Source: Odontesthes bonariensis
Lineage: Eukaryota > Chordata > Actinopteri > Atheriniformes > Atherinopsidae
Length of the DNA stretch: 64,000 nucleotides
Direction: 5' to 3'
Assembly (NCBI RefSeq): GCF_027942865.1
Contig: NC_134524.1
Span: 19,769,536 to 19,833,535, forward strand
In this document: positions 1 to 64,000 of the stretch, piece by piece
How the letters are laid out: the number at the start of each line of letters is the position of its first letter
How positions within the stretch are numbered: the stretch's first letter is position 1
Translations under genes and position numbers: made by a program
The notes under the pieces: model-generated
What the model was told of the DNA's origin: nothing
The model's input: only the letters and a program-made list of their open reading frames with translations
The model's database searches: none

Positions 1-2506
1 TACTTGAATCAATGAATGTCGTTCAGAAATTAATTTGAAAAAAAAATTATGTCATATTTATTTGTTTTTTATTGAACTTTTATTTCATAATTCTCCTTTT
101 ATCTTTTTCAAAGGAGTTCAGGGGGCCGATAACACTGCTAACTCAACCAAGAATAACACACGCACACACAAAAAAAGATATACTGGAAATCTTCTCAAAC
201 TCCAACTTAGATAGAACTTAATATGGTCAAAGGTCATTTCAGCTTCTTATTCTGATCTATTGCTAAAGATTTTATAGACTTAAAAGCTGTAATTTTACGG
301 TAACATTTCAATGAATAATGTTCACAATTGCTGTAAAAAAAAGTATATGATCACATAATTGTGTCTTCTCTGTATTCTGTTTATGTGGCAGCTGGGTGGA
401 AAATTATATATATATCTGTATATACAACAAAATCAAGTAAAGAGATGTGTTGTTGTTTGAAAATAAATGGCCAAAAAGAAAGAAACTTGAAACTTCATCC
501 ATGTAGAGCTTTAGAAGGAATGAGCCCATTTAAAGCTGCTTTTTTAAAGTCAAGTGTCAGGATGGAGTGGTGTGTTGTCATTGGCGTACTGTTCTTATTT
601 AGCTTCAAACAGGGAGGATATTAATCAATGCCAATGTAGAAGAATCCAAGTAAGATGTCACATATAATTGACTTACATGTTTTTAGTGTTTTTTTGCATT
701 GAGCTTCTGCAGCATCACGCCTCTTGAAACTACTTTCGATATCGTCCATATTAATGACTTCATAGTAAAGATAAATGCTGTGCAAGACAGCTGCTGCACC
801 CGTTCTTTTTAGGGCGTAGCAAGTTTTCCATCAGTCAAGAATTTGAAAGGAGGTGCTTTGTTTGCTTTTGTTGGCACCACAGATGCAACGCTTCTCGGAA
901 ACAGTTCTAAAGTTAAACAATGAAACAATAAGTAAGACCTTTGGGTTGAAGGTGTGCTGTCACAACAAACTGCAGGCACATCGAAAATTCAGTTTAAGGT
1001 TGTTGTTTTTTTTTAAATGTGGAGACGTCCTATGAGTAACTGTAAGTCAGGCTTCGTACAACAGAATAACAGCTAACACTTTCATGAACAATTTAGTTTG
1101 TACACCAGTATGTGTTGACTTTGTTTGCCGCTATTTTCAGCGATTAATTGATCATTTGGTATCTTACTGTATATTTACAGCATCAAAAAACGCATGGAAA
1201 CCAGACAGTCTATGGCATTGTAACAAGGAAATATATGACACAGACAAACATGGAGCTAATGTAATGCTGTAGAGCTATTCTGATTCAACCAGCAGCTGGT
1301 AGGAATGTATTACTACCATCACAAGGTGACAGTAATCTACAGAGCTGTTTTCAGACCATCGTGCAAACAACAACAGAAGAGTGCTTCACCACTGCCACGC
1401 TACAGGATAACATGTCTGACACTGTGAGCTTAGATGCTAATGGTGTCCCAACAGGAGAAACATGCAAAGCTAAACACTGCAGACCATCAAACACTTTGTG
1501 TGGAATTAAAAAAACACAAGCAAAAGTAACATTCCGGACAAACTCTTCCACATTTGCCAGCATGCCAAAGTTTACCACAACTACGCAATATCATTGCAAA
1601 GCACTGAGCACGCCTCTTTTTTTTTCTTTTTGCAGATGTATGAAACTGTGTGTGACGATTATAACAATGTATGCAATATTAATCATAGCATTACAGAACA
1701 TGACAGTATAACTAAAAAGCAATGTGAATGGAGTTAATGGCCATCACTTTCGCTTTTGCATGTGTGTTGACGTGAGCTTATATGTGTGACGAGGGGATGT
1801 TATCAATCTGAACATGTTCAAATATTTCCCTGTGATCACAGACGGTATATTTACCAATGTTTAACATTGGTGCGTTATTCTTAAAGTTCAGTCTTGATGC
1901 TGATATGAAGAATGCATCCACGAGTGGCATTATATTGTCTGTGAGCTTTGAACCAAACAAAGCTGTCTCTGACTGATGAGCGCGCTGCATTGAATAACTG
2001 CCTTGTCTGCAGTGAACGTTTCATGCTGAATTGTACCTGTACACACATGTGGGTGCATGTTCCCCTGCAGAAGCCATCAGACCTTGCAAGGATTTCTGCA
2101 CCAGTCACAGGCATCAAATGCTGTATATACAGCTAAAAACAAAACGGCATTAGGACAGTTACAGATGTGTGGTTAAAACAAGTGTGAGGCCCGTCAGGTG
2201 AAACTGTAACAGACGACCTTGTACCGCAGAAAGCCAGAGGAGCTTTTGTTTTGGCCTTGGCACAGACAGCTGTGTGTTCACTGATTCTGTCCTCACCTGT
2301 GAATATGAGATGTTATCTGCTGAAGTGCTCCAACACCAGAAGTTGTTTTAATTTCTTATTTTTTCAGACATTTGATGTTGTTGTTGCTGGCTGCTTTGAA
2401 TTGCTTTTTTTTTTTACAAGTTGCTGAAGTTACCTTATATCAATGTGAAAGTAATTGTGTCACTGAAGCCACCTTTCATTGGTACACACAAATGAACAAA
2501 TCAAAT
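1..2506. other. AT-rich intergenic DNA, no gene seen
   Basis: I see no ORF with recognisable domains, no exon with good flanking splice sites and no RNA gene here. The short open frames are low-complexity and unlike any family I know. Base composition is AT-rich, like the other intergenic parts of the window. Confidence 0.6.
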
Positions 2507-3309
2507 TGTCAGGGCCTGTGTGTTTTCTGTCTGTCTTTTGTGGTTTTTTTTGTCTGTCTTTAAGTTTTATTTGTTTTTGGAGAAGGCTGCTGCTTACAAC
2601 GGTCAGTCACAAGATGTCGCCAGGTGTCCGTTCCTGGAAGTCTGCAGAGGCCACAAGTCCACACACCTGTGGCTTGTTAGGAGGGCGTGGCCATGAGCTT
2701 CATAAGCGGCGCTCAGACTGCTCTTCGACGCCAGAGTGTTAACCAACATTGGTAACAATCGTCCCTGAGATAGCGCTCTCTCTCTAAAAAGAACTAACCT
2801 CGTCTTATACTCCTCGTCAGGTTTCCCGCTGACCTCACGCCGAATCCCATCCGTGCTGTCTGTTCCAAGGAGTTTCCCGTGAATCTGGTTGCCTGTACGG
2901 ACCTTTCCTCGAGTGTCTCCCCTTCAACACCGCAGGAGGAGCCTGCCAGGAGTCGAACCCGTGGAGGAGTTTTCGTATCCGGAAGTAAAGTGCTCGCTGT
3001 GGATTTATACCTCCCTCAGGATTCAGCCGCACGCAGCTCGTACAGCTCTTACCTCTGTCCACCCTCCGACGCAGCTCGCTCTGCCCACTCTCAGTCCCGC
3101 CAGACTCACAAGTAAGGATATCTAACTGATCATCTGAACTGAAACCTAGACCTGAAAGTAATCATTCCCCTCGTCTGCAGAGACAAGCCTGCAGTCCGTT
3201 CCGGATCCCATCCATCCCACTGTCCCGGTTTTTAATAAACTATCATTGTATCTGACTGCGCTCTCTGGTTGTTTTCCTGCATGTGGGTACAGAAACTTCC
3301 ACCATGACA
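2507..3309 (+). mobile_element. Solo LTR of an LTR retrotransposon
   Basis: The segment starts TGTCAGGG and ends CCATGACA, so it has TG...CA ends. It is flanked by a perfect 5-bp direct repeat CAAAT (2502-2506 and 3310-3314). It holds an AATAAA signal near 3233, and its middle is GC-richer than the flanks. No gag or pol sequence lies next to it, which fits recombination between two LTRs leaving one. The 5-bp target duplication fits Ty3/Gypsy-type elements, but the family is not certain. Short ORFs inside it are not genes. Confidence 0.8.
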
Positions 3310-3486
3310 CAAATAAATTAGACTGCGTTGAAAGACATGTTTTCTTCATTCACAGTTTCCTTCTGAGTATCTTGGTTGTTTGTAAGATAATGGATAAATA
3401 TAGATGCGCATGAATCAGCTCAGATGACCCATATTCCAGCGCTTCATAGAACTCCATATCTACCATACAAGGATGAAAATTCACAA

Positions 3487-4013
3487 GGGCATAAAAGTGA
3501 GAAATGAACTTGAGTCAGTCACAGAATAGATTTTAAAAGCCTGCTGATGGTTTACAAATCCCAGAATTGTTTAGGCCCAAAATACATCTGTGATATGTTC
3601 AGAGAATATAAACCCAGCAGAGCTCTTAGATCCAAGGACTCAGGCCAGCTGGTCCAGTCCAGAGTCCCGACTAAACATGGAGAAGCAGCATTTAGCTGTT
3701 ATGCTGGAAACAAGTGGAACAAACTGCCAGTGGAGATTAAACTTTCACCAAATGTAGACATTTTTAAATCCAGGTTAAAAATAGTTCTTTTCTCATGTGT
3801 CTATGCATGAAATCTGCACAGTATCTTTTTAACTTATCTAGACTGTTGCTTGTTTTTAAATTAATTTGAATTGTATTATTTGTTTCTCTTTATATTCCTT
3901 TATCTATTTTTAATGCTTCTTACACTCCCTGCTGCAATGCTTTTATTGTATGTGAAGCACTTTGAATTGTTTTGTACATGAAATGTGCTATACAAATAAA
4001 TTTGATTTGACTT
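3487..4013 (+). mobile_element. 3' end of an L2/CR1-like LINE (remnant)
   Basis: Frame 3547-3810 encodes the conserved C-terminal tail of fish L2-type LINE proteins (YKPSRALRS, GEAAFSCYAGNKWNKLP, FKSRLK motifs). It is followed by a 3' UTR ending in the usual CACTTTG...GTGCTATACAAATAAA type tail. A related tail lies on the minus strand at 52192-52416. It is truncated, with no RT domain left, so it is not a host gene. Confidence 0.75.
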
Positions 4014-5055
4014 TGACTTTAAAATGACTGAAAAAAATACATGTAATTCCACATGTACCTGCAATCAGCAATTAATATGTTGATTATCATGTTTTTCAAT
4101 CTTATCCAAGCTGCCTTAAATCAGCACCTTGACAAGGCATTATTTTTAAATGTTAAGTTGTGATGCAAAATCGGTTATCGAGATCAAATAGAGCCAATAC
4201 TAAACCAGGAAAAAATATATGAAAAAAACAAAGAAAGCTAATTTTCATTACATACACAAATGTATACTTAAAGATGAGCAAGTTAAAGCAGATTTTAAAG
4301 TGATTTTCAGTGATACTAACTGACATTGATTATACATAAAGATGTCATGATGATAGTAATCATTATAAATTCTGTGTCACAGTGGGAGGACGACAGCTGC
4401 TCTTTTTGTTGCTTTTAAGGTAATTGATTGTAGGTAAGGTAATGAAATTGAAAATGTTTGAGTGGAAACAGACAATCCTTGGCACACAGACATTAATATG
4501 CAAGCAAAAGTGTTTAGAAACAAATATATTAGCCATCAGTCTTTGCGTATGCTGTTTGGTAAAAGTTTATCTTTAAAGTCCCACTCCAGCAGTCACACAT
4601 TCCCAACCAACTCATCTATGTTGCTCAAAATTGTATATTTCGCTGTTTGTGCCTTAAAGAATAAAAACTGCCGTGGAATTAAAGGTATGCTCACCCACCA
4701 AACCACCTTTTTATTATTCCAGAACACACATACAGCCAAGTGAAAAATAAGAACAAATGCTTTGAAGAGTTCATTTGGATCTACAGAAGATGTTGTTTAA
4801 AAAAAATGATCTTCTCAATTTGTTGGAATTCATTTGTAAAATTGGTATAGTTGCTCTAATTAACGACAAACAAATGAAAAAGAACAACGACCAAATGAAA
4901 AAACAAAAAAGACATCTCAAATTTTTAAATTAGACAGTCAGAAACACACATTTGGCATACAGCAAATAAGGCAAAGTGGACCAGTTAGTTACACCTTTTT
5001 AACCACTCAGTGTGACACACAACATTGCTTCCCTCATTTGATCTTCCTGCAGTGC
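4014..5055. other. Intergenic DNA, nothing recognised
   Basis: AT-rich sequence downstream of the minus-strand GIMAP gene. It would hold that gene's 3' UTR. No feature is recognised apart from short AT-rich runs. Confidence 0.5.
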
Positions 5056-6954
5056 TCATTCAAAAGGACTGAAAGGATTGTAAGTTCTTTCAAACAACGA
5101 AAGAAGATTGTTAAAAATGACCTCGGATGTGTTTAGCACGGCCTCGACTTGTACAACTACTTCCTCGACGACCTGCACTGTTGCACCTAAAGCTTTCTCA
5201 ACTGTTAGAACCTCTGCCACTGCCACTGCCGGGACCAATATTTCCTCTCCTAATACTGGTCCTAGCTGTTCTAATTCAGTCAGCGCTACTTCGATTGACA
5301 CCCCAAATCTGCTTTTCATCAAAACAACTGACACGGCTAGAAATCCTGTGATTGCCAAACCCACAAAACCCTTTTTCCATGACTGTGCTGCACCCTCCAC
5401 CTCCTTCCTGATGATATTACTTTTGGCCTGTTTTCGGATTTCTTCCAGTGACATGTTTTTTGATGACTGCTTAATGCACTCTTCCTCATTTTGAATGTCT
5501 CTCTCCACATCTTGAATCATTGTATTGGTGTAGTATCCTCCGGAGTTTTCCTTCACTAGTCGGTCGACGGTCTTGAGCAGCTCCATCCCCTGGAACTGGT
5601 TGCTTCTGTAATCATCTGGCTGGTCATTCTTCCAGTATTTACTGTCGAAGACGTGGCACCGACCTCCGCACTTCTTCACCAAATCACTCAACCCGTCACT
5701 CTGGCCAACATACTCTTCTATTTTCATCCCTTCAGGGAGTTGGTCACCCTGAGTGAAGACCACCACGGCATGCTTTAGAGCATCATCTGAGAAATACTGA
5801 CATATTTGATTGATGACAGCCTGCTCCTGCTCTGTGTATTTCTCCACTTTGAGCACAAGCAGAAAGACGTGAGGCCCAGGAGCACACTCTATGATGCACC
5901 TCACTATCTCAGGCTTCATGTCCTCATCAGACCTTCCTGGGGCAAAGATACCAGGAGTGTCAATCAAAGTGAGGTTCCTCCCACTGACGCATCTGGTTTC
6001 AGCCTGAGAAACCGTACATTTGTTCACTTCATTGAAACGGTTCACTTTGAATGTGGTCTCCCCAAATATGGTATTAGCCAGGCTGCTCCTCCCATTTCCA
6101 GTTTTTCCCAGCAGGACAATCCTCAATGTTTCTGGCACTAAAAATGACAGAAAATGGGAGGATATTGACAGTAGATCAGTGAATTTGTGTGACATTTGTT
6201 TGGTTACCCATTCTCTGTGGATGTGTTCTGCTCAGTTGTGCCTGAATAATTTATGCTGAGCGGCAGAAAAGAGTGGGTCAAAGTTACAACAAAGACACAA
6301 AAAATGTTCTCAAACAAGCACATTTTGTAGATGTGGGAAGTCACACGTATCTGGTTTATATCAATTGACAATGGATTAATTAAAGCGGCAGTGAGAAAAT
6401 GGAATTGTGACAAATATGCATTATTATAATCTTAAAGGATCATTTTGAGAAGTTTCCTGTAATAACAAACATAACAATTGTATATAGAATAGAATAGAAC
6501 ATCTTTATTGTCCCTGATAAAACAATGTTTAAAAACAGTGTTAAACAGTGAAACGAGTTTAGCATCCTTAGGCAGTAGTTAAAAAAATTAAAGAATATTT
6601 TTTTAAATAAATAAATAACACACAGTAAATTAACATTCTATTTCATAGAATGCACCTATTGTATCAAACAAACCAGTCGATATATGAGAGTATATGTAGT
6701 TTCCTCAACATTATAAGCCAAGAGTAACAAAGGGAACCCATGACAGTGATGAAATCTTAGATGGATAAATTATAAGAAGTTTCAAATTGAAATTTTTAAC
6801 AGTATGCTTTTGATCATAGTTAAATTACAAACATTTAAAACCTTTCATGCAGCTTTCATTTTCTAAATACCCCAAAATCATAATTATTAATCATTTTTAT
6901 TCAAATAATAGTATTTGACGAAGGCTGGAAGGAATAACTTCACTTACCGTCCAT
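5056..6954 (-). CDS. GIMAP/AIG1-family GTPase with Arg in place of the P-loop Lys
   Basis: Two coding exons: 6954-6948 (ATGGACG, then a GTAAGT donor) and 6137-5056 (after a TTTTTAG acceptor), joined in phase 1. They give 362 aa starting MDVPETLRIVLLGKTG. The AIG1 GTPase domain spans about residues 8-215. G1 reads GKTGNGRSS, so the nucleotide-binding Lys is Arg19 (codon AGG at 6090-6088). G3 DTPG is intact, the G4 region reads FTQGDQ, and the GIMAP motifs ITECAPGPH-like and CGGRCHVFD are present. After a charged helical stretch comes a hydrophobic segment (FVGLAITGFLAVSVVLM) that could anchor it in a membrane, as in other GIMAPs, and then an acidic hydrophobic tail. GIMAPs are septin/Toc-like GTPases tied to lymphocyte survival. 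The 810-bp intron holds only AT-rich repeat DNA. The Arg may abolish or alter GTP binding. Exon 1 is tiny and rests on its phase and its match to the next gene. Confidence 0.85.
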
Positions 6955-7019
6955 GCTGTCAAATAGAAGTCCGTGCAAAAAAATCACGAGTCGTCTCAAC
7001 TGTGACTCTGTTCTCTCGT

Positions 7020-7110
7020 GCTGTTGCTTTGACTTGCCCCTCGCATTGTTCTTTTTCTACCAGTCTGACTTGTTTTCTGGCAGAGAGCTGATGGTAAGAT
7101 CAGCACACTG
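7020..7110 (-). promoter_or_regulatory. Shared GIMAP 5' region (first of two)
   Basis: This stretch, just upstream of the first coding exon of the 5056-6954 gene, resembles 11095-11150 upstream of the next GIMAP (both contain GTCTGACTTGTTT followed by TCTGGCAG/TCAGCAG). It is probably a conserved promoter or non-coding first exon, and shows the two minus-strand GIMAPs arose by duplication. No TATA box was confidently placed. Confidence 0.4.
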
Positions 7111-9060
7111 AGGACAAGTGTATTAAACAACTCAATCTATAACTTAACAGACAGTACCACAATTCACACAAGAGATGACATCACTTAAAATCCGTACAAA
7201 TTTTAATATAGCTAATATAAGGTTTTTATATTCAGGAAAAGGATATGGCTTTGTAGACTTGACTGTAAAATTTGTTGGCATTATAATGTAACGCTGTTGG
7301 TTCAAATCTGCCGGTCAGATGAGGGCCTATCCTGCGTTTTTTTTTTTTTTCCAGCTACTCCTGCATGCTCCCACTGTCCAAAGACATGCATGTCAGGTTT
7401 ATTACTGATTCTAAATTAGTCATAGCTGTAAGTCTGAGCATGAACGTCTGTATGTCATTTTCTTCATCTTTCATTTACTGTCAGTTTATCGACGGTGTAC
7501 CCCATCACCCACCAAGTAACAGCTGGGACAGAATCCGACCCGTACAGAATGAAGCAGATACAAAAACAGGATGCATGATAGGACGGATGAAGAAATGTAA
7601 AATCTGTCAGTCTTCCAGTGGGAAAAAGCTCTGATATACTCTATGTAGTTCAAGTACAGGTAGAACTGGTATAAAGTGAAAGCATCTGCAAGACAGGGTG
7701 TGTTAGGGTGTTGGAGGTGTTTGCTTGTTTTTATTTCTCAAGATATAAAAACACGCACAGGTTTGGCAGCATGAGCGAGCCTCACAGAATGGAGAAGGGA
7801 GTTGGCTTCTGCAACATTATCATACTTACATTTAAACTTAGATTTGTTTCAGTAGTCACAGAAAAAACAGGAAAACAATAAACATACAGTGTTTACACTT
7901 TACTTATTTCATTCAGACTATCCATTAAATGAAACTCTTTATTGTATGGTAGGGATGTGCAAGATGAAGCTAGCTTACAGCGACTCCACCAGTGTGATGA
8001 GGACTCTCTTACTAAGCCTCACAAAAAGACCAGATGGAAAGACAACGAAAAATGATTGGTTCTGTTGTAGCTGAACGCTCGTGTGACAGCAAACGACAGG
8101 AACAAATAGCTGCTTTGGTGATTTAATGTTGGTTTAATGATGACATTACAAATAAGCAACAAATTGAATTGAATTTGATTAGTCGACCTCAAAGATAATT
8201 TGAAATAGTGTGAGATGTGATGTGATGAGGATACCACCAACTTTCATTCGATCCGATTCCAAGTTAAAACAAAAGGGGATTTTGTTGATACTGGTAGCAA
8301 TACCGATGATTTTTCCAAAAGCCTCATGTGCTAAAAGAAGGGAATTTAAAACATATAGTGTTTCAAATTATATATACACCCAATGACACCAAAACTGGGA
8401 TTAGCTTTCTTATTTTTTTATTTATAGAGCATTTTCAGTTATAATTTCAGTAATAAAGATGAGTAATGATGATAGCAGAAATTCAAACAAAACGATTTGC
8501 ATAGTAATTTTAAATAATGGCAACTGACCTGTAGAACGAGCAAGTGGCAATGTACCATAACCCTGCAACGCATGTAGGTCTTCTTAATGGCTACATAACT
8601 ATGTACTACTAAGTGCAATAAGTGCAGATTTGTGAACGTATCAATACTTTTAATAAAGTATTGATCCTAAAACTGACACATTTGGGATGGCAAATGTCAA
8701 TACTTCAGTACTGATCTGCACAACACCACCCAAAATGCCCATCCCTGTTGGGTAGTTTTTATAAAATTAGTTTTGCATGATGCATAACTTAAACAAAACA
8801 GTCCTCGCTCTGTTGAGCAATGTATTCCTTTAACTCAGCAGTAAGGACTTCATGAGCTACTTTACCAATAAAATAGCTTCTGTCAGAGAGAAGATTCATG
8901 AAATTGCTCCGTATGATCAAGTGCAGCAGCTTTAGATGTGTATTTAGAAACTGATTTGTATTTATTATTTTTCTGTTTCTTTCCAGCATTAGCATTGGAC
9001 TAACAGTAACAATATCTTCTTCTAAGCTATCAACTTATATTTTAAACCCAATCCCAACCA
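7111..9060. other. Intergenic DNA with one old repeat
   Basis: No gene seen. A minus-strand copy of a common teleost interspersed repeat lies at about 7303-7570 (its CCAGCT, CATGCATGTC and GGGAC blocks match, reversed, the copies at 11351-11671 and 56310-56576). The rest is AT-rich and unrecognised. Confidence 0.5.
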
Positions 9061-9380
9061 GGCTGTTCAAGGATGTTTTCCCCTTAATCAGCACTTCCAT
9101 ATTGGATTTGATCAATCTGTCTTTGTTGGCAGGCTTTGTACCACAGCCTTCTAAGGTTGCTGTGATTAAACCATTACTTAATAAAAAAAAAACTACTCTT
9201 CACCCAGAAGTGTTAGCTAATTATATACCTATATCTAATTCCTTTTATGTCTACAGTTCTTGTAAAAATGTATTTACAGAGAATTAATCAGTTTGAAGAG
9301 TTTCAGTCAGGGTTCAGAGTGCATCATAGCACAGAAACAGCACTGAAACAGTTTACAATGATCTCCTATTATTTAATTTA
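9061..9380 (+). mobile_element. L2-like LINE reverse transcriptase fragment
   Basis: The translated + strand matches the N-terminal part of a fish L2-type RT: PTRLFKDVFPLIS, ILDLINLSLLAGFVPQP, KVAVIKPLL, then after a frameshift EEFQSGFRVHHSTETAL. The frame is broken, so this is a dead fragment. It lies just beyond the 3' end of the truncated GIMAP gene. Confidence 0.75.
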
Positions 9381-9596
9381 ATTTAATTTGAATGGATTAT
9401 GATTGTATTATTAGATGTTTATAAGGAATCAGATGATTTATTGTTGAAAAAATGATTATTTGACAAGAAAAAAAATGCCATTAATTGAACCAAAAATGAC
9501 TTGAAAGTTACAGTTTATTGATCACACTGAGGTTTAAATGATATTCTGATTGGTATAATCTTTGTAAAATACAATAATACACACGATTAAGATCCC

Positions 9597-10978
9597 TTAA
9601 ATTATATACACTGTGCAGACTTGAAGCAAGGCAATATGGAAGAGGACATCAGGCAAGGAATCATAATGTGTAAATATACAAATCAACTCTTTACTCTGAC
9701 GGACAAACTCCTCGATCGTCATTCCTTCAGCCAGCTGGTCACCGTGAGTGAAGAGCACTGTGGCATATTTCAAAGCTTCCTCTGAGAAAAATGTGTTCAG
9801 TGTCTCTATGATTGCCTTCTCCTGTTCAGTGAATTTATCCACCCTGAGCACGATAAGAAAAACATGAGGGCCAGGAGCGCATTCTGTGATGCACTTCACT
9901 ACCACAGGCTTCATTTCCTCCTCAGACCTCTTTGTGTCAAATAATCCAGGGGTGTCAACAAAGACGATGCTTTTCCCATTGACGCGTCTCGATTCAGTTT
10001 GACATTCAATTGTTCCAGATTCGGGAGTATGGTTGGTGGCAAACACATTCTCTTTGAATAAAGTGTTGGCGAGGCTGCTTTTCCCAGCTCCAGTCTTACC
10101 CAAGATCACAATCCTTCTCGAAAACTCTGTAACACAAGAATAACTGTACGGTATTTATGTTGACATGCGACACCTTCAACAGCGCGAACCCTGAGAGATG
10201 TGCTTTTACACCTCATAAGAGTGTTGAAATATGTATCATTGTATCATTTATCATTTATCAATATGTATCATTTATCGCATTTCCAATTATACTAATAATT
10301 AAGTTTGCACACAAAATAATATTTAAACCAAAAGGAAAGGAAAAAAATAAATAAATTGGTGACGGAGAAAAAATATCATGGAAAAACTTTGCTTTTCTTT
10401 TCTTTGGGGCAGTGATATTATACGCTTTGTGGTAAAAATATCAAAGTTTAAAGAAGCAACTGCATAATTTTTACTAATTTTGAGTTTAATATATACCAAA
10501 ACAGAGATGGCTGAGGTAGGTTTACGTGTAAACTGATCACAATATCATGATGTATCATGATTGATGATTTTTTTGTTACTTATTTAGCATTTACATAAAA
10601 ACTCAATTGGGTTAAAGTAGATATTCAAATTCATGTAGAGATGTTACTCCTTCCAGATAATAAAGTGATTTTTTTTTCTTGTCACTGGAAGACTGGGAAC
10701 ACTCTTTACTTTAATTTAGTATAATTTGAACAGTTGGATATTGGTAAAATGAACACGACTTCACAGTAAAGACAACATAACAATGCTAATTTCATCTGAC
10801 ACAAATGTGAAATTGTATTGTCAATAATCCTCCAGACAGACTTAAGTTATTCCTTAATCCATGCTGTTATTTGTGCATATTATCACTATCAACTCAGAAT
10901 GAATAAGAGTGACTTACCATCAGTGATGGACTCGGAACACATTTCATCACTCTCAGGTTTTGACTCGGCTGATCCCAT
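9597..10978 (-). pseudogene. 3'-truncated GIMAP/AIG1 GTPase gene
   Basis: Exon 1 (10978-10918, MGSAESKPESDEMCSESITD, GTAAGT donor) joins in phase 1 to exon 2 (10126-9597, after TGTGTTACAG), giving 196 aa. The GTPase core looks sound: G1 GKTGAGKSS, G3 DTPG, G4 region FTHGDQ. After residue ~163 (RQSKEL) the sequence leaves the family consensus, where NDLVKKCGGRCHVFD would be expected, and ends at an unrelated stop 29 codons later. About half of a normal GIMAP is therefore missing, including the C-terminal helices and any membrane segment. The likely cause is a deletion or insertion at about 9680. Only if the short product is stable could it work, for example as a partner of other GIMAPs. The N-terminal 20 residues are Ser/Glu-rich with no known motif. 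Confidence 0.75.
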
Positions 10979-11350
10979 TTCTCCCCAACTTGCACACAAA
11001 GCAATTTCAAACATATAAGTTATGCAGCATGTACGCTGTGAACCAAACAGATCAGTGCAGAGATCAAAACGGATCCCAGGAAGCTGTGACTGCCTTTCGC
11101 TGTCTTTCTCCACCTGTCTGACTTGTTTCTCAGCAGCGAGATGGTATGAATGCATCACACAAACACAAGTCTTCAGAACAGGCTTGGCTGCCTGTCAAAG
11201 ATCTAAGTTCTGTTTTTCATTTACTTAAGAAATTGTATTGCATATTCCATGTGATACTATTAGACGTGTGTCTTTTTTACCTACTGAATTCACAGTTAAG
11301 ACATGCTGGTATTTATAGATTATTATGGCCAGGTTCGTCAGGTAATATTG

Positions 11351-11671
11351 TCCATCCATCCATTTTCTGTACCCGCTTAATCTGACTCAGAGTTGCTGGA
11401 GCCTATCCCAGCTGCCCTGGACAGGTCGACAGTCCATCACAGGGACACACAGAGACAAACAACCATCAACGCTCACACATGCTCCTAACTACAATTTAGA
11501 GTCACCAGTTAACCTAACATACATGTTTTTGGGTGGTGGAAGCCAGAGTGCCCAAAGAGAACCCACGCACACACGGGCAGAACATGCAAACTCCACACAG
11601 AAAGGACCCAAAGGGGATTCGAACCAGGAGCCCTTTTGCTGTGAGGCGACGGTGCTAACCACCGTGCAGCC
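11351..11671 (+). repeat. Teleost interspersed repeat with (CATC)n head
   Basis: Starts CCATCCATCCATTTTCTGTACCCGCTT, and includes GGAGCCTATCCCAGCTG, AACCTAACATACATGTTTTTGG, GAGAACCCACGCACACACGG and GGGGATTCGAACCAGGAGCCC blocks before GCTAACCACCGTGCAGCC. This is a very common fish repeat whose class I do not assign with certainty (SINE- or LINE-tail-like). A second copy is at 56310-56576 and a reversed one at 7303-7570. Confidence 0.8.
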
Positions 11672-11974
11672 AAACTACCTTTTGACTCCAAATAATTTGG
11701 CTACATAAAAATTCTTCTGCTTTAGATGAGGAATCAGTTGTTATACCATGACATTAAAACCTTAAACATAAACTACATATTTGAAAATAGTTCCAACAAA
11801 TACAAGCTGAAATTTTTACTTTTGTAAGGGAGAAATGGTCTAGCTATATAATTTCTCTTGATGGTATTTCCGTGACTTCTATGCTACAGTGAGGAACCTT
11901 GGAGTTATTTTTGACCAGAATTTATCATTTGACATTTAAAACAGGTTTCTAGAACTGCGTTATTTCACCTTCAC

Positions 11975-12240
11975 CATGGAAAAGTTTTTCCATGATGTTT
12001 TAAATGTTTTTTAAAAAAACAAAAAACTTATTAAAACAAAAGTATACCCAATTCAAAAAATTAGTATTTCTTTCCTCTTCTTTTGGTTTTACTATTATTT
12101 TGTGTGCAAACTAAATTATTAGTATTATTGGAAATGCAACATGCCATGATACATATTTCAACACTGTTATGAGGTGTAAAATCACATCTCTCAGGGTTCT
12201 ACGCTGTTCAAGCTGTTGCATGTTCTATGCATTTTCTGTA
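11975..12240 (-). repeat. Inverted copy of part of the GIMAP 9597-10978 intron
   Basis: The + strand here matches the reverse complement of about 10160-10395. Shared blocks include GGAAAAGTTTTTCCATGAT, ATTTTGTGTGCAAACT, TGATACATATTTCAACACT and CATCTCTCAGGGTTC. The copy stops before any exon. It shows an inverted duplication of GIMAP intron sequence, probably a relic of a lost GIMAP copy facing the other way. Confidence 0.65.
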
Positions 12241-13637
12241 AGTTTGAGATGATATACATTTATTGAATCATGTTAAGCCTTTTTTTTTAATTCAAATACT
12301 TTTTAGTTTTTGGTATTTGGTCTATGATGTTTTGTTTCACACATTGTGATAATTACTTTGACATCACGAAAATTATTTTCAGTGTGTGTAATCTCGTTTT
12401 AGTTTTAAAGTTTTAAGCTTTTTTTTCTTTTTCTCTTATCTGGTTGTTTGTACTATAATAATACTTGGGTTTTGCACTGGCTGTTCATACCATTAAAAGG
12501 CTTCAAATTCAGTTTCAGTCTGAATGTCTGTGATGTAGAAAGGAGACAGTAACTTTACATGTAGAAGTAGCCAAACTATTTTCCAACTCAGCTAATCTCC
12601 TGTCATTCTGGTTGCACAGCCCGTTCATAGCCTCCAACTGGAGAGATTATTGTTAGCCCAATTAAAAATAAGAAACTATTTCAAACTGTAACTTCCAAGC
12701 TACAGGTACCTCCCTAAAGATGTATTAATATTGCCACCTTAGTGGTGAACTTGGGCCATCTGGGACTATTTATTCATCTTTTTTTTTTCAAATTTGTACT
12801 TGTACTGCTCATCCTGATGTTTAACATTTTAGATAAAAGAAAATATTGCCTTGATTTGATAAAGTGAGACAGACCACTTTGTAATCTGGCACACTCATAT
12901 TAGTCAGTAAAAATCCCCTCATTACAAATCTTTAAAAATCAAATGAAACAATGGGGTGAAAAGGAGTAGCTGACCTTTTGATAGAAATCCCAATGTTACT
13001 TGAAATGGAAGAGAAAAAATTTCAAGAAATCCGAAAAAGATCTGAATAAAGAAAACCTCAGGCGCAGCTCTGCCATTCCTGCACAAGAGAAACATGGTAT
13101 TCATGGTATTTTGCCTCATACTAGTCTGTTACACTGGTGCCTGTTATTAAGGACAAGGTGGGGAGCTTGGATAACTATAGGCCTATTGCACTAGCCAGTG
13201 TGTTATCCAAGGTCCTGGAAAGAATTTTGCTTGATAGACTTAATAGCTATATTGGCACTACAGATAATCAGTTTGGCTTTAAGCCGAAGCATGGCACTGA
13301 TCAATGTATTTTTGCTCTTAGGAGATGGTGGAGATGTACAGAACACAGAATTCCTCCATTTTAATTTGTTTTATTGATGCGTCTAAGGCTTTTGACAGAA
13401 TAAATCGTTTTAAATTGTTTTTAAAACTCAGACAGAGGGGTGTCCCAAACAGTATAATTAGGATCCTGTCATAATGCCAACCAGACCATGCAGGTCAAAT
13501 GGGGGGAGGTACTCTCTACACCATTTGGGGTGGGAAATGGGGTTCGACAGGGTGGATTACTCTCTCCCGCTCTTTTTAATATTGATATGAATGACCTGTC
13601 ATTCCCAACCTGCATGGTTGGGAATACACTGGTAAAC

Positions 13638-15569
13638 CATAGCCGTGGGAACTAGGTGTGCAGGGGCTGCGGCTGCACCCCCTGCTGAATGTGCATTGCG
13701 AGATGGTGGGGAGCTAACAAAAATATATTTCATGAAAACCTATTGCACAGTCTCCTCCGATCGGGATTTGAACAGGCGTCTCAAAACACAAACGTTCCGA
13801 CTCAAGCAACGGAAGCACGTCTCTTACTAAATGAGCCACTGCTCCGGTCTACCGATACAAAGTTGCTATTGACATCTGTAGCTACTCCGTAATGCGAGAC
13901 AGCGCGGTTTACTTATGTAGCCTATGCTTAGACTCGACTGTTCTCTGCTAGTTTGCATCCATTATAAATGCATCGATAAACATAATAAAATAGTAAAAAA
14001 AAAGGTTAAACAAAAATAAAGTTAAGACTCAGGACTCGCGTGCGGCACGCGAGTCCTGCTCCTGCGTGTAGGCTCATTCCACGAGGAGGCTGAGAATGAG
14101 ACGTGGTTTATGATATTATGGCACCTCTGGTTTAAAGGATAAGACCGGTTTTTTGACATTGGGCCCTTGTTTTCAAATTATAACATGATGTTCTACTCAC
14201 CCCTGCTTGTTGTTGAACATTTGGAGCTGTTCCGAAGATATTTGAGAGGCGTCTGGCTGCTCTCTTGAGATATTCGGCCATGAAACGGTTTCCTATGGGC
14301 AAGCTTATACAGGCACAAACTATGCTGTTTATAATTTATTAATTACTCTACACTAGCACTGATAACGTGGAGGTGCGTCGCTTACTTAAAAAAATCCGGG
14401 TTACTGTAATTTTGATTTTTTTTGGTCGTAAAGTGGGTGTTACTGACGTCCTCGTCGTGCTACTACCACAGACAGCCCACAGACCTGCTGCCTATTTATT
14501 CATTCGGCTAAAATTCAAAATTAGTAACCCGGATTTTTTTAAGTAAGCGACGCACCTCCACGTTATCAGTGCTAGTGTAGAGTAATTAATAAATTATAAA
14601 CAGCATAGTTTGTGCCTGTATAAGCTTGCCCATAGGAAACCGTTTCATGGCCGAATATCTCAAGAGAGCAGCCAGACGCCTCGCGAATATCTTCGGAACA
14701 GCTCCAAATGTTCAACAACAAGCAGGGGTGAGTAGAACATCATGTTATAATGTGAAATCAAGGGCCCAATGTCAAAAAAACGGTCTTATCCTTTAATGTC
14801 CACTGTCTGTCTGTCTGTCTGTGCTCGTCATCCACAGATGGAGGTGTGGCCAACAAGTTCAGCCCAGCAACATTCTGTTCTCTATATAGCCTAATTTTTT
14901 TTAAATGCTGTTAAGCCAGCTGCCGCCGAGCAGTAATGTACGCATAGTTGTTTTTTTGAGTTTTGAGTTATTTTCGACGATGCTGTTATTGCAGCTACCT
15001 CCGCGCAGCATGTAGTTAATTCCTAATTAGTTCTGTTAGTGATTACTTTCGACTGATGCTGTGTGAGCTGACGTGGGACACATCACACACATGAGTTCAG
15101 TAGGCCTAATGTATAGGCTACCCTTGTTGCCATGAATTTTTAGTGCTTTAATAAAATGCAATATTTTACCAGTTGATGAGGCTGCATACTTTTTTTTGGA
15201 ATGGTATGGGTGTTTGCGTTGACCATAACGAGGGCGAAAAAGCCGCCACTGACCTAAACTGTGTGTTCAGGACACGATTAAACACAATGTAACAACAGGA
15301 ACTTAAACAACGTTCTAATATAATTAAAGCTCGCAACAATGTTGCAAAATATGAGCCCTTTACACACGAGCACGGATAGAGTTCCACGGTCAGATTGCAG
15401 GAAAGGCTCCGTTTTTTGCTCATTAAAATATTTCATTGAAGGAGATATATACAGCTATTTATTGTATTTACATAATATTCTACAAGTTTGAGAACCCCCC
15501 CCTTTTTTTTTTCTTTTTTCTTTTTTTTTAAACCGCACCCCCTGTTAAAAACTACTTCCCACGGCCCTG
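13638..15569. mobile_element. Non-autonomous hAT element in the LINE
   Basis: The ends are imperfect inverted repeats: CATAGCCGTGGGAACTAG at the left and the complement of CAGGGCCGTGGGAAGTAG at the right. An exact 8-bp target duplication TGGTAAAC flanks it (13630-13637 and 15570-15577). Removing it rejoins the LINE frame exactly across ...TLVN|HLMYADD. No transposase is recognised inside. A TTAA foldback element is nested at 14136-14792. The short ORFs inside it are not genes. Confidence 0.85.
14136..14792. mobile_element. TTAA-target foldback transposon (MITE)
   Basis: Flanked by TTAA (14132-14135, 14793-14796), with ends AGGATAAGACCG and CGGTCTTATCCT. Most of its length is one long inverted repeat: about 14136-14410 pairs with about 14520-14792 around a ~110-bp centre. 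TTAA target duplications fit piggyBac- or Kolobok-type transposases. It has no coding capacity. It is nested in the hAT at 13638-15569. Confidence 0.85.
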
Positions 15570-15784
15570 TGGTAAACCATCTCATGTATGCCGATGATCT
15601 AGCCATCTTCTCCCCCAGCAGTACTGGGCTGCAAGAAATGCTACATGTTTGTTCTAATTATGGATTGACTTTTAATGTTAAATACAGCTGCAAGAAAAGT
15701 GTTGTGCTTGTATGTAAAAGTAAGGGGGACAAGGATCTCACTTTTCCTTCTTTTTATGTGGCGGGGCAGGCTTTACCTGTAAAT

Positions 15785-16904
15785 CAGGGGTCTTCAACGT
15801 TTTACAGGCCAGGGACCCCCAAACTGATGGAGAGTTGGAGCAGGGACCCCCTACTATTTATATGGCATACAATTGTGTTTTATATTTAACGGGGCCTAGT
15901 GCCGTGTATAAACATAGGTCCTCTGTTATTGTACATTCAATACTAAGCTATTCAAATAATACACAGGTTAATATATTCATGTTTTTATTTTAAACATGTG
16001 CAAGGTACAGGGTGGCCGTGCCACTGCCTTTTATAAACATCTTGCATACAACTCTGAGCTATTCAAATACTCCAGGGGGTTAACCCCCTGGAGTCTAAGG
16101 CCTTTTCAGAGACTTTGAGGCAGTTGTCACCACCTTGACATTTTCAAGTATTTCAACTAACTGTAAACATCTATGCAAAAGTGACACATATGGTTGTATT
16201 CGGAAAAGCCTAACAAAAAACAATATGAGAGTGAAGTGAATGTAATACAAACAAGTTTTATTTAAATTGAGGGGAAACACAACTGCACAAAAAAACAAGT
16301 TTTAGAGGTCTTCAAACAGTGCAAGAAAACACACTATAAATGTATCTAGCCAAGACTTTTGAAGGTTGAACCTTGTAAACAAAAGTATTGTCTCTGAGAG
16401 TTGAATACATACACATGCTGGCTGAATGGGGCGTGTTCTCACCTGTGAATAGCCACTCAATCACCTGGTACTTTACATGTGAATAGTGACAGGTGTGGCC
16501 TAGGAGGCTGCTGCAGTCTGAGACTACAGAAAATCCAAAGATTTCTGTTCACTCTCTTTAAAAAGGGCCACCTATATAATTTATTTTAATATATATATAT
16601 TTGAAAACTAGAAGTTTCAAGGTTTTTAATGGTGTCACGTATATGTTTCAATGACAAAAACTCACAGAGTTACAGATGTGTTTTTGGAGATGTGTAAAAA
16701 AATCCCGCCGGCGGGATTTAGACTCCAGAGTATTTGCATGTAGATGGGACAATGAATCCTCAAACCATCTGTGGATGGCACATGTTTGCACACAATTTGT
16801 GAGAAAAAAAAAAAAAAAAATTAATGTTTTTTTTTTTTTTTTAAATCAAAAGATTTCGCGACCCCCCTGCAGTACCTCCGCGGACCCCCTGTTGAAGACC
16901 TCTG
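15785..16904. mobile_element. Second hAT-like element in the LINE
   Basis: Inverted ends CAGGGGTCTTCAAC and GTTGAAGACCTCTG. An exact 8-bp target duplication CTGTAAAT flanks it (15777-15784, 16905-16912). Excision restores the LINE frame ...ALPVN|NKTKYLGH. The inside is AT-rich with poly(A) and poly(T) runs at ~16805 and ~16830. No transposase seen. Confidence 0.88.
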
Positions 16905-17535
16905 CTGTAAATAACAAAACAAAGTATTTGGGACATATAATTACTGACTGAATGTGTGATGATGATGACATCTACAGGCATGTTATATGCACAAACTAAC
17001 ATGCTGGTGAGGAAGTTTCACTGGTGCACTGATAGTGTTCAAATTAGCCTGTTCAAGGCATACTGCACCCCCCTGTATACTGCCCCCCTGTGGGCTAAGT
17101 ATAAAAAGGGTAGCCTGCAGAAACTTCAAGTTGCATATAATGATGGGCTGCGCATTCTACTTAAGAAGCCCAAGTGGAGCAGTGCAAGTGAACTGTTTTG
17201 TGGTGTAGGGGTCAACACATTCCATGCATTGTTGAGGAATTTAATGTATAAATTTATCTGCAGATTGGATGGTTCATGTAATCAAATTATTATGCTGGTG
17301 TCAAATCCTGCGCTTAGTGCGGTGCGATACCGGTCATACATGTGGAAACACTGGTACAAGTGTCTTTTATACGTGTGTTTCTGTTTGTCTTTATGCATTG
17401 TCTATGTACTGTGTTTTGATTTTTGAAAATGGACCCTGAGTCTGGAAATAAATAAAGTTGATTTTCAACGTGTTGAATCATTTAACAAAGGGGTCAAACT
17501 TTTTTTCAATCTGTAGCACAAGCAGTTTGTTGACG

Positions 17536-18181
17536 TAATAGGAACACTCTAATATGTCTTATGGAATGTCTGTTTAGCCCTTTGTGCAACTAGCATTTCT
17601 CACATGCATATTTCCACATTTCTAAAAACCTCACGTCTGTCCCAAATTACCCAAAGTAGGCATTCCCACATCCTCAATCATATTTTAATAAAGTGGGGCA
17701 GCTAAACCCGTTTCAAACTGAAAAACACCAAAAGAATTGAAGTGTTTATTTAGTTGTGCGAATAGACCACAAAGAAAACTACTTTAAACATGTCCGTGCT
17801 GATAACAGACTCAAACCCTTAACATAAGTCTTGATCAAATCTTTTGTCTCCGGCTTTGTCATGACCAAACGCTCTGAGACGTTGTGTGACGTCAGACCCC
17901 TGAGGGCAGGCATGTTTACTCACATGGCAGCCGGCTGTAAAAGTAATGGTGACTTGATTATTTTAGATCAGGAAATGATTGCAAGTGCTTTTATGTCACA
18001 ACTCTCAAGATTTTAAAAAAGCTGAGACAGCAATAATGCAAAGTTAGGGAAACATCAATTTCCTCAAAAACAAACAATACAAACTATTTATGCGCTGGAA
18101 TAGCAGGAAAAACTGCCACTCTATCATTTTGTCCGCCTGTTTATATCAGTGGGGATAATTTACAAAAACAACACATCTCTG
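17536..18181. other. TRIM upstream region
   Basis: No repeat or ORF of note. It lies between block A and the TRIM promoter and probably holds upstream regulatory DNA. No specific site could be supported. Confidence 0.4.
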
Positions 18182-18188
18182 TATAAAA
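18182..18188 (+). promoter_or_regulatory. TATA box of the TRIM gene (candidate)
   Basis: TATAAAA lies 170 bp upstream of the TRIM ATG, so transcription would start at about 18212-18218 and give a 5' leader of ~140 nt. The spacing is plausible, but it is inferred from sequence alone. Confidence 0.4.
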
Positions 18189-18304
18189 TGAAGGTTGCGG
18201 GACACTATCTTTAAACCCACAGCCTCCAAACATCTTTTCGGAATGAATGGAGTTACGTTGTTGTCGGGAGAGCCGCCCACAGGCACGTGGAGAGCTTCTC
18301 CCGC

Positions 18305-18314
18305 GAAAACGAAT
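18305..18314 (+). promoter_or_regulatory. ISRE-like site before the TRIM start
   Basis: GAAAACGAAT is one base from the ISRE core GAAANNGAAA and lies 44 bp upstream of the ATG. FinTRIM and related TRIM genes are often interferon-induced, so this could be an IRF site. It would fall in the 5' leader if the TATA box above is used. Confidence 0.35.
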
Positions 18315-18357
18315 CTAATTAAGCCCCTCACTCTGCACGTGTGCAGGTCATCCAAAC

Positions 18358-21300
18358 ATGGCAGAGGAGCCGCTGCATCGAGGTGTTGCGACGGACAACA
18401 TTCAGTTCTGGTGTGCGTTATGTCTGGATCTGTTAAAAGAACCCGTCACCGTCCAGTGCGGACACAGCTACTGCAGAATCTGCATTGAGACATGCTGGGA
18501 CCATGAAGAGAATAAGGGGGAGTACAGCTGCCCTCAGTGCAGGCAGATCTTCCAGTCCCGCCCTGTTCTGGGGAAGAACACCATGCTGGCAGAGGTGATG
18601 CTTTTACACTTCCAGCTGTTTGCCACAGACTCATGAGCTCAGATAAGTTACGCTGTAGCACCACATTGCGGCTTAACAGTTGAATTATTGTTACTTTTAT
18701 AAAAAAAAAAAAAAAAGTCATATCTATTTTAGTATCTGTTTTCGCAACATTAAATAAACATGCTTTAATTTATGTTCCACAAAATTAAATGGTGTGTTTT
18801 AAATTAAATTTGCTGTCCAAGTACCAGTTTTTTTTTTTTGTCCCGTTACAACTCAAACTCCTTAATATGTCGATAAAATGCTAAATGAATAGTCCTTGTA
18901 CCTCAGAAGCCTTTAACTGAACGGAGTTGTAGCTTGTCTGACAGACTTCAGTGTTCCACATGGCCAAAAATAAAAAATAATTTAATATTGTATGTTTGAG
19001 ATTGTGAGTCTTTTGAATAACAGGTTCTGCAGTGTGACTGTTGTTGAGCTCATATATGTGATATATGAAACCGTCCCACTTTGCAGGCTGAGATTCAGCA
19101 GTTTGTTTTTATTTGTTATTTTTAGGTTGTGGAGAACCTGAGCGGGCTGAGCACCCAGCAGTGCTCTCCCTGTGCCGGCCCTGCAGACGTGGCCTGTGAT
19201 TTCTGCAGCAGTTCCAGACAAAGCGCGGCCTCCAAGTCTTGCCTGACGTGCTTGGCATCGTACTGTGCCGCTCACCTGAAGCCTCACTACATATTTCCCG
19301 CGTTAAAGACGCACCAGCTGGTCTCAGTTACGATCCCAGTAAAGGAGAAGGTGTGTACGCAGCACAACAGGCTGATGGACATCTACTGTAAGACGGACAA
19401 GAGGTGTATCTGCTGCCTGTGCTCTATAGAGCACCACAGCCGCCATTCCAATGTGTCGGCTGCGGCAGAAAGAGCTGAAGAACAGGTATGATGGGAGACA
19501 CAGCAGAGCACAGTGAACATGACACAGGAACGTGTTTGTGCTGAATGTAAAAACCTGCATGCATTTTCGCAGCTTTTGAAAACCTGGTCCGAGTTTTTAG
19601 AACCAGTAATTCTCTCTGGATTAAACCGGCCACATTCAAGTTGTTGCACAAACGATTTCTTTCAGGAACTGCTGGTCATGAACCAAAAGAAAGTCCAGAA
19701 GAGACTCCAGGAGAGGGAATGCGAACTGAATGAGCTGGTTCAAGCTCTGAAGGAATTTAAGGTGTGGAATGGGACAGCAGGTTATGTATTCCAACATCAG
19801 CTACGCTGTAGCTTATGGCGTAGCTTCGGATTTAATGCCTCTGTAATCATTTTTCTGCTCGCTCCTTCAGTCCATGTGTGGACTCAGTTGAGTAACGCAG
19901 AAAATTAATGTTGCTTAACACGTAAATGAATGTTGTGTAACGTGTTGGTTTGCCCCCGTAGTCATAAAATGGGAGTTGCTGCCAGTAAGTTTTGCTTTCA
20001 GTGGTCTTTTTCTGGTTTGGAAAATGGTTGAAAATGAACCACAGTGAAAGTTAATGAGAGAAAAGTCTTGTTGTGTTTGGTGTATGTGCAAGCAGAGCTG
20101 CTGCCAGACTGCAGTGAAGTCCATTGACGACCTCATGGACGAGCTGATCTCCTCCATTCAACGAAGGCGACTTTTAGCAAAGCAGCTGATGGGATCCCAG
20201 GAGAACATCGCCGTCGCTCAGGCTGAAGAGCTGCAGCTGCAGCTGGAGGCCGAGATCGCCAAGCTGAGAAAAAGAGACGCCGACCTGGACCAGCTTTCTC
20301 AAACCACCGACCACATTCATTTCATTCAGGCAGGCCACGTTTTTACTGTCAGTTTACATGCAGAACTTGCGTAACATTTCTTTAGGACAAAGCCTAAAAG
20401 CGGGCTTTGCATCTTATGACTTCTGGCTAAATTAAGACCGCAGACTTCTCAATAAAACATACTTTTCCGTTCCTATTGTCACACGGTGAAACAGCAAAGC
20501 ATTCTGAGACTGCTGCTCTGCTCTGATCAGATCCTGACTTGTGTCAGGTTTAAATGTGTTTTTCCATTAAAATGGGAACTGCACAAGACTTGATAGCCCT
20601 GTAAGTTGTCTGCTCCATCACTCTTTCACAAAAAAAGACTGCATATATTAAGCAGACGAGTATCTTCTTCCAGTATTATTCAATAATTTTTTTTTTTTGT
20701 CTCGGACTTACTGACCCGCAGACTTTCCAGTCTCTGTCCGCCTCACGTGAATCTCCAGACTTGCCACCCGGTGCCGTTGTTCGTCCTCGCCATTCGATGG
20801 AAACGGCGACTAAGTGTGTGTGCGAACTGAAAGGTGACATAGAGGATCTCATAAAGAAGACATGGCCCAAGATCTCTGCCAGAGGTATGTGAGAGAAATT
20901 GTAGTTCATGAACGGTGCTCTCTTTCATGTTGTGTGGGATTCAGAATCTTTTTCTTTTCCCCTCTGTCGACAGTCTGTGCTGTAGGTGTTGTACTGCCAC
21001 CTAAGCCAAAGACCAGAGAAGAGTTTTTACACTGTGAGTACAAAATTAAATCTTAATAATGAACTGAACACCAGATGAGTGATATTAATGTTGCCCCGTG
21101 TTCCTGCTTTGCTTTTCTAACAGACTGTCGCACCTTAACGCTGGACACCAACACTGTTCACAGATGTCTGTCCATCTCTCAGCAAGGCCGGCGGGTGACG
21201 AGTCATATCTGGCCGCAACCTTATCCCCATCACTCTGACAGGTTTACGGATGTGGGGCAGGTGCTGTGCAGAGAGGGTCTGTCGGAGCGATGCTACTGGG

Positions 21301-21653
21301 AGGTCAGCTCAAGATGTCGTTTGTGGGAGGTGGCAGTGGCTTACAAAGACATCAGCAAAGCGTCAGACGACTCGGCGTTTGGAAAGAATAAGAAGTCGTG
21401 GAGCTTAAAGTGCGCCCCAGGTGCTTACGCTTTCCGACATAACGCAGCAACCAGAAAAGTGCGGGGCCCTGCATCCTCCAGGATTGGAGTGTACCTGGAT
21501 TATAAGGCAGGCGAGCTGTCTTTTTATAGCGTCTCTGACAAGATGACTCTGCTCCACAAAGAGCAGACCAGCTTCACTCAGCCTCTCTATCCAGGCCTCT
21601 GGCTGAGAGATGGATCAAACGTTGAGAGCGCAGAAGTGATGAAGCTATGGTGA
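18358..21653 (+). CDS. finTRIM-like TRIM E3 ubiquitin ligase (RING, B-box, coiled coil, PRY-SPRY)
   Basis: Seven exons: 18358-18594, 19126-19485, 19666-19761, 20096-20329, 20722-20884, 20974-21033, 21124-21653, giving 559 aa. Exon lengths 96, 234 and 60 bp for exons 3, 4 and 6 are the classic TRIM sizes. RING is C3HC4 (C19, C22, C34, H36, C39, C42, C58, C61). Exon 2 (residues 80-199) holds a B-box1-like [10 protein letters not shown]...CLTCLASYC and a B-box2 ([20 protein letters not shown]...H). Coiled coil is about 200-309. PRY-SPRY is 384-559, with [34 protein letters not shown] and LYPGLWL. It would ubiquitinate proteins, likely pathogen or signalling targets bound by SPRY. Intron 4 uses a GC donor (CAG|GCAGGC); the others are GT-AG. 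An intron splits RING from the B-boxes. All domains look intact. A second copy of the locus kept only a scrap of exon 5 (40198-40243). Confidence 0.92.
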
Positions 21654-22100
21654 TGAGGTCACTCTTTGGGCTGTAAACTGAGTCAATATTTTCCCACAAA
21701 CGCCACAATTGAACATGTGAGAGGACGTTTTTGGCCTCAGCAGAAACGGCGACCTGTGATCGATGTTTCAGTTGAATAAGTCGACGTATAGTTACTTATA
21801 TTCAGTTTGATCTGCTCTTGCATTCAAACTCCCAGTATTCAGCAAGACAAACGGAGTGTGTTCCACAGTAGTGATTAGCGTGATTTGATTTTAAATGCTC
21901 CAGTGTGGTTTCCAGCCAGTCCCACAGTGTTATGGCCCTGAGTTCCCAACTTTTTGGAGTTCTTATTTGTTTTAAGCAGCTGCTCAGAAAAAGTCGGCTC
22001 TCCTTACCACATCTACCGTCGGTGTTAAAAACCCACCTTTTACTTTTTTTTTAATGTGCATGTAGAAATTGTTATTTTTGTCTTTGTCATTTTTAAGAGA

Positions 22101-22106
22101 AATAAA
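22101..22106 (+). terminator. Polyadenylation signal of the TRIM gene (candidate)
   Basis: AATAAA 448 bp after the TRIM stop codon, followed within 12 bp by a second ATAAAT. The same signal survives in copy 2 at about 43217, where the TRIM coding exons are gone. Confidence 0.5.
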
Positions 22107-22778
22107 TGAATAAATATGCATACTCGGCGTATGAGTTTATTTGATATGTGAGTGTATTTTTGGCCAATTAACAGTCTTAAGTGTATACGAATCTTATAAA
22201 GTGTAAATGTCTATTAAAGCCGAGTCTTTAGCAGCGTAATGATGGGGGGAATATTTCCCTGTCTGTATTAGTTGAATCATCCACATGAAAACCCAGGTAG
22301 GGAGTAGATGGCGTCTCAGCTGACGCAACACTGGTCGACCTTTACACTCTGTAGCCCCGGCCAAGAGATTGATAATTAGTCTGACAGTAACTCCACTACT
22401 ACAACAGGTTTATATGATGATTTGATATCATTTGTTAAGGAGCCTTAATTTTCTCGTATGTTTGGAAAGCAGCATAAAGCTGGTGTTTGATTGCTGTAAA
22501 AATGTGACACACTTACCAATGCCACTTCAGGCAACTTCCATACCTTTAGCATATATAGTCTTGACAAAATATAATTGCACATAAGGAACACTGGAATAGT
22601 CCTGCTAGAATGGAGTAACTGGTTTTATTAGTTTCAAAGACATAGGTAAAATACATCTGCTGGATCAAACGGTGTAAATCCAATTGATCAGTTTGAGGAC
22701 TAAATCGGCACAGGACTTTTAGTTCATCATTTATATTTGAGAATTCAATATTTCAGTTTTAATTCATGATTCATACAC

Positions 22779-22782
<4 letters not shown>

Positions 22783-22824
<42 letters not shown>
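22783..22824. repeat. (AT)n microsatellite
   Basis: An uninterrupted AT dinucleotide run. The matching tract in copy 2 (43872-43935) is longer, so the tract changed length after the duplication. Confidence 0.9.
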
Positions 22825-22827
<3 letters not shown>

Positions 22828-22985
22828 TGGTATTTCAGAGGTCTGCTGCAATAAATGACATGATTAAGTTTTCTATTGAATTACAGGGAGTTTGATCCAA
22901 CAAAAAGGACAGAGTAATATTCGCACGTTATGGTTAACAGTGTTGCTTATGAAGGTCAGACAGACGGATGACAGCCCGTCCCACC

Positions 22986-23671
22986 ACCGTGGTGAAGTTG
23001 GTTTGATATTGGATATTCGACAGATATTCACAATAAGGAAATAAGGTGTCTTTTTTTTTTTTCAATACCTCCCAAGCCATGTGACCTATTGACTCCAAAC
23101 CAATGCAGAGTAGTTCTCCTATGTAGTACCAACCATAGACACCTCAATTTGAAGTAATAGTTTGCATCCTCTATTTTTTTTTAAGAATTCCATTTATTTC
23201 TTGTGGAAAACAGCTTTTAGCTCAATAGCTTCCATTTTATGGAACCCAAACACCCCAAACCAATGAAGAACTGTGCTGCTATGTGGCACTAATCCTGCCA
23301 GTGTCCTTTCCTATGCTGAATTTTGCTGGGGAGGTAGCATAAAGAAGAGGGACGTTGGATGACTTGACAGGCTGGTAAACAGAGCTATAGTTGACATAGA
23401 GCTAGTCCATACTTCTCAATAAATTCTATTTAACAACAGTGACAGCTTTGCACTGATTATATCCCTACACTGTTTACTTTTTAAAAAATCATATAAAATA
23501 GAGTGTGCATACAATTGATGTAAAAAAAGGTGTGTGTGGTTGGTACTACATAGGAGAACTACTCTGCATTGGTTTGGAGTCACTAGGTCACAAGGCTTGG
23601 GAGGTATTGGAAAAAAATACACCTTATTTCCTTATGTCGAATATCCAATTTCAAACCAACTTCACCACGGT
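22986..23671. mobile_element. Mutator-like foldback element upstream of macro-GIMAP copy 1
   Basis: Ends ACCGTGGTGAAGTTGG and its complement CCAACTTCACCACGGT. A 9-bp direct repeat CGTCCCACC flanks it (22977-22985, 23672-23680). The copy 2 locus shows the empty site (CCCGTCCCACCCACAG, ~44090). Long inverted arms (~190 bp or more, for example CTCCCAAGCCATGTGACC pairing with GGTCACAAGGCTTGGGAG) enclose the centre. The 9-bp duplication and long arms fit Mutator-like elements. No transposase is present. It ends ~160 bp before the start codon at 23833. Confidence 0.85.
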
Positions 23672-23832
23672 CGTCCCACCCACAGCATCAGCTGACGCTT
23701 GTTTTGCAGTTGCTCTCAGTTATCAGCACAGCTCTGCGTGGAACGGACACGGAGCTGTGATACTGTAAATCTGTCGCTCAACAAAGTGCTGCATTCAGCG
23801 GAAGTTCGGCTTCTTCCCCTTTCCTGCGGACG

Positions 23833-26800
23833 ATGGATGATATTCACCAGTACCCCGTTTTCTTCGAGTGCCACAAGCCTCTCGGGGAGCAGCAGGTGAA
23901 GAAAGTGGAAGCATATTTCCGTGTTCGACGCAGATCCGGCGGAGGAGAGTGCGCTCCACTGAGGACTGTGGCTGACAACGTCTACTGTCTAACTTTCCGA
24001 TGTCAAAAAGGTACAGTAAAGATACGCTCAGTTATCTGCTCATACTTAAATCTGCTCTTTTCATTATTTTATGACGGGGGTCGTCTTATCCAAGAGGAAC
24101 CCTGTCCATCCAACTGTAGGTACATTAATCCCATTTCTTTGAAAACTCTCTTTACAAAGACTGGATGGGCCAAGTTTAAGTGCTTAATTTGCAAACGAGA
24201 CTGCACAATAAATCATAAAGCAGGTCAAAACTGGTGTGGAAGCGCTTTTAAAGAAAGTGGGAATTTCCGCGGAAAACGAAACCAAAGTCACTGACTTGTG
24301 ACTTTCCAGTTTTCATGTTCACGAACTCTTATCTGTAACATGGTAAACCTGACAGATATGAAACTAATGTAGCATGTAAATATTGATTTGATTTTTCACC
24401 TGCATTAATTCACCTTTGTGTTGATATCCCTGTTTATTTACTCAGCCATCTATCCTTTTTTATTTGATTTGTCTCTTTTCGTTTTGGACTTCTTTCGTCA
24501 TTTCTGACTCCCCGTGTTTATTCCTATGAAATGTTCCCGTTTCTATTTTCCTTCTCCTTTTATTGGCAGCAATATAATTTCCATTAATCCCTGCGTGTCG
24601 ACAGGCCTTGTATGTGCTTCCTTCCTTCCTTCCTGTAAAACCGAGGCGGAGAAATGTCAATCCTCTATTTTAGGCAATGAGTGATTAGGTAAAGTTAAAT
24701 AAATACAAAATACCGTAGCCTATTTCTATATTCTTGGAATGTTGATTTGCAATTTTAAAACACCCATGGTGTTAATCTTATTGTGCCCATATCCATTGCC
24801 TTGCGCAGTGCAATATTGTTACATGCGATAAGAGAAGAAGAAAACAAAACAAACAAACAAAAAAAACACCATTACAAAAAAGTTTGCCATTCGGGTAAAG
24901 TTCTAATGCAAGTGAGATGATCTCAGTTTTGAATGCAGACTCGCAGTGATATCCTGTTTATGAGGTAAACAACGTGCACATGAACTCAGTGCCCCCAAAG
25001 GATGGTGATAACTGTGAACACAATGTCAATGATTAGCCTCAACATTATAACCACCTGCCAATATGGAGTAGGTCCTTCTCATGCTGCCAAAAGTGCTCTG
25101 ACCAGTCAGGGTGTGGGAAAAAAAACCACTGAGGGTGCCCCATGTTACTGGAATGTTAAAGAGATAGTTTGCCTCTTTTGACATGAAGCTGTATGACATC
25201 CCATATTAGCAATATTATTTATGAACATTGACTTACCCCCCGCTGCGTCCTGTGAGCCGAGTTCCAGCCTTGGTTTGGCGTTGATGAAGGTAGTCCGGCT
25301 AGTTTGCTAGGGTCCCGAAAATAAAGCGTCTTGCTTCTCAAAACAATATGCGTTAAAAAGAGTAATACATTTGCATCACAAAATCGTTCATCCAGAAAAA
25401 GTCAGACCTCACAATCGCTTGGCGCTATTTCTCTCTTCCTTCGTATCACTACGGGCTGTGTAAACTGTGCAGACCGAAGTGCAGACCGAGCAGTCGCCTG
25501 CTTCCGAGCAGCAAACACCGTAACAGGTTTGGCTATCGGCAGGTGGCTGTACGCAGTGATACAAAGGGAGGCAAAAATAGCGCCAAGCGATGTGAGGTCT
25601 GACTTTTTCTGGAGGGACGATTTTGTGATGCAAATGTATTACTCTTTTGAACGCATATTGTTTTGAGAAGCAAGACACTTTATTTTCGGGACCCCAGCCA
25701 ACTAGCCGGACTACCTTTTGTCAAGGCAAAAACTCGGCTGGAACTCGGCTCAAAGGACGCAGCAGGGGGTAAGTCAATGTTCATAAATGATATTGCTAAT
25801 ATGGGATGTCATACAGCTTCATGTCAAAAGAGGCGAACTATCCCTTTAACAGTTGATCCTTAAAGGCCTTTGGGTTTTTGGATGACATCTCTGTGAATTG
25901 AGCTTCCTTCCACAGATGGCACCAGTCCCAATCAGATTGTTATCTGAGGTGCTTTGAAAACCTTTGATGCCTTATTTGATTCCTTCCTCCAGTTATTCCA
26001 GCTGCTGCTGCCGGGGAATGCTGTTGCCACATGTGGACTGACTCTTTTCTTGGAGGACTTTGCTTATGATCAAGATCAGCAGTGTCACTCATTTTACCTG
26101 TTAATGGTCATAATGTTGTGGCTGATCGGCTTATAAGAGCTTTGTCACAGATATCTTGGAATCAAAATATATGTTGTCTGACATGTACAGTGTCCAAGAG
26201 GAAATTAAATCAGTATTTTTCAATTGTTTCCAAAATGTGACTCCATGTGTCCACAGCAGCCATTTTAAAGAATAACTGTCGCGGCTCATATAAATGATTA
26301 GGTTCATTCTTGTCTCTGTGTGGTAGTTATGCATAGCATGACATGAGAATAAATGTATTCTTTAGGTCATGTTTAATGCTTGAAATAACAAATGTGACAC
26401 ATTCTGTTTTAGATCAGCAGGAAGTCCTAAAGAGATCCGAGCATGCTGTGGCGCTCGCAGATGGTCGCCTGGTGTTCACTGTCCGGGGCAGCTGGGAAGC
26501 TCCCACCCCCTCTAACAGCACCACCCCCACAGCTCCAGAAGGGGTCAGTGCAATTTCGTCAAGGTTTCTCTGATCTGACACATGTCAGTCACTGAGAACA
26601 GTAAACTGTTAAGATTTGAATGTGTTTTCGATGCAGGACCCTCAGTCCATTCCTGCCTCAGCTGCTTCATCAAGTGGTGAAGATTGTGAGCTACAACCTA
26701 ACGATCAGCCATCGACCTCCCCGAAGGAAAGGCCCAGTGCTGAGGAAGACCAGGAGGAAGAGCTGACCTCTGAATGCTCCTCTGCCCAGATTCACCCAGA

Positions 26801-29800
26801 TGAGGAGAGGGCTAATTCTGGAGCTGTTGGTGAAATTAGTAACGTTGGAACTGGAAAGGATATACTTGATGGCTATTACGAGTACCACAGTGAGGAGAGT
26901 CCAGATCAGGAGTTGTTCGATGCAGTTCCTGAAGCCTCTGGAGGCCGAGTCTGTGTAGAGATTGTTCAGGGGACCATCGAGACCCAACAGGTGAGAAATA
27001 CCTTGCAAAACTTAAAGTGGTGTGGATGTCTGATTTTAAATCATCAGGTGACAGGAAGCATCTCTCAAAATAGATCATGCTGTTCTCTATCTGCACATCT
27101 ACCATTTCCTTCTTATAAAGCTATGCAAACACACAGTTTCTGACTAATTTGCTGTTCAATCTGCACCACATGTCCTGTTCTTCTTTCAGGTTGATGTCAT
27201 GGTATCACCCATGGTTCTCCATGATCCTCTCTCTACCCGAATTGGTAACATTTTGAATGAAATCGTCGGTCCTCAGCTGACTTCAAGGTTTCGAGCAGAA
27301 GAAAGAGATGAATCGATGCCTGGCGACTCAGTGCCGGTGGAGGGGTTGCCTGGACTTCCATCTCATGCAGTGTTCTTCGTCAACCTCTGTCGCTGGGATA
27401 ATGATGAAAGTGGATCTTCAGTCCAGGTGAAATTACTGGGCATTTCTGTGAGAATTTCTTGTCGTGAGAGCAGTGTGCGTGGGGCGTGTTTCCATTAAGC
27501 TGTGTGCATGCCCTTGAAGAATTCTGGATGTTTACCTTTTACAGGTGCTGCGAGTGGGCATCAGCAACATCCTGACTGCCTGTGAGAACAGAGGGTTTGG
27601 ATCTGTCGCTTTTCCGGTGCTCGGGTCTGGGCTTGCCCTTCGTTTTCCTGACACTGTGGTAGCCAAGGTGTTACTGGAGGAAGTTAATAGATTTGAACAG
27701 GGCCGAACCAACAGCTCACCGCTCCTGGTCCGCATTGTCATATACCCCAATGATGACGAGGCTTATGAGGTAATTAATGCATGGTGCCACTAATTATTAG
27801 CAACTGAAGAGTTTACAAAGTCCTTTTTTTTTTGCTTATTATAGAGTTAGTTTCCAGATGATTTGGATTCTTTTTGTGCTACGGCACAGGTCGTAGCAGT
27901 GCAATATAGTTTTTCAAGTTTTCAAGTCGGTCATCTTTCATCAGGGACACCTTAAAATAACTCTGTGTAAAATTGTCTTTTAAGGCCATAATCCGACGTT
28001 TGAGTAGATAAGCATTATGGTTGGAAAGAGCTTTTTATATTAAACATCAGGTGATGTTTCTGTCTTTATCAGTGAATGTATCCGGGAACTGATGTTAAAC
28101 CCTGTACATTCTTGTCTCTCCAGGTCTTCACATCTGTTCAGAAAGCTTTGAAATGCAAAGAGTTCGTCGATGACTATCAGCAACAAGATCAAGGCAAAGG
28201 TGGGTGTAGCCCTAAGAGACCCAAGAGAGAAGATGAGTGTAAGAGAAGGTTAATGGAGAGGTTTAAAAAGGAAAAGTTTATACATTCTTTTTAAGTTTCA
28301 AAGGAGACTTGCAGCACATTAGGTGGAATGAAAACAACTGTGTGAATCACGTTCGACTTGGCAAAGATTAATATGCCGTGACTCACCAGCTGTTTCAAGT
28401 CATTCCATAAGAAGAGTTCTCTCCATTTTCTCCCATATCAAGGTTTGTATCAACTTAGGACAACTTCTACTGAATTACAACCACTGGCAACGTAGCCTGT
28501 ACCTGATTCCTTTTTCTTTCCTTCCATCTCTATAAAGATCACTTAAAATTAGCTTTACTAATGAATGGAAACCTGGCTGTGAAGGCAATAATGTAGTGGA
28601 TCAGGTCTTTTTATTAGTGCTTCTTGAATTAAACCAAAGCATACTTCATGCAATGGCTATTGTTTCCTCCAAAGTAAAAGGGATATAGCTTGCTTAAAAA
28701 AAAAAAACTCGTGTACTGATCAGAGTCATTATTCTCCTCTAGTGTCAACCACAAAGAGGCTCATCCTGCTGGGGAAAACTGGATCAGGGAAAAGTTACCT
28801 GGGCAACACCATTTTTGGAGAAAATCTTTTTGAGGTAAACCATACTCCAAACTCTGGGACCAAGAAATGCCAAGCGGAGACCAGGGCCATCGATGGAAGC
28901 AGCATCACTTTGATCGACACCCCTGGTTTTTTTGACACCGAGTCTGAGGAGGATGTGCAGCCTGAGATAATGCGTTGTATCACAGAGTGCGCTCCTGGGC
29001 CTCATGCTTTTCTTATTGTACTTAGGGTGGACAAATTCTCAAAGCACGAGCAGGAGGTCATAAATACAATACTGAAAAATTTCTCAGAAGGTGCGTTACA
29101 GTACGCCGTGATTGTCTTCACTCACGGCAACCAGCTCCCCAAAGGGATGAAAATTGAAGAGTTTGTCAGTCAGAATGAGAAATTGAATGATCTGGTGAAG
29201 AGGTGTGGTGGCCGGTGTCATGTCTTTGACAACGTAAACTGGAAAAACAAACAGCAGAACAGCTACAGGAGCAACCAGTTCCAGCTGGAGGCGTTACTTC
29301 AAACAATAGACAAGATGGTCGTGGAAAACAGCGGGCGCTACTACACCAATGGCCTTCTGCAGAGTGTGGAGAGAAAAATACAGATACGGGAAGCGCACAT
29401 AAGAGAGTCATCAGGAAACTTGACCCCAGAAGAGGTCAGAAAACAGGCCAAAACAGATGTGTCCAATGATTTTATGATCTGCCTGACAGGTGCAGCAACG
29501 GGAGCTTTGTTGGGGGCTTTCTTCGGTGTGGCAAGCATGGTTAAACATGTTCTACGCTTTGTGAGACCAGCAGAATTATGGAAGTCTGCGAAAAAGATAC
29601 CGGCTCTAGCGGGGCCAACAGCAATGGCAACAGCAGGAGGAGAGGTAGCACTGACTACTGCCGTTGTTGCTGGTGTGGCACTAACAGCCATGGCTGCAGC
29701 TGGAGCAGTAAAAGGTGGTACTGTTGGACGTGATGCAGCAAAGGGAGCAAAAAATCCAATGGAGGCAATGAAAATGGCAGCAGAAGCTGTCATGAAGGAG

Positions 29801-29827
29801 GGAACTTCGGAATTTAATAGGATTTAA
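23833..29827 (+). CDS. RRM-like + macro domain + GIMAP GTPase fusion protein, copy 1
   Basis: Seven exons: 23833-24010, 26413-26543, 26637-26990, 27190-27426, 27545-27769, 28124-28199, 28743-29827, giving 761 aa. All junctions are GT-AG and keep frame. Residues 1-~95 resemble the PARP10/14 N-terminal RRM (YFRVRRRSGGGEC, then DQQEVLKRSEHAV...GRLVFTVRGSW). Residues ~104-200 are an acidic, Ser/Pro-rich linker. Residues ~203-400 are a macro domain (RVCVEIVQGTIETQQVDVMVSP...FPVLGSGLALRFPDTVVAKVLL); the usual ADP-ribose-contacting VNAAN is VSPMV, so binding may be lost. Residues 401-~610 are an AIG1 GTPase (G1 GKTGSGKS with K417, G3 DTPG 459-462, G4 THGN 527-530, CGGRCHVFD). An Ala/Gly-rich hydrophobic C-terminus (FMICLTGAATGALLGAFFGV) may insert in membrane. 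The GTPase exon has no in-frame ATG before M477, so it needs an upstream exon. Alternative: a separate macro protein that ends by reading through exon 6. Confidence 0.8.
24011..24294 (+). other. Open frame continuing exon 1 into intron 1
   Basis: The exon 1 frame stays open for 94 more codons past the GT donor, and the same frame is open in copy 2. It encodes a short Cys-rich stretch (CPSNCRY..., CLICKRDC, NWCG). It could be an intron-retained short isoform (RRM-like part only), but may just be chance sequence preserved by the recent duplication. Confidence 0.25.
24259..24283 (+). promoter_or_regulatory. NF-kB site next to an ISRE in intron 1, copy 1
   Basis: GGGAATTTCC (24259-24268) is a perfect palindromic kB site. 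GAAAACGAAACC (24272-24283) matches the ISRE GAAANNGAAAC. Only 3 bp separate them, about 250 bp into intron 1. Such pairs serve as joint NF-kB/IRF inputs in antiviral enhancers. Both sites are unchanged in copy 2. Confidence 0.6.
25160..25845. mobile_element. TTAA-target foldback transposon in intron 1, copy 1
   Basis: TTAA at 25156-25159 and 25846-25849. Ends AGAGATAGTTTGCCTC and its complement GAGGCGAACTATCCCT. The two halves form a long inverted repeat meeting around 25490. Copy 2 keeps only the left half (from 45569 to ~45758, then it jumps to the flank), so the element predates the duplication and was partly deleted there. The ORFs in it are not genes. Confidence 0.85.
28200..28742 (+). 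other. Intron 6 of macro-GIMAP, with possible alternative end of exon 6
   Basis: Reading through the exon 6 donor adds a basic tail starting GGCSPKRPKREDECKRRLM, which looks like a nuclear localisation signal, then a stop at 28292-28294. In copy 2 an indel changes the last residues. I find no phase-1 start exon here that could serve the GIMAP exon on its own. An ATTAAA at ~28630 is the only polyA-like signal noticed. Confidence 0.35.
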
Positions 29828-30106
29828 CGGATGTGTCATTTACTTGCATCTCATTCTGTGCCTTTGACTCTTATCGGGGGAACACCTGTGCATCTGCTTT
29901 TTTAAAAAAATATTCAGTCAGTCATCCTGCAGCAGTGCAGTCCATCCTGGACAATCCAAACATGCATAGTTTGTGATCCGGTGGAACTCAAGAGTCCATA
30001 TGCAGTCAACAAATCTAAATCTAAAGTAAATGATACGATGCATTTTATTGTGGACATAGGGAAATTGTTTTGCTGCCATCACATTGATAAACAAGAGCAA
30101 GTAGAA

Positions 30107-30331
30107 CAGCTTCACATCCTCTATTAGTTATATCACAACTTTACTGATCCTGATTAAAGTATCTCAAAAACTATTTCAAAACTTGCCATGACGTCTTCTT
30201 GTAGTAAACTGTAAGAACTGTGGGTGGATCACTTTTATGTCTACGGCTTTCACTGGGGTTCTTCTACTTATTTGCAAGTAAAAGCCTTTACTCAAACTGG
30301 ATCCATTTCACATACCATTTTGGTCTCCTAG
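30107..30331. other. Short spacer between macro-GIMAP copy 1 and the GIMAP relic
   Basis: Starts just where homology to copy 2 ends. ATTAAA at 30153-30158 could be the polyA signal of the upstream gene. No phase-1 coding exon for the downstream GIMAP exon is visible. Confidence 0.35.
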
Positions 30332-31377
30332 TGTTGACCTCAAGAAGGATTGTTCTGTTGGGGAAAACTGGAGTTGGGAAAAGCAGCCTGGCTAATACCA
30401 TGTTGGGAGAAGATGCGTTCAAGATAAGTCATTCTCCAGATTCAGAAGGAAGTCCAACTCGAGCAAGAAGCAAGTGTGTCAGCGGAAGAAATCTCACTCT
30501 GATTGACATGCACAGTGTTTTTGGCACATGTGGGTCTGAGGACTCTCTTAAGACTGAGATAGTTCGGTGTCTCACAGAGTGCGCTCCTGGGCCTCATGCT
30601 TTTCTCATTGTGCTTAAAGTGGAGAAATTCACTGAGCAAGAGAAAGATGTCGTAAAAAAAATCTGCCAGTATTTTTCTGAAGACGCTCTGAAATATGCTG
30701 CAGTTGTCTTCACTCATGGAGACCAGCTACAGGAGGGAATGAGAATTGAGTAATTTGTCAGCTTAAACAAAGAGCTGAATGATGTGGTGAAGAAATGTGG
30801 AGGCAGGTGCCGCGTTGTCGATAACAAATACTGGAAGCTCCACAGCGAAGATCCCTACAGGAGCAATCAGTTCCAAGTGGAAGAGCTCTTCCGTACAATA
30901 GACAAGATAAGTGAGGCAAACGATAGAAAGTGTTACACCAATCATATGCTGAAAGACGTGAAAAACGAAATACAGAAGCAGGAAGAAGACATAACGCAGG
31001 CATCAGGAAATGTGTCAACTGAGGAAATCAGAAAGAGGGCGAAAACCAACGTGCTCAATGAGTTAATGGTCAAATTAGCGTGTGCAGAAACTGGCGCAGT
31101 TTTAGGAGCTTTACTTGGTGTGGCAGGAATTACATCCACTGGTAAAAATGTACAAGAAAATTCAGATGTTGCAGCGCTGGTATCAACAGACCCACAAAAG
31201 GCATCAATTGTGTCTGCTGCTTTCGGTGGGATTGTAAAAGGAGGTGTGGCGTTATATCATGCTGCTGCAGGAGCAGAAACTACAAGGGATGCGTTTCAGA
31301 AAGCCATGGATGCTGTTTGGAATGAGTCCACGTCGAGTTTAGGATTTGGGGGTGCAGAGGGGCAAAGCGATGATTAG
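30332..31377 (+). pseudogene. GIMAP/AIG1 GTPase exon with stop codon and broken G3
   Basis: A full-length GIMAP-type exon follows a TCTCCTAG acceptor and starts in phase 1 (TG TTG ACC), like the other GIMAP exons here. G1 GKTGVGKSS is intact. The G3 DTPG is replaced by DMHS, and an in-frame TAA at 30751-30753 stands where the family has E-E-F (GMRIE*FVS). Downstream the frame is open to 31377 and still family-like (DVVKKCGGRCRVVDNKYWK, YRSNQFQ). The single stop and otherwise clean frame suggest recent loss. It has no start exon of its own and sits outside the duplicated block, so copy 2 lacks it. Confidence 0.85.
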
Positions 31378-32047
31378 AGTACACATAAAAATAACAGGGA
31401 TGTGCTGATGTTTTTATCAGGGCTGTAAATCGCTTCAAAATATTTCATTGTGATTTAACATGAGATTGTTTGTAATTAACTCGTGATTAATTGTAAAATA
31501 ATCCCACGTACATATTTGTTCTGAATGCACCTTAAAGGGATATTTTCATCAACACATGAGGAGACAAATATATCTATTCTTGTAGCATTCCACAATAAAT
31601 TGTCCAGACAAATACTGTCCAGGACATTCTTCAGCAATCTCAGAAATATATGTTGAAAGCTCATCATGCCAAACTCAATCCCAGCAAGCCACAACAGAAG
31701 AGCAATTGACCTGATATCAGATACCCGATATCAGTTTGATATTACTTATAAACTAAACAGATTTTTTACATCCATATACAGCGCAATGAGCTGGCCAAAG
31801 AGCTGTGGGCGGGGAAAGGGAGTTTTGGCATAGCCATATATGGGCTCTGGGAGGAAACAACCTCCACGTCATAAGCGGCGGCTTTCCCGATCGGGCCATC
31901 TGCATGGTCACATTACCAAAGGTGGAGATTAATTTCCAGTGCATGGTTTAGGTCTATAGTCATTTTTAGCCACTGGGGGACCGCAGGCAGGCTAGAGGAA
32001 CTCATATTAATGTTAAACAACCTTAAAAAGGGAAAATTTCATGCCAT
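31378..32047. other. Intergenic DNA, nothing recognised
   Basis: AT-rich spacer at the boundary between the two duplicated units. No ORF or repeat recognised. Confidence 0.45.
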
Positions 32048-32753
32048 GGGACTTTTAAGCTTTTTTTTTCTTTTTCTCTGATCTGGTTGTTTGTACTACA
32101 ATAACATTTGGGTTTTGCACTGGCTGTTCATACCATTAAAAGGCTTCAAATTCAGTTTCAGTCTGAATGTCTGTGATGTAGAAAGGAGACAGTAACTTTA
32201 CATGCAGAAGTAGCCAAACTATTTTCCAACTCAGCTAATCTCCTGTCATTCTGGTTGCACGGCCCGTTCATACCCTCCAACCGGAGAGATTATTGTTAGC
32301 CCAATTAAAAATAAGAAACTATTTCAAACTGTAACTTCCAAGCTACAGGTACCTCCCTAAAGCCACCTGGGACTATTTATTCATCTTCTTTTTTTTTTTT
32401 TTTTTTCAAATTTGGACTTTTACTGCTCATCCTGATATTTAACATTTTAGATAAACACATGAGACTTTTCTGAAATCCTTAGAAAATATTGCCTTGATTT
32501 GCTAAAGTGAGACAGACCACTGGCACACTTATATTAGTCAGTAAAAATCCCCTCATTACAAATCTTTAAAAATCAAATGAAACAATGGGGTGAAAAGGAG
32601 TAGCCTACCTAAGAAATCAGAAAAAGATCTGAATAAAGAAAACATCAGGCACAGCTCTGCCATTCCTGCACAAGAGAAACATTTTCAACATGTTGAATCA
32701 TTTAACAAAGGGGTCAAACTTTTTTTCAATCTGTAGCACAAGCAGTTTGTTGA
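32048..32753 (+). repeat. Duplicated block A, copy 2
   Basis: Matches 12409-13095 plus 17464-17535 without the LINE, and with small deletions such as one after TACCTCCCTAAAG. The match ends exactly where an LTR-like sequence starts (32754, TGTTACACGACTTG). Confidence 0.8.
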
Positions 32754-33556
32754 TGTTACACGACTTGCACACATTGAAGACTTCAGTGGTGTAGAAAACG
32801 TAGAGTTTTATTACTTCACCGGTGGGACAGGTAAAACATAACAAGCTGTAGGTATCTTAGCATCTCACGTACATCCACACTGAACGAGAGCGTCTCCTTC
32901 CTTTTTCGTTTTCACACACTCTTCTTCTGAAAGGTTTGCTACTCAGTGTCACAGCTTATACTGCCACCTATTTGCGAGTGCAATAATACTTTTCACAATA
33001 AATTGTACAATTAACTGACTATATAAACATAGTGAAGTCTTATTCCAGATTCAAATGTTGTCCTCAACACAAGCATTAATTTTGCAGTACACCCGTAGTT
33101 CTAGAATATAATAGCAAACTCATACAAGGGTCGAGGTATAGCATTGTACGTTTTGGCTACTGGGACTTCATCAGTTAACTTAATGTCCATTTTTAAGTTT
33201 TTGATGTATCCAACTTCATCTTTATTTCTGGCGAATGTACCTGATTCCTCACAGAGAACTTGTTTAATCAGTGCTTGTTGTTCACAGGTCAAGTGGTCCA
33301 AATTAACAGGTGGATCAATCCCGTTTTGACTGAGCAGCTGTATTTGTCCTCCTAGAACTACAACAAATGTGCGGCCTGTTTCGACAGAGTAAATAACATT
33401 CTCACTCGTAGCTCCCTGAATAAGGTTTAACAGTGCTACTGCCTTCCCTGATCCTAGTCTTAGTGATTTACTCTTTCACTTAGCTGAACCTGGTCCTCTC
33501 TCTCCCTCATTATCTCCACAATGGCATTAAACCCTATTATAGGTTTTGAACAATAG

Positions 33557-35057
33557 CCGCTTTCGGACTGTAGGAACCTTTGGCAGTTCCTATAACCTTT
33601 TAATCCACGGGGCCGTTTTCTCCCGCATTCGGAAATACAGGAACTCAGGACCAATTTCAGATAGATGCTTATCAAACCCCCCCGCCTATTTGGGGGTCTC
33701 TAATCTTGCTTATTTATCAGGCTGGATATAGATATTTAGATACTGTAGCTGGCTAGTTAGATATAGGCCTATACTTTAAATAAGTCTTTGATACGTTTTG
33801 CTTTACTTTATAACAGCATTTAACCTTCAGAAATAAAATGCAGATGATGGCGCGTTCAACTTAGCCTACCTCCACATGTCTTTTATAGTCATTAAGTCCG
33901 CCGTGAGTAATACTGAAGTCACTATTGCATACAGTGCACCTCGCCACAATGTCATCATTCTTCACCTTCACCAGACATGGATACACTTTAGTATATTCTG
34001 CTGTAAAATGAGTCTTATATTTTCGTTTTTTTTACTCGAGGATTCACCCTCTGCCATTTGGCAGGATGCACAGTTTTGAGTGGTAACTTAGGGGATTGTC
34101 AGAGAGTAAATCGAAGCCCTCCCACACCGAACGTTATTGGTTTCAGCACGGCCTCTGACAAGCAGTCTCCCTGAACGCTCGTTGAACAGAGCATCGCTTT
34201 GGACAGATACGCACAGATTTCACAAGCAACCTCTCCTCACACCCTTCTCTCTCTCTCGTGCCTGCGCAGTCGATACGTGCATGGTGCACGAGTTATTGTG
34301 TTGCCTGCACGGTCTTACTCGCATTGAAAAAAAAAAAGACACTCCCTCGCATAGTCTAAAATCCGGGATATTTTATCCGACTCGCGGGCATCCGTGATTA
34401 ACTATCAATATCAGGGAGACTCCCGGAACTTCCGGGAGACTTGGGATGTCTGGCTCCTTCTCTGAGGTCGGGTCTTTTCATGGTTCTATAGGAACACATC
34501 TGACGGAGGTGTGTGGTGGTCGGTAGCTACGCCCCATGTCATGCTATCACGGCTGAAATGTTTACTCATACGACACAGACACAACCACTGCGTGTTTAAT
34601 AAGTTAAACTTACACGTTGTCTCCTTTGTCTGCAGCGCTCTGCTCTCCTTTCTTCCTTCATGAAATGAAAAAGTATCGACTGCGCTCGATCCTTCGTCTC
34701 CTGACTCTCTGTGAGCTCTTCCAGCCTCAAAATTAGACGCCTGATGTGATTAATATCACCATCATGCAGACCATGAACACGGTGGCCTCCCCGCTCTCCA
34801 TATTAGCTTCTTTGCGGTGTTTTTTCTTCTCTCCTTACTTTTACCGGGTTTTGTTTTGTTGTTGAATGTGGCGCTAAAGTAACATGTTGTCGCTGACGCA
34901 GACGGCTGCGTGCACCGCATCATTCCCGACCTGGTCCCGACTCATGTGCGAATGCAGACTGAAACAGTTCTGCTGGGGAAGGACAGTTATCAGAACGGAA
35001 TTCGAGGAGGACCGTTCCTATAACTGCGTTCTTAGAACGGCTCTGTCCGAAAGCAGC
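33557..35057. mobile_element. DNA element inserted in the Gypsy relic
   Basis: Ends carry near-matching inverted repeats around GCTTTCGGAC / GTCCGAAAGC and a 3-bp direct repeat TAG (33554-33556, 35058-35060). It separates the protease end from the RT start of the Gypsy frame. No transposase seen. The 3-bp duplication would suit a Harbinger-like element, but this is tentative. Confidence 0.6.
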
Positions 35058-35320
35058 TAGTCTCCCTGGTCACTAGTGCTGGAACTAGTATCTCATCAGA
35101 GCTTGTTGTTTTAGCTTTTGGATTACAAAGACTGGGACTAACCCCAACCCAGCCCTGAAAAGGTATTTCTGAGCCGTTGGCAGCTCTTAAATCCAGCAGT
35201 TCATCATCATTTAACAGGTCGCTGATAGGGTTGATTCTGGCATCTGGTACGTTTTGAGTCCTCCATGCCTCACTCCATGATGGACACTTGTGCTCCTGTG
35301 TCCCACAGGGCTTGAGACCG

Positions 35321-37114
35321 GCTTTACACGACAACGCTCTCGTGTGAAACCGTCAAAATATTTTATCAGATGTGCCTTTCGTTTAGACGGCGACAGCGTT
35401 TTTGGGGCTTAAAAACGGAAAAAAATGAACCCACCCTCCAGAGTGGAAATCTTAAAGACGCTCCACCGTCGTGTTCCCGTCTAAAGGATTGAAAACGCAA
35501 ATGTGTGCTCTGAGCTGCTCACGATGGGGATCCTCGCATACGCGTTGACGTCATAACCATGTACAGTACAGCCTAACAATGACAAACATGTCGGATTATT
35601 TCCATCAGTCAGACATTCAAGTTGTCTTAGCTGCTTTGATAGCTATTCAGGAGTCCTTTCAGCAAATAAGCCGAGTAATTACAGATATATGAGAACAGAG
35701 AAGGCGAATTAATTACCTACGGCAATTGCCATGTTCTGGTTTACGACTGTGGGCTATTTCCTATTTCGCGCTACTACGGAGAGAAGTAGAAGGAAGTTTC
35801 AACGCATGCGCGCGCTCTTGGTGTTGTTGTATGGCAGTGCTTCACAGTACCACCTAGCCACCTGGCATGCATACTACATCAAATTTCACACACTTTTGCG
35901 TCACCGTGTGCATGCAGATTTCCACCCAAAGACGCTCGTCTAAACGCGAAATAAAAAGTGGGAACCAGGGCTCTAAATTAACTTTTTTGATCACCAGCCA
36001 ATGTGGCTAGTAAGTTTCTGAAGTTACCAGCCAATCAGAATTTCCACTAGCCACATATTTTTCCGTGCAAAAAAGAAAGATGAGAGCCACTGAATTAATT
36101 TGATCAATTTATTAACTAAAGCTTTAAATTCATTTTACAGTGAAATTGGGAATGTATATCCAATTAAAATAATTACAATAATTAAACTTATGTACATACA
36201 AAACTTATTCTAACATTTCATTACTCCTCAACCCTCACATACTATTCAGGGTCACATTTTTTGTACATAAAAAAATAACTTTAAAACTGATTTATATTCA
36301 TGTGAACCCTGAATCTACAAAAATGGAAATATTTAACAACTTTCTAACCATGTTTTAGTGCAGATAATGCACAAAATTAAACACAAACTATGTGCAGAGA
36401 TTAATTATAAGGGGGATACTGTGAAATGCTTAAACATCGTCCGAGCTCTCTGAACTGTCTTCGGATCCATCTAAATCAGTTCCATTTTTCCCTTTTCTCA
36501 CAAAGTGGGGCCGGCGTGTGCGCAAACTGTCACCATGCCAGATTCAATATATTCGAAATATCATCCTCCTCCCCTCCTTTGGCAGGCATATCTTTTCTCT
36601 TCACGGCCGGCTGTCCCAACCATCGCCACATTTAGTTAGTGTTTGCGTCTGTATTTGTACCAATAACACGCTGTCAAATAATGCTCCCCCTTCTCAATGC
36701 ATTCATGACGGAGCAGAGTCACCTAAATAAAGACAGAAGTTTCCCAAATACAAAAATCAAATGGTGAATGACACCCCATTTGTGCATGTTAACCTAACTG
36801 CTTGTTAATACGATAAGTGTTTTATTACTTTGCATGTCTTCCAAAAGAGAAAATAATCAGACGCAGGGTAGCAAAACATTATGGGCGTGAAAACGAAAGA
36901 AAATCGGCTCGGCGCATGCACAAAGTAGCAATTCTCGACAAGTAGGACAAATCGACTGAACACCGGCGTCTATCGTATTTCCAAACCAAGAGTGACCCAC
37001 ACGCCAAAAATAACTTTCACCCGCATTTGGCGGGTTGGCGGGTGTTAATTTAGAGCCCTGGTGGGAACGCAACGCCCCTTTGCGGATTGTGTTCAGATGG
37101 TTGTCGTGTAAAGC
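35321..37114. mobile_element. DNA element inserted in the Gypsy protease region
   Basis: Ends GCTTTACACGACAAC and its complement GTTGTCGTGTAAAGC (perfect 15-bp inverted repeat). It splits the Gypsy frame just before the protease active site. It was itself hit by the hAT at 35966-37060. No target duplication could be set with confidence. Confidence 0.65.
35966..37060. mobile_element. hAT-like element nested in the 35321-37114 element
   Basis: Ends CAGGGCTCTAAATTAAC and its complement, with an exact 8-bp target duplication GTGGGAAC (35958-35965, 37061-37068). This makes a three-level nest: Gypsy, then TIR element, then hAT. No transposase ORF is recognised. Confidence 0.88.
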
Positions 37115-37450
37115 TAGCCTGAGTCTTCCTGCCATTCATTTTGCACCAGACAAGACACTTTTTGCCTACCAGCTGTGCCACTTGTTTGCGTTTTGTACAC
37201 GGGTCGAATGGGCGCGGTGGTCGATCATTCCATTTAACATTTGATTTTAAAGGTGCTACATGAGGGTGACGAGTGTGAAGGTTTTTGCTTTTTCCTTGCA
37301 TTGTACACAGGTTCACGGGCTCTGGCTTAGATGTTTTTGGGTTTAAATCTCTTTGGGACCCCAGTCACAACCTCTGCCCGTTTCCCGACGGTTTCTGTCT
37401 CTCCACTGCTCTGCACCCTTTAGCCCAATGTGTCTCACTGCCACACTTAA

Positions 37451-38340
37451 AGGGACACTGTGTAATATATTAAGTCATTTATTAGCTCAAATCAACATAT
37501 TCATTCATAAATTAGTCCTCATTGGTGTAAAATTATCTCTGTCAACAATCTCACTTATCCTCCTGAGTGAAGAATAACTTGTCTGTATCTACATAGAGCG
37601 GGCAAGCTCTATGGAGGCCGCCATGTCCTTCCGGTCTATGAAAAACGACGAAGTGCTGAGAGGGACATAAAGCACTTCGAATCGCGTTTTCCCCAACGCC
37701 AGGCCTGCAAGCGGAAATGACGTCATTTTGATGTCACGTTTGCACGCAGGTATAAACAGAGCCAGTCTACGCCATTAGACATTCTCTGGTATAAACCAGC
37801 CTGAACGGCCTGCACTTTTGTTCGCAATGGAAGACCATAGTTATGCCACGCCACAGGAGAAGGGATCCTCGTCGCCAAAAAAGCGAATTGAAAAGGCAAC
37901 GTGACCGGCAAATCCACTAAAAGAGGGTAAAGATCTGGGTCGCTTTTCCCAGATGGAAAGAGCAAAATGAAGGAGAAAGATTTTCAAATGGATGCTGAGG
38001 TTGCCTGCTTTCTTCTCAACAGGTAAGTCAATGTCACTGTCTAAATTACAAGCTTTTCTCATTGCTTGGTTGTGTAATTCATTACATAGGCGGCACAAAA
38101 GTAGAACACACGGGGTTGGGGGGAATGGTAATGAAGCCTTGTATGTATGTATGTATGTATGTATGTATGTATGTATGTATATATATATATATATATATAT
38201 GTTTTTCAGAATTGACAATTCCAAACAGCATAGTCACCTCACAGATTATCACATCCTTTAGCTACATGTATCCTTATCACAGAGCATTTCAGGCTACTAA
38301 CTGACTGGATGTTTCCCTTTACAGGCCTGGTCCCCCCTCA
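37451..38340 (+). mobile_element. Left end of a TTAA-target transposon with possible coding exon
   Basis: TTAA (37447-37450) then AGGGACACTGTGTAATAT. About 290 bp match, in reverse, the right end of the element at 42073-43101. Beyond that it carries unique sequence with broken protein-like frames around 37826-38021 and a GTAAGT donor at 38022, suggesting the remains of an autonomous relative. The other end was not found before 40022, so the right boundary is a guess. It truncates the Gypsy Gag zinc-knuckle region. Confidence 0.55.
38140..38200. repeat. (GTAT)n then (AT)n microsatellite
   Basis: About nine GTAT units run straight into an AT run. The overlapping ORFs with poly-VCMY are artefacts of this tract. 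Confidence 0.9.
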
Positions 38341-40021
38341 CTCCCCGCTGAGGGCAACACAGGACCTGCACACCCACTTGTTGTTAATATACACATTCAA
38401 TAAAACATTTGACAATTTATTTGTGCCACATTATTAAAAATACTACTCATGTGACCTCAAAGACCAAAAGTCAGTAATGAAGATAACCTTCATTACAGTA
38501 TCCCATTTTCCTGTTGTAATTTATTTTACTCTACTCTGGAGCCACGACAACACTACACATTTTTAACTGACCAAACTACACACTGTACTATCTATATTAC
38601 AACAACTTAACAAGAAGTTTATTTCTCACTGGCAACCACTTGAAGATATGAAGAAATAGTTTAACCCAAAAGACATCTTCAACATTCCAGAAAGACAATC
38701 TTGATTAAGTAAATATTATTTCAACCTTACATTCACAAATTGTCTGGTATAGGGTTAACTCTAACAGCAAATTGTAAAATCGACTTTCACCGCTGGTGTG
38801 CGGTTGAAACCTCTCGGTCGATTACGGTGGTAATTCTCAGTCTTCCACTCACATTCAAACCCTTCAAAATCATCCTCGCCGTTATCGTCATCCTCAAACA
38901 TATGTGCTTGCCATAAATCTCCATCAATTGGGTCAGCACGTTCTTCAGCATCATCAAAGCCAAGAAACTCCTCAAAATCAATCAACCTTACATTCACAAA
39001 TTGTCTTGTCTGGTATAGGGTTAACTCTAACAGCAAAATGTAATGTTTAATATCCAATTCATCAGTGCACATAACACATAATGGCAAAATACTACGGGTT
39101 TGATAGACGATATAATTAGGAAGTTGTGGTACAGTATTTAAGATATTGTTAATAAAGGGATGAAGAAGGTCCTGTCTGCACTCAGATGGGAGGTAAGATG
39201 ACTATGATGGGAGCAGGAGAAGACAAGCAGGGTCTGAAATGATAGCACATGTTAGTGGAAAGATTAATGAGATGACAGCAATAAATTTGTGATGCAGATT
39301 TCATCAAAGCATCCAATACAGAATAGGGCATATTAATGGTTGGACTATGGGATGTCTGATGCAGGCAACAATAAAGGCTCTGGAAGTGATTGAATCGGTG
39401 GCAGAGGTTGACCACGGGGAGATGGAAGAAAGGTGAGAGAAGTCATTGTTTCTAGATAAAAAAGTCAACAAGTGAAGAAGACTCTTGTAAGTAGTTAGTG
39501 ATGTAAAATGCATGAACTTTTTCTTTTTCCTATGTAGTGAAAGACAGGAGATCCTCATGGAAATTAAAATGAACATGGAGAGGCGAGGACTTCTGTGAAT
39601 TTTGGGACAACGAAAGGTTTCACAAATTCTAAAGTGTGTTTGATATCATTTATATCGTGATGAATGATTAAACCTATGTTTGATTATTTTTCATACAGGT
39701 TCTGGTTTTGGATGGTCCAAATGAAAAGAAGAAAGAAAGCTCAGATGAACTTTTTGAATTTTCAATGACCAAATAAAGTTTTCACAAATAATAAAATGTG
39801 TTTTAAAGACTCTGTACCCTCTTTAGAATAATTCTTTCCAGATTTGAGCAGTCTAAGTAATGTAGTTTCCATACAGGACCCAGTTTATGGTGATCAGAAT
39901 ACCAAAAATGCAGTAAAATGGCCCTGTTCTGCATTTTCACAAATCAGAAAAAGGTTTTAATGAATTCATAATCGGAGGCTGGCGAATCGGATGCCAACTT
40001 CAGCGTCGTGACTTGGGTCAC
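38341..40021. other. Unassigned DNA before block B copy 2
   Basis: Contains a minus-strand acidic ORF (39087-38761, with FEEFLGFDDAEERADPIDG and FECEWKTENYHRNRP) that I do not recognise; it may belong to the broken transposon at 37451. The direct repeat TCAACCTTACATTCACAAATTGTCT occurs at ~38720 and ~38982. Otherwise nothing. Confidence 0.35.
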
Positions 40022-40197
40022 GGTTTAAATGTGTTTTCCATAAAATGGGAACTGCACAAGACTTGATAGCCCTGTAAGTTGTCTGCTCCATCACTCTTTC
40101 ACAAAAAAGACAGCGTATATTAAGCAGACGAGTATCTTAAAGTATTATTCAATCATTATTTTTTATTTTTTTGTGTCTCGGACTTACTGACCCGCAG

Positions 40198-40243
40198 ACT
40201 TTCCAGTCTCTGTCCGTCTCAAGTGAATCTCCAGACTTGCCAA
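40198..40243 (+). pseudogene. TRIM exon 5 fragment
   Basis: After the conserved acceptor (TGACCCGCAG), the first ~46 bp of TRIM exon 5 survive (TFQSLSVSSESPDLP). The rest of exons 5-7, including PRY-SPRY, is replaced by unrelated DNA, and exons 1-4 are missing upstream. It is a remnant of the duplicated TRIM. Confidence 0.85.
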
Positions 40244-40838
40244 CAGGTGTTATGCCGAGAAATGCATGCCTGCCGAGAATTGCATCCCCTGTCGCGGGAA
40301 CGCGCATTGCTCAAACTCAGGACTGCATATCGATGAGAATACGGAATACGCAATATGACCGGCGAGGCAACTTTTAAACATATTCATAATATAATCGTGT
40401 TGTTTAACTACGAATGCCCTATAAATGTGGAGTTTTGTGGAAGATTAATTTTAGAAAACACGACTTTGACACCCTTATCTAAACACGTTGGAGGCGAATG
40501 CTTTACAGTCCAACCCAGTGTCAAATCAGATATTTATATGCAATTAAAATGTGATTCATTTTGATTAATTAATTTCACGGAAGAAACGGATAGCTTCTCC
40601 AATCCCCGTTCCTAATAAAATGCCTTAAATGCCTTTTTTTTTTTTTCACTGTTGTGGTATTGCTGATGTGTTTTTGATATTTGTATGGATGTTTTCCAGT
40701 AATTAATAGTAATGAATGTTGAAAAGGTAAGCTTTTATTTTAGTAAAAGTTACCTAAACCAAGGTAACATTTTGAACAACTTTTCATATTTTATGGAATA
40801 ATTTGGTGTTATAATCATTGGATATTACATAAACAGAT

Positions 40839-41821
40839 AGGGTTGCCAACCGTCCCTTGAAAAACGGAATCGTCCCGTATTTAGAAACAAAAGCATCCGT
40901 CCCGTATTGAACTGAAAAGGGACGCACTTTGTCCCGTATTACTGTGAGAATCCAAAAATAGGCAGTATCATGCCAATGGAAATGAATAACGGGGCTTTAT
41001 ATGAAAATATACGGTAAATTTTTCCCAGGCCCTGTCCTGCTCTGTGACCAATGAGCTGACAGCATATTCACACACGAGAATACGCTCATCCCATTGGTCG
41101 AGGAGTTACTGAGAAGATAGCGGAAGACAACAAAGCAGCATACATGGCAGTTACGCAGACGCCAACACTATTTTAAGCAGTGGGAGACAAAGTACTCAAC
41201 TCCAATAATTGAGTCAAAGTATTGATACTCATGGTCAAATCTTACTCAACTACAAGTAAAAGTCGCTAAAAATTTTACTCAAGTTAAAGTACTGAAGAAC
41301 TTACTTTTAAAAGTACAAACTACATTTTCTAATATCAGTACATTGCTGTATTGTTTTCTGAATGCTTTTACAGAACCATGTAACTCTGAAACCACTTAAT
41401 GATGAACAGAGATGTAGACTTTTTGCACCACTCTGCTACAAAATAACAACAACACGGCAACTATGAGCTAACAGTGCAATAGTACGTTTACTCAAACAGG
41501 GGGAAAAACATTTTTTCATTCATTCGTCTTAAAGTATTGGTGAAATAAAGACACAGGTAAAAAAAAAACAAATAACTTCTCCTTTAAGAAAGATACTTAT
41601 TTTATTCAGTTAATTTGTTATTTTATATTAAAGTGAATTGCTGGATAATAATTTGTTTTCCATGTGTTCATGTCACTCAAAAATATGCATCTAATTCAAT
41701 TCAGGTTCGAGTCAAATAGTTAAAAAATTGTTTCCAGGCCAGGAAGGGTGAAGGCAATCGGTTTCGGCCGACCCTTCTAATGAGGTGTCCCTTATTTATT
41801 TTTCGGGGAGTTGGCAACCCT
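40839..41821. mobile_element. TIR element with 10-bp target duplication
   Basis: Ends AGGGTTGCCAAC and its complement GTTGGCAACCCT, flanked by the direct repeat ATAAACAGAT (40829-40838, 41822-41831). A 10-bp duplication would fit a Mutator-like element. It contains a further repeat of the AAAGTACTCAACT...AAGTAAAAGT type at ~41180-41320. No transposase recognised. Confidence 0.75.
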
Positions 41822-42072
41822 ATAAACAGATGACTTCTACAAGAGTTCTTAATGTGTATCTGGCTAAATCTGGGTCCGTTCCGGTCCGTTTTGGTCCGTC
41901 AGTTTGATCTGCTCCTGCATTCAAACTCCCAGTATTCAGCAAGACAAACGGAGTGTGTTCCACAGTAGTGATTAGCTTGATTTGATTTTAAATGCTCCAG
42001 TGTGGTTTCCAGCCAGTCCCACGGTGTTATGGCCCTGAGTTCCCAACTTTTTGGAGTTCTTATTTGTTTTAA

Positions 42073-43101
42073 AGGGACACTATGTAATTTCTTCCCCCAT
42101 CTAGTGGTGCAATTTTATTTTGCAAAGTTGAATGAATTTGCTCTCTAGCGCCTCACGTTTTCAAATGTGCGCTGCAACTTCTTGAACTACGGCAGGCGGA
42201 ATGTGTCAAGATTCAAGAAGCTATAGCTTCAGACTCAAGGTCCAGACAAACAAAAAGAAATCAAAACACACAGTACAAAGGATTACATAACACACATACA
42301 ATAACACTATAAATACAAATGACAGATAACATGTCAGATAACATAACATCTCCTTTGGTGTGCAAGCAATGCAATTAGTCATATTCCGGGAGTTACCGGA
42401 AGTGACGTCGACGAAGCGTTAGCATTAGCCTGCGTTAGCAATAGGAGCATTAGCAGCGGTAAATAAACTCCCGGTAAACTTACAAACTTTCTAATGCCTC
42501 GTTTTGTGAGTTAAGAGCCTATGTGTACTACGGCAGAAGTTTGGTAACAATCAATGCATCATTAGTGGGAGCATTTACGAGATAAAATCTAGTTAGCATT
42601 TTTTTTTTTTTTTTTAAACTTTATTAGTAAATCAACAAAATAACAGTTTACAAATGTGAGCATAACGCCAAAAAGAAGATATCCAAGGGGAGCATAGGAA
42701 TAATAATAAAAAGAAGAAGATGATGCACTTACAAAAAGAAAGCTAATGAACACAAAGACATATGTGCCAAGGAATAAAATCTATTTAGCATTAGCGGCTG
42801 TAAGCCATTTGGCGGAAATGACGTCACAATGACGTCATTTCTGCTTGTAGGCCTGGTGGGGAAATCGCGATTCGAAGTGCTTTATGTCCCTCTCGGCACT
42901 TCGTCATTTTTCATAGACCGGAAGGACATGGCAGCCTCCATAGAGCTTGCCCGCTCTATGTAGATACAGACAAGTTATTCTTCACTCAGGAGGATAAGTG
43001 AGATTGTTGACAGAGATAATTTTACACCAATGAGGACTAACTTATGAATGAATATGTTGATTTGAGCTAATAAATGACTTAATTTATTACATAGTGTCCC
43101 T
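42073..43101. mobile_element. TTAA-target transposon in copy 2 only
   Basis: TTAA at 42069-42072 and 43102-43105, ends AGGGACACTATGTAAT and ATTACATAGTGTCCCT. The empty site is seen in copy 1 (GTTTTAAGCAGCTG, ~21970), so it jumped in after the duplication. Its right 290 bp matches the element end at 37451. A small retroposon is nested at 42601-42773. No transposase. Confidence 0.9.
42601..42773 (-). mobile_element. Small retroposon nested in the TTAA element
   Basis: Starts with a 15-T run (a poly(A) tail on the minus strand). It is flanked by a 19-bp direct repeat with one mismatch (ATAAAATCTAGTTAGCATT 42582-42600; ATAAAATCTATTTAGCATT 42774-42792), as expected of LINE-driven insertion. The source RNA is not recognised. 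Confidence 0.75.
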
Positions 43102-43867
43102 TTAAGCAGCTGCTCAGAAAAAGTCGGCTCTCCTTTCCACATCTACCATCAGTGTTAAAAACCCACCTTTTACTTTTTAAAAAATGTGCATAGGCCTAAT
43201 TGTCATTTTTAAGAGAAATAAATCAATATGCATACTCGGCGTATGAGTTTTCGTTAATTGGCCAAAAAATTCACTCGCATATCAGTCTTAAGTGTAAATG
43301 TTGATTAAAGCCGTGTCTTTAGCAGCGTAATGATGGGGGAATATTTCCCTGTCTGTATTAGTTGAATCATCCACATGAAAACCCAGGTAGGGAGTAGATG
43401 GCGTCTCAGCTGACGCAACACTGGTCGACCTTTACACTCTGTAGCCCCGGCCAAGAGATTGATAATTAGTCTGACAGTAACTCCACTACTACAACAGTTT
43501 GTATGATGATTTGATATCATTTGTTAAGGAGCCTTAATTGTCTCGTATGTTTGGAAAGCAGCACAAAGCTGATGTTTGATTGCTGTAAAAATGTGACACA
43601 CTTACCAATGCCACTTCAGGCAACTTCCATACCTTTAGCATATATAGTCTTGACAAAATATAATTGCACATAAGGAACACTGGAAAAGTCCTGCTAGAAT
43701 GGAGTAACTGGTTTTGTCTGTTTGGAAGACATATAAAATACATCTGCTGGATCAAACGGTGTAAATTCAATTGATCAGTTTGAGGACTAAATCTGCACAG
43801 GACTTTTTGTTCATTTATATTTGAGAATTCGATATTTCAGTTTTAATTCATGATTCATCCAAATTTG

Positions 43868-43871
<4 letters not shown>

Positions 43872-43935
<64 letters not shown>
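43872..43935. repeat. (AT)n microsatellite, copy 2
   Basis: AT run at the place matching 22783-22824, but about 20 bp longer. Confidence 0.9.
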
Positions 43936-43939
<4 letters not shown>

Positions 43940-44253
43940 AGTATTTCAGAGGTCTGCTGCAAGAAATGACATGCTTAAGTTTTCTATTGAATTACAGGGA
44001 GTTTGATCCAACAAAAAGGACAGAGTAGCCTAATATTCGCGCGTTATGGTTATCAGTGTTGCGTATGAAGGTCAGACAGACGGATCACAGCCCGTCCCAC
44101 CCACAGCATCAGCTGACGCTTGTTTTGCAGTTGCTCTCACTTATCAGCACAGCTCTGCGTGGAACGGACACGGAGCTGTGATACTGTAAATCTGTCGCTC
44201 AACAAAGTGCTGCATTCTGCGGAAGTTCGGCTTCTTCCCCTTTCCTGCGGACG

Positions 44254-47200
44254 ATGGATGATATTCACCAGTACCCTGTTTTCTTCGAGTGCCACAAGCC
44301 TCTCGGGGAGCAGCAGGTGAAGAAAGTGGAAGCGTATTTCCGTGTTCGACGCAGATCCGGCGGAGGAGAGTGCGCTCCACTGAGGACTGTGGCTGACAAC
44401 GTCTACTGTCTAACTTTCCGATGTCAAAAAGGTACAGTAAAGATACGCTCAGTTATCTGCTCATACTTAAATCTGCTCTTTTCATTATTTTATGACGGGG
44501 GTCGTCTTATCCAAGAGGAACTCTGTCCATCCAACTGTAGGTACATTAGTCCCATTTCTTTGAAAACTCTCTTTACAAAGACTGGATGGGCCAAGTTTAA
44601 GTGCTTAATTTGCAAACGAGACTGCACAATAAATCATAAAGCAGGTCAAAACTGGTGTGGAAGCGCTGTTAAAGAAAGTGGGAATTTCCGCGGAAAACGA
44701 AACCAAAGTCGATATGTAACTAATGTCACATGTAATTATTGATTTGATTTTCACCTGCATTGATTCACCTTTGTGTTGATATCCCTGTTTATTTACTCAG
44801 CCATCTATCCTTTTTTATTTGATTTGATGTCTCTTTTCGTTTTCGACTTCTTTCATCATTTCTGACTCCCCGTGTTTATTCCTATGAAATGTTCCCGTTT
44901 CTATTTTCCTTCTCCTTTTATTGCCAACAATATAATTTCCATTAATCAGGGGTGGAAAGTAACGAATTACATGTACTCACGTTACTGTAATTGAGTACTT
45001 TTTGTGAGTAATTTCATCCCTGCGTGTCGACAGGCCTTGTTTACATGATGTGATGCATGCAGGAATGTGCTTCCTTATGTAAAACCGAGGCGGAGAAATG
45101 TCAACCATCTGTTTTAGGCAATGAGTGACTAGGTGAAGTTAAATAAATACAAAATACCGTAGCCTATTTCTATATTCTTGGAATGTTGATTTGCAGTTAA
45201 CACCCATGGTGTTAATCTTATTGTGCCCATTTCCATTGCCTTGCGCAGTGCAATATTGTTACATGCGATAAGAGAAGGAAGAAAAAAAAAAAAAAGTTTG
45301 CCATTCGGGTAAAGTTCTGATGCAAGTGAGATGATCTCAGTTTTGAATGCAGACTGGCAGTGATTTCCTGTTTATGAGGTAAACAACGTGAACCCAGTGC
45401 CCCTAAAGGATGGTGATAACTGTGAACACAATGTCAATGATTAGCCTCAACATTATAACCACCTGCCAAATATGGAGTAGGTCCTTCTCATGCTGCCAAA
45501 AGTGCTCTGACCAGTCAGGGTGTGGGAAAAAAAAACACTGTGGGTGCCCCATGTTACTGGAATGTTAAAGGGATAGTTCGCCTCTTTTGACATGAAGCTG
45601 TATGACATCCCATATTAGCAATTTCATTTATGAACATTTTCTTACCCCCCGCTGCGTCCTGTGAGCCGAGTTCCAGCCGAGTTTTGGCGTTGATGAAGGT
45701 AGTCCGGCTAGTTTGCTGGGGTCCTGAAAATAAAGCGTCTTGCTTCTCAAAACAATTACAGATTGTTATCTGAGGTGCTTTGAAAACCTTTGATGCCTTA
45801 TTTGATTCCTTCCTCCAGTTATTCCAGCTGCTGCTGCCGGGGAATGCTGCTGCAACATGTGGACTGACTCTTTTCTTGGAGGACTTTGCTTATGATCAAG
45901 ATCAGCAGTGTCACTCATTTTACCTCTTAATGGTCATAATGTTGTGGCTGATCGGCTTATAAGAGCTTTGTCACAGATATCTTGGAATCAAAATATATGT
46001 TGTCTGACAGTATCCAAGAGGAAATGAAATCAGTATTTTTCAATTGTTTCCAAAATATGACTCCATGTATCCACAGCAGCCATTGTAAAGAATAACTGTC
46101 GCGGCTCATATAAATGATTAGCTTCATTCTTGTCTCTGTGTGGTAGTTATGCATAGCATGACATGAGAATAAATGTATTCTTTAGGTCATGTTTAATTCT
46201 TGAAATAACAAATGTGACACATTCTGTTTTAGATCAGCAGGAAGTCCTAAAGAGATCCGAGCATGCTGTGGAGCTCGCAGATGGTCGCCTGGTGTTCACT
46301 GTCCGGGGCAGCTGGGAAGCTCCCACCCCCTCTAACAGCACCACCCCCACAGCTCCAGAAGGGGTCAGTGCAATTTCGTCAAGGTTTCTCTGATCTGACA
46401 CATGTCAGTCACTGAGAACAGTAAACTGTTAAGATTTGAATGTGTTTTTGATGCAGGACCCTCAGTCCATTCCTGCCTCAGGTGCTTCATCAAATGGTGA
46501 AGATTGTGAGCTACAACCTAACGATCAGCCATCGACCTCCCCGAAGGAAAGGCCCAAGGCTGAGGAAGACCAGGAGGAAGAGCTGACCCCTGAATGCTCC
46601 TCTGCCCACCTTCACCCAGATGAGGAGAGGGCTAATTCTGGAGCTGTTGGTGAAATTAGTAACGTTGGAACTGGAAAGGATACACTTGATGGCTATTACG
46701 AGTACCACAGTGAGGAGAGTCCAGATCAGGAGTTGTTCGATGCAGTTCCTGAAGCCTCTGGAGGCCGAGTCTGTGTAGAGATTGTTCAGGGGACCATCGA
46801 GACCCAACAGGTGAGAAATACCTTGCAAAACTTAAAGTGGTGTGGATGTCTGATTTTAAATCATCAGGTGACAGGAAGCATCTCTCAAAATAGATCATGC
46901 TGTTCTCTATCTGCACATCTACCATTTCCTTCTTATAAAGCTATGCAAACACACAGTTTCTGACTAATTTGCTGTTCAATCTGCACCACATGTCCTGTTC
47001 TTCTTTCAGGTTGATGCCGTGGTATCACCCATGGTTCTCCATGATCCTCTCTCTACCCGAATTGGTAACATTTTGAATGAAATCGTCGGTCCTCAGCTGA
47101 CTTCAAGGTTTCGAGCAGAAGAAAGAGATGAATCGATGCCTGGCGACTCAGTGCTGGTGGAGGGGTTGCCTGGACTTCCATCTCATGCAGTGTTCTTCGT

Positions 47201-49652
47201 CAACCTCTGTCGCTGGGATGATGATGAAAATGGATCTTCAGTCCAGGTGAAATTACTGGGCGTTTCTGTGAGAATTTCTTGTCGTGAGAGCAGTGTGCGT
47301 GGGGCGTGTTTCCATTAAGCTGTGTGCATGCGCTTGAAGAATTCTAGATGTTTACCTTTTACAGGTGCTGCGAGTGGGCATCAGCAACATCCTGACTGCC
47401 TGTGAGAACAGAGGGTTTGGATCTGTCGCTTTTCCGGTGCTCGGGTCTGGGCTTGCCCTTCGTTTTCCTGACACTGTGGTAGCCAAGGTGTTACTGGAGG
47501 AAGTTAATAAATTTGAACAGGGCCGAGCCAGCAGCTCACCGCTCCTGGTCCGCATTGTCATATACCCCAATGATGACGAGGCTTATGAGGTAATTAATGC
47601 ATGGTGCCACTAATTATTAGCAACTGAAGAGTTTACAAAGTCCTTTTTTTTGCTTATTATAGAGTTAGTTTCCAGATGATTTGGATTCTTTTTGTGCTAC
47701 GGCACAGGTCGTAGCAGTGCAATATAGTTTTTCAAGTTTTCAAGTCGGTCATCTTTCATCAGGGACACCTTAAAATAACTGTGTAAAATTGTCTTTAAAG
47801 GCCATAACCCGACGTTTGAGTAGATAAGCATTATGGTTGGAAAGAGCTTTTTATATTAAACATCAGGTGATGTTTCTGTCTTTATCAGATGACTGTATCC
47901 AGGAACTGATGTTAAACCCTGTACATTCTTGTCTCTCCAGGTCTTCACATCTGTTCAGAAAGCTTTGAAATGCAAAGAGTTCGTCGATGACTATCAGCAA
48001 CAAGATCAAGGCAAAGGTGGGTGTAGCCCTAAGAGACCCAAGAGAGAAGATGAGTGTAAGAGAAGGTTAATGGAGAGGTTTAAAAAGAAAAGTCAATACA
48101 TTCTTGTTAAGTTTCAAAGGAGACTTGCAGCACATTAGGTGGAATTGAAACAACTTTGTGAATCACGTTCGACTTGGCAAAGATTAATATGCTGTGACTC
48201 GCCAGCCGTTTCAAGTCATTCCTTTTGTGCTGTTGTTTTTTTTTCTCCCATATCAAGGTTTGTATCAACTTAGGACAACTTCTACTGAATTACAACCACT
48301 GGCAACGTAGCCTGTACCTGATTCGTTTTTCTTTTCTTCCATCTCTATAAAGATCACTTAAAATTAGCTTTACTAATGAATGGAAACCTGGCTCTTTGTT
48401 TTTTTTTACTAAATGTGAAGGCAATAATGTAGTGGATCAGGTCTTTTTATTAGTGCTTCTTGAATTAAACCAAAGCATACTTCATGCAATGGCTATTGTT
48501 TCCTCCAAAGTAAAAGGGAAATAGCTTGCTTAAAAAAAAAAAAACTCATGTACTGATCAGAGTCATTATTCTCCTCTAGTGTCAACCACAAAGAGGCTCA
48601 TCCTGCTGGGGAAAACTGGATCAGGGAAAAGTTACCTGGGCAACACCATTTTTGGAGAAGATCTTTTCGAGGTAAACCATACTCCCAACTCTGGGACCAA
48701 GAAATGCCAAGCGGAGACCAGGGCCATCGATGGAAGCAGCATCACTTTGATTGACACCCCTGGTTTTTTTGACACCGAGTCTGAGGAGGATGTGCAGCCT
48801 GAGATAATGCGTTGTATCACAGAGTGTGCTCCTGGGCCTCATGCTTTTCTTATTGTACTTAGGGTGGACAAATTCTCAAAGCATGAGCAGGAGGTCATAA
48901 ATACAATACTGAAAAATTTCTCAGAAGGTGCGTTACAGTACGCCGTGATTGTCTTCACTCACGGCAACCAGCTCCCCAAAGGGATGAAAATTGAAGAGTT
49001 TGTCAGTCAGAATGAGAAATTGAATGATCTGGTGAAGAAGTGTGGCGGCCGGTGTCATGTCTTTGACAGCGAAAACTGGAAAAACAAACAGCAGAACAAC
49101 TACAGGAGCAACCAGTTCCAGCTGGAGGCGTTACTTCAAACAATAGACAAGATGGTCGTGGAAAACAGCGGGCGCTACTACACCAATGACGTTCTGCAGA
49201 GTGTGGAGAGAAAAATACAGATACGGGAAGCGCACATAAGAGAGTCATCAGGAAACTTGACCCCAGAAGAGGTCAGAAAACAGGCCAAAACAGATGTGTT
49301 CAATGATTTTATGATCTGCCTGACAGGTGCAGCAACGGGAGCTTTGTTGGGGGCTTTCTTCGGTGTGGCAAGCAGGGTTAAAGATGTTCTAAGCTTTGTG
49401 AGACCAGCAGAATTATGGAAGTCTGCGAAAAAGATACCGGCTCTAGCGGGGGCGCCAACAGCAATGGCGGCAGCAGGAGGAGAGGTAGCACTGACTACTG
49501 CCGTTGTTGCTGGTGTGGCACTAACAGCCATGGCTGTAGTTGGAGGAGTAAAAGGTGGTACTGTTGGACGTGATGCAGCAAAGGGAGCAAAAAATCCAAT
49601 GGAGGCAATGAAAATGGCAGCAGAAGCTGTCATGAAGGAGGGAACTTCGTAA
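44254..49652 (+). CDS. RRM-like + macro domain + GIMAP GTPase fusion protein, copy 2
   Basis: Same seven exons as copy 1: 44254-44431, 46233-46363, 46457-46810, 47010-47246, 47365-47589, 47941-48016, 48580-49652, giving 757 aa. Exons 1-6 have identical lengths to copy 1; exon 7 ends earlier because GAA is TAA at 49650 (KEGTS*). One extra codon (GAP for GP) lies in the C-terminal Ala-rich part. Every splice site and domain is kept: RRM-like RRRSGGGEC, macro domain (VDAVVSP here), G1 GKTGSGKS, G3 DTPG and the same Asn in G4 THGN. In exons 2-5 I count 17 base differences from copy 1 and all change the protein. The upstream Mutator-like insertion of copy 1 is absent. AATAAA at 50244-50249 may end the transcript. 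The intact frame in both copies argues the fused arrangement is in use. Confidence 0.8.
44680..44704 (+). promoter_or_regulatory. NF-kB site next to an ISRE in intron 1, copy 2
   Basis: GGGAATTTCC (44680-44689) and GAAAACGAAACC (44693-44704), with the same spacing as copy 1. The pair is unchanged although nearby intron sequence differs: the bases just after it (CAAAGTCGATATG versus CAAAGTCACTGAC) have diverged. Confidence 0.6.
44947..45015. mobile_element. Short repeat insert (GGTGGAAAGTAACG type)
   Basis: About 69 bp starting AGGGGTGGAAAGTAACG and including AATTGAGTACTTTTTGTGAG are present in copy 2 and absent from copy 1 (ATTAATCCCTGCG). It belongs to a common fish DNA-repeat family. Confidence 0.65.
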
Positions 49653-51786
49653 TTTAATAGGATTTAACGGATGTGTCATTTACTTGCATCTCATTCTGTG
49701 CCTTTGACTCTTATCGGGGGAACACCTGTGCATCTGCTTTTTTAAAAATGATTCAGTCAGTCATCCTGCAGCAGTGCAGTCCATCCTGGACAATCCGAAC
49801 ATGCATAGTTTGTGATCCGGTGGAACTCAAGAGTCCATATGCAGTCAACAAATCTAAATCTAAAGTAAATGATATGATGCACTTTATTGTGGACATAGGA
49901 ATTTTTTTTCTGTCATTTAGCTGCCATCACATTGATAAACAAGAGCAAGTAGAAGAAACAACAATGATGATAATCCACCCATCACAGAGGGGCACATTCC
50001 ATTACCCAGTACCCGGTCAATGTTGCGCAGAACCTTGAAGGAATTCTTCATCGAAGCTCTTGTTTCTTTTTTGCTCTTTTAAGTACAAATGGAGGAACCA
50101 TATGGGATTAGAGTCTTGCTGCAAAGAATTAGTTTGATTATTCTATGTCTTACTACTTTCCGCTCTTTTTCGTAAACTTCCCTTTGATCAGCACTACGGG
50201 TTAAGAGTCCTTGAACACTTTCTGCTTCTGTTAAGAGAAGGTGAATAAAGTGCAATACCAAAGTTCCTAAACAATTGTTTTTATTTTAACGTAAATGTGA
50301 TTTATTTTTGGGGAATTAAGGTACACCGCCTCTGTGTAGCACGGCGTGTCTCTGTTAAAGCTGCATCTTCTGTTTATTTGATGGTGTTGAACATTTACAC
50401 AAATGAGTTATTATGTTACTCAGCAGCTTCTCTTGCAGTCAATCAAAATTGACCTTATAAGTCTGATTAATTATCTGTCTTTTTCTTTACTTTGTATCAT
50501 GTGCTTCTCACTACATTTTATAACAATTCAAGTTCACTTTGTGTCCTGATATAATCTGTATCAACGTGGTTTGTTCATGGACTTATTAAACATGTGATGC
50601 TAAAAAGCCCCTGAGGGGATTACCTGAGTCATTTGTCCATATTATATTTGTAGACATTATAAAACCCTTTGTTCTTTTAAAGTGCATTTGTGATTAGTAT
50701 TTATTCTCTTACATTTATGGTCTTCTTGTGCTGATGCATACAGTTCTTACATGTCTATACTGTCTAGGTGTTTGCTCATGGATGGCTCGTATCTTTTGAC
50801 AGGGCCATACACATGGGTGTGGGGATTCTGGGAGGACTAATTTGGCCCTTCTCAGGCTTTCTGACTGACTTGACCCCTTTTGGCTTTGGCAGTAAATAAA
50901 GTCCCATATCATTACTTAGGGAAGGAATGATGAGGTTACAATTTCAGTGATAAGATAACGCTATATCCACTTGTGTAGAGGTCCAGACCTTTGAATCTTC
51001 CTGCTTCAGTTTACCACTCTAGTATCGGGTAAAGTAATTGACTACTGCCACACCTGTGCAAACAGTGCAGCGTCATCTTTTTACATGTCACTTTTTAGAT
51101 GATTCAAACAACATGAGGAATCTCAGGTTATACATACCATTGCACCTTCATTGAATCGGCTAGGATGTAATAATCACACTGACTGAATTGAACTGAATAA
51201 ACACATTAAAAGAAGCCAGTAAGGACACACAATGAACCCCCTGCAGGAGAAAATGGAAGCTATCTTAAATTTACTATAAAGCAAAGAGGGACCTCATTAT
51301 AAAAAAAATACACAGCAACCTGTTCCTCCTGCTTTGTTTGGATGTTGGCAGGCACCTCTGTTCTGCTTCACCACTGTCACCCGGCAAACACTTTCCATTA
51401 AAAACTGGATTCTATTTTGATTTGCATACATTTTCATCTGTATGAAATTGTAAATCGGCAGTACGGTTAATTATTGATATGCTTTATTAACTTTGATTAT
51501 CAAGTTCTAAGACGCACTTTCGGTCTTAGATTTTTTTGTGTTGTCTGCTGATAACCTGCCTGTCTGCCGTCATCAGCGGTGGTTTATTTTGTGGCTACCT
51601 GCTACTTACAAAAGTCTTGTTGTACAATTCATTCCTCTTATCCTCCAAAGTACTACACCAAAATCACAATGTTTCTCCCTTCTTCTCTGGCACCTACATT
51701 TAAATGCCAACAATAATGTGAACAATAACACTGATTCATACCACAAAATGACATCATAATTTCTGCAAAATTACACAGCGAATATT
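49653..51786. other. 3' flank of copy 2 and intergenic DNA
   Basis: Up to 49954 it matches the 3' flank of copy 1; after that the sequence is unique. AATAAA at 50244-50249 is a candidate polyA signal for the macro-GIMAP gene. No GIMAP relic like 30332-31377 follows. Nothing else is recognised. Confidence 0.45.
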
Positions 51787-52003
51787 GGGCAGCCGTGGCC
51801 TGGTGGTTAGGGAGGCGGACTTAGGATCAGAGGGTTGCAAGTTCAAGTCCCGCCATTACCTCTCCCTACACCTCTATTCATGGCTGAAGTGCCCTTGAGC
51901 AAGGCACCTAACCCCACATTGCTCCAGGGCCTGTAACCAATACCCTGTATCTAAATAGATGTAAGTCGCTTTGGATAAAAAGCGTCAGCTAAGTGTAATG
52001 GGT
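51787..52003 (+). mobile_element. tRNA-derived SINE
   Basis: Begins GGGCAGCCGTGGCCTGGTGG, has an A-box-like TGGCCTGGTGGTTAGG and a B-box-like GGTTGCAAGTTCAAGTCCC about 45 bp apart, and a tail with AAGTCGCTTTGGATAAAAAGCGTC. This is a typical fish SINE and not a functional tRNA. A related, reversed tail is at 58668-58850. Confidence 0.8.
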
Positions 52004-52009
52004 AAGGCA

Positions 52010-52700
52010 AGGCAAGGCATCTTTATTTATATAGCGCATTTCATACCACAGGCAACTCAATGTGCTTTACATAAAGACAAGGCATTTAAAAGAACAGCAT
52101 AAAGCAGCAATTTAAAGAAAAAAAAATAGAATAAAAATTAAAAACACAGTTAAAAGCAATCAAAGAAGAGGGGAAAAAGAAAGATATAAACTCAACCATA
52201 AGCACACCGAAAGAGAAATGATTTTAACCTGGATTTAAAAGTGCTTACAGTTGGGTCTGATTTCAGTTCTGCTGGTAGTTTGTTCCAGTTGTGTGCAGCA
52301 TAACAGCTAAAAGCTGCTTCACCGGGTCTAGTTTGAACTCTGGGCTCCACTATCTGACCTGAGTCAGCAGATCTCAGAGCTCTGCTGGGTTTATACTCTG
52401 CTAGCATGTCATTCATGTATTCTGGACCTAAACCATTCTGTGATTTGTAGACGAGTAGCAGAACTTTAAAATCTATTCTGTATCTGACTGGGAGCCAATG
52501 TAAAGACTTGAGAACTGGGGTGATGTGATGTGATCTCTTTGTTCTGGTTAAAACTCGGGCTGCAGCGTTCTGAATGAGCTGCAGCTGTTTGAGACTCTTT
52601 TGGGGAGTCCAGTCAGAAGACCGTTACAGTAGTCAAGTCTGCTGGAGATGAAAGCATGAATCAGCTTCTCCTGATCTGTTTGGTACTTACACTATTAATC
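52010..52700 (-). mobile_element. L2-like LINE 3' end, minus strand
   Basis: Frame 52416-52192 (minus) encodes the same C-terminal LINE tail as at 3547 (EYKPSRALRSADSGQ, GEAAFSCYAAHNWNKLP). It is followed on the minus strand by the GCGCTATATAAATAAA-type 3' end (~52020-52040). Upstream sequence to ~52700 belongs to the same repeat. Confidence 0.75.
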
Positions 52701-53233
52701 ACAGGCTGTATTATGCAGTGCTGACCAGCACTGATGTCAACTCATTCTTAATATATAGTTCAAAACAATAAATATGTTCAGGTGCTGGTTTGGACACAGA
52801 ATATATATTCTACAGGAGGACATAGTAAGGGGACATAGGCCAGCTTATGTATTTAAAATGTAACCATTCATCATATTTAATGAACATTTCGATCAGAGGG
52901 ATGGTGGAACAGACTGGCTGAAATTAGTAATAACCGACACCAGCTGGACATTTGAACTGTTTCTAACACAACCCTTGTTGCTGCAACTGGTCGCAGGTAT
53001 AGAAAAGTTTATTGTAAATGGAAATCTTAAAGCAGCTCCCATGAGCCTCAGTATCAGCAAGTGAAAATGGTTTTGATCTATATTTAAATAAACAGAATGT
53101 TCAGAGTTTTAGTCATTATTGAACATGTATGTGGATTTAAAACCTTTTGAATCGTCAGGTTGCTGACAAAACACAATGATATCAATGTTCTCCGTGCATA
53201 ATTCTCCAAATCCATGATGTGAACATATACAAC

Positions 53234-54000
53234 TTTGGTTTGTCTGGATCTCGTAAAAGAGCCCGTCACCATTCCCTGTGGACACAGTTACTGGAGAGGG
53301 CAAATACAGCATCACGCTGCAGAAAACAAAATTAGAAAAGACTGACCCCAAGGGCTACATCTGTGTCTTTTAGTGGAGCTAAAGTAAAATGGAACATGTT
53401 GGTAAGAAGTTCTGGCACTAAAAAGTATTGATTGTGAAATTTAAAGCGAGCATTGTATGAGCAGGAACAGCACGTTTCCCCAGGCATACTTCTGAGAACA
53501 CTGACTCTCGGTGTCTTAAGCCAGCTGGCATGGAATTTGGTACTGGTATGTTGGACATGATGCCAAACTTTTTTAACTTTGGCATGCTGGCAAAAATGCA
53601 ACACATTTTAACCACTTGATGGCAGTGGAGACAAGTCATACACATTCCAACTTTTAACTATGAAGTGAAAAAAAAAAAAAAAGTAGAATCTTATAAGCCC
53701 AGTCAAGCATTTCTGTGATTTTCTGTGTGACACAGTTTTGCTTTAATCACCACAGATGAATCACTTTGATGATGAGTTAAAGATCAGGCCCTGCTCGTGA
53801 ACAAATTCACAAGAAATATGCATGCATTTATGTTGGCCTGGCTCACTAGTTGTGACAGGATCTTTGCAGAGCGGATCTCCTCTTTGCAGAAAGGATGCAG
53901 TTGAGTGCAGCAGCTGGTTCAAGAGGGCCGAACGAGCTGCAGCTACAGCTGAAGGAGGAGGCCGCCATGCTTAAGAGAGACGCTGACCCACCACAACTGC
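53234..54000 (+). pseudogene. Scattered remnants of another TRIM gene
   Basis: 53240-53295 reads VCLDLVKEPVTIPCGHSY, the heart of a TRIM RING. Right after it the Cys is Trp and the frame is lost. 53938-53990 reads ELQLQLKEEAAMLKRDAD, the coiled-coil end of TRIM exon 4. The sequence between is degraded. It is an old dead paralogue of the TRIM at 18358, not part of the recent duplication. Confidence 0.75.
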
Positions 54001-54960
54001 TTAATTCTTACTTCATTTATTTGATGCACGTACAGACTGTTCAGACTTGTGACTGACTTCTGAAAGTTGTTTAGTTTATTCTTTCTTTACGGCTCGATGG
54101 AGCAGCAGAGATTATCCTACAGCACAGACAGTGACTATAGAAACCCTACAGTGGATATTTGCTTTTTCACCCATGTTCTGTTGTTTAATGCGTTGTAGTT
54201 TTTTTATGGTCTGCATATTTAGAGCCCATGCCAGAGGAAGTTATGCCTACCACAAAGCACAGTGCATCTGATACACCTCGTTTGTAGCCTAGGCTTTTCT
54301 TTCATCAACACTCTAGCTGCCATTCTACACGTTTAAGTGGGAAGTGAGAATTACCTCAAGGTGGTGCATGTTTATAAATGTTCAAGTCTGACCATCAAAT
54401 GCTTTAAAATAACTATACTTGAAAAAACTACTATTTAGCAATCAACACCTGACAGGGTTTTACAGTAGCTAAGCTAAATATTTCTGTCCCAGATTGCCAA
54501 CAGGCAACAGTAACAATAATGATAAAGTGCCCAATAGTTACATCTCTTGTGAAAAAAAGCATACCCTCTACAAATCTAAAGTTTGAGAGGACATACTAAA
54601 AAGAACAAAAAAATATCTGCGCTTGTGAAAATGTAACGGAGGACCCAGATGCAGGATGTAGCAGCCCAGAGGCAATGGATAATTGAGGTTTTTATTAAAA
54701 AGGAACAAAGTGCGGCTGTGTTGGGGAAAAAAAAAAAAAAAAAAAAAAGCCAGTGTGGCGGAATCACCATGCGGTTACAGGGTGGGAGATCAACCTACAA
54801 CGCCACCTGGGGGAGTTTCATCCTCCAGAAAATTAATGTGGAAAGTAACACACAACAGACACAGGTTCCAAATAAATCCCGCAGGGCAAGAGACAGTTGG
54901 TGTATATCAAAATTACAATTTATTAAAGAAAAACAATGGGAAAATAACCTATAAGACAGA
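54001..54960. other. Intergenic DNA, nothing recognised
   Basis: No gene. Poly(A) run at ~54726-54748. The ORFs around it are low-complexity. Confidence 0.4.
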
Positions 54961-54962
54961 CC

Positions 54963-55090
54963 CAGTTAAAATCCATCCATCCATCATCTTCCGCTTGTCC
55001 GGGGGTCGGGTCGCGGGGTCAGAAGCTTGAGCAGAGAAACCCAGACGTCCCCGGCCACTTCCTCCAGCTCTTCTGGGGGGAAAATTAAAA
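54963..55090 (+). repeat. (CATC)n-headed fish LINE-like repeat fragment
   Basis: ATCCATCCATCCATCATCTTCCGCTTGTCCGGGG, then GGGTCGCGGGGTCAG and CCACTTCCTCCAGCTCTTCTGGGG. The last part also occurs at 59310-59340, within a longer copy of the same family. Confidence 0.7.
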
Positions 55091-55645
55091 ACAAAATAAA
55101 TGCAAACAGAGCTGGAGCTTACCGGGCGTTAGGGGAAAACCAAACGACAAAGTTCAGAGAAAACACCCGTGCCACTGCACTCACTTCCACGGTGAGACAA
55201 AACCACCACCAGGACGGGACTGCTGCCGGAGGCCCACAGCACCTGTTCAACAAATCAAACAACCAATAGTTAAACAAACCTTCCAAACTACATGACGTCA
55301 CATAACACAGGGATATTAAAACAATAATTGAATATGTGTGGGAAAAGATACAAAGTACCAAAACAGCAGTGCGTCGGAGCACTGGAGGTGACATGACACC
55401 GGCCGCTTAGAAGGCTGAGCGCCACGCATTACTTTATTGGAAATCCAGGCGGAGCACCCAGGAAAGGCTTCTGGTAATGCTCCTCTGCAAAATAGAGATC
55501 ATAAATATCACTGAGCCCATGCACAATGGAGGACTGACAAAAGTACTTTACCTGCATGAAGGAAGTTTTATACACAGACACGCCAACAATCACCGGTGGA
55601 GACGGAAGTGCAGCCAGAGGGGGACACACCAGTGCAGCCACTCCC

Positions 55646-55812
<167 letters not shown>

Positions 55813-56309
55813 GGTGCAGGCACCTGCGCCACCCCTTAATTAGGGTGCACATCAAATTGGGACAGTGCTGCAGGTGGGCAGGAAGGGGACAGACAACCTG
55901 TCATACTAGGAACACAAAAGAAAAAATAATACAACAACTTGACAATGGAGAAAAGCAGAGCAGGCTGTAACATGATAACAGTGACAGCCATAAAAAAAAA
56001 AAAAAAAAAAAAAGCAAGGACAAAGAGTGAGCAAAACCAATGAGCTTAAATACAGAGGGACTGATGAGACAAGTGAGTACAGCTGTGACCGACTGACAAC
56101 AGGTGAGTGTGGAAGAGACCTGGGGAAAAGACAAAGGCAACTGGGACATCTAGGGGTAATGATAGGCTCTAAACATTGAAGACAGAAAGCTGGGACTGAG
56201 AACACCAAGTAAGAACCGAAATACTAAGAAATGTTTAAACCAGAAAAAAAGACAAAGAAAAATCAAAAACCATGAATAGAGCCTATGCTATCTGTCATTG
56301 AGGGAGAGA

Positions 56310-56576
56310 CCGTGTCGCCAGTCTATCACAGGGCCACACAGAGACAAACGAGACAAGCAACCATCCCCGCTCACACTCATTCCCAGGGTCAATTTAGACT
56401 AACCAGTTAAAAAACATGCATGTTTTTGGATTGTGGGAGGAAGCTGGAGAACCTGGAGAGAACCCACGCATACACGGGGAGAACATGCAAACAAGAAGGC
56501 CCCAACAGGGATCAGAACCAGCAACCCTTATGCCGTGAGGGGTGACGGCGCTAACCACCACACCACCGCGCAGCCC
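56310..56576 (+). repeat. Teleost interspersed repeat, second copy
   Basis: Same family as 11351-11671: GTCGCCAGTCTATCACAGGG, AACATGCATGTTTTTGGATTG, GAGAACCCACGCATACACGG, GCTAACCACCACACCACCG. Confidence 0.8.
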
Positions 56577-56949
56577 CCCAAAGTTCAGAAAGATCTGAGT
56601 TCAAACAAAAATACCAACAAAGAACACAAAACGGAGTAAATCAAAGAGCTAAGAAATAATAAAACAAAATTTAAAGGACTAGAAAATTAAAAACGAAACA
56701 AAAAAAAAACATGGGTCATGACACGGTCATGCGATTTAGTCTTAGTGAACAGTCACAGGATTTATTACACTGCATCAAGAGTGAGCACCACTATAAAAGC
56801 AGACGTTTTGTTAGTTTGCTGGTCTGGAGCATTCATGTGTGTGTTAACACGATGCCAAGGAGGAACGAGATCAGAAATAACCTCCGAGAAACAATTGTTG
56901 CTGCATGGAGCCATGTTTGGACAAAAACTAAACACAGCACAGAAACAAA

Positions 56950-57400
56950 ATAAAACCCTCATAGCAATTTTTCAAGCATGGTGGTGGAGGGCTGATGATT
57001 TGGGCTTGTTCTGCAGCCACAGGACCTGGACACCATTGAGTCCACCATGAAATCCTCTGTGTACCAAAGTATTCCATTTGTCTGACAGCTGAAGATTGGC
57101 TGAAACTGGGTCATACAACAGGTCAGTGATCCTAAACACAGCAGCAAATCTACAACAGAATCAAGAAAGAAAGAAAAGAGTCAAGAAGTCTGCAATGACC
57201 CCAAAGTCGAGAGCTCAGTCTGACTGACACACTGAAGCTTGCCACAAGCTTCAAGAAGCTTTGCATTAAAAGATACCCACAAATCTCAGTGAACTCAAAC
57301 AATGTTATCAACAGAAGTTGGCCAAAATTCCTCCACAATAATGTGAGAGACTCATAATGTCATACAGAAAGAGATTAATATCAACTTATAACTGCTAAAG
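56950..57400 (+). mobile_element. Tc1/mariner-type transposase remnant
   Basis: The sequence follows a fish Tc1/mariner transposase C-terminal half: FQAWWWRADDLGLF (usual GLMIWACF-type block), CCATTGAGTCCACCATGAAATCCTCTGT, CTGAAACTGGGTCATACAACAGG, and GGCCAAAATTCCTCCACAATAATGTGAGAGACT. Indels break the frame, and the ORFs shown by it are short. It is dead. Confidence 0.7.
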
Positions 57401-57538
57401 ATGATTTTTACAAGCAGTTGTTCTTTGCTTTAGTTAAAAAAAAGACAAAGGACAGATTGTAATATATCATGTATTGTTTATCTAATTTTATATTTACTTA
57501 TTATATATATATAAAGTATATATAAAAGTATGTATGAA

Positions 57539-57576
57539 GAACATACAAAAGTGTATATTCACACTTTTGTATGTTC
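57539..57576. repeat. Perfect 16-bp-arm hairpin
   Basis: Arms GAACATACAAAAGTGT and ACACTTTTGTATGTTC enclose a 6-base loop. It lies in AT-rich DNA after the mariner remnant and may be the fused ends of a small foldback element. No promoter or terminator role is inferred. Confidence 0.85.
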
Positions 57577-58667
57577 TGATACATAAAACCTAGAATTAAA
57601 TGATGGAGTTCCTTGTCAATATATATTCTCAAAAGTATTAACTACATTTTTTCATTTTGTCTCTCTTCGTGTCCTTAGACTCTCATGAGTTTGTACCTGC
57701 TACGTTCTTTAAGAAACGTGACTATCCGTGTGTCTCAGATGAGTTGGGCTAAGGAAGTCAGCCATGGCTAACAGATGAAAACATGAGGGTGCGGTTTGGG
57801 AAATGGGTTAATTTGTGTCATGGGGTGTTTAAAAAGGACTGCTGTGTTTCTTTGCCCCAATCTCTTACGTTAACGTCTCCATATCACTGCAACCCGTTTT
57901 CAAAGGAGAGTTTTTACATTATATTAAATTAAAGTGGAAGATCTTTTGCTCTCATGCTGGAAGAATTACGGTTGAAGGGTGGTTCGTCCCCTCACTCGGG
58001 ATGAATCCTCAAACTACCCCTATCGACACCTGACTGACAGCAGCAGTAGGATTAGATTATTATCAAGCTTTCCACAGGTGCTGTGCAGGGAAAGTTTAAC
58101 AGAGTTATGTTAATGGGAGATGGAAAGGCATGCTCATTGATACTATCTCATCATCAGATAAGTCACAGTTTGAAAAAAAAAATGTTTGTTTGACAGAAAA
58201 AGAGCCTAAAAGGCTTGTTGTCATTTTCATCCAAAGGTTTATCATAGCTGTTATGGAGAAACAGCGTCACTTTTTAGTCCTACATCAGTTTTTGTTTTGT
58301 ATGTGGAAATTTTATTGACAGAAAGTTAAACCTAAAGTCCTTATCTTTTACTTGCGGGTTCAAACAATGACTGACAGAGCTGAGTTGCTCAGCTTTCTTG
58401 ATTTGTTTGAAAAACAGATTTTTTTCTGAGTGCCTTAAATATGGCTTGCGTCTTTGAAAATAAAGGTATTGCTCCTCTTTTATTTAAAAAATTCCAGATG
58501 AAGTCAGTTAGAGTTATCTCTAACCCTACCTATCTCTATGTGTGGAACCCTGGCAACATGCCCAGTCTATAATCTGCAATCTTTATGCACTGCTGCTGAA
58601 TGGTAGCATTTAAACAGATCAACAAACAATAATAAATAAAAAGACTCAAGCTCTAAAGTTTGTTTTA
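57577..58667. other. Intergenic DNA, nothing recognised
   Basis: No gene, splice-framed exon or clear repeat was seen. Confidence 0.4.
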
Positions 58668-58850
58668 TGTTTATGCATTTGGCAGACGCTTTTATCCGAA
58701 GCGACTTACACTGGTAGGCTGGTAGGGTGAGGGGGTCTTGCCTAAGGACCCCTACTGGAGGTAGTATCTTTGATGCAGGGGATTTTAACCCAGGTCAACC
58801 ACATGAAAGGTGGCAGTCTCACCACTACGCTATCCAGTCAGCATTCATCT
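58668..58850 (-). mobile_element. SINE-like repeat, minus strand
   Basis: GCATTTGGCAGACGCTTTTATCCGAAGCGACTTACA is the reverse of the common fish tail TGTAAGTCGCTTCGGATAAAAGCGTC, followed (reversed) by a GATTTTAACCCAGGTC block and CCACTACGCTATCC. Related to 51787-52003. Confidence 0.7.
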
Positions 58851-59267
58851 GTCAGAACCTTTACAATACATGGATTAGAATGCTTAAAAGGTTGGATTGT
58901 GTCAAACCACATGGTAGATATCGATCAGCTGTGGGCTTGGCTTTCTCTGGAAAATTCTCTGGATGCTCGATGGGATAGGGATCTTTGGGGGGGAGGGGGG
59001 TGTGTGTGTGTTGAATGTGAAGTCAAGGCCTCAGGCAGCTTGTTGTGTTCCGTGAGCCATTCCCTGCTGTTTGGGGTGTGGGTTGCTCTGTCTGCAACAA
59101 TATTTAGGTGGGGGTGTCTGCAAGGGCAAATCTTGATATTCCATGATTTTTGTGGGCTTTTCACGAAGCACCACTGCATCAGGAATCAAGCAACAGCGCA
59201 GGTGGTGCGTGAAGACACAGTTCCAGATTTTTTTACATCTGGTATATGATATATGGGACCTGGTCAT

Positions 59268-59880
59268 GTTAACAGTAGTCTGATTAAGAATCCCCAGACC
59301 TCCGTCTCCCCAGCTATCTCCTCCAGCTCTTCTGGGGGGGACAGCGAGGCATTCCCAAGCCACCAGAGAGATATAATCTCTCCAGCGAGTCCAAGGACTC
59401 CTCCTGTTGTGACATGTCCAAAACATCTCCTTGTAGGAGGCATCTGGAAGGTATCTTGACCAGATGCCCAGACCACCAAAACTGACTTTTCTCCAAGCCC
59501 CTCTCTGATAACTGAGCTCCGCACCCTATCCCATTCTTTCATAAGTGGACGTTGGAACATAGATCGACTGGCAAATCAACAGCTGTGACTTTTTACCACC
59601 ATAAACATTGTCTGCCCATTGTCTTCTACACTTAAACTCTTCCAACTGACGCATCGACTCCAACCTTGAGTGGGCGATCTACCCTTTTCTGCCCGAGGAC
59701 CGCATGGCCTGAGGCTTGGAGTAGAAATTTGCATCCAGGCTGTTTCACATTCAGCTGCAAACTGCCCAGTCCCTGCTGGAGCTCTCCATTCAATGAGAGC
59801 CAAAAGGACCAATTCATCCACAAAAAGCAAAGAGGCAGTCCCAAGCTGACTGAACCTAAAGAGCTGGTCCAGTGTTGTTT
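59268..59880 (+). repeat. Fish LINE-like repeat, longer copy
   Basis: CCCCAGCTATCTCCTCCAGCTCTTCTGGGG, ATAATCTCTCCAGCGAGTCC, GACATGTCCAAAACATCTCC, AGGAGGCATCTGGAAGGTATC, CCAGATGCCCAGACCACC and so on, as in a widespread teleost repeat. Class uncertain. Overlapping ORFs on both strands are repeat-derived. Confidence 0.7.
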
Positions 59881-60199
59881 CTCATGAGGATAAGGTTCAA
59901 TTATTTGCCAGAGTCTTCTTTCTATACTCTCGCTTGCAAATGTGTACATATTTCTACTTACGTAAAGATAGTGGGATTTGTAACTTCCACTGTTAGACAG
60001 TATGGAATCAGTGATACCGGTGATAGAAAAAGTTTCGGAAGACTCTTTCCTTCCCACAAAGAGATGGCTTTCTCAGTTTTACTGACCCACACAGACGCTT
60101 GATATGAAAACAATCAGACGTTTTTTTGAAAATATGAAATGCCAGCTCCTGCCAGCTTACTCATACGGAAAAGCAACAAGTCTCTGCAGGGATACTTTG

Positions 60200-60311
60200 A
60201 AAATCTACATTAGACCGGGAAGTTACCACCTGGAATTATCTAAGTGCCTTGAGATGACATTTGTTGTATTCGGCACTATATAAATAAAAATGAATTGAAT
60301 TGAATTGAATG
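60200..60311 (+). mobile_element. L2-like LINE 3' tail with (TTGAA)n end
   Basis: GTGCCTTGAGATGACATTTGTTGTATTCGGCACTATATAAATAAAAATGAATTGAATTGAATTGAAT is a textbook short L2 3' end with its variable tail repeat. Confidence 0.75.
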
Positions 60312-61620
60312 ACATATATCTAATGTAGTTGTGTCAACTGGGGGTCCATTTGTCCACATTTTCTCTTTACATCAGATTTTGAGATATCTGCCAATAAACA
60401 ACCGACTTCTTTGACAGCTGGGATGGAAGGTAACCTGTTTGTGAGAACTCAAAGCTGAGATGTGAGCAGTTAACCGTCGGAATTCATTGCTTGACATGTA
60501 AGGACGTTGTCAGGCTGTCAGAGCAGAGGCAGGCCAGGGAATGGGGACACACCTATCCTCTCTTACAACATGTTACAGCAAGCGTTGCAGACAAAAAAAA
60601 TCAATGGGAGTGTGGGTGGGGGGGAAAAGCTGTGAGCAAAAGAAGAGGAAGAAAATATAAGATCTGCAACAGACTCACACATCTTTTCCAGCTCTCTGAG
60701 CCTTCTTTCCTGTGCCGTGATTTATCGTTGATGACCGGGTGAGTCTGCCTCATTTTCTTGTCTCTCTGTCACGAGTGTGTTTTGGTTTCTGTCACTCACA
60801 ACGTGGCAGTTTCAACTGGCAACATGCCTTTGGAATCAGAGCTGTGCTGCTGCTTTTGAAGCAGAAACTGACATTTTCAGTTACTTTTCTATCATGTGTG
60901 TTGTGGCATTTTGGTCAGGTTCGTCTGACAGCTGCGATTTGTTCAGATATGAGCGTGTCAGATGTAACCCAATCTGTGCACGTAATGCATTCATTCTAAG
61001 TCTTGTGTAGTTTCTGGAAGAGTGGCTTTTCTTTGTATGCGGAACAGGTGCACATTTGCTGGCATGCCTTTGAGTCACAGTGCACACAAACACACCTTTT
61101 CAGTCAGTCAGGTTTTATAGTCTTTGGGTTCACTGTTTGTTCAAAAGATAATGGTAAAAGAATCCCAGCAAAAGAAAGAACAGACGCACAGAAAGCCCAA
61201 AGTGACACATCAACAACCTGGTTATTGTTTTTCATCGTTGAATGATTGCACAATAAGGAGGATTTTACAGTGTGCTGCTGCTTTCATGGCACTGCCAGTG
61301 TGGTTTGACCGGGTTTCTGTAAACACAAGCCATGTGGTCACATATCTCTCTTCATCTTCTGAAACCAACTGAAAGAGCAGCTCTTTCCCCCCTTTTATTC
61401 TTATGCCAAGTAAAAGCAAGAAACTGGTTCGCGCCAGGAAACAAGAAGGAACCATAAAAGCAAGAAACGGCGCCAAATATGCGAATGTCAGATGTTTAAA
61501 GTAAACTTTTTACAAGCTCTGACCTCCACGTGTTCTTCGTAAAATTAGAATTTCTTGCTCTTTCTCTGAAGAATCTTGTTGTTGTATGTGTTGTATGTGT
61601 ATTTGAGCACTACTAAATAT
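60312..61620. other. Intergenic DNA, nothing recognised
   Basis: Several small open frames overlap here, but none has a known domain or coherent exon structure. Confidence 0.4.
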
Positions 61621-62310
61621 ACAGTGCTGTGCAAAAGTGTTCAGCCACCCCTCATTTCTTTTCATATTGACAGAAAAAACAGACAATAGGCGCAGCAGCT
61701 TATTGAAACATGCAAACAAAAATGATAAACAGAGTGAGGTGAAAACCTTTTGTAAAATTCTAATGGGCTTTAAAGTCAATATTTGGTGTGAGCACCTTTA
61801 TTTCACAACACAGCCTGAACCTTCTTAGACAAGCTTTCTTGTCATTTCTTTAAGCAGTCTTCTAGAACAGTTCTCGAAGGACATTCCAAAGCTCTTTTTT
61901 GGATGTTTGCTGCCTTTTGTTCCGTTCAGCCTTTTGTCAGCATGATCCCACACTGCTTCAAATATTGCTGAGGCTCTGGTGGAGGGTTCATCTCTCCGTA
62001 AGAGCTTTTGACACTGATTTTCAGTCCAGGTCTTGTGCCATTTGGAATATCATTTCTGATGAGGCTTCGATGAACAGTAGATGTTCACTTTAGGGCCCCT
62101 TTGTCAGTTCTTTGTTGGATTTTTGTCACATTTCCTCAGGACATCACTTACAAATGCCACTCATCTGCTGTGGATTTTTTTTTTTAGGCTTGTCACTTCT
62201 TCTTTTGTCCTCCACTTGTCCAGTGTCAGGGGCTTTTTACAGTATTGTTAATAAATCAGAAACTCAACAAATAAGGCTGTTCTGTCAACATTTTGCAGTG
62301 TTTTTAGCTG
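61621..62310 (+). mobile_element. DNA transposon remnant (CAGTGCTGTGCAAAAGTG end)
   Basis: Starts ACAGTGCTGTGCAAAAGTGTTC, a terminal sequence typical of fish Tc1/mariner-type elements, and continues with GTGAGCACCTTTATTTCACAACACAGCCTGAACCTTCTTAGA and related non-coding blocks of such elements. The matching right end was not found, so the end given is approximate. Confidence 0.55.
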
Positions 62311-64000
62311 TAATATAACCGTGTGTGTGCTTCCCTACCACTACAAGCTATTACAGCCTGAATTACCTGTGATCATCCATAATTACAGCAAGAAAAAATC
62401 AAACGAGCTGGTTTAGCGAGATCTGGATGCGAACCGTTGATTATATGCTAAAGAGTACGGACAGTGCTCTTGTGGGCGATGGATGACATCGAATGTGAAG
62501 GATGTGGTATTAAATAAGTAGTCCAAATATGTAGAACAAGTGTTGACTTGCTACTTTTTAAAAAAACCTTCCAGTTACATAAAATAGCTTCAGTGCGCAC
62601 AGTATGAACCTTCTACGTGAGCCAAGGATAAATAGGAGGAGCAGTATGAGCTGATTGCTCTGCTAGTTTAGAAATGCTGTGGTATTTTCTTCATCAAAGC
62701 CCAAAACAAACAAAGCCAACGCTGTGCTACTCCGCCTAGTTGAGAGTAGAAAACATCAAATCAAATTTATAACATCCTCTTTAATGCAGATGCAAAGCTG
62801 GGTACAAGCTACATCTCAGCAAACCTTTGCACTAATCTCAGGTCTATTCTCAGCCACGGACTGACACTGACACATATGGAGAGGGGGTTAGTATACCATA
62901 TATGGTAGCAAGGTGTGTTTGTGGCCCTGCATCCAAATAAAGGAACACCCAACGACAACATTGCTTGCAGATATATTTTCAAAACCTTACACTACCTTCT
63001 AGTACATTATGACAGATTATAAAGTACTTCTGAGAAGGTTCCTGAGAATAACTAAAAGGATCTTTACAACATCACAAAGCAGCAGCCCAGTGTAGGCAAA
63101 ACAACAAATCCACATTTTTACATTTAGATTTTCTGAGATGTGTTCGTTGCAAAAAGATGATCTTTAAACTCTGTCGAGCAACTCTTTTTGCTTGCACATT
63201 TATGATGGTTGAAATCAAAACACTGCACATGCAGCGCCACTCCGTGAGCGTTTCTCATGGAAAAGCCAAAGGGTTACATTTGCTCAAATAACAGCCTCCA
63301 CTCCGCTGGAAAAAGATTGGTTCAAGATTTTTGATTGCTGCAGGCAGGGATTTACCCCCCATCAAACCACTGAAGTGAATAAATACTTTCTGCCACAGTT
63401 ACTCTCGTCTTAGAGATAAAAAGGCATTTAAAGGTTGTAGCTGGTCAAGAAGGCTTTAATTCAACAAGATTTTTTTTCACTCCTCGTCAGTTGCACTGGC
63501 TTTACATCATTTATCAAATGAGCATGCTTTGTGTTTAAAGCATTGAACTGTAGCTGTCAGATGAAGTCCGATATCTCCGTCTAAAATGCAGTGAAATAAA
63601 AGCTCTGCAAAGCATGTGAACAAACAAGGACTTTAAAAACTTTCATAAAGGCATTGTGTGAGCAATTACAGTTTTCCTAGCTGATGCCCAAATACTTATC
63701 AAATGTTTAATTCATTTAACTTTTCTATCAATTTTGCACGCTGCAAAACACAAACATTGTCCCTGTTTTGTGATGTTGCTGAACATTTTGAGTCATCCAG
63801 CTTGGAGCGCACATCAGGAAATGTGAATTATTGTTTAAATCCTGACAGCACTAGCGACTGTTGCTCACCCCTCATGTCTGGTCTTGTCCGGGATAGTAAG
63901 TGAGTCTCTGTGAAAACCTGTTACCCTCGCGCCACACTCCCACTCTTTTCTGCGTAATGTTGATACATCGAACGGATACAAAACGGAGTGCGATATAAAA
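62311..64000. other. Intergenic DNA, nothing recognised
   Basis: No gene could be supported up to the window end. Confidence 0.4.

Follow-up and report, generated by a model that had tools for sequence, protein, structure and literature searches.

A seven-exon gene model in a GIMAP cluster

The window, a 64,000-nt stretch of Odontesthes bonariensis DNA, contains two copies of a gene model in which six exons of PARP14 type are followed by a GIMAP GTPase exon (Table 1). In copy 1, GT/AG is present at the inner borders of all seven exons (23833-29827). The joined exons comprise 2,286 nt and encode 761 aa plus a stop in an open frame; the junction of exons 6 and 7 is phase 1 on both sides. The original prediction had described this frame and its phase-1 join, and we reproduced both. 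Pfam finds all three domains in the joined protein: RRM_PARP14_1 (residues 19-83, E 2.3e-11), Macro (residues 240-339, E 1.3e-5, 25.5 bits, cut-off 22) and AIG1 (residues 405-614, E 1.3e-54, 185.2 bits, cut-off 27). The RRM and macro domains pass only in the joined protein, single exons being too weak, and the window is absent from the 7 RRM and 21 Macro places found by an exon-level Pfam search. PARP (PF00644, the ART catalytic domain) is not one of the 10 families listed for the copy 1 protein up to E 10, and Rfam gave no match. Copy 2 encodes 757 aa, with exons 1-6 equal in length to those of copy 1 and with legal splice sites.

Table 1. Coordinates, in the window, of the two gene copies and of associated features.
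Feature	Position	Strand	Description
Copy 1 exon 1	23833..24010	+	Start codon and first part of PARP14-type RRM; Pfam RRM_PARP14_1 on the joined protein
Copy 1 exon 2	26413..26543	+	End of RRM
Copy 1 exon 3	26637..26990	+	Acidic linker, then first macro domain strand; matches the two ends of gene D's long KH/macro1 exon
Copy 1 exon 4	27190..27426	+	Macro domain (macrodomain 2 by position in gene D)
Copy 1 exon 5	27545..27769	+	Second half of macro domain
Copy 1 exon 6	28124..28199	+	End of macro domain; strong phase-1 donor AAAG/GTGGGT; phase as in gene D exon 6
Exon 6 read-through (rival to splicing)	28200..28294	+	31-residue basic tail; in-frame stop 28292-28294
Copy 1 exon 7	28743..29827	+	GIMAP/AIG1 GTPase; phase-1 acceptor; two hydrophobic C-terminal segments; no ATG before P-loop
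GIMAP exon downstream of copy 1	30332..31377	+	Same phase-1 acceptor; interrupted by in-frame TAA 30751-30753
Copy 2, whole gene	44254..49652	+	Exons 44254-44431, 46233-46363, 46457-46810, 47010-47246, 47365-47589, 47941-48016, 48580-49652

Exon 7 resembles its GIMAP neighbours in the cluster in being one large GTPase exon that is entered in phase 1. However, in ordinary GIMAP neighbours the protein would begin a few residues ahead of the P-loop, whereas 400 PARP14-type residues precede it in the predicted chimera. The motifs GKTGSGKS (P-loop) and DTPG are present in exon 7 of copies 1 and 2 and of a further copy, copy B; we take the P-loop to be G1, DTPG to be G3 and the FTHGDQL/FTHGNQL region to be G4. 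FTHGNQL occurs in all three exon-7 copies, and GDQL in five of five other pattern matches (window, copy A and copy B). Scored with a weight matrix, the exon 6 donor falls within the best 0.3% of the window's GT sites. The exon 7 acceptor, within the top 7% of AG sites, is of moderate strength, and the weak inner sites of copy 1 are the exon 1 donor (4.7 bits) and the acceptors of exons 2 (2.0) and 3 (3.8).

Parentage, copies and frame conservation

The upstream half of the gene is derived from a PARP14-like gene. Approximately 0.23 Mb from the window lies a PARP14-like gene, gene D, whose exon 6 matches that of the chimera and likewise ends in phase 1. In gene D, exon 6 is internal, with an open join onward to macrodomain 3. 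The macro domains of gene D are ordered as macro 1 (in a long exon), the window-type macro domain second and macro 3 third; the gene also carries a PARP (PF00644) catalytic domain, and its KH domains fall below Pfam cut-offs (E 0.026 and 0.1). Judged by position in gene D, the macro domain of the chimera corresponds to PARP14 macrodomain 2, and the GIMAP exon occupies the position of macrodomain 3, a replacement that the shared phase 1 of the exon 6 donor and the GIMAP acceptor would permit.

Like PARP14, the chimera would have an N-terminal RRM_PARP14_1 domain and a macrodomain 2 by position, with the exon 6 phase of gene D shared. In contrast to PARP14, the long KH/macro1 exon is reduced to a linker, and a GIMAP GTPase stands in place of macrodomain 3, WWE and ART. 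PARP9 and PARP15 are believed to be partial PARP14 duplicates too, as described in PMC13224862. Unlike the chimera, they retain an ART domain (inactive in PARP9). We know of no GTPase in either. On the GIMAP side, the likeness extends to GIMAP5, GIMAP2 and GIMAP8, which have a full AIG1 domain and a hydrophobic C-terminal region. GIMAP8 adds GTPase domains, having three as described in PMC8201404, where the chimera would add a macro domain. Snail AIG proteins share with it the addition of N-terminal domains to AIG1; those named in PMC7053062 are death, kinase and ARM-type fold domains, and a macro domain is not among them.

All copies and loci compared come from one genome. Of the 114 places listed in that genome, three (copies 1, 2 and B) carry a GIMAP exon of the exon 7 type, at 91% identity or more, and each of these sits 543-679 bp 3ʹ of a macro exon 6. 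Identity to exon 7 does not exceed 60% at the remaining listed GIMAP places. The exon 6 donor is kept in four of four copies (1, 2, A and B). Downstream of the macro exons of copy A there is instead a GIMAP exon of another type, at a distance of only 4.36 kb. In copy B (C24:20.93 Mb), exons 1-2 were not found; a relative of the ordinary GIMAP start exon is present without its ATG, and an in-frame GIMAP-macro join gives GIMAP-macro-GIMAP. Exon 7 dS is ~0.03-0.04 among copies 1, 2 and B. These are recent duplicates, and hence the three exon 6/exon 7 linkages are not independent events. The cluster as a whole contains recent duplications and broken GIMAP exons, and a mobile element lies within intron 1.

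Both halves of the gene have kept their frames since duplication. Copies 1 and 2 differ by no frame-shifting gap in 2,283 exon bases, where 9.9 are expected at the intron rate (P 5e-5). Copies 1 and B, compared over exons 4-7 only, have none in 1,620, where 7.0 are expected (P 9e-4). The reference introns include intron 1 with its mobile element, and the gap test does not imply a shared mRNA. The fusion gene model of the original prediction is thus supported by three linked copies, by the shared phase of exon 6 in gene D, and by the restriction of gaps to frame-preserving ones.

On the longer branches, dN/dS is below 1 for the RRM, macro and GIMAP parts, and for the macro domain this holds against both gene D and locus C, another macro gene. 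Among recent copies it is near 1 or above: the macro exons of copies 1 and 2 differ by eight non-synonymous and no synonymous changes, and exon 7 of copies 1 and B gives 1.00. Such values fit relaxed as well as diversifying evolution, and we rejected recent-paralogue dN/dS as proof of function. Across exons 1-6 of the window copies, 17 of 19 changes are non-synonymous, which is compatible with neutrality (P 0.13). The dN/dS comparison leaves out the A7 rows, which were in the wrong frame and cut at 60 nt, and the GIMAP exon at 30332 enters it as far as the in-frame stop.

The proposed protein and its macro domain

What would such a gene make? These comparisons indicate that it is most likely a real, multicopy chimeric gene, and from its layout we infer splicing of exon 6 to exon 7, ligand binding, oligomerisation and an immune role. 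We consider it probable that the gene arose by exon shuffling, which would have left a partial PARP14-like duplicate (RRM, linker, macrodomain 2 and exon 6) directly upstream of a GIMAP GTPase exon. Splicing of exon 6 to that exon would yield a single mRNA for a 761-aa RRM-macro-GIMAP protein. Its reader-type macro domain would bind mono-ADP-ribosylated targets, and the GTP-regulated GIMAP domain, together with the hydrophobic C-terminal segments, would collect them on a scaffold, membrane-bound or oligomeric, as part of an innate response. GIMAPs are GTP-driven scaffolds on membranes, and the chimera might be expected, by analogy with the family, to assemble via its GIMAP domain.

The best whole-chain match to a solved structure is PARP14 3vfq (49.5 bits in two stretches, the better of which, at 30.0, lies in its second macrodomain); the best single-stretch match is a PARP9 macrodomain (44.4 bits, versus 34.5 for PARP14 5o2d). 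Human PARP14 macrodomain 2 is described as a reader that binds ADP-ribosylated proteins (PMC10470015, PMC13224862), and the physiological targets of PARP14 reader macrodomains are not established according to PMC13224862. The original prediction proposed reading of ADP-ribosylation, noting that macro domains bind or remove ADP-ribose marks. Reading is plausible, given the position of the domain as macrodomain 2 and the reader function of its human counterpart; removal is disfavoured because macrodomain 2 poorly conserves catalytic residues across metazoans, as stated in PMC10221186.

A different possibility is a genuine chimera whose macro domain has lost ADP-ribose binding and acts instead in protein-protein contact. 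Human PARP14 macrodomain 2 and PARP9 have VN in the first motif, but the window copies, locus C and gene D carry another residue in place of this Asn, and loop 2 reads GSGLALRFP rather than the GTG-NLGFP of human PARP14 macrodomain 2. On the other hand, the GxG of loop 2 and the domain overall are conserved, the dN/dS values against locus C and gene D are below 1, and the human domain does bind ADP-ribosylated proteins (PMC10470015). We regard loss of binding as unlikely, though a serious contender. A decayed macro fold, also raised in the original prediction, need not be invoked since gene D already has the unusual loop residues.

Alternative gene models and wider implications

The unspliced end of exon 6 allows for one transcript unit with alternative last exons, giving a short RRM-macro protein with the read-through tail in addition to the full RRM-macro-GIMAP protein. 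The tail and the GIMAP end are both open in copies 1 and B, exon 6 with its tail persists in copy A even though the nearest GIMAP exon there is 4.36 kb away, and AATAAA is present in intron 6 of copy B. However, the tail is frame-shifted in copy 2, and between the tail stop and exon 7 both window copies contain only variant hexamers, AATAAA being absent. We judge this arrangement to be rather improbable.

Could the two halves instead be adjacent genes, one an RRM-macro protein ending at 28292-28294 with a basic tail and the other a GIMAP with its own start exon? The original prediction had argued for fusion from the missing ATG in exon 7, whose first Met is residue 477, past the P-loop. Both facts were reproduced, but the absence of a usable ATG is common to all 12 inspected cluster GIMAP exons (of 17 listed) and therefore is not evidence for fusion by itself; we rejected it as such. 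Two of the 12 do have an in-frame Met ahead of the acceptor, within the intron. Ordinary cluster GIMAPs use a separate two-codon start exon, which we read at two places. Similar sequence is found at five places in the cluster, none of them in the window. Only 5 of the 17 listed exons have recognisable start-exon sequence upstream, and hence a diverged start exon for exon 7 is conceivable. As to the claim that no other start exon lies in the 543 bp of intron 6 in copy 1, there is indeed no phase-1 candidate with a donor of at least 6 bits (one of 3.9 bits is present), but only ~0.5 is expected by chance in that intron. Between 24011 and 28742 there are seven candidates versus ~4.6 expected, about the chance rate.

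The read-through tail bears on two adjacent genes as well. Copies 1, A and B share the same open frame through it, and copy 2, albeit in another frame, likewise continues to a stop. That shift, which gives a different 40-residue end, has no equivalent in any exon of the splice model; moreover, the sequence after exon 6 in gene D, where that exon is internal, is unlike the tail. Together with the lack of an ordinary start exon match in the window and the constant pairing of the exon-7 type with exon 6 (three of three), these observations make separate genes a poor prospect.

Least probable of all is that the copies are relics, partial PARP14 duplicates inserted in the GIMAP cluster that, transcribed or not, give no functional chimeric product: the duplicating cluster with its broken exons and intron 1 mobile element, the recent dN/dS values near 1 and the incomplete 5ʹ end of copy B would fit, but splice sites are kept, exons lack frame-shifting gaps (copies 1 vs 2 and 1 vs B), and dN/dS is below 1 on longer branches, though this perhaps reflects the parent genes.

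A macro-GIMAP protein is not reported among the matches listed in open-licence literature on GIMAP/AIG1 with macro domain/PARP14. Seven start codons (those of copies 1, 2, A, C and D, plus two GIMAP start exons, one of which had just 762 bases) were scanned for interferon-response cores (TTTCNNTTTC on either strand, TTCNNNGAA) over as much as 1 kb of upstream sequence; none was present, and so there is no regulatory support. We tentatively propose, as a reading that may well prove too broad, that such proteins form a new class in immunity: GIMAPs that read ADP-ribose, whose RRM and reader macrodomain, both of PARP14 origin, would direct a GTP-driven scaffold to ADP-ribosylated targets. The locus would be a workshop for exon shuffling. 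A natural fusion of a PARP14 reader domain with a GIMAP GTPase would serve as a "Rosetta stone", hinting at a shared pathway for ADP-ribose reading and GIMAP scaffolds, and would make such a link testable in fish.

The workshop reading cites the three macro-GIMAP copies, the GIMAP-macro-GIMAP arrangement of copy B and locus C (C24:19.69 Mb), where a macro gene ends in a GIMAP-like tail of weak similarity and no Pfam match. Compared with four GIMAPs, the first 70 residues of this tail matched three at E 3e-4 to 8e-4 and the fourth at 0.3; with the first 60 residues, the score was reached by 1, 1, 0 and 100 of 1000 shuffles. Taken whole, the tail gave E 9e-21 against one GIMAP, although with unfiltered low-complexity sequence. 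Exons of the same phase would let the two immune families recombine.

Gene structure and parentage

The window (C24:19769536-19833535 of the 945-Mb genome, C24 being contig NC_134524.1) contains a predicted gene, copy 1, in which six exons for an RRM and a macro domain precede a seventh for a GIMAP GTPase. The original prediction of such a fusion is confirmed as an observation: all seven exons are present with GT/AG borders, the joined frame runs for 761 aa to a stop, and the phases match as claimed, exon 6 ending and exon 7 starting in phase 1. In copy 2, a second such gene model of 757 aa, each of exons 1-6 is as long as its counterpart in copy 1, and the exon 6-7 junction is unchanged. The 761-aa protein exceeds the curated Pfam cut-offs for RRM_PARP14_1, Macro and AIG1, the Macro match being modest (25.5 bits versus a cut-off of 22). 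Genome searches with the RRM and Macro families, exon by exon, included neither domain of the window among the matches listed. Against solved structures, residues 1-400 score highest overall with the two-macrodomain chain of PARP14 (49.5 bits), where the second macrodomain is matched better than the first; the best match over a single stretch is to a PARP9 macrodomain (44.4 bits). We consider it quite probable that the window gene is a real spliced chimera.

With residues 1-400 as query, 33 places are listed in the same genome; they include copies A, B and C and gene D (see table), and weaker matches at C24:6.76-6.79 Mb and on C7. We read the exons of gene D as parts of one PARP14-like gene, with an RRM (27.5 bits), an 839-aa long exon (macrodomain 1 at 123.6 bits; KH matches under cut-off), a macro domain of the window type, macrodomain 3, WWE and ART. 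In gene D as well, the 67-nt exon 6 has a phase-1 end, and its frame stays open into the first exon of macrodomain 3. The window gene therefore looks like a partial PARP14 duplicate, in which the long exon would have shrunk to a linker and a GIMAP exon would have taken the place of macrodomain 3. Both halves of the chimera are known families. In the literature searched we found no report of the macro-GIMAP combination; such a protein may already be present, unremarked, in automatic annotation.

Related loci on C24 and features of the window
Feature	Position	Strand	Remarks
Copy 2	window 44254-49652	plus	whole gene
Copy A	C24:19754051-19760458	minus	match to residues 1-400
Copy B	C24:20934579-20935861	minus	match to residues 1-400
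Copy C	C24:19693940-19696517	plus	diverged; macro exons 61-63% identical
Gene D	C24:20044264 onwards	plus	~50% identical
GIMAP open frame	window 5056-6231	minus	
GIMAP open frame	window 9597-10154	minus	matches only first 146 of 212 AIG1 positions
TRIM-like gene pieces	window 18319-21650		RING, B-box, PRY-SPRY; ~2 kb upstream of copy 1
Palindromic, probably mobile element	window 25154-25851		~700 bp; intron 1 of copy 1; also loci L040 and L043
Third plus-strand GIMAP exon	window 30332-31377	plus	downstream of copy 1; in-frame TAA
Open frame	window 52192-52623	minus	resembles a LINE reverse-transcriptase end

The junction between exons 6 and 7

Exon 7 is linked to the macro exons wherever its type occurs among the matches listed. 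Its protein gives 114 such matches, three at 91% identity or more (copies 1, 2 and B) and the rest at 60% or less. In each of these three copies, the preceding exon 6 carries the donor AAAG|GTGGGT, and the intron between the two exons measures 543, 563 and 679 bases, respectively. These copies are recent duplicates and so are not three independent observations. Exon 6 was found at four places in the genome; the fourth, copy A, has an unchanged donor, and its next GIMAP exon, 4.36 kb downstream, has the same phase and is only 49% identical.

Exon 6 could instead read through to an in-frame stop (28200..28294 in copy 1). Copies 1, A and B share the frame of this 31-residue end, whereas a one-base gap puts copy 2 into another frame with a different end of 40 residues. 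Nothing resembling the read-through end was seen, by eye, after exon 6 of gene D.

A separate start for exon 7 is a further alternative. It is true, as originally remarked, that the GTPase exon has no ATG before the P-loop, but this is hardly informative, since all 12 cluster GIMAP exons inspected (17 are listed) begin right after the acceptor without a usable ATG. The two ordinary GIMAP exons whose upstream DNA was read are preceded by a small two-residue start exon (ATGGCG G|GTGAGT). A genome search placed similar sequence at five sites, all in C24:19.64-19.74 Mb (the other three known by coordinates only), and none in the window. Such a start exon could be assigned in this way to only 5 of the 17 GIMAP exons, and its absence before exon 7 therefore counts in favour of the fusion without deciding the matter. 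Splice sites and start exons were scored with a weight matrix, which yields 7 candidate start exons between exons 1 and 7 of copy 1, about as many as the ~4.6 predicted by chance (from 125 candidates over both single strands, 128 kb in all). The claim that no other start exon lies in the 543 bp before exon 7 holds in that none reaches 6 bits in intron 6 of copy 1, but only ~0.5 would arise there by chance. The same matrix rates the exon 6 donor as strong (10.1 bits, top 0.3% of GT) and the exon 7 acceptor as moderate (top 7% of AG), with weak sites at the donor of exon 1 and at the acceptors of exons 2 and 3.

Constraint between copies

The exons of copies 1 and 2 differ by 2 gaps in 2,283 aligned bases, each of 3 bases, and their introns by 22 gaps in 2,993 bases, 13 of them frame-shifting; 9.9 frame-shifting exon gaps would be expected versus 0 observed (Poisson P 5e-5). 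For copies 1 and B, over exons 4-7 only, the figures are 7.0 and 0 (P 9e-4). Intron 1 is gap-prone, and copy 2 holds only a part of its palindromic element; with intron 1 set aside, however, introns 2-6 still show 6 frame-shifting gaps over 1,292 bases, a similar rate.

On longer branches, which take in those of the parent genes, the dN/dS of macro exons 4-5 is 0.38 between copies 1 and C and 0.50 between copy 1 and gene D; exon 1 has 0.39 and 0.31 for these pairs, and exon 7 has 0.23-0.29 when compared with four other GIMAP exons. Between copies 1 and 2 the macro exons carry 8 non-synonymous and 0 synonymous changes; exon 7 gives 0.62 (interval 0.24-2.09) for this pair and 1.00 for copies 1 and B. 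In exon 1, by contrast, the recent copies differ by 2 synonymous changes and no non-synonymous one. Recent-copy values near 1 or above fit diversifying evolution, as reported for macro-PARPs (PMC4038475), and equally fit relaxed constraint.

Proposed mode of action and neighbouring arrangements

By position, the macro domain of the window is macrodomain 2. In human PARP14, macrodomains 2 and 3 are described as binding ADP-ribosylated proteins and macrodomain 1 as a hydrolase (PMC10470015, PMC13224862); across metazoans, macrodomain 2 is reported to show poor conservation of the hydrolase residues (PMC10221186). GIMAPs are described as binding GTP and dimerising, with scaffold formation proposed (PMC8201404). 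Of all 19-residue segments in the 761-aa protein, the two most hydrophobic (residues 645-663 and 702-720) lie in the GIMAP C-terminal part. A reader-type macrodomain 2, GIMAP scaffolding and these segments together make a macro-addressed, GTP-controlled membrane scaffold the most likely mechanism by analogy: the macro domain, possibly aided by the RRM, would recruit ADP-ribosylated proteins or nucleic acids, and the GIMAP part would form the scaffold that receives them. We lean towards a spliced chimera acting in this way. The suggestion of a decayed macro fold is not needed: the first loop is unusual (VSPM where macrodomain 2 of human PARP14 has its VN motif), but it is common in kind to gene D (VCPM) and copy C (ASPM), and so does not reflect decay after fusion.

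All three exon 7 copies (window 29114 and 48951; C24:20.933 Mb) read FTHGNQL, an Asp-to-Asn change relative to the GDQL of all five other pattern matches (window, A and B), in what is presumably the G4 region of the GTPase.

Other arrangements occur nearby. In copy B (C24:20932817-20936533, L041, minus strand), a single exon combines GIMAP sequence, in frame, with the end of exon 3, giving the order GIMAP, macro exons 4-6, exon 7 GIMAP; no match to exons 1-2 turned up at this locus, and upstream lies a relative of the ordinary start exon that has lost its ATG. At locus C (L042:6748-7851, C24:19.697 Mb), macro exon 5 is followed by a final exon that is weakly similar to GIMAP tails; this exon has no G domain, contains a long stretch rich in Gly and Ala, and finishes in a hydrophobic segment. 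The third plus-strand GIMAP exon of the window may be an alternative last exon that is now broken.
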